A stretch of 64,000 nt of DNA, taken from contig NZ_UZWE01000031.1 in the NCBI RefSeq assembly GCF_900631945.1, positions 1-64,000 on the forward strand, read 5' to 3'. Shown here one piece after another: positions 1 to 64,000 of this stretch. The notes under the pieces were generated by a model. The model did not search any database and was not told the origin of the DNA. It was given only the letters and a program-made list of their open reading frames with translations. Source of the DNA: Paracoccus haematequi. Lineage in GTDB: Bacteria > Pseudomonadota > Alphaproteobacteria > Rhodobacterales > Rhodobacteraceae. The position numbers were made by a program, and so were the translations under genes. Position 1 is the stretch's first letter, and every line of letters starts with the position of its first letter.

Positions 1-80
1 TCGCCATGCGTGCTTGCAAGACCGACCGGAGCTTTGAAGCAATGATCTACCTCGCTGCCGCCGTTATCAACTCACGATGA
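1..80 (+). mobile_element. 3' fragment of a probable IS5-type transposase gene (cut by window edge)
   Basis: An open frame enters from the left edge (codons start at base 3) and stops with TGA at 78-80. Its last residues read AMRACKTDRSFEAMIYLAAA followed by VINSR. From memory this resembles the C-terminus of IS5-family DDE transposases, where an R-x-C/Y-K-x-D segment leads into a short hydrophobic end. A possible outer inverted-repeat end, CCCCACAGACCCTA, lies just downstream at about 83-96. Only 25 codons are visible, so the family is tentative. If correct, an insertion element borders the catabolic island that follows. Confidence 0.4.
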
Positions 81-128
81 ATCCCCACAGACCCTAGAGT
101 ATCGCCGACACAGCCGCAGGAGACGCGC

Positions 129-1034
129 ATGAAAGCCTGGTTCATCGACTGCACCCCGGAACTGGCCCGGTTGTTCGATTCGGGCGCGGCGCCGGTGCCG
201 CCGGGCGTGCGCATTCATCGCGGCGATCCCGACGACGCGGCGATCCTGGCCATGGCCCGCGATGCCGAGGTGCTGATGGTCGAACATACGCTGATCCCCG
301 ACGCGGTGCTGACCCAGGCGCCGACCCTGCGCGCCATCGTCTTCATGGGCACGGGCGCGGGCACCTATGTCAACGCCGCCCTGGCGCGGGCGCGGGGCGT
401 GCCGGTGCTGACGACGCCCGGCTATGGTTCGGTGGCGGTTGCGGAACATGCCTTCGCGCTGATGATGGCCGGGGCGCGGCAGGTGGCGCGGATGGACCGC
501 GACATTCGCGCGGGCGTCTGGCAGCCGCGCGGCGGTATGCAGCTTGCTGGCCGCAAGGTCGCTGTGCTGGGCATGGGGGGCATCGGGCAGGCCTTCGCGG
601 AACGCTGCGCCGCTTTCGGGATGCGGGTGGCGGGCTGGAATCGCAGCCCGCTGGACCACCCGCTGTTCTGCGCCGACCTGAACCAGGCGCTGCATGGCGC
701 CGAGGTGGTGTCGCTGCACCTGGCCCTGACCGAGGCGACGCGCGGCTTTCTGAACTCCGCCCGGCTGGCACTGCCCGCGCCGGGCTTTCTGCTGGTCAAC
801 ACCGCCCGGTCGCAGCTGATCGACCCCGCCGCGCTGATCGCCGCCCTGGACAGCGGGCAGGCGGGCCACCTGGCGACGGACGTGTTCGACGCCGAACCCC
901 TGTCGCCCGACGACCCGCTGCCCGGCCGCCAGGACGTGACCCTGACCGCCCATGCCGCCTACATGACCCGCGACGCCTATCTGGAATTGTGGAGACGCAC
1001 CTGCGCCCAGTTCGAGGCCGTGCGGGAATCATGA
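129..1034 (+). CDS. D-isomer-specific 2-hydroxyacid dehydrogenase family protein
   Basis: This is a 301-residue NAD(P)-dependent dehydrogenase of the D-2-hydroxyacid family, which interconverts a 2-oxoacid and a D-2-hydroxyacid in the cytoplasm. The Rossmann motif GMGGIG lies near residue 143. The substrate-binding Arg is in NTARSQLID (about 224). The Glu is in DVFDAEPL and the catalytic His in LTAHAAY near the C-terminus, so the Arg-Glu-His set is complete. The start is supported by GGAGA about 5 bases upstream. It is slightly short for the family (usually 310-330 residues). It begins the island of catabolic genes and could act on an oxoacid produced by the downstream aminotransferase. The substrate cannot be read from the sequence. 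Confidence 0.85.
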   Translation: MKAWFIDCTPELARLFDSGAAPVPPGVRIHRGDPDDAAILAMARDAEVLMVEHTLIPDAVLTQAPTLRAIVFMGTGAGTYVNAALARARGVPVLTTPGYGSVAVAEHAFALMMAGARQVARMDRDIRAGVWQPRGGMQLAGRKVAVLGMGGIGQAFAERCAAFGMRVAGWNRSPLDHPLFCADLNQALHGAEVVSLHLALTEATRGFLNSARLALPAPGFLLVNTARSQLIDPAALIAALDSGQAGHLATDVFDAEPLSPDDPLPGRQDVTLTAHAAYMTRDAYLELWRRTCAQFEAVRES

Positions 1035-1067
1035 CATTTCCTGCTGCATGGCAGGCGAATTTGTCAT
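1031..1067. promoter_or_regulatory. candidate operator: outward-facing ATGACA half-sites upstream of the aminotransferase gene
   Basis: ATGACATTT starts at 1031 and its counterpart AATTTGTCAT ends at 1067. Between them is a smaller inverted repeat, CCTGC (1040-1044) and GCAGG (1051-1055). The ATGACAAAT-type element also occurs at 6398-6412 and 8903-8917, which are the other main intergenic regions of this island. It may bind the LysR-type regulator encoded at 6505-7368 or another local regulator. It could alternatively help terminate the preceding gene, whose stop codon overlaps its left end. Confidence 0.4.
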
Positions 1068-1158
1068 GCGATGCCGAACAGGCGTCGGAATAGGGAAAAA
1101 ATGATACCGTTTTCAGGGCATATTGCAGGTGAAAGCGGCAGGAAGAAAGGGAACTCCG

Positions 1159-2511
1159 ATGCTGGCCAATTCGCTTGAAGCCCTCGACAAGGCTCATCTG
1201 ATCCATCCCGTCGTCTCGCTGCGCGAGCATGAACGGCGCGGCGTGACGATCCTTCAGTCGGGGCAGGGCTGTTTTCTGACCGACAGCGCCGGAAACCGGC
1301 TGCTGGACGGTTTCGCCGGCCTGTGGTGCGTGAACGCGGGCTATGGCCATAAAAGCATCGTCGATGCGGCGGCAGAACAGATGATGCGGCTGCCCTATGC
1401 GACGGGCTATTTCCATTTCGGCAGCGAACCGGCGATTCGCCTGGCCGCAGAACTGGCCGAGCTTGCGCCGGAAGGCGTGGACCACGTGTTCTTCACGCTG
1501 GGCGGGTCGGATGCGGTCGATTCGGTGATTCGGCTGGTGCGTTACTATTGGAACGCGCGCGGCCAGACCGCGAAGAAGAACTTCATCGCGCTGCAATCGG
1601 GCTATCACGGATCGTCGTCCACCGGATCGGGGCTGACGGCGCTGCCGCTGTTCCACGAAGGCTTCGACGTGCCGGGCGCGCGCCAGCACCATATTCCGTC
1701 GCCCAACCCCTATCGCCACCCGGCCGGGCCGGACGGCGATGCGGTCAGCGCCGCGGTGGTGCAATCCTTCCGCGACAAGGTGGCGGAACTGGGCGCGGAA
1801 AACGTCGCCGCCTTCATCATGGAGCCGATCCAAGGGTCCGGCGGCGTCATCGTGCCGCCCGCCGGTTTCGCCAAGGCGATGCAGGAAGCCTGCCGGGAAC
1901 TGGACATCCTGTTCGTCGTCGATGAGGTCATCACCGGCTTCGGCCGCACCGGCCCGATCTTCGCCTGCGAACACGAAGGGCTGACGCCGGATTTCATCAC
2001 CATCGCCAAGGGCCTGACCTCGGGCTATGCGCCGATGGGCGCGGTGCTGATGGCGGATCGGGTCTATCAGGTGATCGCCGACGGCGCGCCCGAAGGGGTG
2101 GCGTTGGGCCATGGCCTGACCTATTCCGGCCATCCGGTCAGCGCCGCCGTGGGACTTGAGGTGCTGAAGCTCTATCGCGGCGGGATGATCGACAACGCCC
2201 ACAGCGTCGGCGCCTATTTCACCCGACGCCTGGCCGAGTTCCGCGACCGCCCGCTGGTGGGCGAGGTGCGCGGCAAGGGCCTGCTGGCGGCGATCGAGCT
2301 GGTCAGCGACAAGGCGACCAAGGCGAAATTCCCCGCCGAGGCCCGCATCGGCCCCCGCCTGGCCGAGATCGGCTATCGCAACGGCATCATCTTCCGCGCC
2401 TTCAACGACGGAACGCTGGGCTTCGCGCCGCCGATCTGCATCACCGAGGACGAAGTCGATCTGCTGATCGACCGCGTCGACGCCACCCTGACCGAAATTT
2501 CCAACGCATAA
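1159..2511 (+). CDS. class III (omega-amino acid) aminotransferase, PLP-dependent
   Basis: This 450-residue fold-type I PLP enzyme belongs to the class III aminotransferases. These move an amino group from an omega-amino acid or amine, such as beta-alanine, GABA or a polyamine, to pyruvate or 2-oxoglutarate. The PLP-binding DEVITGFGRTG segment and the Schiff-base Lys in IAKGLTSGYAPMG are both present, as is the N-terminal DGFAGLWCVNAGYGH block. The ATG at 1159 is preferred because it has an AGGAAGAAAGG ribosome site. An upstream in-frame TTG at 1123 has none. A HAD hydrolase follows after 11 bases, so the two are probably co-transcribed. With the SSADH, PuuB-like oxidase and cupin nearby, a role in amine or polyamine breakdown is likely, but the substrate is unproven. 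Confidence 0.85.
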   Translation: MLANSLEALDKAHLIHPVVSLREHERRGVTILQSGQGCFLTDSAGNRLLDGFAGLWCVNAGYGHKSIVDAAAEQMMRLPYATGYFHFGSEPAIRLAAELAELAPEGVDHVFFTLGGSDAVDSVIRLVRYYWNARGQTAKKNFIALQSGYHGSSSTGSGLTALPLFHEGFDVPGARQHHIPSPNPYRHPAGPDGDAVSAAVVQSFRDKVAELGAENVAAFIMEPIQGSGGVIVPPAGFAKAMQEACRELDILFVVDEVITGFGRTGPIFACEHEGLTPDFITIAKGLTSGYAPMGAVLMADRVYQVIADGAPEGVALGHGLTYSGHPVSAAVGLEVLKLYRGGMIDNAHSVGAYFTRRLAEFRDRPLVGEVRGKGLLAAIELVSDKATKAKFPAEARIGPRLAEIGYRNGIIFRAFNDGTLGFAPPICITEDEVDLLIDRVDATLTEISNA

Positions 2512-2522
2512 AGGACAATCCG

Positions 2523-3245
2523 ATGAAACTGACCGACTTCAAGGCGCTGACCTTCGACGTTTACGGCACGCTGATCGACTGGGAAAGCGGCATGATCGAG
2601 GGGCTGAAGGGCCTGACCGCCCGCGTCGACCGCGACCTGTCGCGCGACGAAATCCTGGAGGCGCACGCCCGCCACGAATCCAGCCAGCAGAAATACACCC
2701 CCGCCAAGAAATACAGCGAACTGCTGCAAATCGTCTATAAGCGCCTGGCCGAGGAATGGGGCGTGCCCTTCACGCGCGAGGAATGCGTCGAATACGGCGA
2801 ATCGGTCAAGAAATGGCCCGCCTTCCCCGACAGCGAAGGCGCGCTGCAATATCTGAAGAAGCACTATAAGCTGATCGTCCTGACCAATACCGACAACGAC
2901 AGCTTCAAGGGCTCGAACGAAAAGCTGGGCGTGCATTTCGACGGCGCCTATACCGCCGAGGATGTCGGCAGCTACAAGCCGTTCGACCGGAACTTCGACT
3001 ATATGCTGGAAAAGATCACCTCGCTGGGGCTTCAGAAGTCCGACATCCTGCATACCGCCGAAAGCATGTTCCACGACCACGGCCCGGCCAACAAGTTCGG
3101 CCTGGCGAACTGCTGGATCTATCGCCGCCACGACCAGAAGGGTTTCGGCGCGACGATGAATCCGGGCGAGATGCCGACCTACGACTTCCGGTTCAACTCG
3201 ATGGCCGATCTGGTAAAAGCCCATCAGGAAGAACTGCGCGCCTGA
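2523..3245 (+). CDS. haloacid dehalogenase type II (HAD superfamily hydrolase)
   Basis: A 240-residue HAD hydrolase of the type II haloacid dehalogenase group. Motif I, LTFDVYGTLIDWE near residue 10, carries the nucleophilic Asp. Motif II is LTNTDN near 120. Conserved Lys and Asp residues follow in GSYKPFDRNF and the region around HTAESMFHDH. Type II enzymes hydrolyse L-2-haloacids, but most family members are phosphatases or have unknown substrates, so dehalogenation is not established. It lies 11 bases after the aminotransferase and 28 before an Lrp regulator. A second HAD with a similar N-terminus is encoded at 5596-6312 on the other strand, which suggests related substrates or an old duplication. 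Confidence 0.8.
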   Translation: MKLTDFKALTFDVYGTLIDWESGMIEGLKGLTARVDRDLSRDEILEAHARHESSQQKYTPAKKYSELLQIVYKRLAEEWGVPFTREECVEYGESVKKWPAFPDSEGALQYLKKHYKLIVLTNTDNDSFKGSNEKLGVHFDGAYTAEDVGSYKPFDRNFDYMLEKITSLGLQKSDILHTAESMFHDHGPANKFGLANCWIYRRHDQKGFGATMNPGEMPTYDFRFNSMADLVKAHQEELRA

Positions 3246-3273
3246 TCCGGCGTCTGCGCAAGAGGGAACAGGC

Positions 3274-3768
3274 ATGGCGGAAAATCCACGGCTCGACCGA
3301 ATCGATGTCAACATCCTTGCGCAGCTTCAGGCCGACAGCGGCATGACCAATGTCAGGCTGGCGGACGCCGTCGGCCTGTCTCCGTCGCCTTGCCTGCAAC
3401 GGGTGAAGCGGCTGGAAAAGGCCGGTTTCATCGAAAGCTATCGCGCGCAGATCAATATCCGCAAGCTGGCCGAAAGCGTCATGGTCTTTACCGAAGTGAC
3501 ACTGGCCGACCACCGCCGCGAGGATTTCCAGAAATTCGAACGCGAGATCCGCAAGATCGAAAACCTCCAGGAAATGCACCTGATTTCCGGGGGCTATGAT
3601 TATCTGCTGAAATTCACGGTGCGCAACATGCTGCATTACCAGGAGATCATCCTGGACGTGCTGGAGAAGAATATCGGCGTGGCGAAATATTTCAGCTATA
3701 TCGTGATCCAGACGCTGCTGGACCGGGGCTATGTTCCGCTCAAGTCATTGATCCGGGAAAATCGCTGA
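3274..3768 (+). CDS. Lrp/AsnC family transcriptional regulator
   Basis: This 164-residue regulator has the standard Lrp/AsnC layout. An N-terminal helix-turn-helix (about residues 8-60, with LADAVGLSPSPCLQRVKRLE as recognition region) is followed by an alpha/beta ligand-binding RAM domain containing GGYDYLLKF near residue 110. Such proteins sense amino acids and form octamers on DNA. The gene sits 28 bases after the HAD gene and ends 21 bases before a clear terminator, so it is the last gene of the plus-strand unit 1159-3768. It probably responds to the amino acid substrate of the adjacent aminotransferase, but this is inferred only from position. Confidence 0.9.
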   Translation: MAENPRLDRIDVNILAQLQADSGMTNVRLADAVGLSPSPCLQRVKRLEKAGFIESYRAQINIRKLAESVMVFTEVTLADHRREDFQKFEREIRKIENLQEMHLISGGYDYLLKFTVRNMLHYQEIILDVLEKNIGVAKYFSYIVIQTLLDRGYVPLKSLIRENR

Positions 3769-3788
3769 TCCTATGGCGGCGGACGAAT

Positions 3789-3815
3789 AAGGGCGGCATC
3801 GCAGCCGCCCTTTTT
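3789..3815 (+). terminator. Rho-independent terminator after the Lrp gene
   Basis: Stem AAGGGCGGC/GCCGCCCTT with the 6-base loop ATCGCA is followed by a run of T. It lies between the Lrp gene (ends 3768) and the oppositely oriented oxidoreductase gene (ends 3826). It can therefore close the plus-strand unit, and less ideally the minus-strand one. Confidence 0.85.
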
Positions 3816-3825
3816 CCATGCCGGA

Positions 3826-5130
3826 TCATTTCCCGATGGCATCCAGGAACTGATACCAGCCCGCCACCATGCGCACGGCGGGTTCGCGGACCCCGTACAT
3901 CGGCACCTGCTTCAGCGGGGTCGCGGTAATCAGGCCCAGGTCCGGCTTTTCCCCGACAACCACCGCCGCCACGTATTTCCCAATGGCCGAGGACATGGCG
4001 ACCCCCGTGCCGTTGTAGCCCATGGCGTAGACCGTCTTGTCGTCCAGCCGGCCCAGATGCGGGATGCTGTCCAGCGTCAGCGCCACCAGCCCCGACCAGC
4101 GATGCGTGATCCGCTTGCCCTCAAGCTGCGGGAACTGCCGGAACATCGCGCGGCGCAGCGCCTCGAAGGCGGATTCCGAATCCTCCTTGCCGAAGGCGCC
4201 GCGGCCGCCATACATCAGCCGGTTGTCGACCTTGCGGAACCAGCGCATCATCCGGCGCGTCTCGGCATAGCTGCGGCCTTCGGTGAACAGGCTGTCGGCC
4301 ACCGACTGCTCCAGCGGCTCGCTGACGATCATGGCCGACCGGAACGGCACGATGGCCTTGCGCACGCCCCCGGTCGCCGGGGTCAGTTCGTTATAGCCGT
4401 CCGTCCCGATGACCATCTGCCGGGCGCTGACGGTGCCGTTCGGGGTTTCCAGCACCACGCGGCCGCCCGACTGATGCGTCTTGAGCACCGGCGAGTTCTG
4501 ATAGATCGAGACCCCGTCCCGCATCACCCCGTTCGCCATGCCGAAGACCAGGTTCAGCGGGTGCAGCGTGCCCCCGAACGAGGTCAGCATGCCGCCGACG
4601 AAATCGCGCGAGCTGGTCTCGGCATGGACTTCCTCGGCACTGACCAGGCGGTTGGTGGTGTCGCCCAGGTTGACGCGCATCCACTCGATCTCTTTTTCGA
4701 TCTTGCGCATGTAGCTGTGCGTATGGGCGCACAAAAGCCAGCCGCCCTGGCGGTAATGGGCGGCCTCGATGCCGTAATCCTCGACCAGCTCGTTCAGATG
4801 CTCGACCGTCTCACGCCCCAGGGCGTGCATCCGCCGCGCGGCCTCAAGGCCGTGGATGCGGGCGATCTCGGGATAGGTGATGCGGTATTTGGCGGAAACC
4901 ACGCCGCCGTTGCGGCCGCTGCATCCCCAGCCGATGGCGTTGGCCTCCAGGATGGCGCAGGACAGCCCGCGTTTCGCCAGGTAGCGGGCGGTGGAAAGGC
5001 CGGTGAAGCCGCCGCCGATGATGGCGACATCATATTGCTTCGCCCCGCGCAACTCGGGCGCCTGGGGTCGGTTGACCGCCGTGGCCTGCCACAGCGAACG
5101 GACATCGGCGATCGGCAGGGATTGGGACAT
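3826..5130 (-). CDS. FAD-dependent amine/amino acid oxidoreductase (DAO family, PuuB-like)
   Basis: This is a 434-residue flavoprotein of the D-amino acid oxidase fold. The dinucleotide-binding motif IIGGGFTGLSTARYLAKRG starts near residue 35. GWGCSGRNGG, typical of gamma-glutamylputrescine oxidase (PuuB) relatives, follows near 66. A C-terminal GYNGTGVAMSSAIGKYVA segment matches the closing FAD-binding element. It probably oxidises a secondary or primary amine, giving an aldehyde or imine. The neighbouring aminotransferase, cupin and succinate-semialdehyde dehydrogenase fit a putrescine/GABA-like route, although no gamma-glutamylputrescine synthetase is visible. It is 99 bases downstream of the cupin gene on the same strand. 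Confidence 0.8.
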   Translation of the reverse strand: MSQSLPIADVRSLWQATAVNRPQAPELRGAKQYDVAIIGGGFTGLSTARYLAKRGLSCAILEANAIGWGCSGRNGGVVSAKYRITYPEIARIHGLEAARRMHALGRETVEHLNELVEDYGIEAAHYRQGGWLLCAHTHSYMRKIEKEIEWMRVNLGDTTNRLVSAEEVHAETSSRDFVGGMLTSFGGTLHPLNLVFGMANGVMRDGVSIYQNSPVLKTHQSGGRVVLETPNGTVSARQMVIGTDGYNELTPATGGVRKAIVPFRSAMIVSEPLEQSVADSLFTEGRSYAETRRMMRWFRKVDNRLMYGGRGAFGKEDSESAFEALRRAMFRQFPQLEGKRITHRWSGLVALTLDSIPHLGRLDDKTVYAMGYNGTGVAMSSAIGKYVAAVVVGEKPDLGLITATPLKQVPMYGVREPAVRMVAGWYQFLDAIGK

Positions 5131-5229
5131 GATCTGTCTTTCGTTTCCAGGGTGAAAATGACCGGCGCGGGCAAAGGGCAGATGCCCCTGCCCGCGCGGC
5201 TGGACTTGTCCGGGTCGGACCCAAAGGCC

Positions 5230-5583
5230 CTAGGACACGATGACCCACAGCTTGCGCACCGTCTCGATGGTGCGCCAGGTGCCGACGAAGCCGGGGCGCA
5301 TGATGAAGGTGTCGCCCGCCGTCAGGCGCCGCGTCTCGCCGCCGTCCTCGGTCAGTTCGACCACGCCCGACAGGACATGGCAGAACTCCCAGGTCTCGCC
5401 CTTGATCGAGCGGGTGGCGCCCGGCGTCGCTTCCCAGACGCCGCTGCGGATGCGGCCGCCGTCGACCACGTCCTGTTCCCAGGTCTTGTAGCTGGGATTG
5501 CCCTCGACCAGCCGGTCGGGCGCAGCTTGCGACAGTTCGGGCGCGCCGAGGTTTTCCAGGTCGAACACGATCATCTGCGACAT
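5230..5583 (-). CDS. small cupin-domain protein (EutQ/DUF861-like)
   Basis: This 117-residue single-domain cupin contains the barrel motifs ETWEFCHVLSGVVELT (about 65-80) and AGDTFIMRPGFVGTW (about 92-106). The family includes ethanolamine-utilisation EutQ-like and ureidoglycine-type cupins, many of which are non-catalytic or metal-binding helpers in amine catabolism. The usual His ligands are largely replaced (EFCHV keeps one), so catalysis is uncertain. The gene is 12 bases downstream of the HAD gene and precedes the FAD oxidoreductase. The order HAD-cupin-oxidase suggests one minus-strand operon. Confidence 0.75.
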   Translation of the reverse strand: MSQMIVFDLENLGAPELSQAAPDRLVEGNPSYKTWEQDVVDGGRIRSGVWEATPGATRSIKGETWEFCHVLSGVVELTEDGGETRRLTAGDTFIMRPGFVGTWRTIETVRKLWVIVS

Positions 5584-5595
5584 GGCGCGGACCCC

Positions 5596-6312
5596 TTACT
5601 TGCCCGCTTCGACGGCTTCGACCAGTTCGGCGATCGAGGCGAAGTGATAGTCCGGCACCGCCGCGTCAGCGACCGCGGGCGAGCCGCCATAGCCTTCCAG
5701 GCCCTTGCGCCGCTCGATCCAGGCGACCTGGATGCCCAGCTTCTTCGCCACGCGGATGTCGTGGAACTGGCTTTGCGCGACGTGCAGATAGTCCTTGAGG
5801 CGGAAGCCCAGATGGCTGTTGCGGCCGCGGACATAGGAGAACACCTGCGGATCGGGCTTGCAGACCTCGACATCCTCGGCCGTCACCTTGTCGTCGAAGG
5901 GGTGATCCAGCGTAGCCGAGAACTGCTCATAGGCCCAGTTGTCGGCATTGGTCAGCGCCACCAAGCGGAAGCGCTTGCGCAGCGCCTTCATGCCCTCGAC
6001 CGCATCCGGGAAGGCCGGCCAGTCGGTCATCGACCGGCGCAGACCGTCCAGGTGGTCGTCGTCGATCGGCAGGCCGTATTTGGTGGCGATGGTGCGATAG
6101 ACCTCGGGCAGCATCCAGGTAAAGGGGATGCCGGGGGTCAGGTGGTGCTGTTCGTCCTCGGCGTCGGCGAATTCGGTCAGGATCCTGGCGTCCTCGATCT
6201 CGACGCCGGCCTTGTCGAAGACGGGCCGGAAGAAGTTGATGACGCCGGCTTCGAAGTCGACAAGCGTGCCGACGACGTCGAAGGTCAGGATTTTGCGGTC
6301 GGTCAGGGCCAT
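5596..6312 (-). CDS. haloacid dehalogenase type II-like HAD hydrolase (second copy)
   Basis: A 238-residue HAD hydrolase with motif I LTFDVVGTLVDFE at residue 9, motif II LTNADNWA near 118 and the Lys-bearing EVCKPDPQVF segment. The ATG at 6312 has a GGGGGAGAGACACC leader and matches the family N-terminus. A longer in-frame start at 6399 would overrun the promoter region. The protein resembles the HAD at 2523-3245 at its N-terminus (MALTDRKILTFDVVGTLVD versus MKLTDFKALTFDVYGTLID). It heads the HAD-cupin-oxidase operon and faces away from the LysR gene, so the 192-base gap probably holds both promoters. Confidence 0.8.
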   Translation of the reverse strand: MALTDRKILTFDVVGTLVDFEAGVINFFRPVFDKAGVEIEDARILTEFADAEDEQHHLTPGIPFTWMLPEVYRTIATKYGLPIDDDHLDGLRRSMTDWPAFPDAVEGMKALRKRFRLVALTNADNWAYEQFSATLDHPFDDKVTAEDVEVCKPDPQVFSYVRGRNSHLGFRLKDYLHVAQSQFHDIRVAKKLGIQVAWIERRKGLEGYGGSPAVADAAVPDYHFASIAELVEAVEAGK

Positions 6313-6397
6313 GGTGTCTCTCCCCCTAGGGCAACTGGATGGGATCCGTTTACCCCAGACTCGTTGCCCTCCGAACTGACATGATTTCATCAGGAAC

Positions 6398-6412
6398 ATG
6401 ACAATTTGGCAT
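6398..6412. promoter_or_regulatory. candidate LysR-type operator in the HAD/LysR divergent promoter
   Basis: ATGACAATTTGGCAT is a near-palindrome (ATGAC and GGCAT half-sites) with the T-N11-A spacing typical of LysR-regulator boxes. It lies between the divergent HAD gene (start 6312) and the LysR gene (start 6505). Similar elements occur at 1031-1067 and 8903-8917. LysR regulators usually bind in their own divergent promoter, which supports this call. Confidence 0.5.
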
Positions 6413-6504
6413 GGTGTGATACGGTGCGGTCAGGTTATATCCGGCCATCCCGACATGACGAAGCTGCCCACCGGCGGCCACGCATTCCTGTCATAGGAGT
6501 CCGA

Positions 6505-7368
6505 ATGATGCGGTTGGACATCGAATCCCTGCGCGCCTTCAAGGCGGTGCTGGATCATGGCGGCGTGACCCGCGCGGCCAAGGCGCTGAACCTGACGCAA
6601 TCGGCGGTCAGCCACAAGATCACCCGGCTGGAAAGCCGCGTCGGCCGGCCGATCCTGATGAGGGGCGAACACGGGATGGTGCCGACCTCGGACGGGCAGG
6701 GGCTGCTGCATTACGCCGAACGCCTGATCTCGTTGCATGACGAGGCGGCGCAGCATTTTCGGTCCTCGGATCTGGCGGGGCAGATCCGGCTGGGCGCGAC
6801 CGAGGACGCGACCAGCGCCGAACTGGCCAAGGTGCTGGGCCGATTCGGCCGCGTGCATCCCAACGTCTCGCTGTATGCGCGGGTGGCGCAAAGCCTGATG
6901 CTGAATTTCTGGCTGACCACCGGCGAGATCGACATGGCGATCCTGCAAACCTTCACCAAGGACATGGAGCCGGACGACATCGAACTGTGGCGCGAGGATC
7001 TGATCTGGGTCCGCAGCATCGACCATCCTCCGCAACTGGGCGACAGCATCCCCTTCGTGTCCTTCGACAGCAATTCGTTCTACAAGCTGGCGGCCATGCA
7101 GGCGCTGACGGCCACCGGACGGAGCCTGCGGGTGGTGCTGGAATGTCCGGGCAAGGAAGGCATCCGCGCGGGCATCAAGAGCGGCTTCGGGATCGGCCTG
7201 CTGGGCCGCAGCAACCTTGAGGAAGGATTGACCGAACTGCATTCGGACCTTCCCGCCATGCCCTCGGTCTCGCATGTGCTGCGCAGCCGGGCGGCGCTGC
7301 CGTCGCGGCTGGAACGGAATTTCGCCGATGCCATCCTTCTGGAAATGAAGGACGACATCCCGAAATGA
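6505..7368 (+). CDS. LysR family transcriptional regulator
   Basis: This 288-residue LysR-type regulator has an N-terminal winged helix-turn-helix (AFKAVLDHGGVTRAAKALNL, with SQ/SAVSHKITRLE as recognition helix, about residues 8-45). The effector-binding domain follows, with IRLGATEDATSAEL starting near residue 93. The ATG at 6505 is chosen because TAGGAGT lies 5 bases upstream and the HTH begins at the usual distance. The next ATG at 6508 is equally possible. The gene is transcribed away from the HAD-cupin-oxidase operon and converges on the MFS gene. It is the natural candidate to control the catabolic island through the ATGACAAWT-type elements. Confidence 0.9.
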   Translation: MMRLDIESLRAFKAVLDHGGVTRAAKALNLTQSAVSHKITRLESRVGRPILMRGEHGMVPTSDGQGLLHYAERLISLHDEAAQHFRSSDLAGQIRLGATEDATSAELAKVLGRFGRVHPNVSLYARVAQSLMLNFWLTTGEIDMAILQTFTKDMEPDDIELWREDLIWVRSIDHPPQLGDSIPFVSFDSNSFYKLAAMQALTATGRSLRVVLECPGKEGIRAGIKSGFGIGLLGRSNLEEGLTELHSDLPAMPSVSHVLRSRAALPSRLERNFADAILLEMKDDIPK

Positions 7369-7399
7369 ATGGGCCGCGCCTGGGTGGCGCGGCCGGTTC

Positions 7400-8707
7400 C
7401 TATCTCAGTTGCGCGCGCTTGGTTTCGGGCGCCCAGACCAGCGACACGACCAGTCCCACCAGCGGGAAGGCGGCCATGATCAGCAACGTGGCCGAGACCC
7501 CGTATTCCTGCATCGCCACCGGCAGCAGATAGGTCGCGGCGGCGGCGGAAATGCGAGAGAATGCGGCGGCGAAGCCGACCCCGGTGGACCGGATGCGGGT
7601 TTCGAAGATCTCGGACGGATAGACGAACTGCATGTTGTTGGCGGCGGGCGCGATGAACATGTAGCCCGCGAACAGCGACACCACCAGCCAGGTCGGCGCA
7701 TCGGGCAGCAATCCCAGGCCCAGCAGCAGGACGAACATGATCGCGAAGGTCGAGATCACGAAGCTTCTGCGCGTCAGCCAGTGCAGCAGCCACAGCCCGA
7801 AGACCGCGCCAAGAATCTGCAAGCCGTTCAGCAGGATGTCGACCGTCAGGCCGCTTTCGATGCCCAGGGATTTGAAGACCGGCAGCGCAAAGGTGAAGAT
7901 GGCGAAGAACGGGCCGATCTGGCAGAACCAGAAGAGACCGGCGTAAAGATGCGCCCGCCAGTTCGGGTGCCGGAACAGCTCGACCGGCGAGGGGTGGGTT
8001 TCCTCAAGCGCGATGGTCGGGATGGTGTAGCCGGTTCCGAAATGCCTGCGGACGATGTCCTCGGCCTCTTGCTCTCGGCCGCGCGCCTTGAGCCACATGG
8101 GGCTTTCGGGCAGGCCCAGCCGCAGCAGGAACGTGATCGCCGCCGGGATCGCGCTGCTGGCCAGCAGCAGCCGCCAGTTGTCGCCCTCGTAGGCCATCCC
8201 CACGAAGAAGGCGACGCTGAAGCCAATTTGCCAGGCCAGCGCGAAACTGCCCAGCAGCACCCCCCGGCCGCGACGGCGAGAGAATTCGGCCAGCACGGCG
8301 GTGCCCACCGCGTATTCCACGCCGATGGCCAGTCCCAGTGCCAGCCGCAGCACCACAAGCTGCCACATGTCCTGCACCAGATATTGCAGCAGGGACAGCA
8401 CCACGAAAGCCGCCAGGTTCCAGGCGAAGACCGGGCGGCGGCCATAGCGGTCGGCCAGGTTGCCGAAGATCAGCCCGCCGATGAACACGCCGATCAGGGC
8501 GCTTGCGGCGATCAGGCCCTGGTTCAGGCTGGAAAGCTGCATTTCGGTGCTGGCCAGGGCTAGCGACGGCCCGATGATGCCCAGGACATATCCGTCCAGG
8601 GCGGCGCCCCCCAGGATCGCCGCCGTGGCGACGATATGGATGCGTTTGAGGGGCGCCAGATCCAGCCCCGACGGATCGGAGGTTCCGGCAGTCTCAGTCA
8701 GTATCAT
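7400..8707 (-). CDS. MFS transporter (metabolite:H+ symporter type)
   Basis: This 435-residue integral membrane protein has twelve hydrophobic segments. The MFS signature GGLIFGNLADRYGRRPVF lies between helices 2 and 3, and AEFSRRRGRG follows helix 4, as in aromatic acid/sugar-type symporters. The ATG at 8707 has an ideal GGGAGGAGATAC leader. A longer in-frame start at 8743 has none. It probably imports the substrate, likely an organic acid or amine derivative, of the island enzymes around it. It is on the same strand as the SSADH gene but separated from it by a 472-base gap holding a candidate operator. Confidence 0.85.
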   Translation of the reverse strand: MILTETAGTSDPSGLDLAPLKRIHIVATAAILGGAALDGYVLGIIGPSLALASTEMQLSSLNQGLIAASALIGVFIGGLIFGNLADRYGRRPVFAWNLAAFVVLSLLQYLVQDMWQLVVLRLALGLAIGVEYAVGTAVLAEFSRRRGRGVLLGSFALAWQIGFSVAFFVGMAYEGDNWRLLLASSAIPAAITFLLRLGLPESPMWLKARGREQEAEDIVRRHFGTGYTIPTIALEETHPSPVELFRHPNWRAHLYAGLFWFCQIGPFFAIFTFALPVFKSLGIESGLTVDILLNGLQILGAVFGLWLLHWLTRRSFVISTFAIMFVLLLGLGLLPDAPTWLVVSLFAGYMFIAPAANNMQFVYPSEIFETRIRSTGVGFAAAFSRISAAAATYLLPVAMQEYGVSATLLIMAAFPLVGLVVSLVWAPETKRAQLR

Positions 8708-9179
8708 GTATCTCCTCCCAGAGATGTCTTGGCCGGGCGGCAAGGCCCGCGATGACCGTGATGGCTACGCAGATCGAGGGTGCGTGTTGCTGCGCGGGCG
8801 ACGGGATCCATGCCGTTTGCGACAGGCAGCACGCCGGTCATGCGGAGGCGGCGCCCGGCACGGTACCGGAAATCCTTAACATTTTCAGGAGGATTTGGGC
8901 GAATGACAAATGGTCATCGAAACCATCGGCATTTTCGATCTGCGGCCCGTGCATGACGCGCGAGGCGATCTTGCAGTCCGGTCTTCAAGGGAAAAGGCGC
9001 CCCGTCAGGCGCCCTTGCTCAAGCGCCCTGAAGGCGCTCGAAATGTCGGTCCCTACAATCCTGCCGCCGCCGAGAGGGTGCAGGCGCATGACGATGGCCG
9101 TGCCGGTCCGGATCTCGGTCATGGAACGACCCGGCTTTGGTCCGGCCCCGCAACCCCGCAGGTGGCGGGGCAGGATGGC
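8708..9179. other. 472-base intergenic region between the SSADH and MFS genes
   Basis: No convincing gene was found here. The part near 8708 should carry the MFS promoter. A LysR-like palindrome is annotated separately at 8903-8917. Near the SSADH end is a GC hairpin, CCCCGC/GCGGGG at 9154-9170, without a T-run. A 45-codon minus-strand frame at 8985-9122 (starts MTEIRTGTAIVMRLHP) lacks a ribosome site and is not called as a gene. A 17-codon plus-strand frame at 8903-8956 does follow a good AGGAGG but leads to no downstream gene on that strand. Confidence 0.6.
8903..8917. promoter_or_regulatory. candidate LysR-type operator upstream of the MFS gene
   Basis: ATGACAAATGGTCAT is a perfect 5-bp palindrome (ATGAC-N5-GTCAT) with internal T-N11-A spacing. 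A second, overlapping palindrome ATGGT-N7-ACCAT covers 8910-8926. It lies about 195 bases upstream of the MFS start and is the most symmetric of the three ATGACA elements in this island. The distance is long for direct control, so the promoter may lie inside the 8708-8900 stretch. Confidence 0.5.
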
Positions 9180-10643
9180 TTACAGCCCGCCGAAATGGAA
9201 CGCCTTGGTTTCCAGGTATTCCTCGATCCCCTCCTGCGCGCCCTCGCGGCCCAGGCCCGAGGCCTTGACGCCGCCGAAGGGCGCCTCGGCATGGCTGACC
9301 GCGCCGGTGTTCAGGCCGACCAGCCCGGCCTCCAGCGCCTCGCCGAAGCGGAAGGCGCGGGCCATGTCGCGGGTGAAGAAATAGGCGGCCAGGCCGAAGG
9401 GCGTGCCATTGGCGATGGCCAGCGCCTCGTCCTCGGTCTCGAAGCGGAAGATCGGCGCGACCGGGCCGAAGGTTTCCTCCGAGGCCAGCCGCATTTCGGT
9501 CGTGGCGCCCACCAACACGGTCGGGTCGGCGAACTGCTGCCCCAGGTCGCGTGTCGCGGTGGCGCGGGTTGCGCCCTTGGACAGCGCGTCGTCGATATGG
9601 GCGCCGATCTTGTCGATGGCGGCGGGGTTGATCATCGGGCCGATCTGGACCCCCGGTTCGGTGCCGGGGCCGACCTTCAGCGCATCGACGCGGGCGGCCA
9701 GCGCCGCGACGAAGGCGTCGTGGATGCCCGATTGCACAAGGATGCGGTTCGCGCAGACGCAGGTCTGCCCGCCGTTGCGGAACTTGCTGACCATCGCGCC
9801 TTCCACCGCGGCATCCAGATCCGCGTCGTCGAAGACGATGAAGGGCGCGTTGCCGCCCAGTTCCAGCGACATCTTCTTCAGCGTCGGCGCGCATTGCTCG
9901 GCCAGCAGGGCGCCGACGCGGGTCGATCCGGTGAAGGACAGCTTGCGCACCACCGGGCTTGCGGTCAGCGCGCTGCCGATCGCCTCGGGCCGGCCGGTCA
10001 GGATGTTCAGCACGCCCGCCGGGATCCCCGCGCGTTCCGCCAGCACGCCAAGCGCCAGCGCCGAATAGGGGGTGAAATCCGAGGGCTTGATGACCATCGT
10101 GCAGCCCGCCGCCAGGCCAGGCGCGACCTTGCGGGTGATCATCGCATTGGGAAAGTTCCACGGCGTGATGATGGCGCAGACGCCGACCGGCTCTTTCATC
10201 GCAAAGATCTTCTTGCCCGGCACGGGCGAGGGGATGATCTTGCCGTTGATCCGCCGCGCTTCCTCGGCGAACCAGCGCACGAAGCTGGCGCCATACAGGA
10301 TCTCTCCCCGCGCCTCGGCCAAGGGCTTGCCCTGTTCGCGGGTCAGGATCAGCGCCAGGTCGTCGGCATGGTCCAGGATCAGCTGGTGCCAGGCCATCAG
10401 CAGGTCGGCGCGGTCGGCATGGGTGCGCGCCTTCCATGCTTTCATGGCGGTTTCGGCGGCGGCGATGGCGGCCTCGGTCTCGGCCGCCGTGCAGTCGGGC
10501 ATCCGGCCCAGCACGTCGCCGGTCGCAGGGTCGATCACGTCCATGTCGGCCCGCGCCAGCCATTCGCCGTCGATCAGCGCGGCTTCGCGGAACAGGCCGG
10601 GATCCTTCAGGGCGCTGCGGATGTCGTTCGGAGTGGTGGTCAT
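9180..10643 (-). CDS. gabD: NAD(P)-dependent succinate-semialdehyde dehydrogenase
   Basis: This 487-residue aldehyde dehydrogenase oxidises succinate semialdehyde to succinate, feeding the TCA cycle. The coenzyme-binding TPWNFPNAMITRK segment is near residue 155. The general-base Glu is in LELGGNAPF (about 260) and the catalytic Cys in NGGQTCVCAN (about 294). The length and the motif pattern, including the double-Cys QTCVC, match the GabD group. The gene overlaps the upstream dehydrogenase gene by 4 bases, so they are translationally coupled. Together with the aminotransferase and PuuB-like oxidase it fits GABA or polyamine catabolism. A related semialdehyde substrate is possible. Confidence 0.88.
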   Translation of the reverse strand: MTTTPNDIRSALKDPGLFREAALIDGEWLARADMDVIDPATGDVLGRMPDCTAAETEAAIAAAETAMKAWKARTHADRADLLMAWHQLILDHADDLALILTREQGKPLAEARGEILYGASFVRWFAEEARRINGKIIPSPVPGKKIFAMKEPVGVCAIITPWNFPNAMITRKVAPGLAAGCTMVIKPSDFTPYSALALGVLAERAGIPAGVLNILTGRPEAIGSALTASPVVRKLSFTGSTRVGALLAEQCAPTLKKMSLELGGNAPFIVFDDADLDAAVEGAMVSKFRNGGQTCVCANRILVQSGIHDAFVAALAARVDALKVGPGTEPGVQIGPMINPAAIDKIGAHIDDALSKGATRATATRDLGQQFADPTVLVGATTEMRLASEETFGPVAPIFRFETEDEALAIANGTPFGLAAYFFTRDMARAFRFGEALEAGLVGLNTGAVSHAEAPFGGVKASGLGREGAQEGIEEYLETKAFHFGGL

Positions 10644-11692
10644 GCGTTCTCCTCCAGCGCGGCGATCACGGCGGCGGTGATTTCCTGGGTTCCGTGCAGG
10701 CCGGGACGGATGCCGATGCCGCGCGCGGTCGCCGATTCGATGGCGGCCAGCACAGCGGCGGCGGCGTCGGTTTCGCCCAGGTGTTCCAGCATCTGCGCCC
10801 CCGACCAGATCGCGGCGATGGGGTTGGCGATGTTCTTGCCCGCGATATCGGGGGCCGAGCCATGCACGGGTTCGAACATCGACGGCACGCTGCGGTCGGG
10901 ATTGATGTTGGCCGAGGCCGCGAAGCCCAGGCCGCCCTGGATCGCCGCGCCCAGGTCGGTCAGGATGTCGCCGAACAGGTTCGACGCCACCACCACGTCC
11001 AGATCCTGGGGCGCCATCACCATCTTGGCGGCCATTGCGTCGATATGCATGGGACTGACCGTCACGTCCGGGTATTCGGCGGCCAGTTCGCGCGTCACCT
11101 CGTCCCAGAACACCATCGAGTATTTCTGCGCGTTCGATTTCGTGACCGAGGTCAGGTGCTTCCTGCGCGCCCTTGCCTGTTCGAAGCCGAAGCGCAGGAT
11201 CCGTTCCACCCCCTTGCGGGTGAAGATCGAGGTTTCCACCGCGACCTCGTTGTCGCGGCCCTGGTGGACGCGGCCCCCAGCGCCGGAATATTCGCCCTCG
11301 GTGTTCTCGCGGATGCAGAGGATGTCGAAGCCCTGCGCACGCAGCGGGCCTTCGACGCCGGGCAGCAGGCGGTGCGGGCGGATATTGGCGTATTGGTCGA
11401 AGGCCTTGCGGATCGGCAGCAGCAATCCGTGCAGCGACACTGAATCCGGCACCGTGGCGGGCCAGCCGACCGCACCCAGAAAGATCGCGTCGAAGGACCG
11501 CAACTGGTCGATGCCGTCTTCGGGCATCATCCGGCCGGTCGCCAGATAGGTTTCGCAGGACCAGTCGAAGCGCGTCTTGTCCAGGCCCAGGCCGAAACGC
11601 GCGGCGGCGGCGTCCAGCACCTGCATCGCCGCATCGGTAACATCGACCCCGATGCCGTCGCCCGGAATCAGCGCAAGCGTGTATGTGGTCAT
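10640..11692 (-). CDS. tartrate dehydrogenase/D-malate dehydrogenase (decarboxylating), isopropylmalate dehydrogenase family
   Basis: A 350-residue metal- and NAD-dependent beta-hydroxyacid oxidative decarboxylase. The start ALIPGDGIGVDVTDAAMQVL, the Arg-rich substrate segment (IRPHRLLPGVEG, with RENTEGEYSG near 135) and the Mg-binding DAMAAKMV near 218 identify the family. The TWSCE/LGAVGWP pattern and DSVSLHGLLLPIRKAFDQYA point to the TtuC/DmlA branch rather than LeuB or Icd. The ATG at 11692 was chosen over 11737 because it begins the conserved N-terminus. It would convert D-malate or tartrate to pyruvate or related products. It is the first gene of a two-gene unit with the downstream gabD. 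Confidence 0.85.
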   Translation of the reverse strand: MTTYTLALIPGDGIGVDVTDAAMQVLDAAAARFGLGLDKTRFDWSCETYLATGRMMPEDGIDQLRSFDAIFLGAVGWPATVPDSVSLHGLLLPIRKAFDQYANIRPHRLLPGVEGPLRAQGFDILCIRENTEGEYSGAGGRVHQGRDNEVAVETSIFTRKGVERILRFGFEQARARRKHLTSVTKSNAQKYSMVFWDEVTRELAAEYPDVTVSPMHIDAMAAKMVMAPQDLDVVVASNLFGDILTDLGAAIQGGLGFAASANINPDRSVPSMFEPVHGSAPDIAGKNIANPIAAIWSGAQMLEHLGETDAAAAVLAAIESATARGIGIRPGLHGTQEITAAVIAALEENA

Positions 11693-11847
11693 GAAGACTC
11701 CTGCATGGTCGTGATTGCGTGGTTTGGCGAAAGTCATGCCACCGAACGCCTGGCGTTAGGTTTCGAAGATGACCCGCCTCCGGCAGTTTTCGCCACGCAG
11801 GGGCGGGCCGACGGAATTTTATGTCGCAGTCGGCCGCGCCCGTGCCG

Positions 11848-13542
11848 TCATCCGGGCAGAATCTCGAACCGCGTCACGTCGATCATCCCCCGGTCGGTGA
11901 TCTTCAGCGCCGGGATGACTGGCAGGGCCAGGAAGGCCAGTTGCAGGAAGGGTTCCTCCAGCGTGACCCCCAGCGACTTGGCCGCGTCGCGCAGCAGGAT
12001 CAGCCGGTCGCGGACCATCTCGAACGGATCGAGGCTCATCAGCCCCGCGACGGGCAGGGGCAGTTCGGCCAGGATGTCGCCCCCGCCCGCGACGACGAAG
12101 CCGCCCTCGATCTGCGACAGGCGGTTCGCGGCCCGCGCCATGTCGTCGTAATCGGCGCCGACGACGGCAATGTTGTGATGATCGTGGCACACGGTCGAGG
12201 CGATGGCCCCGCGCCGGATCCCGAAACCCTGGACAAAGCCCGTGGCGATGTTGCCGTTCCGGCCGTGGCGTTCGATCACGGCGATGCGGGCCAGATCGCG
12301 GGCCGGATCGGGGCGCTTGTCGCCATCCTGGGGCGCGATGTCGTGGGTCAGGTGGGCGGTGATGATCTTGCCCTCGATGATACCGATCACCGGGGTTTCG
12401 CTGCGGTTTCCGGCGCAGCGGAAGTCCTGCGGTCCGACATGCGGCGCCTTGACCGAGGCGCGGGCCACCGGCCGGGACGGCGGCCGCGCGGCAAAGGCCG
12501 CGTCATCGACGACCCGCCCGCCGCACAGCACCGCCTGCGCCCGGCAGCTTTCCAGACTGTCCAGTGCCACGATGTCGGCGCGCATCCCTGGCGCGATCAG
12601 CCCGCGATCCTTCAATCCGAAAGCCTCGGCCGCCGACAGCGAGGCCGCGCGATAGACCGCCAGCACCGGGCTGCCGCGCCGGATCAGTTCCCGGATCATG
12701 TGGTCCAGGTGCCCGTGTTCCGCGATGTCCAGCGGGTTCCGGTCGTCGGTGCAAAGGCACATATAGGGCGCGGTCACATCGGTCAGCACCGGCTGGAGCG
12801 CCGCCAGATCCTTGCTGACAGATCCCTCGCGGATCAGGACGCGCATTCCGTTGCGCAGCTTTTCCAGCGCCTCGGCGGCGGTCGTCGCCTCGTGTTCCGT
12901 GCGGATGCCCGCCGCGACATAGGCCGACAGGTCGCGCCCGGTCAGTTGCGGGCAATGGCCGTCGACATGGCCGCCCGCGAACAGCCGCAGCTTGGCCATG
13001 GCGGCGGGATCGCGGTGGATGACGCCGGGATAGTTCATGAACTCGGCCAGCCCGATAGACGACGGGTGACCCATCACCCTTTGCAGATCCGCCGCCTCGA
13101 TCCGCGCGCCCGAGGTCTCCATCTCGGTCGAGGGCACGCAGGACGACAGTTGCACGCGCAGGTCCATCAGCAGGCATTCGCTGGCCTTCTGGAACCAGCG
13201 GATGCCGTCCAGGCCGATGACATTCGCGATTTCGTGCGGATCGCAGATGGCGGTGGTGATGCCGCGCGGCGTCACGCAGCGGTCGAATTCATGGGGCGTG
13301 ACCAGGCTGCTTTCGACATGCAGATGCGTGTCGATAAAGCCCGGCACCAGGGTCAGGCCGGTCACGTCGATCACCTGCCGCGCCTCGTAGTCGCCGATCC
13401 CCGCGATCCGGTCGCCGCAGATCGCCACGTCCCCCGCCATCAGCGCCCCGGTGATCAGGTCGAAGACCCGCCCGCCCCGCAGCAGCAGATCGGCGGGTTC
13501 GTCGCCCCGCGCTTGGGCAATACGGCGTTCCAGATCGTCCAT
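11848..13542 (-). CDS. ade: adenine deaminase
   Basis: This 564-residue amidohydrolase converts adenine to hypoxanthine for purine salvage. The metal-binding HxH lies in [16 protein letters not shown] near residue 75. CDPHEIANV, a second His segment ([13 protein letters not shown]) and the C-terminal [28 protein letters not shown] region specific to the Ade group are present. The length is near the family norm of about 570-590. The protein is cytoplasmic and uses Mn or Fe. The gene stands alone, with 155 bases separating it from the next upstream gene and 91 on the other side. No regulator or purine transporter is adjacent. Confidence 0.92.
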
Positions 13543-13633
13543 ATGCGCACCCTCCGTTCGCGTTAGAAGACCCGACGCAGGGGGCGGCGTCCAGAGGGGA
13601 TGAGGAAGGGCGCAAGGTTGTAATCGCCTAGAA

Positions 13634-14497
13634 CTACTGCCCCGGTTCCATCAGCCCCAGATCCATCAGTTGCCGGGCGCGCCACTGGAAGGGCTCGGAA
13701 TTTCGCCACCTGAAGCTGTCCACCGCGTCTCGGGATCCGGGATTGGTCGCCAGGGCCTTGGCGGCGCGGAAAGAGGCGATGGCGGCGGTCAGGTTGTGAT
13801 GCCAGGGGCAGGCATAGGTGTTGTATTCCGGGACGTTGAAGCGGTGATCGGCCTCGATGCGCAGGCCGGGGGCCGCACGGAACAGGGCGATGCGGTCGAT
13901 GCGGCGGCGGGCGGGGGGTACGTGCTCCTCGAACCGCCAGCGCAGGCCGCCGTGGAAATCCAGTTGCCGGTCCAGCGGTTGCCCGTCCGATCCCTTGCGG
14001 CCAAGCGCAAAATAGCCCGCCCGGTCGAACATCGCCTCGGTCAGGTTGACCGCGTTCGGATCACGGGCCAGATCGGGCGCATAGAGGTCGATCACATAGG
14101 TCAGCATCGCGTCGCGCCGTTCCTCGGCGTGGAAGGCCAGAAGCTCGGACACGGTGCGAGTTTCGGAAAAGGGAAAGAACAGGAATTCCGCGTTGTAGCA
14201 GTAGTAAAGCCAGGTTCCGGCGGGAACGGCCCGGATCACCGCATCCACCGCGCCCTGATGGGCCAGGGCGTCACGGGTGTTCCAGTGCAGGTTGGTCACG
14301 CGCCCCCCTGCGTCCGGCGGGACAGGAACCGGACCCGGCGACAGCGCAAGGATGTGGCGAAAGCCGAGGGCCAGGTGATGGCGCAACGTTTCTTCGACCG
14401 CCGCGTCGTCCTCGATCAGGATGAGGGCGATGGGGCCGCGCGCAAGAACCGGGGGGCGCGCCTTCAGGAACGCCGCCAGCGGCGGATGCGCCGTCAC
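13634..14497 (-). CDS. glycosyltransferase family 2-like protein
   Basis: A 287-residue protein recognised as one of the alphaproteobacterial glycosyltransferase-2-like proteins. The N-terminal half alternates strands and helices ([28 protein letters not shown]). [16 protein letters not shown] segment near 125 sits where the sugar-nucleotide/metal-binding part of a GT-A fold would be. The C-terminal half is rich in aromatic residues and Arg, with [20 protein letters not shown] near 220. No signal peptide is seen. The canonical DxD is not obvious, so the activity is unproven. It overlaps the upstream Ala-rich gene by 4 bases (ATGA), which suggests that the two products work together. Confidence 0.6.
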
Positions 14498-15114
14498 GGC
14501 ATCACGGCCTTGACCTGGTCGAGGGCCTGGCGCAGCAGGTCGGGATTGCTTCCGGCGGTTTCGACCAGGCGCTTCAGCGTGGCCTTCTGCGTCTCGCCGA
14601 TGGCGGCGGCGTCGATCAGCCGGGCCACCTCGGCCGCGTCGAACCCCTCGGGCGTCAACAGCGTCTGGATCCGCGCGGCGGTGACGGCGGCCGTTGCGGC
14701 CTGGTCCGTCGCCGCTGCGGCATCATGAGCGGCCTGGGCCGCGTCCTCGGCGGCTTGGGCAACGGGGGCGGCCGCGCCGCTGGCGGCGGTGGCTGCGGCA
14801 TCTGCCGCGCGGTCGGCCGCGTCCAGGGCCGCTTCGGCGGCGGCCTCGGCCTCGGCCGCGGCGTCGCTGACGGGGGCGACGCCCGCATCCTCGGACGCCT
14901 GGACCGCCTCGGCCGCGACATCGGCGGCGATCGCGGCGGCATCGGCTGCCGCGTCGGCGGCGGCCTCGGTCGCCTGGGTGGCAGCGGGGGCCGCGTCGGC
15001 CGCAGGCGCTTGCGTAACGGCAGGAGAAGCGGTTTCGGTGCGTCCGTCCTGCCAGAGCCACCATCCCCCCAGGCCAAGAGCCAGAATCACGATCAGGGCC
15101 GGAAGAATGCGCAT
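14494..15114 (-). CDS. Ala-rich membrane-anchored protein of unknown function
   Basis: A 206-residue protein with one N-terminal membrane segment ([19 protein letters not shown], residues 3-21). About 110 residues of Ala/Asp/Glu-rich low-complexity sequence follow (roughly 30-140), for example [21 protein letters not shown] more ordinary C-terminal domain (about 140-206) contains [19 protein letters not shown]. The middle is likely one long helix or coiled coil extending into the periplasm. The ATG at 15114 starts directly at the membrane segment. The ATGA overlap with the glycosyltransferase-like gene couples them. I do not recognise a family. Alanine runs of this kind arise readily in high-GC DNA. 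Confidence 0.6.
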
Positions 15115-15293
15115 GGCGGGGCTGTTCCTTGCAGGGGTTCGCCAAATCCTATGCCACAGGGGCATGGCGCGGAAAAGCCGCCGGGCGCGTCAAGCAGGCT
15201 CCAATTCTACCGTGCGAGCGATTCCCGACATCAAATCCGGTTGAATCATCCCGCTTTGACGCTTATTTTCCGTCCATTCCACATTGGCTATCC

Positions 15294-15309
15294 AAGGAGC
15301 ATCGCCATA
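15294..15309 (+). promoter_or_regulatory. infC ribosome-binding site and non-canonical AUA start codon
   Basis: AAGGAG at 15294-15299 is followed by CATCGCC and then ATA at 15307, a 7-base spacing. No ATG, GTG or TTG lies in frame at a suitable place before the conserved [10 protein letters not shown]-terminus. An in-frame ATC at 15301 is only one base from the Shine-Dalgarno and so is unlikely. Rare start codons (AUU, AUA, AUC) are the known basis for IF-3 repressing its own translation. Confidence 0.7.
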
Positions 15310-15846
15310 GCCCGCCGACCGCATAACGCACCGCCCACCCGTGATACCGGACCCCGCGTGAACGAACGCATCCGCGTATCCGAAATTCGCCTGATCGGCG
15401 CCGACGGAGAGAATGTCGGCGTGGTTCCGCCCTCGGTCGGGTTGCAGATGGCGCAGGACGCCGGGCTGGATCTGGTCGAAATCTCGCCCAACGCGACGCC
15501 GCCCGTCTGCAAGGTCATGGACCTGGGCAAGTTCAAGTATGAACAGCAGAAGCGCGAGGCCGAGGCCCGCAAGAAGCAGAAGATCATCGAGATCAAGGAA
15601 ATCAAGTTCCGTCCGGGAACCGATACCCACGATTACGATGTGAAGATGCGGTCCGTCATGAAGTTCCTGGGCGAAGGCGACAAGGTCAAGGTGACGCTGC
15701 GTTTCCGCGGCCGCGAAATGGCCCACCAGGATCTGGGGCTGGAACTGCTGAACCGCGTCCGCGACGACGTGGGCGAGGCGGGCAAGATCGAATCCATGCC
15801 CAAGCTGGAAGGCCGGCAGATGGTGATGATGATCGCCCCGAAATAG
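15307..15846 (+). CDS. infC: translation initiation factor IF-3
   Basis: IF-3 binds the 30S subunit, prevents premature 50S joining and checks the start codon and initiator tRNA. The 179-residue product has the N-domain ([40 protein letters not shown]) and a basic linker ([15 protein letters not shown]). The C-domain has [20 protein letters not shown] and [11 protein letters not shown] start at the ATA at 15307 gives [10 protein letters not shown], the N-terminus expected in Rhodobacteraceae. The use of a rare codon allows autoregulation. Unlike the common infC-rpmI-rplT-pheST order, the ribosomal protein genes and pheS are not next to it here. pheT is 1.9 kb away across two convergent genes. 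Confidence 0.95.
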
Positions 15847-15865
15847 GGCGATCCGCCGTCGAAAA

Positions 15866-15898
15866 GGGGCCGCGCCGTGATTGCCGGCGCGGCCTTTC
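15866..15898. terminator. bidirectional Rho-independent terminator between infC and the TM2 gene
   Basis: A 10-bp stem GGCCGCGCCG/CGGCGCGGCC with 7-base loop TGATTGC is followed by TTT on the plus strand. It is preceded by GAAAAGG, giving a T-run for the minus strand. It lies 20 bases after infC and just beyond the stop of the convergent TM2 gene. Confidence 0.85.
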
Positions 15899-15900
15899 TG

Positions 15901-16260
15901 TCAGAACCGTCCCGCCATCAGCCGCTGCCGGATCACCGCCTGGTCGTCGCGGATCATGCCGGGGATCAGGAACAGGTCGATCACGGCCCAGACCCAGACG
16001 AAGGCCAGGGGAATCCAGCCGATCAGGATGGGCGCGGTCAGCGCACCGATTCCCGACAAGGCCAGCATGATGATCCCGCTAGCCCACCGGCCCAGATACA
16101 TCCGGTGAACGCCAAGTCCCCACAGCAGGAGCGCCAGCAGATAGGCGACCAGTTGCGATCTCGATTCGTTGGCAACGCGCTGTTCGATCAAAAGCTGTTG
16201 CTGAACAGTTTCCGGCAAGGGCCTCTCCATGGATGGGGGCGACAGCCGCCCCTTGCCCAT
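15901..16260 (-). CDS. TM2 domain-containing small membrane protein
   Basis: A 119-residue protein with two to three membrane segments. The TM2 signature (LVAYLLALLLWGLGVHRMYL then GRWASGIIMLALSGIGALTA, about 35-75) matches PF05154, a small two-helix domain with a G-x-H-R-x-Y-L turn. The final segment (IPLAFVWVWAVIDLFLIPGM) is also hydrophobic. Its function in bacteria is unknown. The ATG at 16260 is taken because an AGGGG sits 8-9 bases upstream. The ATG at 16230 (MERPLPETVQQQ) is an alternative that homologues may favour. It follows the secreted repeat-protein gene by 30 bases on the same strand. Confidence 0.75.
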   Translation of the reverse strand: MGKGRLSPPSMERPLPETVQQQLLIEQRVANESRSQLVAYLLALLLWGLGVHRMYLGRWASGIIMLALSGIGALTAPILIGWIPLAFVWVWAVIDLFLIPGMIRDDQAVIRQRLMAGRF

Positions 16261-16290
16261 AGATAGGAACCCCTGCGTCGGCTGCAAGGA

Positions 16291-17547
16291 TTACTCGGCC
16301 CGCAGGAAGCGGTCGAAGGTCAGGCCGATGGGGCGGATCGGCCCGGTGCTTCCATCGTTGCGGCCCACATCGACGACCCCCAGGTGATAGCGGCCCGGTT
16401 CCAGCAGGACCGGCCCCAGCCGGGCGTCGGTGCTGCCGCCCGCGTCGTCGTTTTCGGCCATCACCCCGCCCGACGCGGCGAACAGGACCAGCTTCGGGTC
16501 GGCCCCGACCAGCCCGCCGTAGGCGCCGACGATCACCACCGTCGGCTGGTCCAGATCGAAGCCCAGCCATTGCGTCGCGCCGTCATGCAGCACCACCGTC
16601 TGCCTGGTCTGGAACAGATCCAACGCCTGGATCGGATAGCTGCCGTCGGCGGGCGGGCTCAGCTCTCCCTTGCGATAGGCGTTGCGCAGGAAGGCCTCCA
16701 CGTCCAGCTTTTCGGCGCTGACCGTCAGTGCGCCGGGCTGCGCGCTCAGCGCCGCGACGGCCACGCAATAATCCCCGGCTGCCAGGGGCGCCGCGAAATC
16801 CAGCCGGGAATTCAGCCCGTCGGCATCGTCGTTTTCCGCCAGCAGCCCGCCCTGGCCGTCATAGAGGCGCAGCACGGGGTCCAGTTCCGGGCTGGACGCG
16901 CGCAAGGTCACGGGCGCGGGCTGCGCCAGCGTAAAGCGGTAATAGCCGGTCTGCGTTCCATCCAGCGTCGCCGTGACCGCGCCCTGGTCCAGCCGCTGAT
17001 CCAGCGTGCCGCCGGGCGCCAGGGCCTCGGCAGGGGTGTCGGCGGTGCAAGCGGCAATCCGGTCGATCCCGGCGTCCCCCGGCCCCTCGGTCAGCAGGGG
17101 GGCCTGTTCCGGCCGGGAAACCTGGACGGTCGCCGCCATCGCATCGTTGCTGACCGACCGCAGCGCGACGCAATAGACGCCTGGCCCGACCGTGGTTTCC
17201 AGGGCCGAATTCAGCGACACGGGCGTGTCGTCGTTCTCGGCGATCAGGTCGCCATCCTCGGTCAGCAGCGAGATCGCCGGATCGCCATTCTCGGCGCTTG
17301 CCTCGACCCGCAGCGCCTGGCTGTCGGCGCCGACGCGAAAGGCGAACAGAGCCTGACCGCCCGAGACCTGGGCCAGGGTGGACAAGGGATCGGGGCTGGT
17401 GGCGATGTCCTGACCCTCTCCGCCCAGCCATTGCGGATCGCCGCCGCAGATCCGGGGGCTGTCCGGGGCCTGCTGCGCGGCGGCGGGCAGGCCCAGACCG
17501 ATGGCGGCGGCCAGGCCGAGGAGGATGGGGCAGGGGCGGTGCGGCAT
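16291..17547 (-). CDS. secreted protein with three PPC-like repeats
   Basis: A 418-residue exported protein with a signal peptide (PILLGLAAAIGLGLPAAAQQ, cleavage after about residue 24). Three repeated beta-rich units follow, each with an AENDD turn: IAENDDTPVSLNSALE, LAENDDADGLNSRLDF and MAENDDAGGSTDARLG. Each unit ends in a GxYxxxV strand (GVYCVALRS, GDYCVAVAA, GRYHLGVVD). This matches the pre-peptidase C-terminal (PPC) jelly-roll pattern, here without any protease domain. The first two units carry a Cys in the same place. The ATG at 17547 starts the signal peptide. An in-frame TTG at 17565 is less likely. A periplasmic or extracellular ligand-binding role is possible but unproven. Confidence 0.7.
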   Translation of the reverse strand: MPHRPCPILLGLAAAIGLGLPAAAQQAPDSPRICGGDPQWLGGEGQDIATSPDPLSTLAQVSGGQALFAFRVGADSQALRVEASAENGDPAISLLTEDGDLIAENDDTPVSLNSALETTVGPGVYCVALRSVSNDAMAATVQVSRPEQAPLLTEGPGDAGIDRIAACTADTPAEALAPGGTLDQRLDQGAVTATLDGTQTGYYRFTLAQPAPVTLRASSPELDPVLRLYDGQGGLLAENDDADGLNSRLDFAAPLAAGDYCVAVAALSAQPGALTVSAEKLDVEAFLRNAYRKGELSPPADGSYPIQALDLFQTRQTVVLHDGATQWLGFDLDQPTVVIVGAYGGLVGADPKLVLFAASGGVMAENDDAGGSTDARLGPVLLEPGRYHLGVVDVGRNDGSTGPIRPIGLTFDRFLRAE

Positions 17548-17725
17548 GAGGGACTCGGTCGGCAAGGGAACTGTTTGGGGCGGACTGTGGCATTCGTCGA
17601 AAGCCTGGACAATCGGGTTCTGCGATAAATTCGGCGGATGCGGGCGGCTTGACGCTTGACCATCCTGCCCCGGAACGGTTCAACGCTGGCAAACGCCCGT
17701 GCGGGCGAAACCGGAAAGCTGCGTC

Positions 17726-20113
17726 ATGAAGTTCACTCTCTCCTGGCTCAAAGAGCATCTCGACACCACCGCGACCCTCGATGAGATCACCGAGGCGCTG
17801 ACCGACCTGGGCCTGGAGGTCGAGGAAGTCCGCGATCCGGCGGCGAAGCTGCGGACCTTCACCCTGGCCCGCGTGCTGCACGCCCAGCAGCATCCCGACG
17901 CAGACCGGCTGCGCGTCTGCCGCGTGCTGACGGACGAGGGCGAGAAGCAGATCGTCTGCGGCGCGCCCAACGCCCGCGAGGGTATCACGGTCGTTCTGGC
18001 CAAGCCCGGCGACTACGTTCCGGGCATCGACGTGACGCTGGGCGTGGGCAAGATCCGGGGGGTCGAAAGCCAGGGCATGATGGCCTCGGAGCGGGAGCTG
18101 GAACTGTCGGACGAACATGACGGCATCATCGAACTGCCCTCGGGTCAGGTCGGCCAGCGTTTCGTGGACTGGCTGGCCGAAAACGCGCCCGAGAAGGTGG
18201 ATCCGATGATCCACATCAAAATCACGCCCAACCGCCCCGACGCGCTTGGCGTCCACGGCATCGCCCGCGATCTGGCGGCGCGCGGCCTGGGGGTGCTGAA
18301 GCCGGTGGCCGATACGGCGGTGCCGGGCCGTTTCGCCAGCCCCATCCTCGTGACCATTGATCCGGCGGTCGCCGAAAAGGCGCCCTATTTCACGGGCCGC
18401 GTGATCCGGGGCGTCAGGAACGGCCCCTCGCCCGACTGGCTGCAACAGCGTCTGAAGGCCATCGGCCTGCGGCCCATCAACACGCTGGTCGATATCACCA
18501 ACCTGTTCACCTATGACATGAACAGGCCGCTGCATGTCTTTGACATGGCAAAGGTTTCCGGCAATCTGCATGTTCGCCCCGCAGCGGCGGGCGAGGAAAT
18601 CCTGGCGCTCGACGGCAAGGCCTATGCGCTGCCCGAAGGCGCGATGGTGATCGCCGACGACAATGGCCCCGAAAGCATTGCGGGCATCATGGGCGGCGAG
18701 GTTACGGGCTGTTCCGACGACACGACGGAGGTGTTCCTGGAAAGCGCCTATTGGGATCCCATCGCGATTGCCGCCACGGGGCGGGCGATGAAGATCAACA
18801 GCGACGCCCGCTACCGCTTCGAACGCGGCGTGGACCCGGCCTTCACCCGACCGGGGCTGGAACTTGCGACGCAGATGATCCTGGATCTCTGCGGCGGCGA
18901 GCCGTCCGAGGTGGTCGAGGCGGGGGCCGTTCCAGACACTGCCCGCGCCTATCGGCTGGACACCGCCCGCACCGCCAGCCTGGTCGGCCTGGACATCCCG
19001 GCGGATGTGCAGCGCGCCACCCTGACCGCGCTCGGCTTCCGCATGGAGGGCGAGATGGCCCACGTCCCCTCCTGGCGCCCCGACGTGCTGGGCGAGGCCG
19101 ATCTGGTCGAGGAAATCGCCCGCATTGCCAGCCTGACCAAGCTGCAAGGCCAGCCCCTGCCGCGCCCGCGTCCTGGTGTGCCGAAGCCGGTGCTGACTCC
19201 CTTGCAGGTCCGCGAGAAAGCAGCGCGGCGGCAGGCGGCGGCGCTTGGCTATAACGAATGCGTCACCTACAGCTTCATCGACAAGGCCTCGGCTGACCTG
19301 TTCGGCGGCGGTGCCGATGCCGTGCGCGTCGAGAACCCGATCAGCAGCGAGATGACGCATCTGCGCCCCGACCTGCTGCCTGGCCTTCTGGCCGCCGCCG
19401 CCCGCAATCAGGCGCGTGGCTTCGCCGATCTGGCGCTGTTCGAGCTTGGGCCGGTCTTCGCGGGGGGCGAACCGGGCGAGCAGGCCACCCAGATCTCGGG
19501 GTTGATGGTCGGCCATACCGCGCCGCGCGACCCCTTCGGAAGCCGCCGCAAGGTGGACCTCTATGACGCCAAGGCCGATGCCGAAGCCGTGCTGGCGGCC
19601 ATCGGCGCCCCCGCCAAGGTGCAGGTGAACCGCAAGCTGGATCCCTGGTGGCATCCGGGCCGAGCGGGCAATATCGCGCTTGGCCCTAACGTGCTGGCGA
19701 CCTTCGGCGAAGTCCACCCCCGGATCCTGCGGGCCTTCGACGTGAAGGGCGCGGCTGTGGCCTTCACCGTCCGCATCGCCAGCGTGCCTTTCCCCAAGGC
19801 CCGCACGGCGACGCGCCCCGCCCTGAACATTTCGGAATTGCAGGCGGTGGAACGCGACTTCGCCTTCGTCGTCGACCCGCAGGTCGAGGCGCTGACCTTG
19901 GTCAATGCCGCCGCCGGGGCCGACAAGGCGTTGATCGACAGCGTGACGGTGTTCGACCAGTTCACGGGGCTGGAGGGCGGCCGCAAGTCCATCGCCATCA
20001 CCGCCCGCCTGCAACCGCGCGACAAGACCCTGACGGATGCGGATATCGAGGCCGTCAGCCAGAAGATCATCGACAAGGTGCAGAAGGCGACCGGCGGCAC
20101 GCTGCGCGCCTGA
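17726..20113 (+). CDS. pheT: phenylalanine--tRNA ligase beta subunit
   Basis: This 795-residue beta subunit of the heterotetrameric PheRS is near the usual length of about 790-800. In order it shows an N-terminal KFTLSWLKEHLDT segment, a tRNA-binding OB domain (about 40-150, ARVLHAQQHPDADRLRVCRV) and the B3/B4 editing domain (about 215-375, with DITNLFTYDMNRPLHVFD). The B5 domain, the catalytic-like core (EKAARRQAAALGYNECVTYS) and a C-terminal ferredoxin-fold anticodon-binding domain (VFDQFTGLEGGRKSIAI) follow. The ATG at 17726 has a GGAAAG leader and matches the family N-terminus. The pheS partner is not in the window on either side, so the two subunits are encoded apart here. Confidence 0.96.
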   Translation: MKFTLSWLKEHLDTTATLDEITEALTDLGLEVEEVRDPAAKLRTFTLARVLHAQQHPDADRLRVCRVLTDEGEKQIVCGAPNAREGITVVLAKPGDYVPGIDVTLGVGKIRGVESQGMMASERELELSDEHDGIIELPSGQVGQRFVDWLAENAPEKVDPMIHIKITPNRPDALGVHGIARDLAARGLGVLKPVADTAVPGRFASPILVTIDPAVAEKAPYFTGRVIRGVRNGPSPDWLQQRLKAIGLRPINTLVDITNLFTYDMNRPLHVFDMAKVSGNLHVRPAAAGEEILALDGKAYALPEGAMVIADDNGPESIAGIMGGEVTGCSDDTTEVFLESAYWDPIAIAATGRAMKINSDARYRFERGVDPAFTRPGLELATQMILDLCGGEPSEVVEAGAVPDTARAYRLDTARTASLVGLDIPADVQRATLTALGFRMEGEMAHVPSWRPDVLGEADLVEEIARIASLTKLQGQPLPRPRPGVPKPVLTPLQVREKAARRQAAALGYNECVTYSFIDKASADLFGGGADAVRVENPISSEMTHLRPDLLPGLLAAAARNQARGFADLALFELGPVFAGGEPGEQATQISGLMVGHTAPRDPFGSRRKVDLYDAKADAEAVLAAIGAPAKVQVNRKLDPWWHPGRAGNIALGPNVLATFGEVHPRILRAFDVKGAAVAFTVRIASVPFPKARTATRPALNISELQAVERDFAFVVDPQVEALTLVNAAAGADKALIDSVTVFDQFTGLEGGRKSIAITARLQPRDKTLTDADIEAVSQKIIDKVQKATGGTLRA

Positions 20114-20160
20114 TGGCCTGCTTTGGGCCTTGAATATCCTCGGGGCTTCCGAACGCCCGG

Positions 20161-20183
20161 AAAAAGGTCCAGTGGACCTTTTT
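20161..20183. terminator. bidirectional terminator downstream of pheT
   Basis: A perfect inverted repeat AAAAAGGTCC-AGT-GGACCTTTTT. A 10-bp stem with A/T flanks on both sides gives a T-run on either strand. It lies 47 bases after pheT and upstream of the convergent ribbon-helix-helix gene end. Confidence 0.85.
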
Positions 20184-20192
20184 CAGTGAGGA

Positions 20193-20230
20193 AGGGGCCG
20201 GCAGGCCCGAACGGGGGCGAAGCGCCCCCG
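20193..20230. repeat. tandem GC-rich hairpins next to the pheT terminator
   Basis: Two short inverted repeats follow the terminator. One is GGGCC-GGCA-GGCCC at about 20194-20207, and the other is CGGGGGCG-AAG-CGCCCCCG at 20212-20230. Neither has a T-run. Closely packed hairpins between convergent genes resemble REP-type intergenic repeats, but whether the block recurs in the genome cannot be judged from one copy. Confidence 0.45.
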
Positions 20231-20247
20231 CCCTTCGCGGGACGCGA

Positions 20248-20487
20248 TCAGTCTTGGGGACGCAATTCCGCCATCACGAACAGCCGCAGCGCGGTCGCCA
20301 GCCCGACCTCGGGCGGGCGGGCATGGTCGATCTGCCCGATCAGCTGCGCCCGCGTAAGACCCCGCGCGCGGGCGGCCTCGGCCATGCCACGCCAGAAGGC
20401 ATCCTCCAGCGATACCGAGGTGCGATGCCCGTCGATCGTCACCGACCGCTTCACGGGCGGGGTCATCGGAGGCAGGTCAATCGGCAT
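20248..20487 (-). CDS. ribbon-helix-helix domain protein (RHH_4-like)
   Basis: This 79-residue protein has the pattern of the RHH_4 family. A strand SVTIDGHRTSVSLEDAFW precedes two helices (MAEAARARGLTRAQLIGQI and ATALRLFVMAEL). Such proteins dimerise through the strand, which also reads the DNA major groove, so a DNA-binding role is likely. The start at 20487 lies inside the end of the upstream DUF4169 gene (11-base overlap), so the pair is co-translated. The next in-frame ATG at 20496 is also possible. The pair lies next to fumC, an arrangement I recall from other Rhodobacteraceae. The regulated target is unknown. Confidence 0.75.
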   Translation of the reverse strand: MPIDLPPMTPPVKRSVTIDGHRTSVSLEDAFWRGMAEAARARGLTRAQLIGQIDHARPPEVGLATALRLFVMAELRPQD

Positions 20488-20668
20488 CCGGCCCATCGTC
20501 GCGGCGATGCGCGTCAAGCCTGCGCTCGGCGCGCTCTGCCTCGGCCTGCCGGATTTCGCGCGCGGACTTGGCCTCGCCGAACTTCGCGGCACTCGCGTCG
20601 CCCGCCGCGCGGCGCGCATCGCGGTCGCGTTGCTTGCGGGCCTGGCGCAGGTTGATGATCTTGGTCAT
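20477..20668 (-). CDS. DUF4169 family small basic protein
   Basis: A 63-residue, highly charged protein beginning MTKIINLRQARKQRDRDARR, the signature opening of DUF4169. The rest is Arg/Ala/Glu-rich and predicted helical (AAKFGEAKSAREIRQAEAER). There is no membrane segment and no catalytic motif. It precedes and overlaps the RHH gene, and lies downstream of fumC beyond a strong terminator, so it probably has its own promoter or depends on read-through. Its function is unknown. The basic N-terminus could bind nucleic acid or the RHH partner. Confidence 0.8.
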   Translation of the reverse strand: MTKIINLRQARKQRDRDARRAAGDASAAKFGEAKSAREIRQAEAERAERRLDAHRRDDGPDAD

Positions 20669-20680
20669 GCGGTTCCCATG

Positions 20681-20717
20681 AAAAAGCCGGGGCGCGGATA
20701 TTCTACCGCGCCCCGGC
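20681..20717 (-). terminator. Rho-independent terminator of fumC
   Basis: On the minus strand the 12-bp stem GCCGGGGCGCGG/CCGCGCCCCGGC with an 8-base A/T loop is followed by TTTTT (the AAAAA at 20681-20685 on the plus strand). It lies 20 bases downstream of the fumC stop and separates fumC from the DUF4169/RHH pair. Confidence 0.9.
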
Positions 20718-20737
20718 CCGATCAGGTCAAGCGCCGA

Positions 20738-22132
20738 TCAGCCCTTGGGGCTGATCATGTCCTCGGGGCGGACCACGCGGTCGAAGGTCTCCCCGTCCAC
20801 GAAGCCCAGGGCGATGGCTTCCTCGCGCAGGGTGGTGCCGTTCTTGTGCGCGGTCTTGGCGACCTTGGTGGCATTGTCATAGCCGATGGTCGGCGCCAAG
20901 GCCGTCACCAGCATCAGCGATTCCTTCATCAGCTTCTCGATCCGCGCGACATTGGCCTGGGTGCCCACGACCATGTTGTCGGTAAAGCTGCCCGCCGCGT
21001 CGCCCAGCAACTGCATGGATTGCAGCACGTTATAGGACATCATCGGGTTATAGACGTTCAGTTCGAAATGCCCCTGCGACCCGGCGAAGGTCACGGCCGC
21101 GTCATTGCCCATCACATGCGCGCAGACCATGGTCAGCGCCTCGGCCTGGGTCGGGTTGACCTTGCCCGGCATGATCGAGGATCCCGGCTCGTTCTCGGGC
21201 AGGATCAGCTCTCCCAGGCCCGAACGCGGCCCGGACCCCAGCAGACGCATGTCGTTCGCGATCTTGAACAGGCTGGCGGCAACCGTTTTCAGCGCGCCCG
21301 AGAAGAACACCATCGCGTCATGGGCGGCCAGGGCCTCGAACTTGTTCGGCGCGGTGACGAAGGGCAGGCCGGTGATCCGGGCGATTTCCGCCGCGATGGC
21401 GGTGTCCCAGCCTTTCTTCGTGTTCAGCCCGGTGCCGACGGCGGTGCCGCCCTGCGCCAGCTCATAGATCTGCGGCAGGCACAGCTTCACCCGCTCGATC
21501 CCCATCTTGACCTGATGGGCATAGCCGCCGAATTCCTGGCCCAGCGTCAGCGGCGTCGCATCCTGGGTATGGGTGCGGCCGATCTTGATGATGTCCTTGA
21601 ATTCCTCGGACTTCGCGATCAAGGCCTTGTGCAGCTTTTCCAGGCCGGGGATCAGCGTGTCGCGCGCCACCATGCCGATAGCGACATGCATCGCGGTGGG
21701 GAAGGTGTCGTTGGACGACTGGCCCATGTTCACATGGTCATTCGGATGGACCGGCTTCTTAGACCCCAACTCGCCGCCCAGGATCTCGATGGCGCGGTTG
21801 CTGATCACCTCGTTCGCGTTCATGTTCGACTGGGTGCCGGAACCCGTCTGCCAGACCACCAGCGGGAAGTTGTCGTCGAACTTGCCCTCGAAAACCTCGG
21901 TCGCGGCCTGTTCCATCGCCTTGCCGATGGCCGGGTCCAGATCGCCATTGGCCTGGTTCACCCGCGCCGCCGCCAGCTTGATCGCGCCAAGCGCGCGGAT
22001 GATGGCGACCGGCTGGCGTTCCCAGCCAATGGGGAAATTCTGGATCGAACGCTGCGTCTGCGCACCCCAGTATTTGGAGGCGTCGACCTCCAGCGGGCCG
22101 AAGCTGTCGGTCTCAAGGCGGGTCTTGGTCAT
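20738..22132 (-). CDS. fumC: class II fumarate hydratase
   Basis: This 464-residue iron-independent fumarase interconverts fumarate and malate in the TCA cycle. The family signature [17 protein letters not shown] is near residue 318. The substrate-binding [14 protein letters not shown] is near 100 and the [11 protein letters not shown] block near 140. [14 protein letters not shown] carries the catalytic His near 188. The ATG at 22132 has GAGGGAGCGATCCG upstream and gives the standard length. A longer open frame upstream is only high-GC extension. The gene has its own terminator at 20681-20717. Being oxygen-stable, it suits aerobic growth. Confidence 0.96.
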
Positions 22133-22208
22133 CGGATCGCTCCCTCGCAATTTTGCCAGGGTTCTAGCGGCCGCCGCGCGGATAGGCAATTCGTATGCGA
22201 TGGTATGC

Positions 22209-23096
22209 CTAAATCCGCTCCAACGCATCCATGGCCCGGCGCAGGGCCGGATCGTCGCCGAAAGGCAGGATCGGGCGCGGGGGCTGCGCCCTGGACAGGC
22301 CCAGCAGGTTCGCGGCCCGATGGACGACACGGATGCTGCCCGCCTGCCGGAACTGCGTCCACAGCGGATCCAGGGCCGCGTCGATCCGGGCGGCTTCCGC
22401 TGCGTCGCCCGCCTGCGCCGCGCGGACAAGGCGCAGCATCCGGGCAGGCCAGATGCCCGCCGCCACGCTGTAGAACGCATCCGCCCCGGCCAGCATCGAC
22501 GCGCCGCAGCCCCAGTCGCCGCTGTAGCCCAGCGAAAACCCGTTTGGAAGCGCCGCGCGCAGGTCCGCGATCTTGGCCGCAAAGGCGCCGCCTGCGGGAA
22601 GCGGCATCTTGACCGCGCGAATCGTCGGAATGGCGGCCAGACGCCGCAGCAGGTTCACGGAAAAGCTGAAATGGGTCGTGGTCGGGTTGTCATAGACGCA
22701 GATCGGCAGGTCGCTGGCCTCGGCAATCGCAGCGTAATGGGCGAAAACCTCATCCTCGGTCAGCGGAGTGTAGGAGATCGGCGCGACCAGAAGCCCATCG
22801 GCGCCGCTGTCCTGCGCATGGCGCGCCAGCGACTGGGCCATGCTGGTGCGCAATGCGCCCACGCCGACGATGACGGGCACCTGGCCGCCGATCTCGGCCA
22901 TCGCGGCCTCGGCCGTCGCGCGCCGCTGGTCGGGATCCAGATAGGCATAGCCGCCGGTGCTGCCCAGAACGCAGATCGAATCCACCCCGGCCTCGGCGCA
23001 GCGGCGCAAGATGGCGCGCAGGTCGTCGGCCAGAACCCGGCCCTCGGGGTCGGCAGGGGTGATCGGAAAGGCCGATAGGCCCTGAAAGGGGGACAT
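22209..23096 (-). CDS. DapA/NanA-family aldolase (dihydrodipicolinate synthase-like)
   Basis: A 295-residue class I aldolase of the DHDPS/N-acetylneuraminate lyase family. It shows the N-terminal SAFPITPAD, the phosphate/carboxylate loop [12 protein letters not shown] near 42, the Tyr in [12 protein letters not shown] near 135 and the Schiff-base Lys in IRAVKMPLP near 163. The classical GTTGE of true DapA is replaced by GSTGG. This, together with the catabolic look of the sequence, points to an aldolase or dehydratase acting on another 2-oxoacid rather than lysine biosynthesis. The ATG at 23096 is used, with GAGG upstream. It is 57 bases downstream of the transglutaminase-like gene. Confidence 0.8.
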
Positions 23097-23153
23097 GGGA
23101 TCCTCGGGTTGCCGCGCGTGCAGATGGCCATGCGGCAGGCGGTTTGGCAAGGA

Positions 23154-23996
23154 TCAGGCGAACAGCATCCCGTCCAGTTCGTTCCCCCGGTCATCGACGG
23201 GATGGCACCAGACCTTGAAGCCGGTAAGGGTGTGGGGACCGAAGGTGTTGATCAGCGGCACGTCCGCCGCGTCCAGGCCGCGCGCCACCACCACCCGGCC
23301 GATGCGGCGGTCGTTGTTGCGGGGATCGAAGGTCCACCACTTGCCACCCAGGAAAACCTCGATCCAGGCGGCGAAGTCCATCGGGGCGGGGACGGGCGGC
23401 ACGCCGATATCGCCGACATAGCCGTTGACGTATCGCGCCGGGATGTTCAGCGCCCGCAGATAGGCCAGCGTCAGATGCGCGAAATCCCGGCAGACGGCCA
23501 CCCGGTCGCTGCGCGCGCTGGCGGCGGTGCGGAATTGAGAGGCCAGCTTGTAATCGAAGACCAGGCTGCCGTTCACATGATCGACGATATACTGGACCCG
23601 GTTCCAGCCGGGGGAGATATGGCCGAACAACTGCCAGGCCTCGTCGCTGACCAGATCTGTTTCGACATAGCGCGAGGCGGTCAGGAAGCCCAGCACCTCG
23701 GGCGGCAGGGCTTCGATGGGCCATTCGGCGGCGTTGAAGTTGGTCTCGTCCCGTGTTCCGGGATCGTTCAGGGTGATGTCGCTGAACAGGGTGAAGGTTC
23801 CCGCCGGCGCCACCAGGCGCCGGCAGATATTGCCGAAGCGGTCGACATAGCTTTGGACGGGCACCGACGGCGTGGTCCGGAAATCCTCGGGAAGGACGTA
23901 ATCGCGGTGACGCGCCGCTTCCGGGGTGGTGAGACTAATCAGGGGCGTGTCCTGGGGCGTCTCGATCGTCATCTCGTGCCCGACCCGGATACGCAT
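23154..23996 (-). CDS. transglutaminase-like domain protein with an altered catalytic site
   Basis: A 280-residue cytoplasmic protein of the bacterial transglutaminase/protease-like superfamily. The catalytic Cys is in VAVCRDFAHLTLAYLRALNI (about 180) and the Asp in WWTFDPRNN (about 232). The segment that normally carries the His (H-A-W) reads PMDFAAWIEVF, with Ala in its place. The N-terminal beta-rich part (VQSYVDRFGNICRRLVAPAG) is typical of these proteins. The start overlaps the stop of the OsmC gene by one base (TGATG). Loss of His would abolish classical acyl transfer or proteolysis unless another residue substitutes, so a binding role is possible. Confidence 0.75.
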   Translation of the reverse strand: MRIRVGHEMTIETPQDTPLISLTTPEAARHRDYVLPEDFRTTPSVPVQSYVDRFGNICRRLVAPAGTFTLFSDITLNDPGTRDETNFNAAEWPIEALPPEVLGFLTASRYVETDLVSDEAWQLFGHISPGWNRVQYIVDHVNGSLVFDYKLASQFRTAASARSDRVAVCRDFAHLTLAYLRALNIPARYVNGYVGDIGVPPVPAPMDFAAWIEVFLGGKWWTFDPRNNDRRIGRVVVARGLDAADVPLINTFGPHTLTGFKVWCHPVDDRGNELDGMLFA

Positions 23997-24418
23997 CAGG
24001 CGACCGTCGCGTCCATCGTGACCTCGGCGTTCAGCAGCTTGGAAATGGGGCAGCCCGCCTTGGCCTGCTGGGCCAGATCCTGGATCCGCGCCTTGTCGCC
24101 GTCGCCCGATATCTGGGTGACCAGATGCGCCTTGGTGACGGTAAAGCCGTCGCCGTCCTGTTCCAGCGTGATCTTCGAGGTGGTCTTGATGTCGATATCG
24201 CCGATTCCCGCCTCGCCCAGCATCTTGGACAAGGCCATGCTGAAGCAGGCGGCATGGGCCGCGCCGATCAGTTCCTCGGGGTTGGTGCCGGGGGTGTCGC
24301 CGAACCGGGTGTTGAAGCCATAGGACAGATCCTTCAGCGCGCCCGACTGGGTCGAGACCGTGCCCTTGCCGTCCTTCAGCCCGCCTTGCCATTCGGCCGA
24401 TCCGCTGCGTGTGACCAT
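23996..24418 (-). CDS. OsmC family peroxiredoxin
   Basis: A 140-residue OsmC-type protein that reduces organic hydroperoxides using two cysteines. Both are present: the peroxidatic Cys in GAAHAACFSMALSKML (about 60) and the second Cys in AKAGCPISKLL (about 125). The N-terminus SGSAEWQGGLKDGKGTVST matches the OsmC (rather than Ohr) branch. The protein is cytoplasmic and works as a dimer. It is followed, with a one-base stop/start overlap, by the transglutaminase-like gene, so the two are co-translated. No OhrR-type regulator is adjacent. Confidence 0.9.
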   Translation of the reverse strand: MVTRSGSAEWQGGLKDGKGTVSTQSGALKDLSYGFNTRFGDTPGTNPEELIGAAHAACFSMALSKMLGEAGIGDIDIKTTSKITLEQDGDGFTVTKAHLVTQISGDGDKARIQDLAQQAKAGCPISKLLNAEVTMDATVA

Positions 24419-24542
24419 GATCGTCTCCTTCGCTTGGTGATCTTCGGGGCCTAACGCAGCCGGGCGACGGCGGTTCGGCGCGGCGAACGCGATTTATCGC
24501 CGCAGCCTGTCACGAAGCCGTTGCGATTGCCGGTCATGCTTA

Positions 24543-24568
24543 AAAACACCCCATCACCGAAGTGTTTT
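24543..24568. repeat. inverted repeat AAAACAC-N12-GTGTTTT at the phosphatase gene start
   Basis: A 7-bp perfect inverted repeat whose right arm ends two bases before the ATG at 24570. As RNA it could form a hairpin covering the ribosome-binding region. As DNA it could be an operator between this gene and the divergent osmC gene. No other Shine-Dalgarno is obvious here. Confidence 0.45.
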
Positions 24569-24569
24569 G

Positions 24570-25358
24570 ATGACCCTGCGTCCTGTTCTTGTTTTCGCCG
24601 TCGCCTCCCTTGGGCTTGCCGCCCAGGCCGATACCGCCGATGCGGCGACCTTCTATTTCATCCGTCACGCGGAAAGCACCGCCAATACCGGCGAGGCCTC
24701 GACCCCCGAGGAGATGCTGAACCCGCCCCTGACCGACCTGGGCAAGCAGCAGGCGCTGGATCTGGCGCTGACGCTGGCCGATGTCCCGCTGACCCATATC
24801 TATGTCAGCGGCTATCAACGCACCGCTTTGACCATTGCCCCAACCGCGGCGGATAAGGGCCTGACCCCGGTGGCCATGCCCGAGATCGGCGAATGGCAAT
24901 TGAATGGCGCTTTGACCGGCGACCTTTATGCGCAGCTGGCCGAGGTCATGGGCAAATGGGCGGCGGGCGACACCGCCGCCAAGATCGACGGCGCCGAATC
25001 GCTGGACGATCTGAACGCCCGCGTCCTGCCCGGCTATCGCCAGATCATCGAGCGTCACAAGGACAAGGACGGCGTGGTCGCCATCGTCGGCCATGGCGGC
25101 TCCATCGGCTGGACGATGCCCTTCTTCGCCAGCAACGTCCCGGCGGGCTATGGCTTGGGGCATGGGCTGCGCAACACCGCCATCGTGCAGGTGGTGCTGG
25201 ATTCGCAGGGCAACCCGCTGGTCGGCAACTGGGACGGCACGTCCTTCGACGCGGCCGGCCCGCAGCCCGCGCCGGTTCCGCTGCCCGCCTCGGGCGTGCT
25301 GCTGGTCGCGGCCATCGGCGGGCTGGGCGCCGCACGCCGGTTCCGCAAGGCGGCCTGA
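24570..25358 (+). CDS. exported histidine phosphatase-family protein with VPLPA-CTERM tail
   Basis: A 262-residue secreted protein with a signal peptide (about 1-25, ending AAQADTADAA). The histidine-phosphatase motif FYFIRHAESTANTGE is near residue 30, and a second His lies in IVGHGGSIGW near 172. The end, VPLPASGVLLVAAIGGLGAA followed by RRFRKAA, is a VPLPA-CTERM sorting signal: tetrapeptide, hydrophobic helix, Arg-rich tail. Such tails are processed by exosortase-type enzymes in Rhodobacteraceae, usually linked to exopolysaccharide or biofilm. The product is therefore probably an envelope or matrix phosphatase. No exosortase gene is in the window. The start at 24570 directly follows an inverted repeat. 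Confidence 0.82.
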   Translation: MTLRPVLVFAVASLGLAAQADTADAATFYFIRHAESTANTGEASTPEEMLNPPLTDLGKQQALDLALTLADVPLTHIYVSGYQRTALTIAPTAADKGLTPVAMPEIGEWQLNGALTGDLYAQLAEVMGKWAAGDTAAKIDGAESLDDLNARVLPGYRQIIERHKDKDGVVAIVGHGGSIGWTMPFFASNVPAGYGLGHGLRNTAIVQVVLDSQGNPLVGNWDGTSFDAAGPQPAPVPLPASGVLLVAAIGGLGAARRFRKAA

Positions 25359-25402
25359 CCGGCCAGGGCAGCGCCGGGGCCGGTCAGGCCCCGGTCAACC
25401 CG

Positions 25403-26560
25403 TCAGCCGTGCCCGAACAGCCGCTGGTGTTCGGCGATGGCGAAGCGGTCGGTCATGCCCGCCACGTAATCCAGGACGATACGCGCGCATTGCGTCTCGT
25501 CCACCGCGTCGCGCGCGATGCGGGACCAATGGTCGGGCATCTGGCCCGGATCGCGCAGGAACAGCGGGAACAGGTCGTTCAGCATCGCGGTGACATTGCC
25601 GCGTTCGACCACGACCGAGGGCGCGCGATACATGCGCGCGAACAGGAAAGACTTGATCGCCTTGATGTTCTGATACAGCGGCTTGGAAAAGCGGATGATC
25701 GGCCCGTCCATGTCGCGGATGTCTTGCGCCGATTGCGGCTGCAACCCCGCCAAGCGGTTCTGGGCCACGGCGATCACGTCCTCGACCATGACGCCGAAGA
25801 CCCGGCGCAGCGCCTCGTAGCGGCGGCGGGTGGGGTCGAGGCCGGGGTAAAGCCGGTCCACCTCGGCGAAGGCGGGACCGACCACGGGCAGTTCCGCCAG
25901 GTCATCCTCGGTGAACAGTTCGGCGCGCAGTCCGTCATGCAGGTCGTGGTGGTTATAGGCCACGTCGTCGGCCACTGCCGCCACCTGCGCCTCGGCGCTG
26001 GCGTTGGTGTGCAGTTCCAGATCCCATTCGGCGTTCACCTCGGCCAGGGCATAGGGCAGGGGGCCGGTGACGGGACCGTTATGCTTGGCGATACCCTCCA
26101 GAGCCTCCCAGGTCAGGTTCAGCCCGTCGAAATCGGCGTAATGGCGTTCCAGCCGCGTGACGATGCGCAGCGCCTGGGCGTTGTGGTCGAAGCCGCCATA
26201 GGGGGCCATCAGCGCGGCCAGGGCGTCTTCGCCGGTATGGCCGAAGGGCGGGTGGCCCAGATCATGGGCCAGGGCCACGGTCTCGGCCAGGTCGGTGTTC
26301 AGGCCCAGGGCGGCGGCGATGGTGCGGGCGACCTGGGCGACCTCGATCGTGTGGGTCAGGCGGGTGCGGAAATAATCGCCGCGATACGCCTCTCCGTCAT
26401 GTTCGACGAAAACCTGGGTCTTGTGCTTCAGGCGGCGGAAGGCGCTGGAATGGATGATCCGGTCGCGGTCGCGCTGCCAGGGGCTGCGGAAGGTGGACAT
26501 GCGTTCGGGATGCAGCCGCCCGCGGCTGGCATCGGGATGGCAGGCATAGGGGGCGTTCAC
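25403..26560 (-). CDS. deoxyguanosinetriphosphate triphosphohydrolase-like protein
   Basis: This 385-residue HD-domain enzyme of the dGTPase-like type 2 group hydrolyses dNTPs to nucleosides and triphosphate. The metal ligands are visible in FRTRLTHTIEVAQVART (about 67-83) and LAHDLGHPPFGHTGED (about 103-118), with a later His/Asp in ADDVAYNHHDLHDG. The N-terminal SPWQRDRDRIIHSSAFRRLK is the family's conserved opening. The length fits the roughly 380-residue alphaproteobacterial form rather than the 505-residue E. coli Dgt. It stands divergently from erpA, with about 75 bases between them, and the two probably have back-to-back promoters. Confidence 0.92.
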   Translation of the reverse strand: MNAPYACHPDASRGRLHPERMSTFRSPWQRDRDRIIHSSAFRRLKHKTQVFVEHDGEAYRGDYFRTRLTHTIEVAQVARTIAAALGLNTDLAETVALAHDLGHPPFGHTGEDALAALMAPYGGFDHNAQALRIVTRLERHYADFDGLNLTWEALEGIAKHNGPVTGPLPYALAEVNAEWDLELHTNASAEAQVAAVADDVAYNHHDLHDGLRAELFTEDDLAELPVVGPAFAEVDRLYPGLDPTRRRYEALRRVFGVMVEDVIAVAQNRLAGLQPQSAQDIRDMDGPIIRFSKPLYQNIKAIKSFLFARMYRAPSVVVERGNVTAMLNDLFPLFLRDPGQMPDHWSRIARDAVDETQCARIVLDYVAGMTDRFAIAEHQRLFGHG

Positions 26561-26635
26561 AGGGGCAGGGCCTTCCTTGCAACAGGTGCTGTCGAGCCTA
26601 TATCTAGGGCAGGCCTTCGAAAACGGAAACGCCCC

Positions 26636-26959
26636 ATGAACCTGCCTCCGAAAGTCACCGAACGCGCCTTTGCCCGCCTGGCCGAGATCAACGAATCGGG
26701 CGATGCCCGCCCGCTGCGCGTGGCGGTTGCCGGGGGCGGCTGTTCAGGCTTTCAGTACGACATCCGCCTGGACCAGGCCGAGGCCGACGACCTGGTGCTG
26801 GAAGGCGCGGGCCAGCGGGTCGTGGTGGATCCGGTGTCGCTGCCCTATCTCGCGGGGGCCATCATCGACTTCGCCGACGAACTGATCGGGGCGCGATTCG
26901 TCATCGACAATCCCAACGCCTCGTCCAGCTGCGGCTGCGGCACGTCCTTTTCCATCTAG
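26636..26959 (+). CDS. erpA: iron-sulfur cluster insertion protein (HesB/IscA/ErpA family)
   Basis: A 107-residue A-type Fe-S carrier that accepts clusters from the Isc/Suf scaffold and passes them to apoproteins. The three conserved cysteines are present: GGGCSGFQYDI near residue 37 and SSCGCGTSF at the end. The start MNLPPKVTERAFARLAEI fits the family. Assignment to ErpA rather than IscA is by overall similarity and the dGTPase-erpA-xth neighbourhood common in this family of bacteria. Its stop codon lies within CTAG, which also contains the stop of the convergent gene (4-base tail-to-tail overlap). Confidence 0.88.
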   Translation: MNLPPKVTERAFARLAEINESGDARPLRVAVAGGGCSGFQYDIRLDQAEADDLVLEGAGQRVVVDPVSLPYLAGAIIDFADELIGARFVIDNPNASSSCGCGTSFSI

Positions 26960-27525
26960 CCGCAGACGCGGCTGCGGGTATCCAGGTCGTTGTCCAGCCT
27001 GCGGAGGCCGGGCGTCGGAAGCCGGTTGGGATCGTCGCGTTTGTCGTCCAGGTCGATCCGTTCGGTGGTCAGGGTCAGGCCCTGGCACAGATCCAGCGGC
27101 CCGGCGGACACGATCTGCATCTGGCCGCCATTCTCGATCAGGCGGATGATGTGGCCCTGTTTGCGCGCGACGCCCGCGCCGAAGCTCATCGGCCGGTCCA
27201 TCCGGGTCCACTCGGTCAGTGGGCCGAACAGCGCGTCCTCGCCCTGCCATTCGCGGCCATGGGCGAACAGGACCGTCCAGGTTCCCGGCGGCACCAGCAG
27301 CCGGAAGAATTCGCCGCCGTGGATATAGCCCGCCATGACCGGATCGCCGCCGTCCTGCGGGGCCAGGAACACGACGTAATCGCGGCCCGGCATGGTCTTG
27401 ACCACCAGCGGCAGGGTCGCGGGCAGGCCGCTGCGGTTCCACATCAGCCCGGCGCGCGGCCGATCCTCGGCCCAGGCGGGCAGGGCCAGGGCGATCATCA
27501 TCAGCAGGGCGAACACGCGGCGCAT
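26956..27525 (-). CDS. exported protein of unknown function
   Basis: A 189-residue protein with a clear signal peptide (RRVFALLMMIALALPAWAED, cleavage near residue 19). The mature part reads as a small beta-rich domain with VVKTMPGRDYVVFLAPQDG and YIHGGEFFRLLVPPGTWTVL. This recalls periplasmic carboxypeptidase-regulatory-like beta-sandwiches, although no family was recognised. A C-terminal Cys pair (LDLCQG and the last SRVCG) may form a disulfide. The ATG at 27525 is chosen at the signal peptide. An in-frame ATG at 27543 is also possible and neither has a good ribosome site. It diverges from xth with only 62 bases between them. Confidence 0.65.
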   Translation of the reverse strand: MRRVFALLMMIALALPAWAEDRPRAGLMWNRSGLPATLPLVVKTMPGRDYVVFLAPQDGGDPVMAGYIHGGEFFRLLVPPGTWTVLFAHGREWQGEDALFGPLTEWTRMDRPMSFGAGVARKQGHIIRLIENGGQMQIVSAGPLDLCQGLTLTTERIDLDDKRDDPNRLPTPGLRRLDNDLDTRSRVCG

Positions 27526-27587
27526 GGCGCATCGTAACCGCATGACGCTTGGTTGCCAATCGGCGCGCGGGCGGTCATGGTGCCGCC

Positions 27588-28373
27588 ATGAAGATCGCGA
27601 CATTCAACATCAACGGCGTCAAGGCGCGCATCCAGGCGCTGACCGACTGGCTGGCCGCCGCCGGGGCCGACGTGGTGGTCCTGCAGGAAATCAAGTCTGT
27701 GGACGAAGGTTTCCCCCGCGAGCATTTCGAGGATCTGGGCTGGACCGTCGAAACCCACGGGCAAAAGGGCTTCAACGGCGTGGCGATCCTGTCCAGGCTG
27801 CCGCTTGAGGATGTGGCGCGCGGCCTGCCCGGCGACGAGGCCGACGAACAGGCCCGCTATATCGAGGCGACGGTGATCGATTCTATCCCGGTCCGCATCG
27901 CCGGGCTGTATCTGCCGAACGGCAATCCCGCGCCGGGGCCGAAATACGACTACAAGCTGGCTTGGATGGAGCGGCTGCGCCTGCGTGGCGCCGAGTTGCT
28001 GGCCAGCGAGATGCCGGTGGTGATGCTGGGCGATTTCAACATCATCCCCGAACCCCGCGACGCGGCCCGGCCGCAGGCCTGGGTCGATGACGCGCTGTTC
28101 CTGCCGGAAAGCCGTGCGGCATTCCGGCGGATCCTCCATCAGGGCTGGACGGATGCGGTGCGGATCCGCGACCCCTGGGCCACGCGCGGGCCGTTCACCT
28201 TCTGGGATTACCAGGCGGGCGCCTGGTCGCGCGACGACGGCATCCGCATCGACCACCTGCTGCTGTCCCCGCAGGCCGCCGACCTGCTGATCGAGACCGG
28301 CATCGACAAGGAAGCCCGCGCGGGTGAAAAGCCCAGCGATCACGTTCCCGTCTGGGTCAGGCTGGCCGCCTGA
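27588..28373 (+). CDS. xth: exodeoxyribonuclease III
   Basis: A 261-residue AP endonuclease/3'-5' exonuclease for base-excision repair. The EEP-fold motifs are all present: KIATFNINGVKARIQAL at the N-terminus, metal-binding Glu in VVLQEIKSVDE (about 34), LYLPNGN and YKLAW (about 108-125), VVMLGDFNIIPEPRD (about 147) and the catalytic Asp-His in the final KPSDHVPVWV. The length matches the XthA group. The ATG at 27588 is the family start. The end lies 2 bases from the stop of the convergent cation transporter gene. Confidence 0.95.
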   Translation: MKIATFNINGVKARIQALTDWLAAAGADVVVLQEIKSVDEGFPREHFEDLGWTVETHGQKGFNGVAILSRLPLEDVARGLPGDEADEQARYIEATVIDSIPVRIAGLYLPNGNPAPGPKYDYKLAWMERLRLRGAELLASEMPVVMLGDFNIIPEPRDAARPQAWVDDALFLPESRAAFRRILHQGWTDAVRIRDPWATRGPFTFWDYQAGAWSRDDGIRIDHLLLSPQAADLLIETGIDKEARAGEKPSDHVPVWVRLAA

Positions 28374-28375
28374 GC

Positions 28376-29263
28376 CTAGATCACCAGCACGCCCGAATGC
28401 TTGGCCTTGTGTTCGGGTTCGACATGGATGGTGATCTGGGCGTCGTCCAGTTTCCGCTTCAGCGCGGCCTCGATCCGGTCGCAGATGGCATGGGCCTGGG
28501 CGACCGGCGTGTCTCCGTCCACCACCAGGTGAAAGTCGATGAAGGTCATGCTGCCCGCGTGGCGGGTGCGCAGGTCATGCGCCTCGATCGCGCCGGCGGC
28601 ATGGTCCGAGATCGTGGCCCTGATGTCGCGCAGCATGTCGTCGGACACCGCCTCGTCCATCAGCCCGCCCAGCGAGGCGGTCATGACTTTCCATCCCGAC
28701 CACAGGATATTGACCGCCACCCCCGCCGCCAGGATCGGATCCAGGATCGCATGTCCGGTGGCGGCGGCCAGGGCCACCCCCAGGATCACCCCGGCCGAGG
28801 TCACGACATCCGACAGCAGATGCCGCCCATCGGCCACAAGCGCGGGCGATTTCAGGCGCTGCCCCTGGCGGATCAGAACGCCGCACCAAACGGCGTTGAC
28901 GATCCCCGCCAAGGCGTTGATCGCCAGTCCCAGAACCGGGGCGTCCAGCGGGCGGGGGTTGCGGATGCCGTGATAGGCTTCCTGGAGGATCAGCATCGCG
29001 GCGACGATGATCATCACGCCTTCCAGAACGGCCGACAGGAATTCCGCCTTGTGGTGGCCATAAGGATGGCCAGGATCGGCGGGCCGCTGGGCGATGCGGA
29101 TGGCGATCAGCGCGGCCAAGGCGGTCGCGACGTTGACGGTGCTTTCCAAGGCGTCCGACAGCAGCGCCACCGATCCGGTCAGCCACCAGGCCAGGGTCTT
29201 CAGCCCCAGGACCACGATCCCGATTGCGATGCTGCCCCTGGCGATTCTGATGGTGCGGTTCAT
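28376..29263 (-). CDS. cation diffusion facilitator family transporter
   Basis: This 295-residue membrane protein has about six transmembrane helices and a cytoplasmic C-terminal ferredoxin-like domain (about 210-290). It exchanges a divalent metal such as Zn, Fe or Mn for protons. The second-helix metal site reads LLSDALESTVN and the fifth-helix site DGRHLLSDVVT (HxxxD). HPYGHHKAEFLSAVLEG, the conserved loop after helix 2, is present. The DALES variant differs from the DxxxD of zinc/iron FieF, so the substrate metal is not certain. The ATG at 29263 with GAAGGAC upstream is preferred over in-frame starts further out. Confidence 0.9.
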   Translation of the reverse strand: MNRTIRIARGSIAIGIVVLGLKTLAWWLTGSVALLSDALESTVNVATALAALIAIRIAQRPADPGHPYGHHKAEFLSAVLEGVMIIVAAMLILQEAYHGIRNPRPLDAPVLGLAINALAGIVNAVWCGVLIRQGQRLKSPALVADGRHLLSDVVTSAGVILGVALAAATGHAILDPILAAGVAVNILWSGWKVMTASLGGLMDEAVSDDMLRDIRATISDHAAGAIEAHDLRTRHAGSMTFIDFHLVVDGDTPVAQAHAICDRIEAALKRKLDDAQITIHVEPEHKAKHSGVLVI

Positions 29264-29378
29264 CGCGACGGTCCTTCGTGTCATCCCCCCGTCGGGCGGC
29301 ATCTGACAGAACCCGGCGCCAGTTGCAACTGGAAAGGGGTGCTGGACGGCGCGGGCCGGTTTGACTAGCCATGGCGGA

Positions 29379-29705
29379 ATGCAGCCATTCGCGCTTTACC
29401 TCGCCGCCGCCCTGTCCGAGATCGCCGGTTGCTTCGCCTTCTGGGCCTGGCTGCGGCTGAACAGGTCGCCCTGGTGGCTGGTCCCCGGCATGGCATCGCT
29501 GGCGCTGTTCGCCTGGCTTCTGACGCTCAGCCCGGCGGATCACGCGGGCAGGGCCTATGCCGTCTATGGCGGGGTCTACATCACCGCCTCGGTTCTGTGG
29601 ATGTGGCTGGCCGAGGGGCGCAGGCCGGATCAATGGGACGTGACCGGCACTGCGATCTGCCTGGCGGGCGCGGCGCTGATCCTGTGGGGACCGCGCGCCG
29701 CCTGA
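29379..29705 (+). CDS. YnfA family (UPF0060) small membrane protein
   Basis: A 108-residue protein with four transmembrane helices, exactly the usual YnfA length. Typical blocks are [20 protein letters not shown] at the N-terminus, [20 protein letters not shown] in the third helix and [20 protein letters not shown] at the end. YnfA proteins resemble small multidrug-resistance transporters and may form antiparallel dimers. Efflux activity has been reported for some members but the native substrate is unknown. The ATG at 29379 is taken rather than an in-frame TTG at 29361. The gene converges with the acidic CsbD-like gene, with 3 bases between stops. Confidence 0.9.
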
Positions 29706-29708
29706 CGG

Positions 29709-30050
29709 TCAGTCGTCGCCGTCGTCGGGATATTCGTCGTCATCGCCGAAACGGGCGTCGTCGGCGAATTCATCCTCGCCCTCGCCCACATACTTGGCGC
29801 TGAGCGCGATGGAGTGGTTGTCATGGGTGGGGTCCATCACCACGTCGGACGGGATTTCCCCGGCCAGCCATTCGCGCAGTTCCTCGCGGATTTCGGATGG
29901 CTCCTGCCCGGTTGCCTCGGCCAGATAGGCCACGAAGGCGCGCTGATCGCCGTCGATCTCGTCCAGGTCGGATTCGTCGACCTCGGGCCATTTCTCGACG
30001 ATGGCCTCATAGAAGGCGGCCCAGTTCTGCTGCACATGCTGCCATTTCAT
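29709..30050 (-). CDS. acidic CsbD-like protein
   Basis: A 113-residue soluble protein. Its first 50 residues (MKWQHVQQNWAAFYEAIVEK, then WPEVDESDLDEIDGD) follow the CsbD general-stress pattern of W-x-G-x-W...W-x-x-L-T-D-D-D-L-D-x-I. The C-terminal third is extremely acidic (GEGEDEFADDARFGDDDEYP). The middle contains EEIREELREWLAGEIP. The start overlaps the stop of the entericidin gene by one base (TGATG), so translation is coupled. CsbD proteins are stress-induced but biochemically undefined. The acidic tail is unusual for the family. Confidence 0.65.
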   Translation of the reverse strand: MKWQHVQQNWAAFYEAIVEKWPEVDESDLDEIDGDQRAFVAYLAEATGQEPSEIREELREWLAGEIPSDVVMDPTHDNHSIALSAKYVGEGEDEFADDARFGDDDEYPDDGDD

Positions 30051-30178
30051 CAGTATCCGCCTCCCATCGAGGACTGCGCCCAGTTGGCGACCCCGGTTAT
30101 GTCTTCGCCCACGCCCGCGACCGTGTTGCACCCGGCCAGCATCGCGCAGGCCAGAAGCGCGCCTATCACTGCTCTCAT
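30050..30178 (-). CDS. entericidin A/B family lipoprotein
   Basis: A 42-residue lipoprotein: signal sequence MRAVIGALLACAMLAGC with lipobox LAGC, then NTVAGVGEDITGVANWAQ and a Gly-rich end. The N-T-x-x-G-x-G-x-D-I pattern after the lipobox is the hallmark of entericidins, small membrane lipoproteins induced in stationary phase or by osmotic stress in E. coli. A strong AGGAGGCAGAGAA ribosome site precedes it. Its start overlaps the stop of the upstream binding-protein gene (ATGA) and its stop overlaps the next start. It is the centre of a three-gene coupled unit. Confidence 0.88.
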   Translation of the reverse strand: MRAVIGALLACAMLAGCNTVAGVGEDITGVANWAQSSMGGGY

Positions 30179-32037
30179 TTCTCTGCCTCCTGCCACCACA
30201 GCTCGGGCATGAAGCCCGGCCAATCTCCGTAAAGCGGCGTTGTCCCGGCAGGATACCGCAGGTCCGCGGCATGGGCCAGCCGCGAGACCGGCGAGAACCC
30301 GGCCGGTATCACGTAACGTCCCGCCGTCAGGATTCGATCCAGCGCCTGGACGGCGGCAGTGAAGTCGGCATCCGTCCGCGACGCGACCATCGCGGCGATC
30401 ACGGATTCGGCCGCAGGGCTTTTCATGCCCATCCAGTTGCGGCTGCCCGGCTGGTCGGCGGCGGCGGATCCCCAGTACAGCATCTGTTCGTTGCCGGGCG
30501 ACAGCGACAGCGCGCGTTCGTACCAGGTCATGTCGAACTGGAATTCGTTGGTGCGCTGCACGAACTGCGCCGAATCCAGCAAGGTGATGCGCGCCTGCAT
30601 CCCCAGGTTCCGCAGCGCCTGGACATAGATGTCGGCGATCTGCTGGGTTTCGGACGCCGTGCGCATCGCGGTGCCCGACTGGTTCAGCAGGATCTCGAAC
30701 GCGAAGGGGCGGCCCTGGGCGTCGCGCAGGACGCCGTCCTGAACGGTCCAGCCGGCATCGGACAACAGCGCGATGGCCCGGCGCAAGCCCGCCCGGTCAA
30801 GGGCGCGGTCCGATCCTTCGGGCAGGGCATAGCCTTCGAGTGTGCCAGGCGGCAGGTCGGCGGCAAAGGGCGCCAGCAGGTCGGCCACGCGGCCCGTGGC
30901 GGGGCCGGGCTGCATCGCCAAGCGGGAATTGGCGAAATAAGAGGTGATGCGCCGATCCTTGCCGCCGTTCAGCGTGTCGTTGATGAAGCGGAAGTTGAAC
31001 GCCTCGATCATCGCCTGCCGGACGCGCCAGTCGGCGAACAGCGGATTGCGGGTGTTCATCACCAGACCCATGATCCCCGAGGGACGCCCGTTCGGGATTT
31101 CCGCCTTGACCGCATCGCCGCGCGCGATCAGCGGAAAGTGATAGTCGCGGTCCCATTTCAGCGCCGACAGTTCTCTCCAGACGGTGACCTCGCCTGCCTT
31201 GAACGCCTCGAACATGGCGTTCGCATCGCCGAAATAGTCATAGCGGATCACGTCCAGGTTGTTGCGCCCGCGATTGACCGCCAGATCCTTGCCCCAGTAA
31301 TCGGGGTTGCGCCGGAAGGTGATCATGCGACCCGGATCGACCCGATCCACCACATAGGGGCCGGACCCGATCGGCGCCTCCAACCCCGATGCGGCGAAAT
31401 CCTTCCCCTCCCACTGGGCTTTCTTCAGGACCGGGCGCAGGCCCATCAGCATCGCCAGTTCGCGGTCGTTCTCGGCGAAGGTGAAGCGAAGGCTGCGGTC
31501 GCCAGTCTGCTCCATCTTCGCGACTTTGGACCAGGCGCCGTGATAGCGGGGGTGGCCCTGCGTTCCCAAAGTCTCGTAAGACCACATCACATCGGCAACG
31601 GTGACCGGCGAGCCGTCCGAGAACCGCGCCTCGGGGCGCAGCGTGAATTCGACCCAGGACCGATCCGGCGCGACCTCGACCGACTGCGCCAGAAGGCCGT
31701 AAAGGGTAAACGGCTCGTCCAGGGTGCGATACATCAGGGTTTCGGTCACATGCACACCGATTGCCCATGCAGCATTGCCCTTGAGCACCCAGGGCTTGAG
31801 CGAGTCGAAGCCTCCCGGTTCGGCGAGGCGAATCATCCCCCCCTGGGGCGCGTCGGGGTTGACATAGGGAAGGGCCGAAAATCCCTTCGGCAGAGCGGGT
31901 TCGCCATACATCGCAAGCCCGTGGAGAGGCTCGGCGCGGCTTGCCAGCGACATTGATGCAACACCCAGAAAAGCCCCGGAAATCAGGCACAAGGCGCGCA
32001 TAAGCACGGATTTGTTAAGGTTTCTTAAGATTCGCAT
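30175..32037 (-). CDS. ABC transporter substrate-binding protein, oligopeptide type (YejA-like)
   Basis: A 620-residue periplasmic SBP_bac_5 protein with a signal peptide (LCLISGAFLGVASMSLASRA, about 15-35). The mature start with GMIRLAEPGGFDSLKPWVLK and the block ARFSDGSPVTVADVMWSYET are typical of YejA-like peptide/microcin C-binding proteins. No permease or ATPase gene is adjacent, so it either uses a transporter encoded elsewhere or acts as a sensor or chaperone. The ATG at 32037 is used. ATG 32001 (MRALCLISG) would give a more compact signal peptide and cannot be excluded. Translation is coupled to the entericidin gene. Confidence 0.85.
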   Translation of the reverse strand: MRILRNLNKSVLMRALCLISGAFLGVASMSLASRAEPLHGLAMYGEPALPKGFSALPYVNPDAPQGGMIRLAEPGGFDSLKPWVLKGNAAWAIGVHVTETLMYRTLDEPFTLYGLLAQSVEVAPDRSWVEFTLRPEARFSDGSPVTVADVMWSYETLGTQGHPRYHGAWSKVAKMEQTGDRSLRFTFAENDRELAMLMGLRPVLKKAQWEGKDFAASGLEAPIGSGPYVVDRVDPGRMITFRRNPDYWGKDLAVNRGRNNLDVIRYDYFGDANAMFEAFKAGEVTVWRELSALKWDRDYHFPLIARGDAVKAEIPNGRPSGIMGLVMNTRNPLFADWRVRQAMIEAFNFRFINDTLNGGKDRRITSYFANSRLAMQPGPATGRVADLLAPFAADLPPGTLEGYALPEGSDRALDRAGLRRAIALLSDAGWTVQDGVLRDAQGRPFAFEILLNQSGTAMRTASETQQIADIYVQALRNLGMQARITLLDSAQFVQRTNEFQFDMTWYERALSLSPGNEQMLYWGSAAADQPGSRNWMGMKSPAAESVIAAMVASRTDADFTAAVQALDRILTAGRYVIPAGFSPVSRLAHAADLRYPAGTTPLYGDWPGFMPELWWQEAEK

Positions 32038-32121
32038 CGCCCGACTGCCCGCTTTTCTTGTTTTCGATACAAATTCAACAAACTCGGGCGGGGATCGTCA
32101 ATGGCGGGGCAAACTTCTTCG

Positions 32122-32150
32122 TTGGACTCTGACATGCGTTGGCGTATAAA
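32122..32150 (+). promoter_or_regulatory. sigma70-type promoter of an orphan transcript
   Basis: TTGGAC at 32122-32127 and TATAAA at 32145-32150 are separated by exactly 17 bases. This is the best consensus-like promoter I found in the window. The predicted start is near 32157. It points toward the terminator at 32203-32231 and the hydroxybutyrate dehydrogenase gene at 32304. Confidence 0.65.
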
Positions 32151-32156
32151 TGGCTT

Positions 32157-32231
32157 ACTGCTCGATAGGTTTCTTGCCTGTATGAAACCTGCCTCATGAC
32201 TTGCGCCCGCCTTGTGCGGGCGCTTTTTTTT
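32157..32231 (+). ncRNA. candidate small RNA (or attenuated leader) of about 75 nt
   Basis: The predicted RNA begins near 32157 and ends in the T-run of a strong terminator. It holds a first hairpin, AGGTTTC (32167-32173) with GAAACCT (32184-32190) and a 10-base loop TTGCCTGTAT. A 12-base single-stranded linker, GCCTCATGACTT, follows, and then the terminator hairpin. It contains no credible reading frame. Size and layout fit trans-acting sRNAs. Because bdhA starts 73 bases beyond the terminator on the same strand, the element could instead be a transcription attenuator controlling bdhA. I do not recognise a known RNA family. Confidence 0.5.
32203..32231 (+). terminator. strong Rho-independent terminator with no coding gene upstream
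   Basis: Stem GCGCCCGC/GCGGGCGC with loop CTTGT is followed by eight T residues (32224-32231). The nearest upstream plus-strand gene ends at 29705, more than 2 kb away and across oppositely oriented genes. The terminator must therefore serve a transcript started locally. Confidence 0.9.
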
Positions 32232-32303
32232 CCTCATGCTGCACCCGCAAACGGCTTGGCACGCCTTGTCAGGCCCTTGAAGCGGTCAGTGAGGAGGGGC
32301 GCG

Positions 32304-33086
32304 ATGTTCCAAAAATTTCTAGGTGGTAAAACCGCAATCGTGACGGGGTCTAACTCTGGAATCGGGCTGGGGGTGGCGCATCGTCTGGCAATGGCCGGGG
32401 CCGACATCGTCCTGAACAGCTTCACCGACCGGGACGAGGATCATGCCCTGGCCGAGTCCCTGGCCCGCGAACACGGTGTCGCCGTCCGCTATATCGGGGC
32501 CGACATGTCCAAGGGCGACGAATGCCGCGCGTTGATCGAACGGGCGGGGCGCTGCGACATCCTGGTCAACAACGCCGGCATCCAGCATGTCGCGCCGATC
32601 CCGGACTTCCCGGCCGAGAAATGGGACGCGATCATCGCGATCAACCTGTCCTCGGCCTTCCACACCACGGCGGCCGCCCTGCCGCTGATGCGCGCCGCCG
32701 GATGGGGCCGGATCGTCAATATCGCATCGGCCCACGGCCTGACGGCAAGCGCCTTCAAGTCGGCCTATGTCGCGGCCAAGCACGGGATCATCGGGCTGTC
32801 CAAGGTGACGGCCCTGGAAACCGCGCGGGAACCGATCACCTGCAACGCCGTCTGCCCCGGCTATGTCCTGACCCCGCTGGTCGAGGCGCAGATTCCCGAC
32901 ACCATGAAGGAATACGGCATGGACCGGGACGAGGTGATCCAGAAGGTGATGCTGGAACGCCAGCCGTCCAAGGAGTTCGTGACGGTGGAACAGTTGGGCG
33001 ACACCACCGCCTTCCTGTGCAGCGACGCGGCCGCGCAGATCACCGGCACGACCATCAGCGTCGACGGCGGCTGGACCGCGATGTAA
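32304..33086 (+). CDS. bdhA: 3-hydroxybutyrate dehydrogenase
   Basis: This 260-residue short-chain dehydrogenase oxidises D-3-hydroxybutyrate to acetoacetate, a step in polyhydroxybutyrate reuse. The NAD motif TGSNSGIGLGVA is near residue 15, NNAGIQHVAPIPDF near 87, the Ser in NIASAHGLTAS near 138 and the catalytic YVAAKHG near 151. IQHV, HTTAAALPLM and SKEFVTVEQLGDTTAFLCSD are typical of BdhA. A GAGGAGGGG ribosome site precedes the ATG at 32304. A candidate attenuator or sRNA terminator lies immediately upstream, so expression may depend on read-through. Confidence 0.9.
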   Translation: MFQKFLGGKTAIVTGSNSGIGLGVAHRLAMAGADIVLNSFTDRDEDHALAESLAREHGVAVRYIGADMSKGDECRALIERAGRCDILVNNAGIQHVAPIPDFPAEKWDAIIAINLSSAFHTTAAALPLMRAAGWGRIVNIASAHGLTASAFKSAYVAAKHGIIGLSKVTALETAREPITCNAVCPGYVLTPLVEAQIPDTMKEYGMDRDEVIQKVMLERQPSKEFVTVEQLGDTTAFLCSDAAAQITGTTISVDGGWTAM

Positions 33087-33092
33087 CGGAAA

Positions 33093-33114
33093 CGCCGCCC
33101 GGTCGGGGGCGGCG
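33093..33114. terminator. GC hairpin between bdhA and the convergent host-attachment gene
   Basis: Stem CGCCGCCC/GGGCGGCG with a 6-base loop GGTCGG lies 7 bases after bdhA and before the convergent gene's stop at 33123. There is no T-run, so termination here would be weak or factor-assisted. Confidence 0.4.
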
Positions 33115-33122
33115 CTCACGGG

Positions 33123-33503
33123 TCAGGCCAGCGCGTCCTCGATGGCGCGCAGGTCGGAATTGGACAGGTTCTTGGTCACTTCCTTGCGCAGGCGGAATTG
33201 CAATTCCTTGTGATACCGCTTGCGCAGGACGCCCAAGGTCGAAGGGTCGGCGATCACCGCGATGTCGTCCACCTTGTGCTTCAGCACCATGGCATTCAGG
33301 TGGTCGGCCAGTTGCGCCGCGAACAGGTCTGGATCGTCGCCGGGCACCACATCGGGAATGGCATCGCCTGCCTTGGGCCTGTTGAGACTTGCCAGCGTAA
33401 GCTGTTCGGTCTCGGTCAGTTCCAGGCCATGCTTCGCCGTATTGCGGAACAACCTTGCGGAATGGCCGTCAGCCACGACAACCAGGGCGTTATGGGGCAG
33501 CAT
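33123..33503 (-). CDS. host attachment family protein (baeRF-like)
   Basis: A 126-residue cytoplasmic protein of the family annotated as host attachment protein, related to the bacterial/archaeal eRF1-domain proteins. Its N-terminus NALVVVADGHSARLFRNTAK is the family hallmark. The second half contains the conserved VLKHKVDDIAVIADPSTLGV and LRKRYHKELQFRLRKEVTKN segments. The name derives from early reports in plant-associated bacteria. The structural resemblance to eRF1 domain 2 suggests ribosome or nucleic-acid interaction instead. The length is slightly below the family's usual 140. It stands alone on the minus strand. Confidence 0.8.
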   Translation of the reverse strand: MLPHNALVVVADGHSARLFRNTAKHGLELTETEQLTLASLNRPKAGDAIPDVVPGDDPDLFAAQLADHLNAMVLKHKVDDIAVIADPSTLGVLRKRYHKELQFRLRKEVTKNLSNSDLRAIEDALA

Positions 33504-33548
33504 GTCAGTCTCCGTTTTGTGCTGCCGGTTAACGCGCCTCTGCCGAGG

Positions 33549-34790
<1,242 letters not shown>

Positions 34791-34837
34791 TTATGCTGCC
34801 CGGTCAGGGACGGCAAGCGCGCCAGAAGGATGGAACA

Positions 34838-35128
34838 ATGATCGAATCGGCTGAAACCCGTCTGCGCCGCCTGAAGATGCGCAGCTGGCGCAGGGGGATG
34901 AAGGAAATGGACCTGATCCTGGGCCATTTCGCCGACGGCCCCCTGGCGACGCTGGGCGCGGCGGACCTGGACGCCTACGAGGCCGTGCTGTCGGAAAACG
35001 ACCAGGATCTGTATCTGTGGATCACCGCGCGGATCAATGGCGGTGCCGGGCGCGGTCCTGCCGGAATCGCGGCCATCCTGGACCGCATTGCCGACCATGC
35101 GGCGGATCGCCTGAAACCCATTCGCTAA
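34838..35128 (+). CDS. sdhE: FAD assembly factor SdhE (succinate dehydrogenase assembly factor 2)
   Basis: A 96-residue helical protein that promotes covalent flavinylation of SdhA. The flavinylation motif RGMKEMD (RGxxE) lies at about residues 19-25 within RRLKMRSWRRGMKEMDLILG. DADLDAYEAVLSENDQDLYLW-like features of the second half also match. The ATG at 34838 has AGAAGGA upstream. It diverges from the aminotransferase gene and precedes the MarR-type regulator by 74 bases. The succinate dehydrogenase genes are not in this window. Confidence 0.9.
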   Translation: MIESAETRLRRLKMRSWRRGMKEMDLILGHFADGPLATLGAADLDAYEAVLSENDQDLYLWITARINGGAGRGPAGIAAILDRIADHAADRLKPIR

Positions 35129-35153
35129 AACTTTCTCTAATCTTCTGCGGAAG

Positions 35154-35191
35154 TTTTGCGGCATTAACTGAAGATTTTCATTTTTGCGGCA
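35154..35191. repeat. direct repeat TTTTGCGGCA upstream of the MarR-type gene
   Basis: TTTTGCGGCA occurs at 35154-35163 and again at 35182-35191, a 28-base period, just before the ATG at 35203. The surrounding stretch is unusually A/T-rich. Repeats close to a regulator's start often serve autoregulation, but the period is not an exact multiple of a helical turn. Confidence 0.4.
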
Positions 35192-35202
35192 ATGATGCGG
35201 AC

Positions 35203-35757
35203 ATGACGAACAAATCAGGACCGCGAGCCGCCATGATTTCCCCCGCGCCGCGCGATATGCGCCCCCAGGCCGATGTTCAGGCCCTGCCGGATCTGGCAGA
35301 TACGACAGAAGCCTATCTGGAATCCTTGCAGCTTCTGGAACGGCTGCACCGGCTGATGCTGGATCTGGTCAAGGACGAATTCGAACGGCTGGGTCGGAAC
35401 GATCTGACTCCGGTCCAGGCGATGATCCTCTATAACCTGGGCGGGGCAGAGGTGACGGCGGGCGAATTGCGGACCCGCGGCATGTATCAGGGATCGAATG
35501 TCAGCTATAACCTGAAGAAGCTGGTGACGATGGGCTATGTCCATCACGAACGCTGCGACATGGATCGCCGTTCGGTGCGGGTCAAGCTGACCGAAGATGG
35601 CCAGGCGGTGCGCGACATGGTCCACCGCCTGTTCCTGCGCCACGCCGAAGGCCTTGCGATGTCCGGCGTGCTGGAAGACCCCCCTCTGGAACAGGTCAAC
35701 CTGCAAAGCCGCCGGATCGAACGGTTCTGGCTGGAACAGATCCGCTACATCTACTGA
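35203..35757 (+). CDS. MarR/LdtR-type winged-helix transcriptional regulator
   Basis: A 184-residue regulator with a winged helix-turn-helix (about 85-150). LTPVQAMILYNLGGAEVTAG, then ELRTRGMYQGSNVSYNLKKL as recognition helix, and a wing with CDMDRRSVRVKLTEDG are visible. SNVSYNLKKLV is shared with LdtR of Rhizobiales and PetP of Rhodobacter. LdtR-like proteins control envelope remodelling genes such as L,D-transpeptidases. PetP was described with the bc1 operon. The start at 35203 is used. ATG 35233 (MISPAPRDMRPQ) is a plausible alternative and would remove ten residues. Target genes are not evident nearby. Confidence 0.82.
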   Translation: MTNKSGPRAAMISPAPRDMRPQADVQALPDLADTTEAYLESLQLLERLHRLMLDLVKDEFERLGRNDLTPVQAMILYNLGGAEVTAGELRTRGMYQGSNVSYNLKKLVTMGYVHHERCDMDRRSVRVKLTEDGQAVRDMVHRLFLRHAEGLAMSGVLEDPPLEQVNLQSRRIERFWLEQIRYIY

Positions 35758-35769
35758 CCGGCGGCAGCC

Positions 35770-36198
35770 CTACCAGTGGCCGGTGTTTTCCATACTGGCC
35801 CAAGGCTCGGCCGGGGGCAGGGCATCGCCTTCCTGCAACAGTTCGATCGAGATGTTGTCCGGGCTGCGCACGAAGGCCATGTGTCCGTCGCGCGGCGGCC
35901 GGTTGATGATGACGCCTGCATCCATCAGCTTCTGGCACAGGTCATAGATATTGCCGACGCGATAGGCCAGATGGCCGAAATGGCGGCTGTCCGAGGGCAG
36001 GCCCTCGTCGCCGTCCCAGTTATAGGTCAATTCGACCGGGCATTCCGGCTGGCCCGGCGGGGCCATGAAGACCAGGGTGAAGCGGCCCTTGTCGTTGTCG
36101 ACGCGACGGGTTTCCTCAAGCCCCAGCAGCCTGAAGAATTCCATGGTCTTGTCCAGGTCGGCGACCCGGACCATGGTGTGCAGATAGCGGATGTTCAT
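35770..36198 (-). CDS. gloA: lactoylglutathione lyase (glyoxalase I)
   Basis: A 142-residue metalloenzyme that converts the methylglyoxal-glutathione hemithioacetal to S-lactoylglutathione. The four metal ligands are identifiable: His in YLHTMVRVADL (about residue 7), Glu in PVELTYNW (about 56), His in HFGHLAYRV (about 75) and Glu in ISIELLQEG (about 122). The length and the DLDKTMEFFRLLGLEE opening match GloA. The C-terminal extension ending SMENTGHW is common in alphaproteobacteria. It lies 21 bases before the convergent end of nothing else and downstream of folA on the opposite side, probably independently transcribed. Confidence 0.93.
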   Translation of the reverse strand: MNIRYLHTMVRVADLDKTMEFFRLLGLEETRRVDNDKGRFTLVFMAPPGQPECPVELTYNWDGDEGLPSDSRHFGHLAYRVGNIYDLCQKLMDAGVIINRPPRDGHMAFVRSPDNISIELLQEGDALPPAEPWASMENTGHW

Positions 36199-36219
36199 CG
36201 GGTATCCTCCGTTTTTGGG

Positions 36220-36699
36220 TCAGCGGCGGCGCAGGTATTCGAACAGGGTGCAGCGCGGGGCGTCGGCGCGCAGGCCTACGGACCCAAGGCAGTCCCATTG
36301 GTCCAGGTCGAAGGCGGGGAAAAACGCGTCTGCATCCGGCACCGCCAGGTCCACCTCGGTCAGCAGCAGCCGGTCGGCCAGCGGCAGCAGTGCCCGATAG
36401 ATGCCCGCCCCGCCGATCCCATAGACCCGGCGATGGCCCGTGCGGTGGGCGTGATCGACTGCGGCCTCCGGTGTGGCGAAAACCTGTTCGGCCGTCGCCG
36501 GATCCGAGGAGATGACCAGGCTCAGGCGGTTCTTCAGCGGCTTGATCGGCAGGCTTTTCCAGGTCTTCCGGCCCATGACGACTGCCCCCCCGGTCGTCTC
36601 GCGCTGGAAGAAGGCCAGATCCTCGGGCGCGCGCCAGGGGATGTCATTGTCCTTGCCGATGGCGCCGTTGCGGTCGCGTGCTGCGATCAGGGTCAGCAT
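36220..36699 (-). CDS. folA: dihydrofolate reductase
   Basis: A 159-residue enzyme that reduces dihydrofolate to tetrahydrofolate with NADPH, regenerating the cofactor consumed by ThyA. MLTLIAARDRNGAIGKDNDI, then PW and the Glu in RAPEDLAFF, form the substrate site. GAVVMGRKTWKSLP is the cofactor-binding block and VYGIGGAGIYRALLP the second nucleotide motif. The start lies one base after the thyA stop (TGA-G-ATG), giving tight translational coupling. The length matches the chromosomal DHFR family. folA is the last gene of parE-thyA-folA. Confidence 0.93.
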   Translation of the reverse strand: MLTLIAARDRNGAIGKDNDIPWRAPEDLAFFQRETTGGAVVMGRKTWKSLPIKPLKNRLSLVISSDPATAEQVFATPEAAVDHAHRTGHRRVYGIGGAGIYRALLPLADRLLLTEVDLAVPDADAFFPAFDLDQWDCLGSVGLRADAPRCTLFEYLRRR

Positions 36700-36700
36700 C

Positions 36701-37534
<834 letters not shown>

Positions 37535-37535
37535 G

Positions 37536-39494
37536 TCAGACGTCCAGTTCTTCGGCGAAACGCGCGTTTTCCTGGATGTATTCGAAGCGCAGTTCCGGCT
37601 TCTTGCCCATCAGCCGTTCCACCAGATCGCCGGTTTCGCCGCCTTCGTCATCGTCGATGCTGACCCGGATCAGCTTGCGCGTCTTCGGGTTCATCGTCGT
37701 GTCCTTCAAGTCCTTGGCGTCCATCTCGCCCAAGCCCTTGAACCGCTGCACGTCGATCTTGCCGCGGCCGCCCAGGCCCTTGGCCAGCATCCGTTCCTTT
37801 TCCGCATCGTCGGCCACATAGACCCGATGCGCCCCCTGCGTCAGCCGATAGAGCGGCGGGCAGGCCAGATACAGGTGGCCCTTGTCGATCATCGGCCGCA
37901 TCTGCGTGAAGAAGAACGTCATCAGCAGGCTGGCGATATGCGCCCCGTCCACATCGGCGTCGGTCATGATGATGACCTTGTCATAGCGCAGATCGTCGAT
38001 CTTGAAGCGGGATCCCATATCGACGCCAAGGGCCTGGCACAGATTGCTGATTTCCTGGTTGGCCCCCATCTTGGTGGACGCCGCGCCCAGCACGTTGAGG
38101 ATCTTGCCGCGCAGGGGCAGCAGGGCCTGGGTGGTGCGGTCGCGGGCCATCTTGGCCGATCCGCCCGCGCTGTCGCCTTCGACGATGAACAGTTCCGTTC
38201 CCTCGCGGCTGGTCGCGCTGCAATCCACCAGCTTGCCGGGCAGGCGCAGCTTTTTCGTGGCGGTCTTTCGCGCGGTTTCCTTTTCCTGCTTGCGGCGCAG
38301 ACGCTCGTCGGCCCGCAGGATCAGGAAATCCAGGATCGCGCCCGCCGATTTCGTATCCGCCGCCAGCCAGGTGTCGAAATGATCGCGCACGGCGTTCTCG
38401 ACCAGCCGGGCAGCCTCGGTCGTGGCCAGGCGGTCCTTGGTCTGGCCGACGAATTCCGGTTCCCGGATGAAGCAGGATACCAGGGCGCAGCCTCCGGTCA
38501 GCAGATCCTCGCGCGTGATGTTGGCGGCCTTCTTGTTGCTGATCCGCTCGCCATAGGCGCGCACGCCCTTCAGGATGGCGGCCCAGAAGCCCGCCTCGTG
38601 AGTGCCGCCTTCGGGGGTCGGGACGGTATTGCAATAGGACTGGATGAAGCCGTCGCGCACCGGCGTCCAGTTGATCGCCCAATCGACCTTACCCGGCGCG
38701 CCCTGGCGGCGGAAATCGACGCTGCCCGCGAAGGGGCGGTCCGCATAGGTGCTGGCGCCGGTCAGGGTTTCGGACAGATAGTCCGCCAGGCCGCCAGGGA
38801 AATGGAATGTGGCCTCGCGCGGGGTCTCGCCATCGTCGATCTCCGATTTCCAGCGGATTTCGACGCCGCTGAACAGATAGGCCTTGGACTTCACCATCTT
38901 CAGCAGCCGCGCGGGCTTGAAGCGGTGATGGCCGAAGATCTCCTCGTCCGCGTGGAAGGTGACGGTGGTCCCGCGCCGGTTGGGGGCGGCGCCGATCTTC
39001 GCCACCGGCCCCTGCGGAATCCCGCGCGAGAACCGCTGTTCGAACAGTTCCTTGTTGCGCGCGACCTGCACGATCATCACGTCCGACAGCGCGTTCACGA
39101 CCGAGGCGCCGACGCCGTGCAGCCCGCCCGAGGTCTGGTATGCGTCGCCCGAGAACTTGCCCCCCGCGTGTAGCGTGCAGAGGATCACCTCGAGCGCGGA
39201 CTTGCCGGGGAATTTCGGATGCGGGTCGATGGGGATGCCGCGGCCGTTGTCGCGCACGACCACGCTGTAGTCGGCCAGCAGTTCGACCTCGATCCGGGTG
39301 GCATGGCCCGCCACCGCCTCGTCCATCGAGTTGTCGAGGATTTCCGCCACCAGGTGATGCAGCGCGCGTTCGTCGGTGCCGCCGATATACATGCCGGGGC
39401 GCTTGCGGACCGGCTCCAGCCCCTCCAGCACCTCGATCGAGGCGGCGGAATAGCTGTCTGTCGCGTCAACGGCGGAAAGAAGGTCGTCGGCCAT
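37536..39494 (-). CDS. parE: DNA topoisomerase IV subunit B
   Basis: The 652-residue ATPase subunit of topoisomerase IV, which decatenates daughter chromosomes. It contains the GHKL ATPase domain ([47 protein letters not shown], about 50-130). The transducer follows, and then the TOPRIM domain with [15 protein letters not shown] (about 435) and [15 protein letters not shown] (about 510). The C-terminal [10 protein letters not shown] block is present. The start [20 protein letters not shown] is the standard type II topoisomerase opening. The lack of a long insert near the C-terminus argues for ParE over GyrB. It heads parE-thyA-folA. Confidence 0.93.
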
Positions 39495-39685
39495 CTGGGT
39501 CTGCTCTTGTTCTGGGTCGGGGAACTATCTCATGCAAGCGCGGCCAAGGCCAGCCCGCCGGATCATGCCCGCCGGAGCCTTCAGGAACCCTATGCGGTTC
39601 GCGCGATTCGTCATCGTGCAGATGTGATGGGTCGGCAGGCGGGTCATGTCATTCTTTTATGCGTATAGGATTGCCTGTCCCTGCC

Positions 39686-40345
39686 TCACTCCGGTTCGGC
39701 GAGGCGTTCCTCCCACATCCTGCGGAAGGCAGGACGGGACTGGCATTCCTCAAGCCAGGCCATCGTCGCCGGGAATTGGCCCATCAACTCTGCATAGCCT
39801 TGGGCATAGCGCAGGATTTCGGCCAGATTGATGTCGGCCACGGTGAAGCGGCCGCCGACCAGATGGGCGTGGGTGGCAAGATGCGCCTCGACGACCTTCA
39901 GCGGGCGGATCAGGCGTTCGGCCGCATTGGCGACATGGGCCTGATCCTCGCCCGCCTGCAGGCGCGACGGGGCGTGCAGGAACAGGATCGTCAGCGCATC
40001 GGGTTCGATGGCGGTCGCGGCGTAGAAGCTCCACTGCATCATCAGGGCGTCTTCGGACAAGTCGGCGGGGCCGAGATCGCCGCCGTACTTGCGCGCCAGA
40101 TACAGCGTGGCGGCCAGGGATTCGCTCAGGGTCAGGCCGTCATCCTCGATCACCGGAATGGTCCCGGCGGGCGACAGCGCCAGGAAGGACGGCGAATGGG
40201 TGTTCAACGGCGCGTCCGGCGCGTCGGGATCGGCCAGGCGATAGGCCTGGATCACCGGGTTCTGGCGGAACTCCAGCCCGATTTCGTGGCACAGCCAGAC
40301 GATGCGCGAGGCACGCGAACGGGTGACGCCGTGGATGGTCAGCAT
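39686..40345 (-). CDS. glutathione S-transferase family protein
   Basis: A 219-residue GST with an N-terminal thioredoxin-like domain (about 1-85: TIHGVTRSRASRIVWLCHEI, then GTIPVIEDDGLTLSESLAAT with the cis-Pro and glutathione gamma-Glu-binding ES). An all-helical C-terminal domain (about 95-215, with GGRFTVADINLAEILRYAQG) follows. The RSRASR segment in place of a catalytic Tyr or Cys suggests a Ser-type or beta/theta-like GST. The substrate is unknown, with detoxification or thiol transfer likely. It stands alone between parE and the polyphosphate kinase remnant. Confidence 0.88.
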   Translation of the reverse strand: MLTIHGVTRSRASRIVWLCHEIGLEFRQNPVIQAYRLADPDAPDAPLNTHSPSFLALSPAGTIPVIEDDGLTLSESLAATLYLARKYGGDLGPADLSEDALMMQWSFYAATAIEPDALTILFLHAPSRLQAGEDQAHVANAAERLIRPLKVVEAHLATHAHLVGGRFTVADINLAEILRYAQGYAELMGQFPATMAWLEECQSRPAFRRMWEERLAEPE

Positions 40346-40489
40346 GAAAGGCTCCTTCGTCGGGGGTGCAGGTTACGTCAGCAAAAGATCGCCGGAAAGC
40401 ACGATGATTTGATCCTGCGCAAGGCGGGCGATCGGCATCCGTGACAGAATCGTGACATCCCGCCAAGAGGCTTTGCGAAAGGACGATCC

Positions 40490-41493
40490 ATGGCCGATGA
40501 CCTTCTTGCCAGCCGCGAACCTGCCGAACCCCAGATCCAGGCAGACGCGGTTCCCCCGGCCGCCGAGGAAACCCCCGAAGATGCTCCTGTCGCCCCGCAG
40601 CGGGCGACCCGCAGAACCAGGGCGCCGTCGGATCCCGATGCCGTGCGCGAGGCTTTCGAGACCGGACGCTATCCCTATCGAACTCGCATGAGCCGCCGCC
40701 AGTACGAGGCCGAAAAGGCGCTGTTGCAGGCCGAACTGCTGAAGGTCCAGATCTGGGCGCAGGACACCGGCCAGAAATTCGTGATCCTGTTCGAAGGGCG
40801 CGACGCGGCGGGCAAGGGCGGCACCAGCAAGCGGTTCAACGAACACCTGAACCCCCGCGCCGCCCGCGTGGTCGCCTTGAACAAGCCCACGGACGAGGAG
40901 CGGGGGCAATGGTATTTCCAGCGCTATGTCCGGCATCTGCCGACCTCGGGCGAGATGGTCTTTTACGACCGCAGCTGGTACAACCGCGCCGGGGTCGAAC
41001 GGGTGATGGGGTTCTGTTCGGCAACGATTACCTGGAATTCATGCGCCAGGCGCCGGAATTCGAACGGATGCTGGTGCGGTCCGGCATCCGGCTTTACAAA
41101 TACTGGTTCTCGGTCACGCAGGACGAACAGCGCGCGCGGTTCGAGGCGCGCAAGACCGACCCGCTGAAACGCTGGAAGCTGTCGCCCATCGACGAGGCCA
41201 GCCTGGACAAGTGGGACGACTATACCGAGGCGAAAGAGGCGATGTTCTTCTATACCGACACCGCCGATGCGCCATGGATCATCGTCAAGTCGAACGACAA
41301 GAAGCGTGCCCGCCTGAACTGCATGAGGCATTTCCTGGCGACGCTGGACTATCCCGACAAGGATCCGGCCATCGCCGTGCCGCCCGACCCGCTGATCGTC
41401 GGCCCCGCGACCCATGTCGTCCACAGCGCCGCCCATATCCTGGGCCGCGCGCTGCATCCCGACATCCGCAAGACCGCCGTCCGTCAGGCCTGA
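40490..41493 (+). pseudogene. ppk2: polyphosphate kinase 2 (PPK2) gene with a single-base frameshift
   Basis: PPK2 transfers phosphate between polyphosphate and nucleotides. The first frame (from ATG 40490, AAAGGAC upstream) carries Walker [21 protein letters not shown] and Walker [21 protein letters not shown]. Just after GFCS, at about 41017-41022, the match shifts frame. The next frame continues with [38 protein letters not shown] and KLSPIDEASLDKWDDYTEAK to a stop at 41491-41493. One missing base, probably a G in TTCGGC, explains it. Uncorrected, the first frame ends at 41167 with unrelated residues. It is either a recent knockout or a sequencing/assembly error. The N-terminal 65 residues are a Pro/Ala-rich extension. 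Confidence 0.85.
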
Positions 41494-41522
41494 CGCGGCG
41501 GACGGGGCGCGCCGCCTTGCAT

Positions 41523-41536
41523 TTGATGCAGGTCAA
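41523..41536. promoter_or_regulatory. FNR/FnrP-type box upstream of ccoG
   Basis: TTGATGCAGGTCAA matches the FNR consensus TTGAT-N4-ATCAA at 9 of 10 positions. It is centred about 63 bases before the ccoG start, suitable for class II activation with a transcript starting near 41571. Oxygen-limited induction of cbb3 assembly genes by FNR-type regulators is established in Paracoccus and Rhodobacter. Confidence 0.82.
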
Positions 41537-41592
41537 GGAATCCACCGCCCGTCCGGTCTAGACCCGATGGGCGAAACAGGAGCGATTCTTCA

Positions 41593-43143
41593 ATGTCCAC
41601 CCCCGAGATGGACCCCCCCAGCCTTTACGCCAAGCGGGAGCCGATCTTCCCCAAGCGTGTGCAAGGGCGGTTCAGGAACCTCAAGTGGATCGTCATGGCC
41701 GTGGCCCTGACGGTCTATTACGTCATGCCCTGGCTGCGGTGGGACCGCGGCCCGACCATGCCCGATCAGGCGGTGCTGGTCGATCTGGCCAACCGCCGCT
41801 TCTTCTTCTTCTGGATCGAGATCTGGCCCCACGAATTCTATTTCGTGGCGGGCCTGCTGGTCATGGCGGGGCTGGGCCTGTTCCTGTTCACATCCGCCCT
41901 GGGGCGGGTGTGGTGCGGCTATGCCTGCCCGCAGACCGTGTGGACCGACCTGTTCATCCTTGTCGAACGCTGGATCGAGGGCGACCGAAACGCCCGCATC
42001 CGCCTGCACCGCCAGAAATGGGACGCGCAGAAAATCCGCCTCAGCCTGGCGAAATGGGCGGTCTGGCTGGTGATCGCGCTGATGACCGGCGGGGCCTGGA
42101 TCTTCTATTTCACCGACGCGCCGACGCTGCTGCGCAACCTGCTGACCGGCGACGCGCATCCGGTCGCCTATATCACCATGGCGATCCTGACCGCGACGAC
42201 CTTCTTCTTCGGCGGCTTCGCGCGTGAACAAATCTGCATCTATGCCTGCCCGTGGCCGCGCATCCAGGCCGCGATGATGGACGAGGACACGCTGACCGTC
42301 GCCTATCGCGAATGGAGGGGGGAACCGCGCGGCAAGGGCAATGTCCGCCACCGCCCCGCCGCCGTCGCCCTGAAGGCCGAATCCGAAAGCCACGCGGCCG
42401 GTCCGACCGCCGGGGGTCAATATCCGCCGGTGCCCTATCCCGGCGTGCGCACCGGCGTCGGCGGGCCGATCCCGGTGGATTCGGCGGGCGACTGCATCGA
42501 CTGCATGGCCTGCGTGAACGTCTGCCCGATGGGCATCGACATCCGCGACGGCCAGCAGATGGAATGCATCACCTGCGCGCTGTGCATCGACGCCTGCGAC
42601 GAGATCATGGACAAGATCGGCAAGCCGCGCGGGCTGATCGACTATATGGCCCTGAAGGACGAGACCGCCGAACGCGCGGGCGCCGCGCCGAAATCGGTCT
42701 GGCGGCATATCTTCCGCCCCCGCACGATCCTGTATTTCACGCTGTGGTCCGGGATCGGCATCGGGCTGATCGTCGCGCTGTTCGTCCGCTCGCCGCTGGA
42801 TCTGAACGTCTCGCCGGTCCGCAATCCTCTGTTCGTCACCCTGTCGGACGGCGCCATCCGCAACACCTACGAGGTGCGCCTGCGCAACAAGCAGCACGAG
42901 GCGCGCAGCTTCAGCTTCGCGGTCGAAGGTGCCGATGACCTGACCCTTGCTGTCGAGGGCGCATCCGGCGGCACGGTTCAGGTGCCGGCCGACGAAACCC
43001 TCAGCCGCAGGCTCTATGTGACGGCTCCGGTCGGATCGCCGCTTGCATCGGCGGAAACGACAGCGTTGGATCTGGTGGTGCGCGACGATGTCGACGGAAC
43101 GGCCGCCTCGGTCGGGACCGTCTTCCACGGAAAGGGCGAATGA
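41593..43143 (+). CDS. ccoG: cytochrome c oxidase accessory protein CcoG (RdxA/FixG)
   Basis: A 516-residue membrane ferredoxin needed for maturation of cbb3 oxidase, proposed to reduce copper for the CuB site. About five transmembrane segments are visible (WIVMAVALTVYYVMPWL, EFYFVAGLLVMAGLGLFLF and others). VWCGYACPQTVW and CIYACPWPRIQ motifs lie between helices. Two 4Fe-4S clusters are formed by CIDCMACVNVCP (about 297) and CITCALCIDACD (about 318). A C-terminal periplasmic Ig-like domain follows. The gene starts the ccoGHIS operon behind an FNR box. ccoNOQP is not in the window. Confidence 0.94.
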   Translation: MSTPEMDPPSLYAKREPIFPKRVQGRFRNLKWIVMAVALTVYYVMPWLRWDRGPTMPDQAVLVDLANRRFFFFWIEIWPHEFYFVAGLLVMAGLGLFLFTSALGRVWCGYACPQTVWTDLFILVERWIEGDRNARIRLHRQKWDAQKIRLSLAKWAVWLVIALMTGGAWIFYFTDAPTLLRNLLTGDAHPVAYITMAILTATTFFFGGFAREQICIYACPWPRIQAAMMDEDTLTVAYREWRGEPRGKGNVRHRPAAVALKAESESHAAGPTAGGQYPPVPYPGVRTGVGGPIPVDSAGDCIDCMACVNVCPMGIDIRDGQQMECITCALCIDACDEIMDKIGKPRGLIDYMALKDETAERAGAAPKSVWRHIFRPRTILYFTLWSGIGIGLIVALFVRSPLDLNVSPVRNPLFVTLSDGAIRNTYEVRLRNKQHEARSFSFAVEGADDLTLAVEGASGGTVQVPADETLSRRLYVTAPVGSPLASAETTALDLVVRDDVDGTAASVGTVFHGKGE

Positions 43144-43607
43144 TGACTAGGGAACTGACGGGGCGGCATGTTCTGATCATCACGCTGGCGGCCTTCGGCG
43201 TCATCATCGCCGTCAACCTGGTCATGGCCTTCCTGGCCGTCGGCAGCTTTCCGGGGCTGGAGGTCAAGAACAGCTATGTCGCGTCCCAGGAATTCGACCG
43301 CGACAGGCATGCGCAGGAAAGCCTGGGCTGGACGGCCAGGGCCAGCTATGACGGCAAGGAGATCGCCATCGAGATCGTCGACCGCACCGGCGCCCATCCG
43401 ATATTGCGCGATTTCACCGCGACGATCGGACGGCCCACGCACACGCGCGCCGACGTGACGCCGCAGTTCCAGGTGGTGGGGGGCGTCTATCGCGCGCCGC
43501 TGGTGCTGGAACCGGGGATCTGGAACATCCATGTCCAGGCGATGTCGCCGGACGGCACTCCGTTCCGGCAGCGGCTGGACCATTACGCCGGGGCACGGGT
43601 GAACTGA
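43140..43607 (+). CDS. ccoH: FixH/CcoH family cbb3 oxidase assembly protein
   Basis: A 155-residue protein with one N-terminal membrane helix (VLIITLAAFGVIIAVNLVMA, about 10-30) and a periplasmic beta domain. NSYVASQEFDRDRHAQESLG is the classic FixH block. Later motifs (GVYRAPLVLEPGIWNIHVQA) also fit. CcoH interacts with CcoN during cbb3 oxidase assembly. The ATG at 43140 overlaps the ccoG stop (ATGA), indicating coupled translation, and the stop lies one base before ccoI. Confidence 0.9.
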   Translation: MMTRELTGRHVLIITLAAFGVIIAVNLVMAFLAVGSFPGLEVKNSYVASQEFDRDRHAQESLGWTARASYDGKEIAIEIVDRTGAHPILRDFTATIGRPTHTRADVTPQFQVVGGVYRAPLVLEPGIWNIHVQAMSPDGTPFRQRLDHYAGARVN

Positions 43608-43608
43608 T

Positions 43609-45798
43609 ATGGCCGACCTGACAGCCTCGGGCTTCAGCGCCTGCCCTGCCTGCGATGCCGCGCCCCTGGCCCAACGGCTGGCCGACCGGGCCGAGATCGC
43701 GCAGGGCACCGTCATCCTGTCTCTGCCGACCGCCCATTGCGCGGCCTGCATCACCGATGTGGAAACCGCGCTGACCGCCCATCCCGGCGTCAAGTCGGCG
43801 CGCGTCAACCTGACCCTGCGCCGCGTCACGGTCGATGCGCCGGGCCTGACCGCCGACGACCTGATCCCGGTGCTGGCGGGCGTAGGATACGAGGCGCATG
43901 AACTGGATCCCGACGCGCTGTCGGCGACGACCGCCGACCGGCAGGGCCGCGACCTGCTGATGCGGATCGGCGTTTCCGGTTTCGCGATGATGAACATCAT
44001 GATCCTGTCGGTCGCCGTCTGGTCGGGTGCCGAGGCCGCGACCCGCGACCTGTTCCACTGGATCAGCGGCGCCATCGCGCTGCCCACGGTTTTCTTCGCG
44101 GGCCAGCCCTTCTTCCGCAGCGCCTGGTCCGCGCTGCGCGTCGGGCGGTTGGGCATGGACGTGCCGATCTCGCTGGCGCTGATCCTGGCCAGCGCGATCT
44201 CTGTCTATGAGACGATGAATTCCGGCCATCACGCCTATTTCGACGGCGTGACGATGCTGTGCTTCTTCCTGCTGATCGGCCGCTACCTGGATCATCGCAC
44301 CCGCGCCATTGCCCGGTCCGCCGCCGCCGAACTGACCGCATTGGAGGTTCCGCGCGCCACATTGCTGGCAGACGGGGCCGAACAGGTGGTCCCCGTCGCC
44401 ATGCTGCGTCCCGGCGACCTGATCCGCATCCGCCCCGGCGCCCGGATTCCCGCCGATGGCGAGATCGTCGAGGGCCGGTCGGAAATCGACCGCGCCCTGC
44501 TGACCGGAGAAACCCTGCCGGTGCTGGCCGCGCCCGGCCAGATGCTGTCGGCGGGCGAGGTGAACCTGACCGGCCCGCTGGTGCTGCGGGTGACGGCGGC
44601 CGGGCGCGATTCGTCGCTCGCCCGCCTGACCGCCTTGGTCGAGGCCGCGGAATCCGCGCGCGGGCGCTATACGTCACTGGCGGACCGGGCCTCGCGCGCC
44701 TATTCGCCCAGCGTTCACCTGATCGCGCTGTGCAGCTTTGCGGGCTGGATATGGGCCACGGGCGACCTGCGCCTGGCCGTGAACATCGCGGCGGCGGTGT
44801 TGATCGTGACCTGTCCCTGCGCGCTTGGCCTGGCGGTTCCGGCGGTCGCCACGGCGGCCTCGGGCCGCTTGTTCCGGCGCGGGTTGCTGATCAAGGACGG
44901 CACCGCCCTGGAACGCTTGGCCGAGGTCGATACGGTCGTCTTCGACAAGACCGGCACCCTGACCATGGGCCGTCCGGTCCTGGTCAGCGCCGATCCGCTG
45001 CCCGCCGATCTGCGCCCGGTCGCCCGCGCCTTGGCGCAGGCCTCCTCGCATCCGCTGTCGGTCGCCCTGGCCGCGGCCTTGCAGGATCGGCCGGCCGACC
45101 TGACCGAGGTGACCGAACATCCGGGCTTCGGCGTCTCGGGGCGCTGGCAGGGACGGGTGGTTCGGCTGGGCCGGGCCGACTGGCTGGGCGTGGCCGACGA
45201 CGATGAAAACAGGCCCACCAGTGCGACCTGGCTTGCGATCGAGGGCCAGCCCCCCGTGCGCCTGGAATTCACCGACGAGCTGCGTCCTGGCGCGGCGGAT
45301 TGCGTGGCGGCGCTGCGCAAGGCCGGGCTGGGTGTCGTGCTGATCTCGGGCGACCGGCAGGCGGCGGTGGCGGATCTGGCCGATCGCCTGGGCATCCAGG
45401 ACTTCCGCGCCGCCGTCGATCCCCAGGGGAAAGAGTCCATGGTCGCCGATCTTGCCGCCCAGGGCGCGCGCGTCCTGATGGTGGGCGACGGGCTGAACGA
45501 CACGGCGGCGCTTGCCCGCGCCCATGCCTCGATCTCGCCCGCAAGCGCCCTTGACGCGGCGCGGGTGGCAAGCGACATGGTGTTGACTGGCAGCGATCTG
45601 GTGCCCGTGGCCGAGGCCGTGGCGACCGCCCGCCTTGCCACCCGCCGCATCCGACAGAACTTTGCGATCTCGATCGCCTATAATATCGTGGCGGTGCCGC
45701 TGGCTGTGGCCGGGATGGTGACGCCGCTGATCGCAGCATTGGCGATGTCGATCAGTTCGATCACCGTGACGCTGAACGCGCTGCGCCTGCGGGACTGA
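43609..45798 (+). CDS. ccoI: copper-translocating P1B-type ATPase CcoI/FixI
   Basis: A 729-residue copper exporter that supplies Cu for cbb3 oxidase assembly. An N-terminal Cys-containing segment (CPACDAAP) precedes the heavy-metal-associated domain with CAAC (AHCAACITDVE, about 45). The transmembrane CPC in TCPCALGL is near 403 and the phosphorylation site DKTGTLTMG near 445. HP occurs in SSHPLSVAL near 483 and the hinge in VGDGLNDTAAL near 625. The arrangement and context identify the CcoI (CtpA2-like) rather than CopA branch. It starts one base after ccoH and is followed by ccoS. Confidence 0.94.
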   Translation: MADLTASGFSACPACDAAPLAQRLADRAEIAQGTVILSLPTAHCAACITDVETALTAHPGVKSARVNLTLRRVTVDAPGLTADDLIPVLAGVGYEAHELDPDALSATTADRQGRDLLMRIGVSGFAMMNIMILSVAVWSGAEAATRDLFHWISGAIALPTVFFAGQPFFRSAWSALRVGRLGMDVPISLALILASAISVYETMNSGHHAYFDGVTMLCFFLLIGRYLDHRTRAIARSAAAELTALEVPRATLLADGAEQVVPVAMLRPGDLIRIRPGARIPADGEIVEGRSEIDRALLTGETLPVLAAPGQMLSAGEVNLTGPLVLRVTAAGRDSSLARLTALVEAAESARGRYTSLADRASRAYSPSVHLIALCSFAGWIWATGDLRLAVNIAAAVLIVTCPCALGLAVPAVATAASGRLFRRGLLIKDGTALERLAEVDTVVFDKTGTLTMGRPVLVSADPLPADLRPVARALAQASSHPLSVALAAALQDRPADLTEVTEHPGFGVSGRWQGRVVRLGRADWLGVADDDENRPTSATWLAIEGQPPVRLEFTDELRPGAADCVAALRKAGLGVVLISGDRQAAVADLADRLGIQDFRAAVDPQGKESMVADLAAQGARVLMVGDGLNDTAALARAHASISPASALDAARVASDMVLTGSDLVPVAEAVATARLATRRIRQNFAISIAYNIVAVPLAVAGMVTPLIAALAMSISSITVTLNALRLRD

Positions 45799-45809
45799 AG
45801 GGGAACGCC

Positions 45810-45971
45810 ATGGAGATCCTGTCCATCCTGATCCCGGTTTCGCTGGCCCTGGGTGGGGCTGGCCTGGTGGCCTTCATCTGGGCCTTGCGGTCGCGCCAGT
45901 TCGAGGATCCGAAGGGCGATGCGGAACGCATCCTCAGCGACAAATGGGACGACCGGCCCAAACCCGACTGA
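45810..45971 (+). CDS. ccoS: cbb3-type cytochrome oxidase assembly protein CcoS
   Basis: A 53-residue single-pass membrane protein: MEILSILIPVSLALGGAGLV then AFIWALRSRQFEDPKGDAER. The S-x-Q-F-D/E-D-x-x-G-x-x-x-R-I-L motif after the helix is diagnostic for CcoS. It is required for cofactor insertion into cbb3 oxidase. AGGGGAACGCC lies directly upstream of the ATG, 11 bases after the ccoI stop. It closes the ccoGHIS operon, with a strong terminator 32 bases further. Confidence 0.95.
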   Translation: MEILSILIPVSLALGGAGLVAFIWALRSRQFEDPKGDAERILSDKWDDRPKPD

Positions 45972-46002
45972 TCGGTTCGGCGAAGGAAAGCGGGCCAAAG
46001 AA

Positions 46003-46032
46003 AACGGGGGCGGAGTTATCTCCGCCCCCGTT
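46003..46032. terminator. bidirectional terminator between ccoS and the convergent D,D-carboxypeptidase gene
   Basis: A perfect 12-bp stem AACGGGGGCGGA/TCCGCCCCCGTT with a 6-base loop GTTATC. It is flanked by AAAGAA on the left (a T-rich tail for the minus strand) and TCCGTTT on the right. Confidence 0.9.
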
Positions 46033-46055
46033 CCGTTTCAAATGGTACCGGCCGA

Positions 46056-47729
46056 TCAGCGCCCGACCACCTGACATTCCTGCGACCGGCTTGCGAAGCG
46101 TTCGCAGACCAGTTCGGCATTGGCCTTGGTCAGATTCGCGAAGCTGGGCTGGAAGCCGCGCCGGGTGTCGGCGACATGGCGCGCCGCTCCACCCAAGATC
46201 GCCCCGTCCTGCAAGGCGCTGCGCAACAACAGCTTTTCAGCCTCGGCCCTGGAGGTGAACAACCCCAGCGTCACGCCCCAGCCGCGACCGCTGGTGGCGG
46301 GGCGGGACACGATCTCCAAAGCTTCGGGATCGGCCAGGTCGCCTTCGCCCATCGCGGCCAGGATCACCGTTTCCGACCGGGGCTTGGGCGCGGGAGAAGC
46401 CAGCAGCGACAGCGAGGTGCCGCCGTTCTGCGGAACGGCCTCGGCCACGGCGCGGGCGATGGCTTGGGGGTCGGCGCCGGGATGCGCGGCCTCGGCCTTG
46501 GCGGCGGTGCGGGACCGGGGCGCCGGGGCAGGGCGGACGGATGCCGCCAGCACCGGGGCTGCAAGGCTGGCCGATTGCGCCTGCGGCGTGGGTTCCGGCG
46601 CGGCGGCCACGGTGGCGGGTTCCGGCGCGCGGCGGCTGGCGGGGCGGGCACTGGCCGTCAGGGTCAGGCCGCCCGTCGGGGCCGCCTGAGGCGCGGGTTG
46701 CGGAGCCTGGGCCACGGCGGCGGTCGATGCCAGGGCAGGGCGGCTGACCCGCACCGGCGGGGCCGAGGCCGACAGCACCAGCCGTTGCGGCTGGGGCGCG
46801 GTGGCGGCGGCCGATGGCTCGACCTGGGCGCGGCGCACCACGCGTTGCGCCAGCAGGCGCGGCGCCTCGGGCCGGACTTCGCGGACGCGATTGGGAACCC
46901 GCGTGAAGCCTGCGTCCAGCAGTTGCGCCATGACCTGATTGCGATGCGCGGTCGAGGTGCCGCCCAGGACTGTCGCGATCAGCCGCTTGTTGCCGCGCTG
47001 CGCCGAAGCGGTCAGGTTGAAGCCCGCCGCGCGGGTATAACCCGTCTTGATCCCGTCCGCGCCTTCATAGGCGTCCAGGAACCGCTTGTTGGTCGAGGCG
47101 ACCTGCGCGATCCCCGCATCCGCCGAGCGGCGCGAGAAGATGTTGTAGTATTGAGGGAAGTCGTAGAACAGCCGGCGGCCCAGGATGGTCATGTCGCGGG
47201 CGGTCGAATAATGCCCCTCCTGCGTCAGCCCGTGGGCATTGCGGAAGTTGGTGTTCGTCATGCCGAGCGCGCGGGCCATCTGCGTCATCTGCTGGGCAAA
47301 GGCGGCCTCGGATCCCGCCAGCCCTTCGCCGATGGTGGTGGCGGCGTCATTGGCCGACTTGATCGCGGCGGCGCGGATCAGATAGCGCAGCTCGATTCGC
47401 TGGCCCGCCTTCAGGCCCAGCTTGGAAGGCGGTTCAGATGCCGCGTTGGTGGAAACGGGGAATTGCGAATCCAGCCGGACCTGCCCGCGTTCGATCGCGG
47501 TAAAGGCCATGTACAGCGTCATCATCTTGGTCAGGGACGCGGGATGCAGCCGCGTATCCTCGTTTTGCTTGTAGATCGGTTGGCCGGTGCGCGCGTCCAT
47601 CACATAGGCGGCAAACGGGGCCGCCGAAAGCGTCGCCGGAACAAGCATGGCCAGCACAAGAAAGGCCCACAGCCGGGCTGTCTGGGAAATTCGGATCACT
47701 GTCGCGGTCTCTCTGCCTCGGGGCGGCAT
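46056..47729 (-). CDS. D-alanyl-D-alanine carboxypeptidase with C-terminal SPOR domain
   Basis: A 557-residue exported penicillin-binding protein that trims the terminal D-Ala from peptidoglycan stems. The SxxK motif is in HPASLTKMMTLYMAF, SxN in IKSANDAATT and KTG in DGIKTGYTRAAG. A long Ala/Pro-rich linker (about 290-450) leads to a SPOR domain (about 475-550, WGVTLGLFTSRAEAEKLL), which binds denuded glycan at the septum. The signal peptide is TARLWAFLVLAMLVPATLSA. The ATG at 47729 is used. A GTG at 47699 with AGAGAGA eight bases upstream is an alternative that would start just before the signal peptide. Confidence 0.88.
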   Translation of the reverse strand: MPPRGRETATVIRISQTARLWAFLVLAMLVPATLSAAPFAAYVMDARTGQPIYKQNEDTRLHPASLTKMMTLYMAFTAIERGQVRLDSQFPVSTNAASEPPSKLGLKAGQRIELRYLIRAAAIKSANDAATTIGEGLAGSEAAFAQQMTQMARALGMTNTNFRNAHGLTQEGHYSTARDMTILGRRLFYDFPQYYNIFSRRSADAGIAQVASTNKRFLDAYEGADGIKTGYTRAAGFNLTASAQRGNKRLIATVLGGTSTAHRNQVMAQLLDAGFTRVPNRVREVRPEAPRLLAQRVVRRAQVEPSAAATAPQPQRLVLSASAPPVRVSRPALASTAAVAQAPQPAPQAAPTGGLTLTASARPASRRAPEPATVAAAPEPTPQAQSASLAAPVLAASVRPAPAPRSRTAAKAEAAHPGADPQAIARAVAEAVPQNGGTSLSLLASPAPKPRSETVILAAMGEGDLADPEALEIVSRPATSGRGWGVTLGLFTSRAEAEKLLLRSALQDGAILGGAARHVADTRRGFQPSFANLTKANAELVCERFASRSQECQVVGR

Positions 47730-47886
47730 GTCGTTTGTCGCATGCCCTTGCTTAATATTCGGATAATAGCACGACATCTTTCGCCATGTAACCGCTCATT
47801 TGGTGTATTTTCCTGTCTTCGCTCGCCCCTGGGCGGGCTTTTCTCGGGCGGGAAATCGACTATATTGTTCCGCAAACAGGATCAGC

Positions 47887-48234
47887 ATGACCAGATCGAA
47901 CGACATGGCGCAGTGGATGACAGAGGGCGACGGACCTGACGACCAGATCGAACTGGTGGTCAAGCCGCGCACGCGCACGCAGCGCCCGCCGATGTACAAG
48001 GTCCTGATGCTGAACGACGATTTCACGCCGATGGAATTCGTGGTACATGTGCTGGAACGGCTGTTCAACATGACCCACGCCCAGGCGATCGAGATCATGC
48101 TGACCGTCCATCGCAAGGGGGTGGCGGTCGTCGGCGTCTTCTCGCACGAGGTCGCCGAAACCAAGGTCGCGCAGGTGATGGAACTGGCGCGACGGCAGCA
48201 GCACCCGCTGCAATGCACCATGGAAAAAGAATAG
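47887..48234 (+). CDS. clpS: ATP-dependent Clp protease adapter ClpS
   Basis: A 115-residue adaptor that delivers N-degron substrates to ClpAP. The core [20 protein letters not shown] binds the N-end residue. The [20 protein letters not shown] helix and [18 protein letters not shown] complete the fold. The variable N-terminal tail ([20 protein letters not shown]) precedes it. AGGATCAGC lies just upstream of ATG 47887. Another ATG at 47905 is in frame. clpA is not adjacent here. The methyltransferase gene begins 2 bases after the stop. Confidence 0.95.
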
Positions 48235-48236
48235 CA

Positions 48237-49241
48237 GTGACCGTGACGCGCCTTTCCCTCGCCCTCCCGGATGGTCATCCCGGAGGCGATTTTCTTGTCA
48301 TCGGAGCGCGCGGGGCGGACGATCTGTCGCCGCTGGACCCGGCTCGCACCCGCATTCAGCAGGGGCACTTCCCCGACCATCGCGCCCTGGCCGCGCGCGG
48401 CTTCCAGGTCGCGCCTGTCGTCGAGGGCCGTTTCAACGCGGCCCTGGCCGTGCTGCCCCGCGCCAAGGCCGAGGGGCGGGCCCGCATCGCCGATGCCGCG
48501 TCCCGCCTGTCGCCCGGCGCGGTTGTGTGGATCGACGGGCAAAAGACCGACGGCGTCGATTCCATGCTGCGGGACTTGCGGCGATTGGCCCCGGTGGACG
48601 AGGTTCACAGCAAGGCCCATGGCAAGATATTCCGCGTGACCGTGCCTGTGGGAGATTGGCTGCCGCCCGACTGGTCCGCCCGCGCTCAAGAGGTCGCGCC
48701 GGGTTTCGTGACCCGTCCCGGGGTGTTTTCCGCCGATGGCGTCGATCCCGGCTCGGCGATGCTGGCGCAGGCGCTGCCCGACCGGATGCCGACCCGCGTG
48801 GTCGACCTGGGGGCGGGATGGGGCTGGCTGTCCGCGCAGGCCCTGGCCGGTCCGGGGATCGAGGTCATTCATCTGGTCGAGGCCGATCACGCCGCTCTGG
48901 AATCGGCCCGCGACAACATCGCCGATCCGCGCGCCCGTTTCCACTGGGCCGATGCGCGCGACTTCGCCCTTTCAGAACCCGTGAACGGCGTGATCATGAA
49001 CCCGCCTTTCCATGACGGGCGCGCGGCCGATCCCCGGATCGGGGCCGATTTCATCGCGGCTGCCGCGCGCCTGCTGACGGGGGCGGGGCGTCTGTGGATG
49101 GTCGCCAATCGGCATCTGCCCTATGAAGCCGTCCTTTCGCAGCATTTCGCGCAGGTGACGGAACTGCGGGGCGACAACCGCTTCAAGGTGATCGAGGCGA
49201 CCGGCGCGGGACGCGGCGCCGCGCGCAAGGGCCGCCGCTGA
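48237..49241 (+). CDS. RsmC-like class I SAM-dependent methyltransferase
   Basis: A 334-residue protein with two domains, as in rRNA guanine-N2 methyltransferases (RsmC/RlmG). The N-terminal domain is a degenerate methyltransferase-like part (about 1-150). The C-terminal catalytic domain has SAM motif I VVDLGAGWGWLSAQALA (about 187) and the target-binding NPPFHDGR (about 253). The NPPF motif indicates N-methylation of an exocyclic amine, most likely G1207-type 16S rRNA. GTG at 48237 follows the clpS stop with GGAAAAAGA upstream. Starts at 48213 or 48243 are possible. The next gene overlaps by one base. Confidence 0.85.
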   Translation: MTVTRLSLALPDGHPGGDFLVIGARGADDLSPLDPARTRIQQGHFPDHRALAARGFQVAPVVEGRFNAALAVLPRAKAEGRARIADAASRLSPGAVVWIDGQKTDGVDSMLRDLRRLAPVDEVHSKAHGKIFRVTVPVGDWLPPDWSARAQEVAPGFVTRPGVFSADGVDPGSAMLAQALPDRMPTRVVDLGAGWGWLSAQALAGPGIEVIHLVEADHAALESARDNIADPRARFHWADARDFALSEPVNGVIMNPPFHDGRAADPRIGADFIAAAARLLTGAGRLWMVANRHLPYEAVLSQHFAQVTELRGDNRFKVIEATGAGRGAARKGRR

Positions 49242-50047
49242 TGAGCCTGTCGATCCAGGGCAAGACCGCGATTGTCACCGGGGCCGGGCGCGGCATCGGG
49301 CTGGCCGTCGCACGCCATTTCGTCGAACGCGGCGCTCATGTGATGTTCGCCGATACCGACGAAGCCGCCCTGGCCGAGGCGATGTCGGATTACGACGAAC
49401 GCGACCCGCATGTGCGCGGCTTTTCCGGCCGGATGTCGGAAAAGCTGGCGACGGCGAACCTGCTGTCGGCGACGCTGGACGCTTTCGACCGTGTGGACAT
49501 CCTTGTCAACGCGCACCGGCTGGTCAAGGCGTCGGATCCGCTGGACACGGATCTGGACGTGCTGGAACAATTGCTGCGCCAGAACATGATGGCCGGGCTG
49601 CGGATGACCCAGATCGTGGCCAAGCGGATGATCAAGCAGGCCGAGGCCGATCCCGAGACCGGGGCGGCAGGGGCCATCGTCAACATCTCGACCCTGGCGG
49701 CGCTGCATCCGGTGCCCACCATGCTGGGCTATTCCATCGCCTATGCGGCGCAGGAACAGGCCACGCGCGGAATGGCCCTGGCGCTTGCCCCGCACAGGAT
49801 CCGGGTGAACGGGGTCCGCTTCGGCAGCGTCATGTCCCACGAGTTGAAGGATTCCCTGCGCGACAAGCCCGATCTGCGCAGCAAGATCGTCGCGGCGACC
49901 CCGATGGGGCGCATCGCAGCCGCCGACGAACTGGTTGACACGGTGCTGTATCTGGCCAGCGAAGCGTCCCGCTTTGTTACCGGGCAGATCGTGACCGTGG
50001 ATGGCGGGCGCAGCCTCTCTGACCGGGTGGCGGTGCAGACCGTCTGA
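49241..50047 (+). CDS. SDR family protein with a degenerate active site
   Basis: A 268-residue classical-size short-chain dehydrogenase/reductase. The cofactor motif TGAGRGIGLAVA is intact near residue 13, as is the C-terminal ASRFVTGQIVTVDGG. The NNAG position reads LVNAHRLV. The catalytic Ser position is Thr (NISTLAAL). The YxxxK motif aligns as YSIAYAAQEQATRG, with Tyr replacing the essential Lys. It can probably bind NAD(P) but should be a poor oxidoreductase. It overlaps the methyltransferase gene by one base and so is co-translated with it, in a clpS-methyltransferase-SDR unit. Confidence 0.8.
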   Translation: MSLSIQGKTAIVTGAGRGIGLAVARHFVERGAHVMFADTDEAALAEAMSDYDERDPHVRGFSGRMSEKLATANLLSATLDAFDRVDILVNAHRLVKASDPLDTDLDVLEQLLRQNMMAGLRMTQIVAKRMIKQAEADPETGAAGAIVNISTLAALHPVPTMLGYSIAYAAQEQATRGMALALAPHRIRVNGVRFGSVMSHELKDSLRDKPDLRSKIVAATPMGRIAAADELVDTVLYLASEASRFVTGQIVTVDGGRSLSDRVAVQTV

Positions 50048-50467
50048 TCAGCCTTGGTCTTCCGGGAAAGCCTCGCGGCAGGCCTGGACGACGGCCGCTG
50101 CCCGGTCGCTCAGTTGCGCCTTGCGCGCGGCCAGATTGTCGCGCTTGCGCTGTTCGGCCGCAGGGTCGATGGGAACGCGATAGCGTTCGGTATCCACGTA
50201 ATCGCGCCAGCAGGGCTCATAGCCCACGACCGCGCGCCCGTCCTTGTCGCGCCACACCGACCGGCATTGCGTCAGGCGGTCGCGCACGACCTGCCGTTCC
50301 TCCCACGCATAGCCGCGCGCCAGGTTGCCCTCGACCTCGGCCAGCAAACGGCTGACGGTGCGGTACTCGGCGGTGTTGCCGCTGATGCAGCGTTCCTGGG
50401 GGGTGCCGCAGGCCGCCAGCAGCAAGGGCAGGGCAAGGGTCGCGGCAAGGGCGGTGTTGCGGGTCAT
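50048..50467 (-). CDS. small lipoprotein of unknown function
   Basis: A 139-residue lipoprotein: signal sequence MTRNTALAATLALPLLLAAC with lipobox LAAC, then a helical, charged mature part with several Cys residues (ERCISG, TQCRSVW, EPCWRDYVD, VQACREAF) that may pair as disulfides. Repeated RDRL and RKRDNLAARKAQL helices suggest a coiled coil. The family was not recognised. The start at 50467 carries the lipobox signal. The stop abuts the convergent SDR stop without a gap (TGATCA). It lies back to back with hemF, 77 bases apart. Confidence 0.7.
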   Translation of the reverse strand: MTRNTALAATLALPLLLAACGTPQERCISGNTAEYRTVSRLLAEVEGNLARGYAWEERQVVRDRLTQCRSVWRDKDGRAVVGYEPCWRDYVDTERYRVPIDPAAEQRKRDNLAARKAQLSDRAAAVVQACREAFPEDQG

Positions 50468-50544
50468 GGCGGGTCTCTTTACAGCAGGCTCTGGGATGCT
50501 AACGCTGCCCGGTCGGGCTGGCAAATCAAGTTTGGAGAGCGTCG

Positions 50545-51399
50545 ATGGAACAGGAACGCAGCACCGCCGCCGCTTGGTTCCGCAGCCTGCGCGACCGCAT
50601 CGTCGCGGCCTTCGAGGGGCTGGAGGATCGCGGCCCCGGCGCGGCGCCGGCGGGCCGGTTCGACGTGACCCCGACCACCCGCGCCGAAGATGGCGGCGGC
50701 GGCCTGATGTCGGTGATGCGGGGGGGGCGCGTCTTTGAAAAGGTCGGCGTGAACTGGTCCGAGGTCCACGGCACCCTGGCGCCGCGCGCGCAGGCGGCGA
50801 TGGCCTCCAGGGGGGTGCCGGGGATCGACCGCGACCCGCGTTTCTGGGCCAGCGGCATCAGCCTGGTCGCGCATATGCAGAACCCGCAGGCGCCCGCCGT
50901 CCACATGAACACGCGCATGTTCTGGACCCCCGGCGCCTGGTGGTTCGGCGGCGGCGCCGACCTCAACCCCTGCATCGAATATCCCGCCGACACCGCCCAT
51001 TTCCACGCCACCCTGCGCGCAGCCTGCGATGCCCATGACAGCGGCTATTACGGCCGCTTCAAGGCCTGGGCGGACGATTACTTCTTCATCCCTCATCGCG
51101 GGCGGGCGCGGGGTGTGGGCGGCATCTTCTTCGACGACCTGAACACCGGCGACTGGCAGGCCGATTTCGCCTTCACCCGCGCGGTCGGAGAGGCGTTCCT
51201 GCCCGCCTTCCTGCCCCTGGCCGAAGCGCGGATGGCCCAGTCGTTCACCGACGCGGACCGCGACACCCAGCTGATCCATCGCGGACTTTATGCGGAATAC
51301 AACCTCGTCTACGACCGCGGCACGAAATTCGGGCTGGAAACCGGCCACAATGCCGACGCCGTCCTGATGAGCTTGCCGCCGCTGGCGAAATGGGTCTAG
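50545..51399 (+). CDS. hemF: oxygen-dependent coproporphyrinogen III oxidase
   Basis: A 284-residue enzyme that decarboxylates coproporphyrinogen III to protoporphyrinogen IX using O2. Family blocks include GGGGLMSVMRGGRVFEKVGV (about 50), MNTRMFWTPGAWWFGGGADL (about 118), GIFFDDLNTGDW (about 190) and RGLYAEYNLVYDRGTKFGLE (about 245). It is slightly shorter than the E. coli protein (299). It is part of a heme-synthesis region with hemE and hemC. The anaerobic counterpart hemN is not in the window. The stop is directly adjacent to the convergent EamA gene stop. Confidence 0.95.
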   Translation: MEQERSTAAAWFRSLRDRIVAAFEGLEDRGPGAAPAGRFDVTPTTRAEDGGGGLMSVMRGGRVFEKVGVNWSEVHGTLAPRAQAAMASRGVPGIDRDPRFWASGISLVAHMQNPQAPAVHMNTRMFWTPGAWWFGGGADLNPCIEYPADTAHFHATLRAACDAHDSGYYGRFKAWADDYFFIPHRGRARGVGGIFFDDLNTGDWQADFAFTRAVGEAFLPAFLPLAEARMAQSFTDADRDTQLIHRGLYAEYNLVYDRGTKFGLETGHNADAVLMSLPPLAKWV

Positions 51400-52275
51400 C
51401 TAGGCCGCCACGCTCAGCAGCCAGCCGACCCCGACCACGATCAGGCCAATTCCGGCCAGTTGCAGCGGACCTACCGTCTGGCGGAACAGACGCCCGGACA
51501 GGGCCTGCGCCATCACCACCTCGACCAAAGCCAGGGTGCGGACATTGGCGGCGGGGGTCAGCGCAAAGCCGATGAACCAGAACAATGAGGCGAAAGCTCC
51601 CAGCACCCCGGCGCCCAGCGACACCCGCCATTCGGCCATGATCCCCGCCAGGGCGCGGCGGTCGCGCAGGACCAGCCAGGCGGCCATCACCACCGCCTGC
51701 ATCCCCAGGGTGATCGCCAGGATGGTCAGGGCGCGGATCGCATAGCCCGCATCGGGCAGGGCCAGCAGCGCCCCGCGAAAGCCGATTGCCGACAGCCCGA
51801 ACAGCGCGCCCGACAGCACTCCGGTCGCGACCGGCCCCCAAGCCGCCCGTTTCCACGCGACGCCTGAAGCCAGCACGACGCCCAGCGTCGCGACCGCGAT
51901 CGCGCCCAGCCGGGCGGGGCCAAGCGGCTCGGCCAGGATCACCGCGCCGATCAGGGCCAGCGTGATCGGTTCCGTCTTCATCAGCGCGGTGGCGACGCCG
52001 AATCCCTGGCCCCGCATGGTCATCAGCATGAACGCCGTCGCCCCGATCTGGGCCAGGGCGCCAAGCGCGGCCCAAGCCAGGACCATCGTATCGGGCCGGG
52101 GAATTGGCATCCAGATCGCGGCCAGGGCCAGGGCGAGCGCGGCGAAGGGAAAGCCGAAGACAAACCGCACCGCGGTCGCGCCGACGGTGCCGACCTGACG
52201 CGTCAATCCCGCCTGCGCTGCATTCCGGGCGGTTTGCGCGGTGGCCGCGATCAGGGTTGCGGCCACCCAGATCAT
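51400..52275 (-). CDS. EamA/DMT family transporter
   Basis: A 291-residue membrane protein with about ten transmembrane helices, arranged as two EamA repeats (about 5-135 and 150-285) typical of drug/metabolite exporters. Hydrophobic segments such as [20 protein letters not shown] and [20 protein letters not shown] show the conserved end-of-repeat glutamate. The substrate is unknown, with amino acids or nucleobases typical for the family. It overlaps the upstream hemE by 4 bases (ATGA) and is translationally coupled to it, an unexplained pairing. Confidence 0.85.
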
Positions 52276-53300
52276 GCGCTGCGGACAGCCTCGATCATGG
52301 CGGCGACGTTGTCGGGGTCGGCGTCAGGGGTGATGCCGTGGCCCAGGTTGAAGATATGCGGTCCGCCCCGCAACGCGCGGGTGATGCGCTGCGCCTCGGC
52401 CACCAGGGCAGGACCGCCCGTGACCATATGCCGCGGATCCATGTTGCCCTGGACGCAGCCGTCGGGCTGGACATGCCGCGCCGCCCAGTCCGCGTCGACC
52501 GAATTGTCCAGGGCCACGCAATCCGCGCCGGTCGCGCGCGCGAATCCGACATAGCGTTCGCCCGCCTCCCTGGGGAAGGCGATGATCGGGACGCCGGGAT
52601 GACGATCCTTCAGCGCCGCGATGATCCGGCGGGTGGGCGCCACGGCGAAATCGTCGAAATCGGCGCCCTTCAGGCTGCCCGCCCAGCTGTCGAACAGCTT
52701 GACGACCTCGGCCCCCGCCTCGATCTGGGCGGACAGGTAATCGATCGTCGCGTCGGTGATGCGGTCGATCAGCGCGGTGAAGGTGGCGCGGTCTTGGTCC
52801 TTCAGCGCATGGGCCGGGCCTTGGTCGGGCGTACCGCGACCGGCGATCATATAGGTGGCGACCGTCCAGGGCGCGCCGGCAAAGCCGATCAGCGCGGTCT
52901 CCTGCGGCAATTCGCGCGCCAGGATGCGCAGCGTTTCATAGACCGGGGCCAGGCGGTCGTGGATCTGGTCGGCCGGTCCAAGGCTCGCCAGATCCTTGGC
53001 CGAGGTGATGGTCGACAGGCGCGGCCCCTCTCCGGTGGCGAACCACAGATCGGCGCCCAGGGCCTGCGGAACCAGCAGGATGTCGGCGAACAGGATCGCC
53101 GCGTCGAAGCCAAAGCGGCGGATCGGCTGCAACGTCACCTCGGCCGCCAGCTCGGGATTGTAGCACAGCGACAGGAAATCCCCCGCCTGTGCGCGGGTCG
53201 CGCGATATTCCGGCAGATAGCGGCCGGCCTGGCGCATCATCCAGATCGGCGGGGTGGGCAGGCTTTCCCCGGCAAGGGCGCGCATCAGAAGTTTGGTCAT
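52272..53300 (-). CDS. hemE: uroporphyrinogen decarboxylase
   Basis: A 342-residue enzyme that removes four carboxyl groups from uroporphyrinogen III, giving coproporphyrinogen III. The signatures [16 protein letters not shown] (about 18-33) and [18 protein letters not shown] (about 140) are intact. The catalytic Asp lies in [24 protein letters not shown] just before the ATG is an ideal ribosome site. hemE is divergent from hemC with 74 bases between them, and these sequential-pathway genes likely share a promoter region. Confidence 0.95.
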
Positions 53301-53374
53301 GGGGCCTCCTGCGGCCCGTTCAAGGCGAGGCGGGGGGCGTTGTCAAGCAGCCTGCCTGCGGCTATGCCGGGATC

Positions 53375-54316
53375 ATGATGCAGATGCCCGACCCCACCCG
53401 TCCCCTGAAGATCGGCACCCGAGGATCCAAGCTGGCGCTTGCCCAGGCGCACGAGACGCGCGACCGGCTGTCCGCCGCGCATGGCTTGCCTGCCGAGGCG
53501 TTCGAGATCGTCGTGATCAAGACGACCGGCGACCGGATTACCGACCGGCCTCTGAAGGAAATCGGCGGCAAGGGCCTGTTCACGCGCGAGATCGAGGATG
53601 CGCTGATCTCGGGCGGGATCGACATCGCCGTGCATTCCATGAAGGACATGCCGACGATCCAGCCGGACGGCCTGGTGATCGACTGCCTTCTGCCGCGAGA
53701 GGACGTGCGCGACGCCTTTGTCAGCCCAACCGCCCAGGCCATCGCTGATCTTCCCGCCGGGGCCATCGTCGGAACCTCCAGCCTGCGACGCAGGGCGCAA
53801 CTGGCGCATCGCCGCCCGGACCTGCATCTGGTCGAATTCCGCGGCAACGTTCAGACGCGTCTGAAGAAGCTGGACGACGGGGTGGCGACGGCGACCTTCC
53901 TGGCAATGGCGGGGCTGTCGCGCTTGGGCATGCTGCATCTCGCGCGCGGTCCCATCGATCCGGCCGAGATGCTGCCTGCGGTGGCCCAGGGAGCCATCGG
54001 GGTGGAACGCCGCGTCGAGGACGAGTTGGCGGCGGCGCTGCTGGCGGCGATCCATCACGATCCGACCGGGCATCGGATCGCGGCGGAGCGCGCTTTCCTG
54101 GCCAGGCTGGACGGCTCTTGCCAGACACCCATCGCGGGCTTGGCCGAGATTCGCGAAGAGACCTTGCTGCTGCGCGGAGAAATCCTGCGTCCCGACGGAT
54201 CGGCGGCAATCAGCGGATATCGGGAAGGCAGTCTGCACGACGGTCCGGCCATGGGCAGCGATCTGGCCCAGGAGCTGCTGGGCAGGGCGGGCGCGGGGTT
54301 TTTCGATCACCTTTGA
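53375..54316 (+). CDS. hemC: hydroxymethylbilane synthase (porphobilinogen deaminase)
   Basis: A 313-residue enzyme polymerising four porphobilinogens into hydroxymethylbilane. KIGTRGSKLALAQAHETRDR is the N-terminal block. GRDRITDRPLKEIGGKGLFT-like and ALISGGIDIAVHSMKDMPT segments follow. The dipyrromethane cofactor Cys is in LDGSCQTPIAGLAE (about 250). The start is one of ATG 53375, 53378 or 53384, of which the first is used. The product feeds the pathway continued by HemE and HemF in the same region. lexA converges on it 14 bases away. Confidence 0.94.
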   Translation: MMQMPDPTRPLKIGTRGSKLALAQAHETRDRLSAAHGLPAEAFEIVVIKTTGDRITDRPLKEIGGKGLFTREIEDALISGGIDIAVHSMKDMPTIQPDGLVIDCLLPREDVRDAFVSPTAQAIADLPAGAIVGTSSLRRRAQLAHRRPDLHLVEFRGNVQTRLKKLDDGVATATFLAMAGLSRLGMLHLARGPIDPAEMLPAVAQGAIGVERRVEDELAAALLAAIHHDPTGHRIAAERAFLARLDGSCQTPIAGLAEIREETLLLRGEILRPDGSAAISGYREGSLHDGPAMGSDLAQELLGRAGAGFFDHL

Positions 54317-54330
54317 CCCCGCAGCCGGGT

Positions 54331-55068
54331 TCAATAACTGCGGATCAGTCCCACCAGACGACCCTGAATGCGGACCCGATCCTCGGGCAGGATGCGGGGT
54401 TCATAGGCGGGGTTAGCGGCTTCGAGCGCGATCATTCCGCCGCGACGGCGATACCGTTTCAGCGTCGCCTCGCTGCCGTCGACCAGGGCCACGATGATGT
54501 CGCCGTTATCCGCCGTGTCCTGTTCGCGGATCACGACCACATCGCCGTCGTTGATCCCCGCCTCGATCATCGAATCGCCTTGCACCTCAAGCGCATAATG
54601 GTGTTCGCGACCCGATAGCATGGTCCCCGGCACCGCCACATGGTGCGACACCTCAGAGATCGCCTCGATCGGGACACCGGCGGCGATCCGGCCCATCAGC
54701 GGCAGTTCGACCGCCGGGCTGTCCATGATCGTCATGGCGCCGCGCGGGCGGGCAGGCCGCGAATTGGCGACCACGCGGGGGGTGAAGCCGGCCTTCCTGT
54801 CATCGGCCGCAGCGGCGGTGGAGTCGGCCATCAGCGCGTCGGGAAGGCGCACGATTTCCAGGGCGCGCGCCCGGTGCGGAAGGCGGCGGATGAAGCCCCG
54901 CTCCTCCAACGCCGTGACCAGGCGGTGGATCCCGGATTTCGACCGCAGATCCAGGGCTTCCTTCATTTCGTCGAAAGACGGCGGGACACCATCGCGCGAC
55001 ATCCGCTTCTGAATGAAATCCAGAAGCTGGATCTGTTTCTTGGTCAACATCGCGTCCATCCCCGGCAT
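54331..55068 (-). CDS. lexA: SOS response repressor LexA
   Basis: A 245-residue repressor/autoprotease of the DNA-damage response. The N-terminal winged helix ([34 protein letters not shown]) binds SOS boxes. The Ala-Gly cleavage site is in [13 protein letters not shown]. The catalytic Ser is in [10 protein letters not shown] (about 166) and the Lys in ATLKRYRRR (about 204). ATG 55068 is favoured by AAAAGGAAC upstream. ATG 55050 (MLTKKQ) is the minimal family start. A GTTC-N7-GTTC box just upstream gives autoregulation. It is downstream of trpC-moaC-moeA. Confidence 0.94.
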
Positions 55069-55074
55069 GGTATT

Positions 55075-55089
55075 GTTCCTTTTATGTTC
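55075..55089. promoter_or_regulatory. LexA (SOS) box in the lexA leader
   Basis: GTTC-CTTTTAT-GTTC exactly matches the alphaproteobacterial LexA-binding consensus GTTC-N7-GTTC. It lies 6 bases upstream of the lexA ATG at 55068 and overlaps the Shine-Dalgarno region, so LexA bound there would block a transcript starting just upstream. Confidence 0.85.
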
Positions 55090-55151
55090 TATCGCACGCA
55101 TCGCCTTGCGTCAACGAACAGAGCATAAGGAACTGAAAATTTCGTTAATCC

Positions 55152-56330
55152 TCAGCCGGTCAAGGACAGGTATTCGACGATATCCCCCGCAAGCCGGGGC
55201 GGATCGCCCGCGGGACGGACAAGCAGCGCATCCGCCTGGGCCATCAGCGACAGCCGGGCCGAATCCTGGCTGGGAAAGGGCTGGATCACGGGCAGATCGG
55301 GTCCATCGGTCAGCCGGGCGCGCAGGTAGTGCTGACGGTTCCCCTCGGCCGGAAGATCCGCTGCAAGGCGGGCCTTCCGCAACGGCCTTTCGAATGACCA
55401 GCCCTGCGTCGCAGCGATGATGGGTTGCACGAACAAGATCGCGCAAACCATTGCCGAAACAGGATTCCCCGGCAGACCAAGCATCGGAATGTCGCCGAGC
55501 GTCCCGGCCATCAGCGGCTTTCCCGGACGCATGGCGACCCGATAGAACGCGCGTTGCAGACCCAGATCGGCCGAGACCTTGCCGATCAGGTCGTGATCCC
55601 CGACCGAGGCGCCGCCGATTGTCACCAGCAGGTCGGAACCCTGCGCCGCAGCGAACCCGGCGCGCAGGCTGTCTTCGGTATCCCGCGCGATGGGCAGGAT
55701 ATGCGGATCGGCCCCGGCCTGCCTGACCAAACCGGCAATGGCCAAGTCGTTGGAACTGATGATCTGGCCCGGTCCAGGCGCCACGCCGGGGGGCACCAGT
55801 TCGTCACCGCCGGCAAGGATTGCCACGCGGGCGCGCCGGGCGACGGTCACGACGGGCACGTTCATGGCGGCCAGCAGGGCGATATCGGCCGCCGACAGCT
55901 TGCGGCCCGCCTCCAGCCGGTGGCCTTCCCGGAAATCATCCCCCGCAGGACGGATGTTGGCGGTGCCAGAGGGATCCGTGATGGTGATGCTGTCCGCGTC
56001 GCGCGCGACGTTTTCCTGCATGATCACGCGGTCGAAACCCGCGGGGACGGGCGCGCCGGTGAAGATGCGCACTGCCACGCCCGGTGCGGCCTTCCCGGCA
56101 TAGGGATGGCCCGCCGCGGCCTCGCCCACGACGCGCAGGGTTTGGCCGATATCGGCGGCGCGGATCGCATAGCCGTCCATGGCCGAGGCGTCGAAGGGCG
56201 GCTGGGTCATCCGCGACACGGCCGGTTCCAGAAGGATGCGGCCCCAGGCCTGGTCCAAGGGCACCCGTTCGCCCCTCGGCGCGGGCGCAAGGGACAGAAC
56301 CTGCGCCAGGGCCTGTTCGACCGAAATCAC
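55152..56330 (-). CDS. moeA: molybdopterin molybdotransferase
   Basis: A 392-residue enzyme that inserts molybdate into adenylated molybdopterin. It has the N-terminal [18 protein letters not shown] block (about 40), the central MoCF-type domain (about 175-320) with [16 protein letters not shown] and [16 protein letters not shown], and a C-terminal beta domain. The length is near the 400 residues of the family. The start overlaps the moaC stop by 4 bases. It is the third gene of trpC-moaC-moeA, followed after 83 bases by lexA. Confidence 0.94.
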
Positions 56331-56800
56331 CGCTGCGCCTCGTAATCGCCGGATTTTCCGCCGCTTTTTCGGGTCAGGCGGATATCCTGGATGGTCATCG
56401 ACTTTTCGGCGGCCTTCAGCATGTCATAGATCGTCAGACAGGCGATCGATACGGCGGTCAGCGCCTCCATCTCGACCCCGGTCTGGCCGGTGGTGCGGAC
56501 CGTTGCCGACACACGGATACCGGGCAGCGACGGATCGGGCGTCAGGTCCAGCGAAACCTTGCTGATCGGCAAGGGGTGGCACAGCGGGATCAGGTCGGCG
56601 GTGCGTTTGGCCGCCATGATGCCCGCCAGTCGGGCGACGCCCATCACATCGCCCTTGGCCGCGCCGCCCTGGGCCAGGGCCAGCGTTTCCGGCGACATGG
56701 CGACGCAGCCTTCTGCCACCGCTTCGCGCGTGGTGACCGCCTTGCCGGATACGTCGACCATATGGGCCTGCCCGGCGGCATCGAAATGCGTCAGGGTCAT
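56327..56800 (-). CDS. moaC: cyclic pyranopterin monophosphate synthase accessory protein MoaC
   Basis: A 157-residue enzyme that, with MoaA, forms cyclic pyranopterin monophosphate, the first molybdenum-cofactor intermediate. [20 protein letters not shown] is the N-terminal block. [19 protein letters not shown] is the active-site segment and [20 protein letters not shown] the late signature. The ATG at 56800 overlaps the trpC stop by 4 bases. The length matches the family of about 160 residues. Confidence 0.95.
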
Positions 56801-57588
56801 GCGGCGACATCCAGGATCTGGCGGGTCGCGGCCGTCACATCGGACTGCCGCATCAGGCTTTCCCCGATCAGGAAGCGGCGCGCGCCCACCTGCATCATTG
56901 CGGCAAGGTCGGCGGCGCTGAACAGGCCGCTTTCGCAAACCACGTCCCGATCCGCCGGAATGCAGGGGGCCAGTTCGCGCGTTACATCCAATGACAGCTC
57001 GAAAGTCTTGAGATTGCGGTTGTTTATCCCGATCAGCGGCGACTTCAACCGCAGCGCGCGGTCCAGTTCGGCGCTGTCGTGAACCTCGATCAGCGCGTCC
57101 ATGCCCCAGTGGAAGGCGGCATCCTCCAGCTCGGCGGCCAGGGCGTCGTCCACCGAGGCCATGATGATCAGGATGCAGTCGGCCCCCCAGGCCCGCGCCT
57201 CGGCCACCTGATAGGGGTCATAGAGAAAATCCTTGCGCAGAACCGGCAGGCCGCAGGCCACACGGGCCTGGATCAGGAATTCCGGCGTGCCCTGAAAACT
57301 GGGGGCGTCGGTCAGAACCGACAGGCAGGCCGCGCCGCCCTGTTCATAGGCCCGTGCCAGGGCGGGCGGGTCGAAATCGGGACGGATCAAACCTTTGGAG
57401 GGACTGGCCTTCTTGATTTCCGCGATCAACGCCGGCCCGGTCGCAGCCTTGGCCGTCAGGGCGCGGGCAAAGCCGCGGGGGGGCGTGGCGGCGCGGGCCG
57501 CTGCCTCGACATCGGCCAGGGGACGCGCGGCCTTGGCGGCGGCGATCTCGTCCAGCTTATAGGTCTTGATCTTGTCCAGAATATCCAT
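56797..57588 (-). CDS. trpC: indole-3-glycerol phosphate synthase
   Basis: A 263-residue TIM-barrel enzyme of tryptophan synthesis that cyclises CdRP to indole-3-glycerol phosphate. The catalytic Lys lies in [19 protein letters not shown], with [33 protein letters not shown] and [13 protein letters not shown] marking later strands. It is the monofunctional TrpC type, not fused to TrpF. A 4-base overlap with moaC makes trpC-moaC-moeA a coupled unit, an arrangement recalled from other Rhodobacteraceae, where trpGD usually precedes it. Here pfkB lies upstream instead. Confidence 0.95.
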
Positions 57589-57630
57589 GGGACGGTTTTA
57601 ACGCCGCCCGCAGGGCCGGGACAAGGGCGT

Positions 57631-58542
57631 TCAGGCGGGCATCTCATGCGCCCAGGGCGGATTGGCGCCGGGACGGGACACGGTGATGGCTGCGGCCCGT
57701 GCGCCCAGGGTCAGCGCGGCGGCGATCTGGTCCGGCGTGATGGTGGCCAGCCCCGCCTTGGTCAGGACACCCTGGCGGCGCAGGCTGGCAAGGACGCCAG
57801 CGTTGAAGGTGTCCCCCGCGCCGATGGTGTCGGCCACGGTGGTGCGGATCGCGGGCGCCGCGACCGGATCGCCCGCCCAATGCGCCCGAGCCCCTGCCGC
57901 GCCGCCGGTTTGCAGCACCAGCCGAGGCCCCTGCGCCAGCACCCGCCGCGCGGCGTCTTCCAGGGGCAGGTCGGGATACAGCCATTCCAGGTCGTCGCCC
58001 GACAGCTTCACGATGTCGGACCGGGCGATCAGCCGTGCCAGCCGGGCACGATAGGCCTCGGCGTCGGGGATGAAGAAGGGCCGGATGTTCGGATCCAGCA
58101 TCACCGGCAGGCGCCCGCCTTCGCGGGTGATCAGCGATTCGATGGCCGCGCCGCAGGGATCGGGCACCAGGCTGATGCCACCCGCGAACAGCGCGTCGAT
58201 GGCGTCGGGCAGGGTCGGAATATCCTTGGGCGCCAGCATCCGCCCGGCCGATCCTTCGTCATAGAAGGAATAGCGCGCCTCGCCCCCGGTCAGCGTCACG
58301 AGGGCCAGCGTGGTCAGCCGGTCGGTGCGGGGGCACAGGTCGGTGTCGACCCCCGCCTCGGCCAGCGGGCGCAGCAGCATGTCGCCGAAGGCGTCGCGGC
58401 TGATCGGCCACAGATAGGACACGGATTCCCCAAGACGGCCAAGCGCGATGGCGGTGTTATAGACCGATCCCCCCGCCAAAGGCCGGAAACTGCCATCCTC
58501 CGGCACCATGTCGATCAGCGATTCGCCCGCGCACAGGATCAT
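57631..58542 (-). CDS. PfkB-family sugar kinase (fructokinase-like)
   Basis: A 303-residue ribokinase-fold kinase. MILCAGESLIDMVPEDGSFR is the N-terminal substrate lid. GGSVYNTAIALGRLG carries the first PfkB signature, and DTIGAGDTFNAGVLASLRRQ (about 245) the second, with the catalytic Asp in GAGD. The organisation resembles bacterial fructokinases, so D-fructose is the most likely substrate, but other sugars are possible. It sits 12 bases after the zinc-ribbon gene and 42 before trpC on the same strand, with no sugar transporter nearby. Confidence 0.87.
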   Translation of the reverse strand: MILCAGESLIDMVPEDGSFRPLAGGSVYNTAIALGRLGESVSYLWPISRDAFGDMLLRPLAEAGVDTDLCPRTDRLTTLALVTLTGGEARYSFYDEGSAGRMLAPKDIPTLPDAIDALFAGGISLVPDPCGAAIESLITREGGRLPVMLDPNIRPFFIPDAEAYRARLARLIARSDIVKLSGDDLEWLYPDLPLEDAARRVLAQGPRLVLQTGGAAGARAHWAGDPVAAPAIRTTVADTIGAGDTFNAGVLASLRRQGVLTKAGLATITPDQIAAALTLGARAAAITVSRPGANPPWAHEMPA

Positions 58543-58554
58543 CGTCCCCTCCGT

Positions 58555-59814
58555 TCAGTAAATCCTGACCACATCGCCCGACCGTTCCAGCACGCCGCCC
58601 AGATCGATGTAGCCCCCCGCCTCGGCCAGATACAGGAAAGCTGCTAGCGCAACCAGTGCGGTGATCGCCGCTGCGGTGATTTTCCAGACCGACCACGGGC
58701 GCTCTCCGACCACGCGGCCCGACTGGCCGTTGACCACGAAGCGATAGCTTTTGCCGTTATAACGATAGGCCGCCGTCCAGACCGGCAGCAGGATATGCTT
58801 GAACGTCTCGTCGGCATAGTCGGTGCTGATGTGATCGACGCGCTGTTCGTCGCCGCCGATGGCGCGCCGCGCGTCGTTCAGGATCACCCCGGCCATTTCC
58901 GCCCGCGCGGTCTTGTGGCCGTCGTAAAGCGGGATCGTATAGGCCTCGGCTTCCAGCCCGGCCAGATAGTCCGGGCGATAGGGACGCAGATGCGACAGAT
59001 CCCAAGGCGCCAGCCCGTCCGAGAACTTGCGCGGCAGCGAGGCCGAGGCCAGCACCACCACATCGTTGAAGTCGCGCGCCACGCGGCCCTGCGCCGGGCG
59101 CCAGCGGGTGCGGCGGACCTGCCGGGCGACCTGCTGGCTGCGGCCGTTCACCTGCTGCGTGACATAGACGGTCTCGTAATAATAATCGCCCCGCTGCCCG
59201 GCATAGCTGGACCGGGTGCGGGCGTCGAAGGTCCAGAACGGCGAATAGACGCCGCGCATCCGCCGCCCCCGCCGGGCATAGGCGGTCAGCCCCGACGGCG
59301 CGAACCACAGCCCGCCCAGCCAGTCCTGCATGGCGCGATGGGCCTGATCCTCGGCCAGGCGAAAGGGCAGGACGCCCTGGGGCTTGATCTTGCGGCTGGT
59401 GCCGGTGTCGGTGACGACCGGCGTCGCGCAGAACGGGCAGGCCCCGGCATGGCTGCTGTCGCCCACCTCGATCTGGGCGCCGCAATTGGGGCAGGACAGC
59501 AGGCGGACCGTCGCGGCAAGATCGGATCCGGCATCCAGGCGAAGGCCCTGCTCCAGCGGGATTTCCGCCAGTTCCGGCGCCTTGTGCCCGGCATCCCATT
59601 GCAGGGCGCGGCCTGTTTCGGGATCGGCCAGGATCGCATCCTCGCCCTCCGCCCCACCCCGGGTCTGGCGGGCGGGCGCGCGGGCCGGGCCGTCGCCGAT
59701 GGCCTGCCGGTGCCCGCACCAGTCGCAGACCAGCACCTGCTGGCCCGGCTGGAAGCGCAGGCTGGCCCCGCATTGTTCGCAAGGGTAACGGTGTTCGGCC
59801 GGCGGGGTCGGCAT
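58555..59814 (-). CDS. zinc-ribbon membrane protein (TFIIB-type Zn finger, YdjG-like)
   Basis: A 419-residue protein with two zinc ribbons. The first is YPCEQCGASLRF...LVCDWCGHRQ (about 10-38) and the second LSCPNCGAQIEV...GACPFCATPV (about 105-132). A large soluble region with GVYSPFWTFDARTRSSYAGQ follows, and one C-terminal membrane helix (ITAAAITALVALAAFLYLA, about 385-405). The layout recalls YdjG of Bacillus subtilis, a partner of the SPFH protein YdjI. It begins 7 bases after the SPFH gene stop. The likely role is a membrane-associated scaffold or partner of that protein. Confidence 0.75.
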   Translation of the reverse strand: MPTPPAEHRYPCEQCGASLRFQPGQQVLVCDWCGHRQAIGDGPARAPARQTRGGAEGEDAILADPETGRALQWDAGHKAPELAEIPLEQGLRLDAGSDLAATVRLLSCPNCGAQIEVGDSSHAGACPFCATPVVTDTGTSRKIKPQGVLPFRLAEDQAHRAMQDWLGGLWFAPSGLTAYARRGRRMRGVYSPFWTFDARTRSSYAGQRGDYYYETVYVTQQVNGRSQQVARQVRRTRWRPAQGRVARDFNDVVVLASASLPRKFSDGLAPWDLSHLRPYRPDYLAGLEAEAYTIPLYDGHKTARAEMAGVILNDARRAIGGDEQRVDHISTDYADETFKHILLPVWTAAYRYNGKSYRFVVNGQSGRVVGERPWSVWKITAAAITALVALAAFLYLAEAGGYIDLGGVLERSGDVVRIY

Positions 59815-59821
59815 GAAGCGG

Positions 59822-60934
59822 TCAGCCGGGCAGGGGCGGCGGCATGGTCGGGAACAGATGCGCCAGTTCGGGAATATCGCCCGCCTTGCGCCAGCCGTCC
59901 TGGCCCGGCGTCCAGACCAGCGTGTCGTGCAGGACGCGACCCTCGGCCGACAGGCGCTGCAAACCGGCACGGTCGAACGGCCCCTCGGCCCGGCCGTTCA
60001 GCGCGACATGCCAGACCGCCGCGTCCTGCGGCAGGGGCGGAGGGGTCGCAGCCCCGGCCTGCGGAACGCTGCCCCACGGACCCGAGGCCGGGCGCGCCGC
60101 CATGCCGGCGCCAAGCGCCGCGCCCATGGCAGCACCCATCCCGGCCCCCGCGGCGCCGGGGTTCTGGCTGGCATTCACCATCGCCTCGCCCGCCGCATAT
60201 CGGCCAAAGCGGTCCAGGTCGCCCAGGATTCCCATCGAGGTGCGCTTGTCCAGCATCTTCTCGACTTCCTGGGGCAAGCTGATGTTTTCGATGTAGAATT
60301 CCGGGATCGTCAGGCCATAGGCGCTGATCGTCGGTTCGATCGCGGTGGCGACCAGCTTGCCCAGGTCGCCGGTGTTCGCGGCCATGTCCAGCACCGGGAT
60401 CCCAGATCCGGCGATGATGCGGGAAAACTCCTGCACGATCACATTGCGGATCTGGAAGGCGATCTCGTCGCGGGTGAATTCGCCGTCGGTGCCGACGATT
60501 TCCGTCATGAACCGCGCCGGGTCGGTTACGCGCAGGGAATAGGTGCCGAAGGCGCGCAGCCGCACCGGGCCGAATTCCGGGTCGCGCGCCATCACCGGGT
60601 TCTTGGTGCCCCATTTCAGGTCGTTGAAGCGCGTGGTGTTGACGAAATAGATCTCGGACTTGAAGGGGCTGCGAAAGCCGTGGTCCCAATGCTGCAATCG
60701 CGTCAGGATCGGCAGGTTGTTGGTTTCCAGCATGTAGAGGCCGGGGCCGAAGGTATCGGCCAATTGCCCTTCATGGATGAAGACGGCGGCCTGGCCCTCT
60801 CGCACCGTCAGCTTGGCGCCGTATTTGATCGCGTTGCCAACGGTCGGATAGCGCCAGACCATCGTGTCGCGGGTGTCGTCGGTCCATTCGATGACCTCGA
60901 TGAATTCGCCGCCGAGAATGTCGAAGATCGCCAT
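59822..60934 (-). CDS. SPFH-domain protein with C-terminal GYF_2 domain (YdjI-like)
   Basis: A 370-residue protein. The first about 250 residues form an SPFH/virion-core-like domain (MAIFDILGGEFIEVIEWTDD, then RYPTVGNAIKYGAKLTVREG and QAAVFIHEGQLADTFGPGLY). A Gly/Ala/Met-rich linker (about 265-295) leads to a C-terminal GYF_2 domain (about 310-365, with WHVALNGRAEGPFDRAGLQR and WTPGQDGWRKAGDIPEL). GYF-type domains bind proline-rich peptides. GGAGGGACAG precedes the ATG. Similar SPFH proteins partner with PspA-like ESCRT proteins in membrane stress, but no pspA is nearby here. Confidence 0.8.
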   Translation of the reverse strand: MAIFDILGGEFIEVIEWTDDTRDTMVWRYPTVGNAIKYGAKLTVREGQAAVFIHEGQLADTFGPGLYMLETNNLPILTRLQHWDHGFRSPFKSEIYFVNTTRFNDLKWGTKNPVMARDPEFGPVRLRAFGTYSLRVTDPARFMTEIVGTDGEFTRDEIAFQIRNVIVQEFSRIIAGSGIPVLDMAANTGDLGKLVATAIEPTISAYGLTIPEFYIENISLPQEVEKMLDKRTSMGILGDLDRFGRYAAGEAMVNASQNPGAAGAGMGAAMGAALGAGMAARPASGPWGSVPQAGAATPPPLPQDAAVWHVALNGRAEGPFDRAGLQRLSAEGRVLHDTLVWTPGQDGWRKAGDIPELAHLFPTMPPPLPG

Positions 60935-60992
60935 CTGTCCCTCCGCAGGATGTCTTGTGCCTGTATGCGGCCAAGCCCCGCCGCCGCGCAAG

Positions 60993-62018
60993 TCAGATGC
61001 TTTGCGCCAGCAGCTCGGCCGCGATGCGGCGGACGATCGGCTCGGCCTCGGCCGCCGACATGCCGGGACGCAGGCGCGGGTCATAGAGGATCCGCAGCAG
61101 CAATTCGTCGTGCCGGGTCAGCAGGGCGAATTCCTCGTCGTCGTTGAAGATCGACGGGCGGGCGTCGGGGCTGTCATTGGCAAGGCCCATGCCCTGGGCC
61201 AGTTCCTCGTGGATGCAGGATGTCTGCAACAGCGGCGGCAGTTCGGCCCGGATCAGCGCCACGGCATTGGAATAGACCGGCGACGCGCCCCGCGAATAGG
61301 CGAAGACGGTGCAGAAATTGTCCGCGTCCAGGGCCTGCATGACCGCGATATCCTGCGCGGGGATGCCGGGCACCAGCTGCGCCAGGCGCGGGCCGATGGC
61401 ACGGCGTTCGTCGTCGGACAGGACCATGACCACGAAATTTCCGCCGTTCTCGGCCAGCGAAACGCTGTGCCCGGTCGCCTGCGCCAGCCGCGCGGCGAAC
61501 TGGCTGACCTCGACCCGATAGGCGCGGCGGGTGGCCACATCGACGACGGCCCCGAATTCCATCTGGATCCGCACCGGATCCTGCCAGCGGCGCAGGGGCG
61601 CGGGGGTGCCGCTGTCCCTGGCTTGGATGCCGCCCGCGCCATATTCGTCGCGCAGCGCGATGGCGATGAAATCGCGGGTCAGCGCGTCTTCGTCGATGGG
61701 CGCGTCCAGGGGCACCCGTTCCCGGCGCAGGCGGCCCTGGTCCAGAAGCGCGCGTTCGGCGCGGGCATAGAAATCCCGCTGCGCCGTGCTTGCAAGGCTG
61801 GCCTGGGTCAGGGCCTGGGACGCGGCGGCGTTGGCGGCGCGATTGCGTTCCGCGCGGGCCTTGCGCAACTCCGCCTGCGACGGGCCGTCATCCTGGGGCC
61901 GCGCGACCGGGCGCGGAACGGGAACCGGCTGCGGTTCGGTTTCGGGCGCCTGGCACGCCGCCAGGGCCAACAGCGCCAGCAGCGGCAGGCTGCGCAAGCC
62001 GTCTGTCCTGTGGCTCAT
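60993..62018 (-). CDS. DUF2927 family lipoprotein
   Basis: A 341-residue lipoprotein: signal MSHRTDGLRSLPLLALLALA then AAC with the lipidated Cys at about residue 22, and a Pro-rich linker. An Ala/Arg-rich helix (about 50-95) follows, then a DUF2927 domain (about 105-290). That domain contains RRWQDPVRIQMEFGA and a protease-like TSCIHEELAQGMGLANDSPD segment. The H-E-E-L-x-Q motif resembles a degenerate zinc-peptidase HExxH lacking the second His. The start overlaps the telA stop (ATGA). The function is unknown. It is the periplasm-facing member of the module. Confidence 0.8.
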   Translation of the reverse strand: MSHRTDGLRSLPLLALLALAACQAPETEPQPVPVPRPVARPQDDGPSQAELRKARAERNRAANAAASQALTQASLASTAQRDFYARAERALLDQGRLRRERVPLDAPIDEDALTRDFIAIALRDEYGAGGIQARDSGTPAPLRRWQDPVRIQMEFGAVVDVATRRAYRVEVSQFAARLAQATGHSVSLAENGGNFVVMVLSDDERRAIGPRLAQLVPGIPAQDIAVMQALDADNFCTVFAYSRGASPVYSNAVALIRAELPPLLQTSCIHEELAQGMGLANDSPDARPSIFNDDEEFALLTRHDELLLRILYDPRLRPGMSAAEAEPIVRRIAAELLAQSI

Positions 62019-63187
62019 GTCCGCGCCGGAGTCCCCTGACCCTGCGCCGTGGCGCGGGCCAACGTGTCGCGAAGATCGGCCTCCATCTTGGTCAGGTCGC
62101 TTTCGGCGGCGGCGCGGCGGGCGCGGCCCTCGTCGGCGATGCGCAGGCTGTCCTCGATCGTGGCGATCAGTTGCGCATTGGCCGCCTTGACCGAGTTGAT
62201 GTCGAAGACGCCCCGTTCGGTCTGGGTGCGGATCTGCGCATTGGCCTGACGCAGGTTGTCGGCGTTGCGGGTCAGCAGGTCGTTGGTCAGATCGCTGGCT
62301 TCCTTGACGGCGCGCGCGGCCTCGGCGCTGCGCTGGATCGTCACCGCCTGGGCAAGCTGCGTTTCCCACAGCGGCACGGTGTTCACCAGGGTCGAGTTGA
62401 TCTTGGTGACCAGCGACTTGTCGTTTTCCTGCACCAGCCGGATCGAGGGCAGGGACTGCATCGTCACCTGCCGCGTCAGCTTCAGGTCGTGGACGCGGCG
62501 TTCCAGGTCGTCGCGGCCCGCCCGCAGGTCGCGCAGCGCCTGGGCCTGCATGACCTGCTGATCCTCGGGGGCGGCCTTCACGCGGGCCTCCATCTCGGGG
62601 ATGGTGGTGCTGTCCAGTTCCCGCAACTTCTCTTCTCCGGCGGCGATGTACAGCGCCAGTTCGTCATAGAAGTTCAGCGTGTGGTCATACAGCAGGTCCA
62701 GCGACTTGATGTCCTTCAGCAGCGTCTGTTCGTGCCGTTCCAGTTCGACCGTGATGCGGTCGATCTGGGTCTGGACCTGTTCGTAATTCGCCACGAATTT
62801 CGCGAAGGGCGCCGACCGGCCCAGCAGCTTTTCCCACCAGCTGCGCGTCCGCCGCATGTCCAGCTCGCTGGTCGAGAAGCCGCGGATCGTCGTCACGATG
62901 CTGCGCAGGCTTTCGCCCGCGGGACCGACATCCTTGCTTTTGACATCGGCCAGCATCTTCTGGCTGATTTCCTGCAAGCCCGCCTGCGCGCGGGTGCCGA
63001 AGCGGACGATGGATCCGGTATCGCCCAGGTCGATCTCGTCCATGCGGCGGCGGATTTCGGCCTGAAGCTGGGGATCGGCGTCGCGGACCGACAGCGGATC
63101 GGCCTTGGGCTGGGGCAGGGGCGCCGATGTCACCGTCTCGATCTCGGTGCGGATGTCTTCGGCGCGGCGGCGGGTCTCGTCGGTCAT
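62015..63187 (-). CDS. telA: toxic anion resistance protein, TelA family
   Basis: A 390-residue, mostly helical cytoplasmic protein of the TelA/KlaA family, first linked to tellurite resistance in plasmids. It shows the conserved RIVxFG-like SIVRFGTRAQAGLQEISQKM (about 60) and TSELDMRRTRSWWEKLLGRS (about 110). Coiled-coil helices (LKDIKSLDLLYDHTLNFYDE) and a C-terminal heptad region rich in Q/N follow. The ATG at 63187 has GGAAGGAAG upstream. It begins the telA-DUF2927-SPFH-Zn-ribbon unit. No ter genes accompany it, so membrane or envelope stress is a better guess than tellurite. Confidence 0.85.
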   Translation of the reverse strand: MTDETRRRAEDIRTEIETVTSAPLPQPKADPLSVRDADPQLQAEIRRRMDEIDLGDTGSIVRFGTRAQAGLQEISQKMLADVKSKDVGPAGESLRSIVTTIRGFSTSELDMRRTRSWWEKLLGRSAPFAKFVANYEQVQTQIDRITVELERHEQTLLKDIKSLDLLYDHTLNFYDELALYIAAGEEKLRELDSTTIPEMEARVKAAPEDQQVMQAQALRDLRAGRDDLERRVHDLKLTRQVTMQSLPSIRLVQENDKSLVTKINSTLVNTVPLWETQLAQAVTIQRSAEAARAVKEASDLTNDLLTRNADNLRQANAQIRTQTERGVFDINSVKAANAQLIATIEDSLRIADEGRARRAAAESDLTKMEADLRDTLARATAQGQGTPART

Positions 63188-63503
63188 GGCGCTTCCTTCC
63201 CTGGGCCTGTGCAAGCCAGGCATGTTGCGGCGCAGCATAGGCGGAATGCGGCGCAGTTCAACAAAGCGCCGCGCGAAAATATGCGGTCCATGCAGCCCCG
63301 CAACAGGGGGCGATTCGGGTGGCCGTCGGGCGGGTCGGGGGCGCGGAACTGCTGAACCCTATCCAAAATGTCAGGTCATTAACGCAGTTAAATCAAACTT
63401 TATGCATATTCTTCCCTGCTCCAGGGTGCTAATGTCGTCCCGTTAGCAGGTGCCGTCCCCGATTTCAGGGGCATATTTTTTCCAAGTGTTAGTGCAGGTA
63501 AAG
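63188..63503. other. 316-base divergent promoter region between telA and the sugar transferase gene
   Basis: No gene is visible here. A markedly A/T-rich patch at about 63366-63415 (TTAACGCAGTTAAATC, TTTATGCATATTC) contrasts with the GC-rich surroundings and probably holds a promoter. An inverted repeat GCTAA-N10-TTAGC occupies 63428-63447. A small hairpin, CCCC/GGGG with a 7-base loop, at 63457-63471 is followed by TATTTTTT and might act as a weak attenuator in the leader of the sugar transferase gene. Confidence 0.5.
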
Positions 63504-64000
63504 ATGTCGGTGAAATCCCAGTCGGTTGCCCTGGCCCGTGTCGCGGCCGTCCCTTCTGTCGAAACCTCGCGTCCTTGGCTGTATCGCAGCCTGATCAAGC
63601 GTCCGCTGGACCTGATGCTGGTGCTGCTGACCTCTCCGGTGGTGGTTCCGCTGGTCCTGCTGCTGGCGCTGATCGTGATGCTGGACGGCAGGAAGCCGTT
63701 CTATTCGCAGCAGCGCGTCGGCCGCGACGGCCGGACGTTCCGCATGTGGAAGCTGCGCAGCATGGTCCCCGACGCCGATCAGCGGCTGGAGGAGCATCTG
63801 GACCGCGATCCCCAGGCCCGGCAGGAATGGAACGCGACGCAGAAGCTGCGCGACGATCCGCGCGTGACCGCCTTCGGGCGGATTCTGCGCGCCAGTTCCA
63901 TGGACGAGCTGCCTCAACTGTGGAACGTCGCCACCGGAGACATGAGCCTGGTCGGTCCCCGTCCCATGATGCCCGATCAGCAGGCACTGTATTCGGGGCA
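63504..64000 (+). CDS. exopolysaccharide-type sugar transferase (partial, runs off the window)
   Basis: At least 165 residues of a bacterial sugar transferase (PF02397), which links the first sugar phosphate to undecaprenyl phosphate. A membrane helix (DLMLVLLTSPVVVPLVLLLA, about 37-56) precedes QQRVGRDGRTFRMWKLRSMV and the catalytic-region DELPQLWNVATGDMSLVGPR. The absence of a long N-terminal membrane part makes it an ExoY/WcaJ-core type. AGGTAAAG precedes ATG 63504. The reading frame continues past base 64000. It probably opens an exopolysaccharide locus to the right, of interest with the VPLPA-CTERM protein at 24570. Confidence 0.9.
   Translation, partial: MSVKSQSVALARVAAVPSVETSRPWLYRSLIKRPLDLMLVLLTSPVVVPLVLLLALIVMLDGRKPFYSQQRVGRDGRTFRMWKLRSMVPDADQRLEEHLDRDPQARQEWNATQKLRDDPRVTAFGRILRASSMDELPQLWNVATGDMSLVGPRPMMPDQQALYSG

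Follow-up and report, generated by a model that had tools for sequence, protein, structure and literature searches.

Two described gene sets come closest to the locus examined here. In the Bacillus subtilis cluster pspA-ydjG-ydjH-ydjI, an anchorless SPFH protein is paired with a protein that has two zinc ribbons and a single membrane segment; a helical protein of the cytoplasm adjoins them, and YdjI, YdjG and YdjH are reported to bring PspA to the membrane (PMC8581546). The other set is the Firmicutes pair XpaC-TelA, represented by llmg_1115-1116 in Lactococcus and lmo1966-1967 in Listeria. Within the CesSR envelope-stress regulon of L. lactis, overproduction of a membrane protein is reported to raise the XpaC-like llmg_1115 10.3-fold and telA1 3.44-fold (Table 1 of PMC3139573). 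The Listeria genes, termed LiaSR-regulated, reportedly rise slightly on treatment with garvicin KS (log2 0.63 and 0.61); the same source calls them a cation efflux system with a speculated export role, and cites an lmo1967 mutant that was 4-fold more sensitive to nisin, with a 2-fold change for tellurite (PMC12791056). In addition, telA of R. sphaeroides is counted as a chromosomal tellurite-resistance gene in a review citing O'Gara 1997 (PMC6955997). Although TelA has long been named for "tellurite resistance", no mechanism is known for it, and the family of its neighbor in the present locus, DUF2927, is one of unknown function. Literature searches, whose coverage left out most subscription papers, returned nothing on DUF2927, on TelA together with SPFH and PspA, or on toxic anion resistance in connection with SPFH or Rhodobacterales.

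The window, a stretch of 64,000 nucleotides from Paracoccus haematequi, contains four adjacent genes described in an earlier note, namely telA and genes for a DUF2927 lipoprotein, an SPFH protein and a zinc-ribbon protein (ZnR), all of which are present on the minus strand (Table 1). The telA stop codon is overlapped by the ATGA start of the DUF2927 gene, and the following gaps measure 58 nt and 7 nt; the four genes very probably form one operon. Of 14 Paracoccus upstream regions, that of the window among them, 9 contain a site similar to the promoter-like one ahead of telA, against 0.1 expected, for a pattern picked post hoc in related sequences. A sigma-32-like reading of this site is also conceivable. 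Kinases of the PfkB family lie near the module in 30 of 67 loci, again including the window, and PF00294 was found on one relative's PfkB-type kinase (locus L080).

Table 1. Features of the TelA-SPFH-ZnR locus in the window
Feature	Position	Strand	Length	Profile match	Remarks
telA	62015..63187	minus	390 aa	PF05816, 354.6 bits	cytoplasmic, all-helical
DUF2927 lipoprotein	60993..62018	minus	341 aa	PF11150, 202.9 bits	lipobox LAAC, Pro-rich linker, predicted matrixin-like domain
SPFH (Band_7_1) + GYF_2 protein	59822..60934	minus	370 aa	PF13421, 342.4 bits	Pro-rich C terminus
GYF_2 domain of SPFH protein	residues 308-357			PF14237, 64.0 bits	
ZnR, double zinc-ribbon protein	58555..59814	minus	419 aa		C-terminal membrane-like segment 374-405
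PfkB-type sugar kinase	57631..58542	minus			ORF, 12 nt downstream of ZnR; possibly co-transcribed
Candidate telA promoter	63234..63261	minus			TTGAAC-N16-TATGCT

The genome-neighborhood survey proposed in the earlier note was run on 101 genomes from 54 genera of Rhodobacteraceae, the family of the window, and was strongly positive, with adjacency counts that are lower bounds. TelA is present in 100 of the 101 genomes, nearly always as a single copy, and is adjacent to DUF2927 in at least 95; DUF2927 adjoins SPFH in at least 93, SPFH adjoins ZnR in at least 86, and the complete row telA-DUF2927-SPFH-ZnR occurs in at least 81. This conservation of gene order across the family excludes chance. 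In 97 genomes, the 6 kb that follow TelA include an SPFH gene. Directly upstream of telA, an XpaC gene (PF10112) was found in at least 93 genomes, and the five-gene row including it in at least 76. Among 80 loci from named genomes, 36 show exactly XpaC-TelA-DUF2927-SPFH-ZnR, while 12 further loci carry the same row with TerC in front and 5 further loci carry it with a tandem second XpaC-like gene. One cluster on the map of the upstream region was set aside, since it seemed to consist of misread frames across unrelated genes that precede XpaC. The genes flanking the module differ between loci while the module itself persists.

Beyond the family, the row XpaC-TelA-SPFH-ZnR is contiguous without DUF2927 in four other alphaproteobacterial families, and all 8 genomes of the class draw with a Band_7_1 match above 200 bits carry TelA. 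Outside Alphaproteobacteria, SPFH and ZnR are paired in 12 of 14 loci, for instance in Vibrio coralliilyticus (L116) and Tsukamurella (L119), where the same families stand in the same order as in the window but lack TelA alongside; none of the 14 loci has TelA beside SPFH-ZnR, indicating that two conserved gene pairs were fused. DUF2927 was rejected as a core member, being beside TelA in none of the 15 class-draw genomes outside the family that possess it (the nearest, in G211, lies about 4.7 kb away on the opposite strand). It is instead a family-level addition to XpaC-TelA-SPFH-ZnR, and it is missing from the row at two loci within Rhodobacteraceae (L043 and L051). The module recognized earlier from one genome is thus real, whereas its membership needs correction, with XpaC belonging to the core and DUF2927 being an insertion made at the level of the family.

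XpaC escaped the earlier note because Paracoccus carries it elsewhere: in 6 of 6 Paracoccus genomes the gene is away from telA, and in the genome of the window it lies on another contig. XpaC usually combines a soluble part with two membrane-like segments, and it is accompanied by a membrane microprotein of about 27 residues, which still precedes the relocated gene in those six genomes. In three Paracoccus loci (L124, L125 and L129), SPFH-ZnR was not found within 8 kb of telA. Such separation of the parts suggests that their physical linkage is dispensable.

The order XpaC-TelA of the family's row is also that of the Firmicutes pair, but the Listeria record shows the two without SPFH or ZnR, whereas in the row SPFH-ZnR follow together with DUF2927. 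The arrangement of an anchorless SPFH protein, a double zinc-ribbon protein with a single membrane segment and an adjoining helical protein of the cytoplasm is shared with B. subtilis, which also scores with the Band_7_1 model. Unlike the B. subtilis system, the module has TelA and XpaC in place of PspA, a GYF_2 domain on the SPFH protein, and an added lipoprotein. The likeness to YdjI and YdjG pointed out previously is one in kind. Proteins of the YdjG type consist of two zinc ribbons, a YpeB/NTF2-like domain and one membrane segment, of which ZnR shows the ribbons and the segment. In line with the double zinc ribbon proposed earlier, it contains two CxxC...CxxC sets, whose eight cysteines are invariant in a 6-sequence alignment, and the single membrane-like segment recurs in all 65 relatives scored by hydropathy; no Pfam model matched ZnR above the cut-off. 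The profile scores bear out the SPFH and GYF_2 assignments of its partner, which has no membrane-like segment by hydropathy. Its Pro-rich C-terminal tail, suggested before as a GYF ligand, is conserved in 69 of 75 relatives and stands as a candidate. The similar suggestion for the Pro-rich linker of the lipoprotein is unlikely: following a lipobox, the linker is expected on the far side of the inner membrane from the cytoplasm, whereas neither a signal nor a membrane segment is present in the SPFH protein. The XpaC tail was also dropped as a ligand, with PP in only 15 of the 50 tails available (from 50 of 67 XpaC ORFs with a recognizable start); an LPxP near the N terminus of TelA, at most a putative GYF motif, is commoner (72 of 80).

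TelA starts at the same position as its relatives and, in agreement with its earlier description as a cytoplasmic helical protein, has no membrane-like segment by hydropathy and an all-helical AlphaFold2 model (long helices 127-205, 208-324 and 330-383; pLDDT 74.7, pTM 0.56). This model has no specific structural match, its Z scores of at most 12.5 being in the range that the tool returns for helical models when nothing clearly matches; the best of the 50 matches listed, to ClyA-type pore formers, microtubule proteins and designed bundles, are treated as reflecting a common long-helix pattern. Those 50 include neither PspA nor ESCRT-III chains, an observation uninformative by itself. A distant kinship of TelA with PspA/ESCRT-III was rejected after hhalign comparison of 11 TelA with 12 PspA sequences gave a probability of 2.2, so that TelA is, at the level of sequence profiles, not detectably homologous to PspA. 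The reported lack of PspA extends to the whole genome, in which a PF04012 profile search found none, and 63 of the 101 family genomes, this one included, are without it. In the 38 genomes with a PF04012 match, the nearest PspA is 21.6 kb from telA; every one of these 38 also carries TelA, indicating that TelA is not simply a PspA substitute. The accompanying claim that ter genes are missing holds for TerC only, for which tblastn gave no match across the window plus 16 kb beyond it.

The lipobox of the DUF2927 protein agrees with its designation as a lipoprotein, and the degenerate HEELxQ motif noticed in it proved to be a real HEELAQ, strongly conserved in a 67-row alignment. E271, E272, Q275, G278 and D282 occur in 67 of 67 rows and N281 in 64. 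The AlphaFold2 model (pLDDT 90.9) resembles matrixins: the 50 Foldseek matches listed are MMPs, karilysin or snapalysin (best E 0.003), and residues about 116-315 match matrixins with Z of 11.2 to 12.1 and rmsd of 2.5 to 3.3 among the 50 matches listed, including the 159-residue chain of MMP-7 (VIA Z 12.1, rmsd 2.5, 147 residues aligned). Metzincins bind zinc through HExxHxxGxxH. In the DUF2927 protein, E271-E272-x-x-Q275-x-x-G278-x-x-N281 stands at this place, in a register read by eye from the sequence rather than from a residue-level structural alignment, so that Glu, Gln and Asn replace the three histidines while the catalytic Glu position is kept as E272. Matrixins thus share the predicted fold but carry HExxHxxGxxH, whereas the DUF2927 protein has EExxQxxGxxN and is lipid-anchored and bacterial. 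A sequence search against solved structures found no metzincin, and the assignment therefore rests on predicted fold and motif register, by which the protein is likely a pseudo-metzincin lipoprotein.

Collectively, we consider it somewhat probable that the operon encodes a membrane-protection complex assembled from two joined older gene pairs, based on TelA and anchored by SPFH and ZnR. One pair would supply XpaC and TelA, a long cytoplasmic helical protein, and the other an SPFH scaffold held at the inner membrane by the zinc-ribbon protein. This platform may bring TelA to damaged sites of the inner membrane, much as YdjI with YdjG and YdjH does for PspA, with XpaC and its microprotein serving as a membrane receptor for TelA, which would fill PspA's job without detectable kinship. 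GYF_2 may bind the Pro-rich C terminus of a neighboring SPFH chain and so aid SPFH polymerization, and the lipoprotein, facing outward, could bind a ligand such as a peptide, signaling or buffering damage there. The role in envelope stress is inferred by analogy with the Lactococcus, Listeria and Bacillus homologues. Several observations count against this reading: the profile comparison does not connect TelA with PspA, the TelA model finds no specific structural counterpart, the 38 genomes with PspA keep TelA as well, the parts lie apart in Paracoccus, and the Listeria pair is described as a cation efflux system (PMC12791056). A more far-reaching version is offered as a speculation rather more likely to fail than to hold: Alphaproteobacteria would possess a PspA-independent membrane-repair machine, with TelA as effector on an SPFH/ZnR platform polymerizing through its own GYF_2-polyproline contacts, to which Rhodobacteraceae added a periplasmic pseudo-metzincin sensor and an unannotated membrane microprotein linked to XpaC.

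An alternative scenario, which we regard as unlikely though deserving attention, is a housekeeping factor for the assembly of respiratory or photosynthetic membrane complexes, in which SPFH and ZnR act as chaperones and no stress system is involved. A TelA that is nearly universal and nearly always single-copy suits such a constitutive role, a chaperone-like function in membrane-linked complex assembly has been proposed for band-7 and TPM partners (PMC11237479), and the L. lactis genes respond to membrane-protein overproduction (PMC3139573). In 9 of 67 loci SPFH and ZnR are separated by cytochrome b561 genes, but most loci lack them, and the Firmicutes XpaC-TelA genes are reported from envelope-stress regulons and tied to nisin tolerance (PMC3139573, PMC12791056). 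Resistance to, or export of, tellurite or other ions, as the name TelA implies, is improbable: near-universality across the family is more in keeping with a general function, membrane work is suggested by SPFH, ZnR and the lipoprotein, and the reported effect of the lmo1967 mutation is larger for nisin than for tellurite (PMC12791056), even though R. sphaeroides telA is listed among tellurite-resistance genes (PMC6955997), the Listeria pair is termed a cation efflux system (PMC12791056), and a TerC gene immediately precedes XpaC at 11 of the 56 module loci of relatives.

Two further readings appear weaker still. Metallopeptidase activity of the DUF2927 protein through unusual ligands (Glu, Gln, Asn/Asp), making periplasmic cleavage the task of the operon, would agree with a site that is conserved rather than decaying and retains the catalytic Glu position; with all three histidines of the metzincin site gone and no sequence match to solved metzincins, we judge it very improbable. 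Least credible, and hardly to be expected, is that the genes adjoin through shared chromosome ancestry with no common function, as their separation in some Paracoccus might suggest, given that 81 of the 101 genomes, which span 54 genera, keep the four-gene order, that four further families keep it apart from DUF2927, that flanks vary while the module stays, and that the microprotein travels with XpaC.

For the favored reading, a TelA-based membrane-protection complex, gene order is what ties TelA to the SPFH and zinc-ribbon parts that bring PspA to the membrane in Bacillus. A vague resistance gene thereby becomes a testable membrane-protection hypothesis, for which Rhodobacter and Paracoccus are tractable. 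If it is true, the SPFH/zinc-ribbon platform would be a general adaptor able to serve different helical effectors.

The earlier note had reported four adjacent genes, encoding TelA (PF05816), a DUF2927 (PF11150) lipoprotein, an SPFH protein (Band_7_1, PF13421) with a GYF_2 domain (PF14237), and a double zinc-ribbon protein (ZnR), and this observation is confirmed. The window spans the opening 64 kb of contig C20 (87,631 bases) in a genome of 4.1 Mb, and the lipoprotein start overlaps the telA stop. The window TelA is 91% identical to that of P. lichenicola, and a Pfam search with ZnR returned no model above cut-off. The same note had called for a co-occurrence survey. Among 101 Rhodobacteraceae genomes from 54 genera, the same set being searched for each of five proteins, matches were found for TelA and DUF2927 (100 genomes each), Band_7_1 (99, of which 98 above cut-off), ZnR (98), and XpaC (PF10112; 99), the fifth member elsewhere. 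With linkage requiring the same strand, the same order, and a distance of at most 6 kb, contig breaks scored as misses, and four DUF2927 places scored as missing because counts come from the matches listed (although in one such genome, G059, it does belong to the row), the pairs XpaC-TelA, TelA-DUF2927, DUF2927-SPFH, TelA-SPFH, and SPFH-ZnR are linked in at least 93, 95, 93, 97, and 86 genomes, respectively, the surveyed four-gene row occurs in at least 81/101, and all five genes are linked in at least 76/101.

Features of the module in the window and in related loci
Feature	Location	Strand	Remarks
telA	window, 63187-62015	minus	Pfam 354.6 bits
DUF2927 lipoprotein	window, 62018-60993	minus	Pfam 202.9 bits
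SPFH/GYF_2 protein	window, 60934-59822	minus	Pfam 342.4 bits
ZnR	window, 59814-58555	minus	one C-terminal membrane segment
PfkB-type kinase			12 nt downstream of ZnR
Candidate telA promoter	window, 63234-63261
XpaC, own genome	C65, 15694-16146		PF10112, 74 bits
Microprotein, own genome	L089, 5529-5609
TerC family gene	L076, 10124-10948	same as XpaC	also in 10 further module loci
Cytochrome b561-like gene	L083, 5310-5879		between SPFH and ZnR

The XpaC-TelA exceptions comprise eight genomes: two with no XpaC match (G011 and G085) and all six of Paracoccus, in each of which XpaC sits away from telA. Likewise, 18 of 80 named loci, a set that partly overlaps the surveyed genomes, show no XpaC (17 from Paracoccus, plus L162), although its presence cannot be judged in the Paracoccus loci L133 and L136, which start less than 600 bases before telA, and L162 starts about 100 bases before telA. 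A site similar to the candidate telA promoter occurs in 9/14 Paracoccus loci, which would fit telA having become the leading gene once XpaC left. A second, weaker XpaC-like gene precedes XpaC in tandem in L155, L156, L166, L174, L192, and L196, and a TerC family membrane protein is encoded directly upstream of XpaC at a gap of 74-273 nt in 11 of 56 module loci. In L098, from a genome in which neither TelA nor XpaC was detected, TerC lies near DUF2927.

Upstream of XpaC, in most of loci L037-L094 and L134-L202, lies an unannotated ORF, mostly of 26-30 codons (about 27 residues), with one predicted membrane helix, which usually stops no more than a few bases from the start of XpaC. A profile built from 94 loci scored at least 12 bits in 119/126 XpaC loci vs 0/308 control stretches; among the 32 loci outside the training set it scored in 26/26 of the family and 0/6 outside it, the seventh miss being the training-set Paracoccus locus L090. 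Differences peak at third codon positions in both the 27-codon (0.385/0.285/0.592; 34 ORFs) and 29-codon ORFs (0.471/0.319/0.586; 34 ORFs). The strongest sign that this microprotein may function together with XpaC is that in Paracoccus it stays with XpaC (L089, L091-L094, less surely L090) even though XpaC sits away from telA. A second microprotein (about 38 residues, starting MSKxTFYF) was noticed upstream of XpaC only in loci with TerC (L037, L043, L044, L054, L151, L184, L193-L195, and others).

In a draw of 152 genomes from across Alphaproteobacteria, TelA scored in 15 and Band_7_1 exceeded 200 bits in eight, all eight also having TelA. The two lie together in six, four of which represent four other families and read XpaC-TelA-SPFH-ZnR without DUF2927 (L099-L102). 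DUF2927 was found in 17/152 genomes, and in none of the 15 outside the family does it lie next to TelA. In a phylum-wide draw of 200 genomes (E limit 1e-20), Band_7_1 occurred in 14 genomes outside the class, with a ZnR gene (>300 bits) directly downstream in 12; in the two exceptions the contig ends first (L215) or the ZnR match is only weak (L222). TelA adjoins Band_7_1 in 0/14 and occurs elsewhere in the genome in three. Vibrio and Tsukamurella plasmids carry SPFH-ZnR without TelA, and a Listeria record has XpaC-TelA alone. These distributions are most simply read as a merger of two conserved pairs into a single operon in Alphaproteobacteria, with an insertion of DUF2927 in Rhodobacteraceae. 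The interpretation as an envelope module is partly supported, amended to two fused pairs with XpaC as the missing member and DUF2927 added in one family. A cytochrome b561-like gene separates SPFH from ZnR in nine loci (L083 and eight others), and on a Novosphingobium plasmid (L121) the same SPFH family is followed by another partner set, DUF4178, DUF350, and polyamine aminopropyltransferase genes. Record L192, titled Enemella evansiae, an actinobacterial name, has the typical Rhodobacteraceae operon, and its label probably reflects contamination or a wrong name.

The DUF2927 structure model, built from 67 sequences (mean pLDDT 90.9), resembles matrixins. Its best 50 Foldseek rows all come from matrix metalloproteinases, karilysin, or snapalysin, with E values of 0.003 at best and no row below 0.001, the best 50 VIA-align rows (Z at least 11.2) are all matrixins, and MMP-7 aligns over 147 residues (Z 12.1, rmsd 2.5); a sequence search found no match to metzincins. 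Matrixin-type enzymes bear the zinc-site motif HExxHxxGxxH. We read the conserved stretch E271-E272-L-A-Q275-G-M-G278-L-A-N281-D282 as in register with it, which would put Glu, Gln, and Asn at the zinc ligand positions and leave the catalytic Glu in place. E271, E272, Q275, G278, and D282 are invariant in 67/67 rows (N281 in 64/67), which argues for conserved use of the site rather than decay, and the modelled fold suggests a pseudo-metzincin. A lipobox-like site was found in 72/79 lipoproteins, 70 of which have at least five prolines in 45 residues, a Pro-rich linker that should lie outside the cytoplasm. Most family genomes carry a second, unlinked DUF2927 gene (e.g., G001:C1:1762767 and G002:C1:2085198; frames mostly 450-500 codons), with none among the matches listed for the six Paracoccus genomes.

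A Pro-rich tail closes the SPFH chain in 69 of 75 relatives. Near the end, 38 of the 75 carry PPPPPG, for which the window has PPPLPG, and 61 have a Pro-rich stretch ahead of GYF_2. A GYF domain beside a Pro-rich tail suggests chain-to-chain binding, in which GYF_2 would bind the tail of a neighbouring SPFH chain. One solved GYF relative is a gliding protein (entry 7z3c, E 0.0017).

TelA was also considered as a relative of PspA (PF04012), and no detectable relationship emerged. In its structure model (pLDDT 74.7, pTM 0.56) TelA is entirely helical and includes three long helices, and structure searches gave no specific match among the matches listed. PspA matched in 38/101 family genomes (37 above cut-off), at least 21.6 kb from telA, and was not found in the other 63, including that of the window; the two are not mutually exclusive, because all 38 PspA-bearing genomes have TelA. 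In B. subtilis, passages of PMC8581546 describe PspA as brought to the membrane by YdjI with YdjG/H, and a comparative paper on PspA-based systems (PMC11237479), in whose main text a word search found neither TelA nor SPFH, describes band-7 genes replacing or accompanying PspA. Within the literature collection searched, there was no paper combining 'toxic anion resistance' with SPFH, or TelA with SPFH and PspA, and none with DUF2927.

Homologues of the XpaC-TelA pair point to an envelope role. In L. lactis, sections of PMC3139573 report llmg_1115 (XpaC-like) and telA1 as up 10.3-fold and 3.44-fold on membrane protein overproduction and list both under the CesSR regulon. In Listeria, according to sections of PMC12791056, lmo1966-1967, named as controlled by a LiaSR-like system and called a cation efflux system by the authors, was slightly up after 20 min of garvicin KS (log2 0.63 and 0.61), with no differential genes at 60 min, and an lmo1967 mutant is cited as more sensitive to nisin (4-fold) and tellurite (2-fold). 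A passage in a review names R. sphaeroides telA a tellurite determinant (PMC6955997). Since these homologues are tied to the envelope, we propose by analogy that the module may form a TelA-based membrane-protection complex, which would be seated on an SPFH/ZnR platform.
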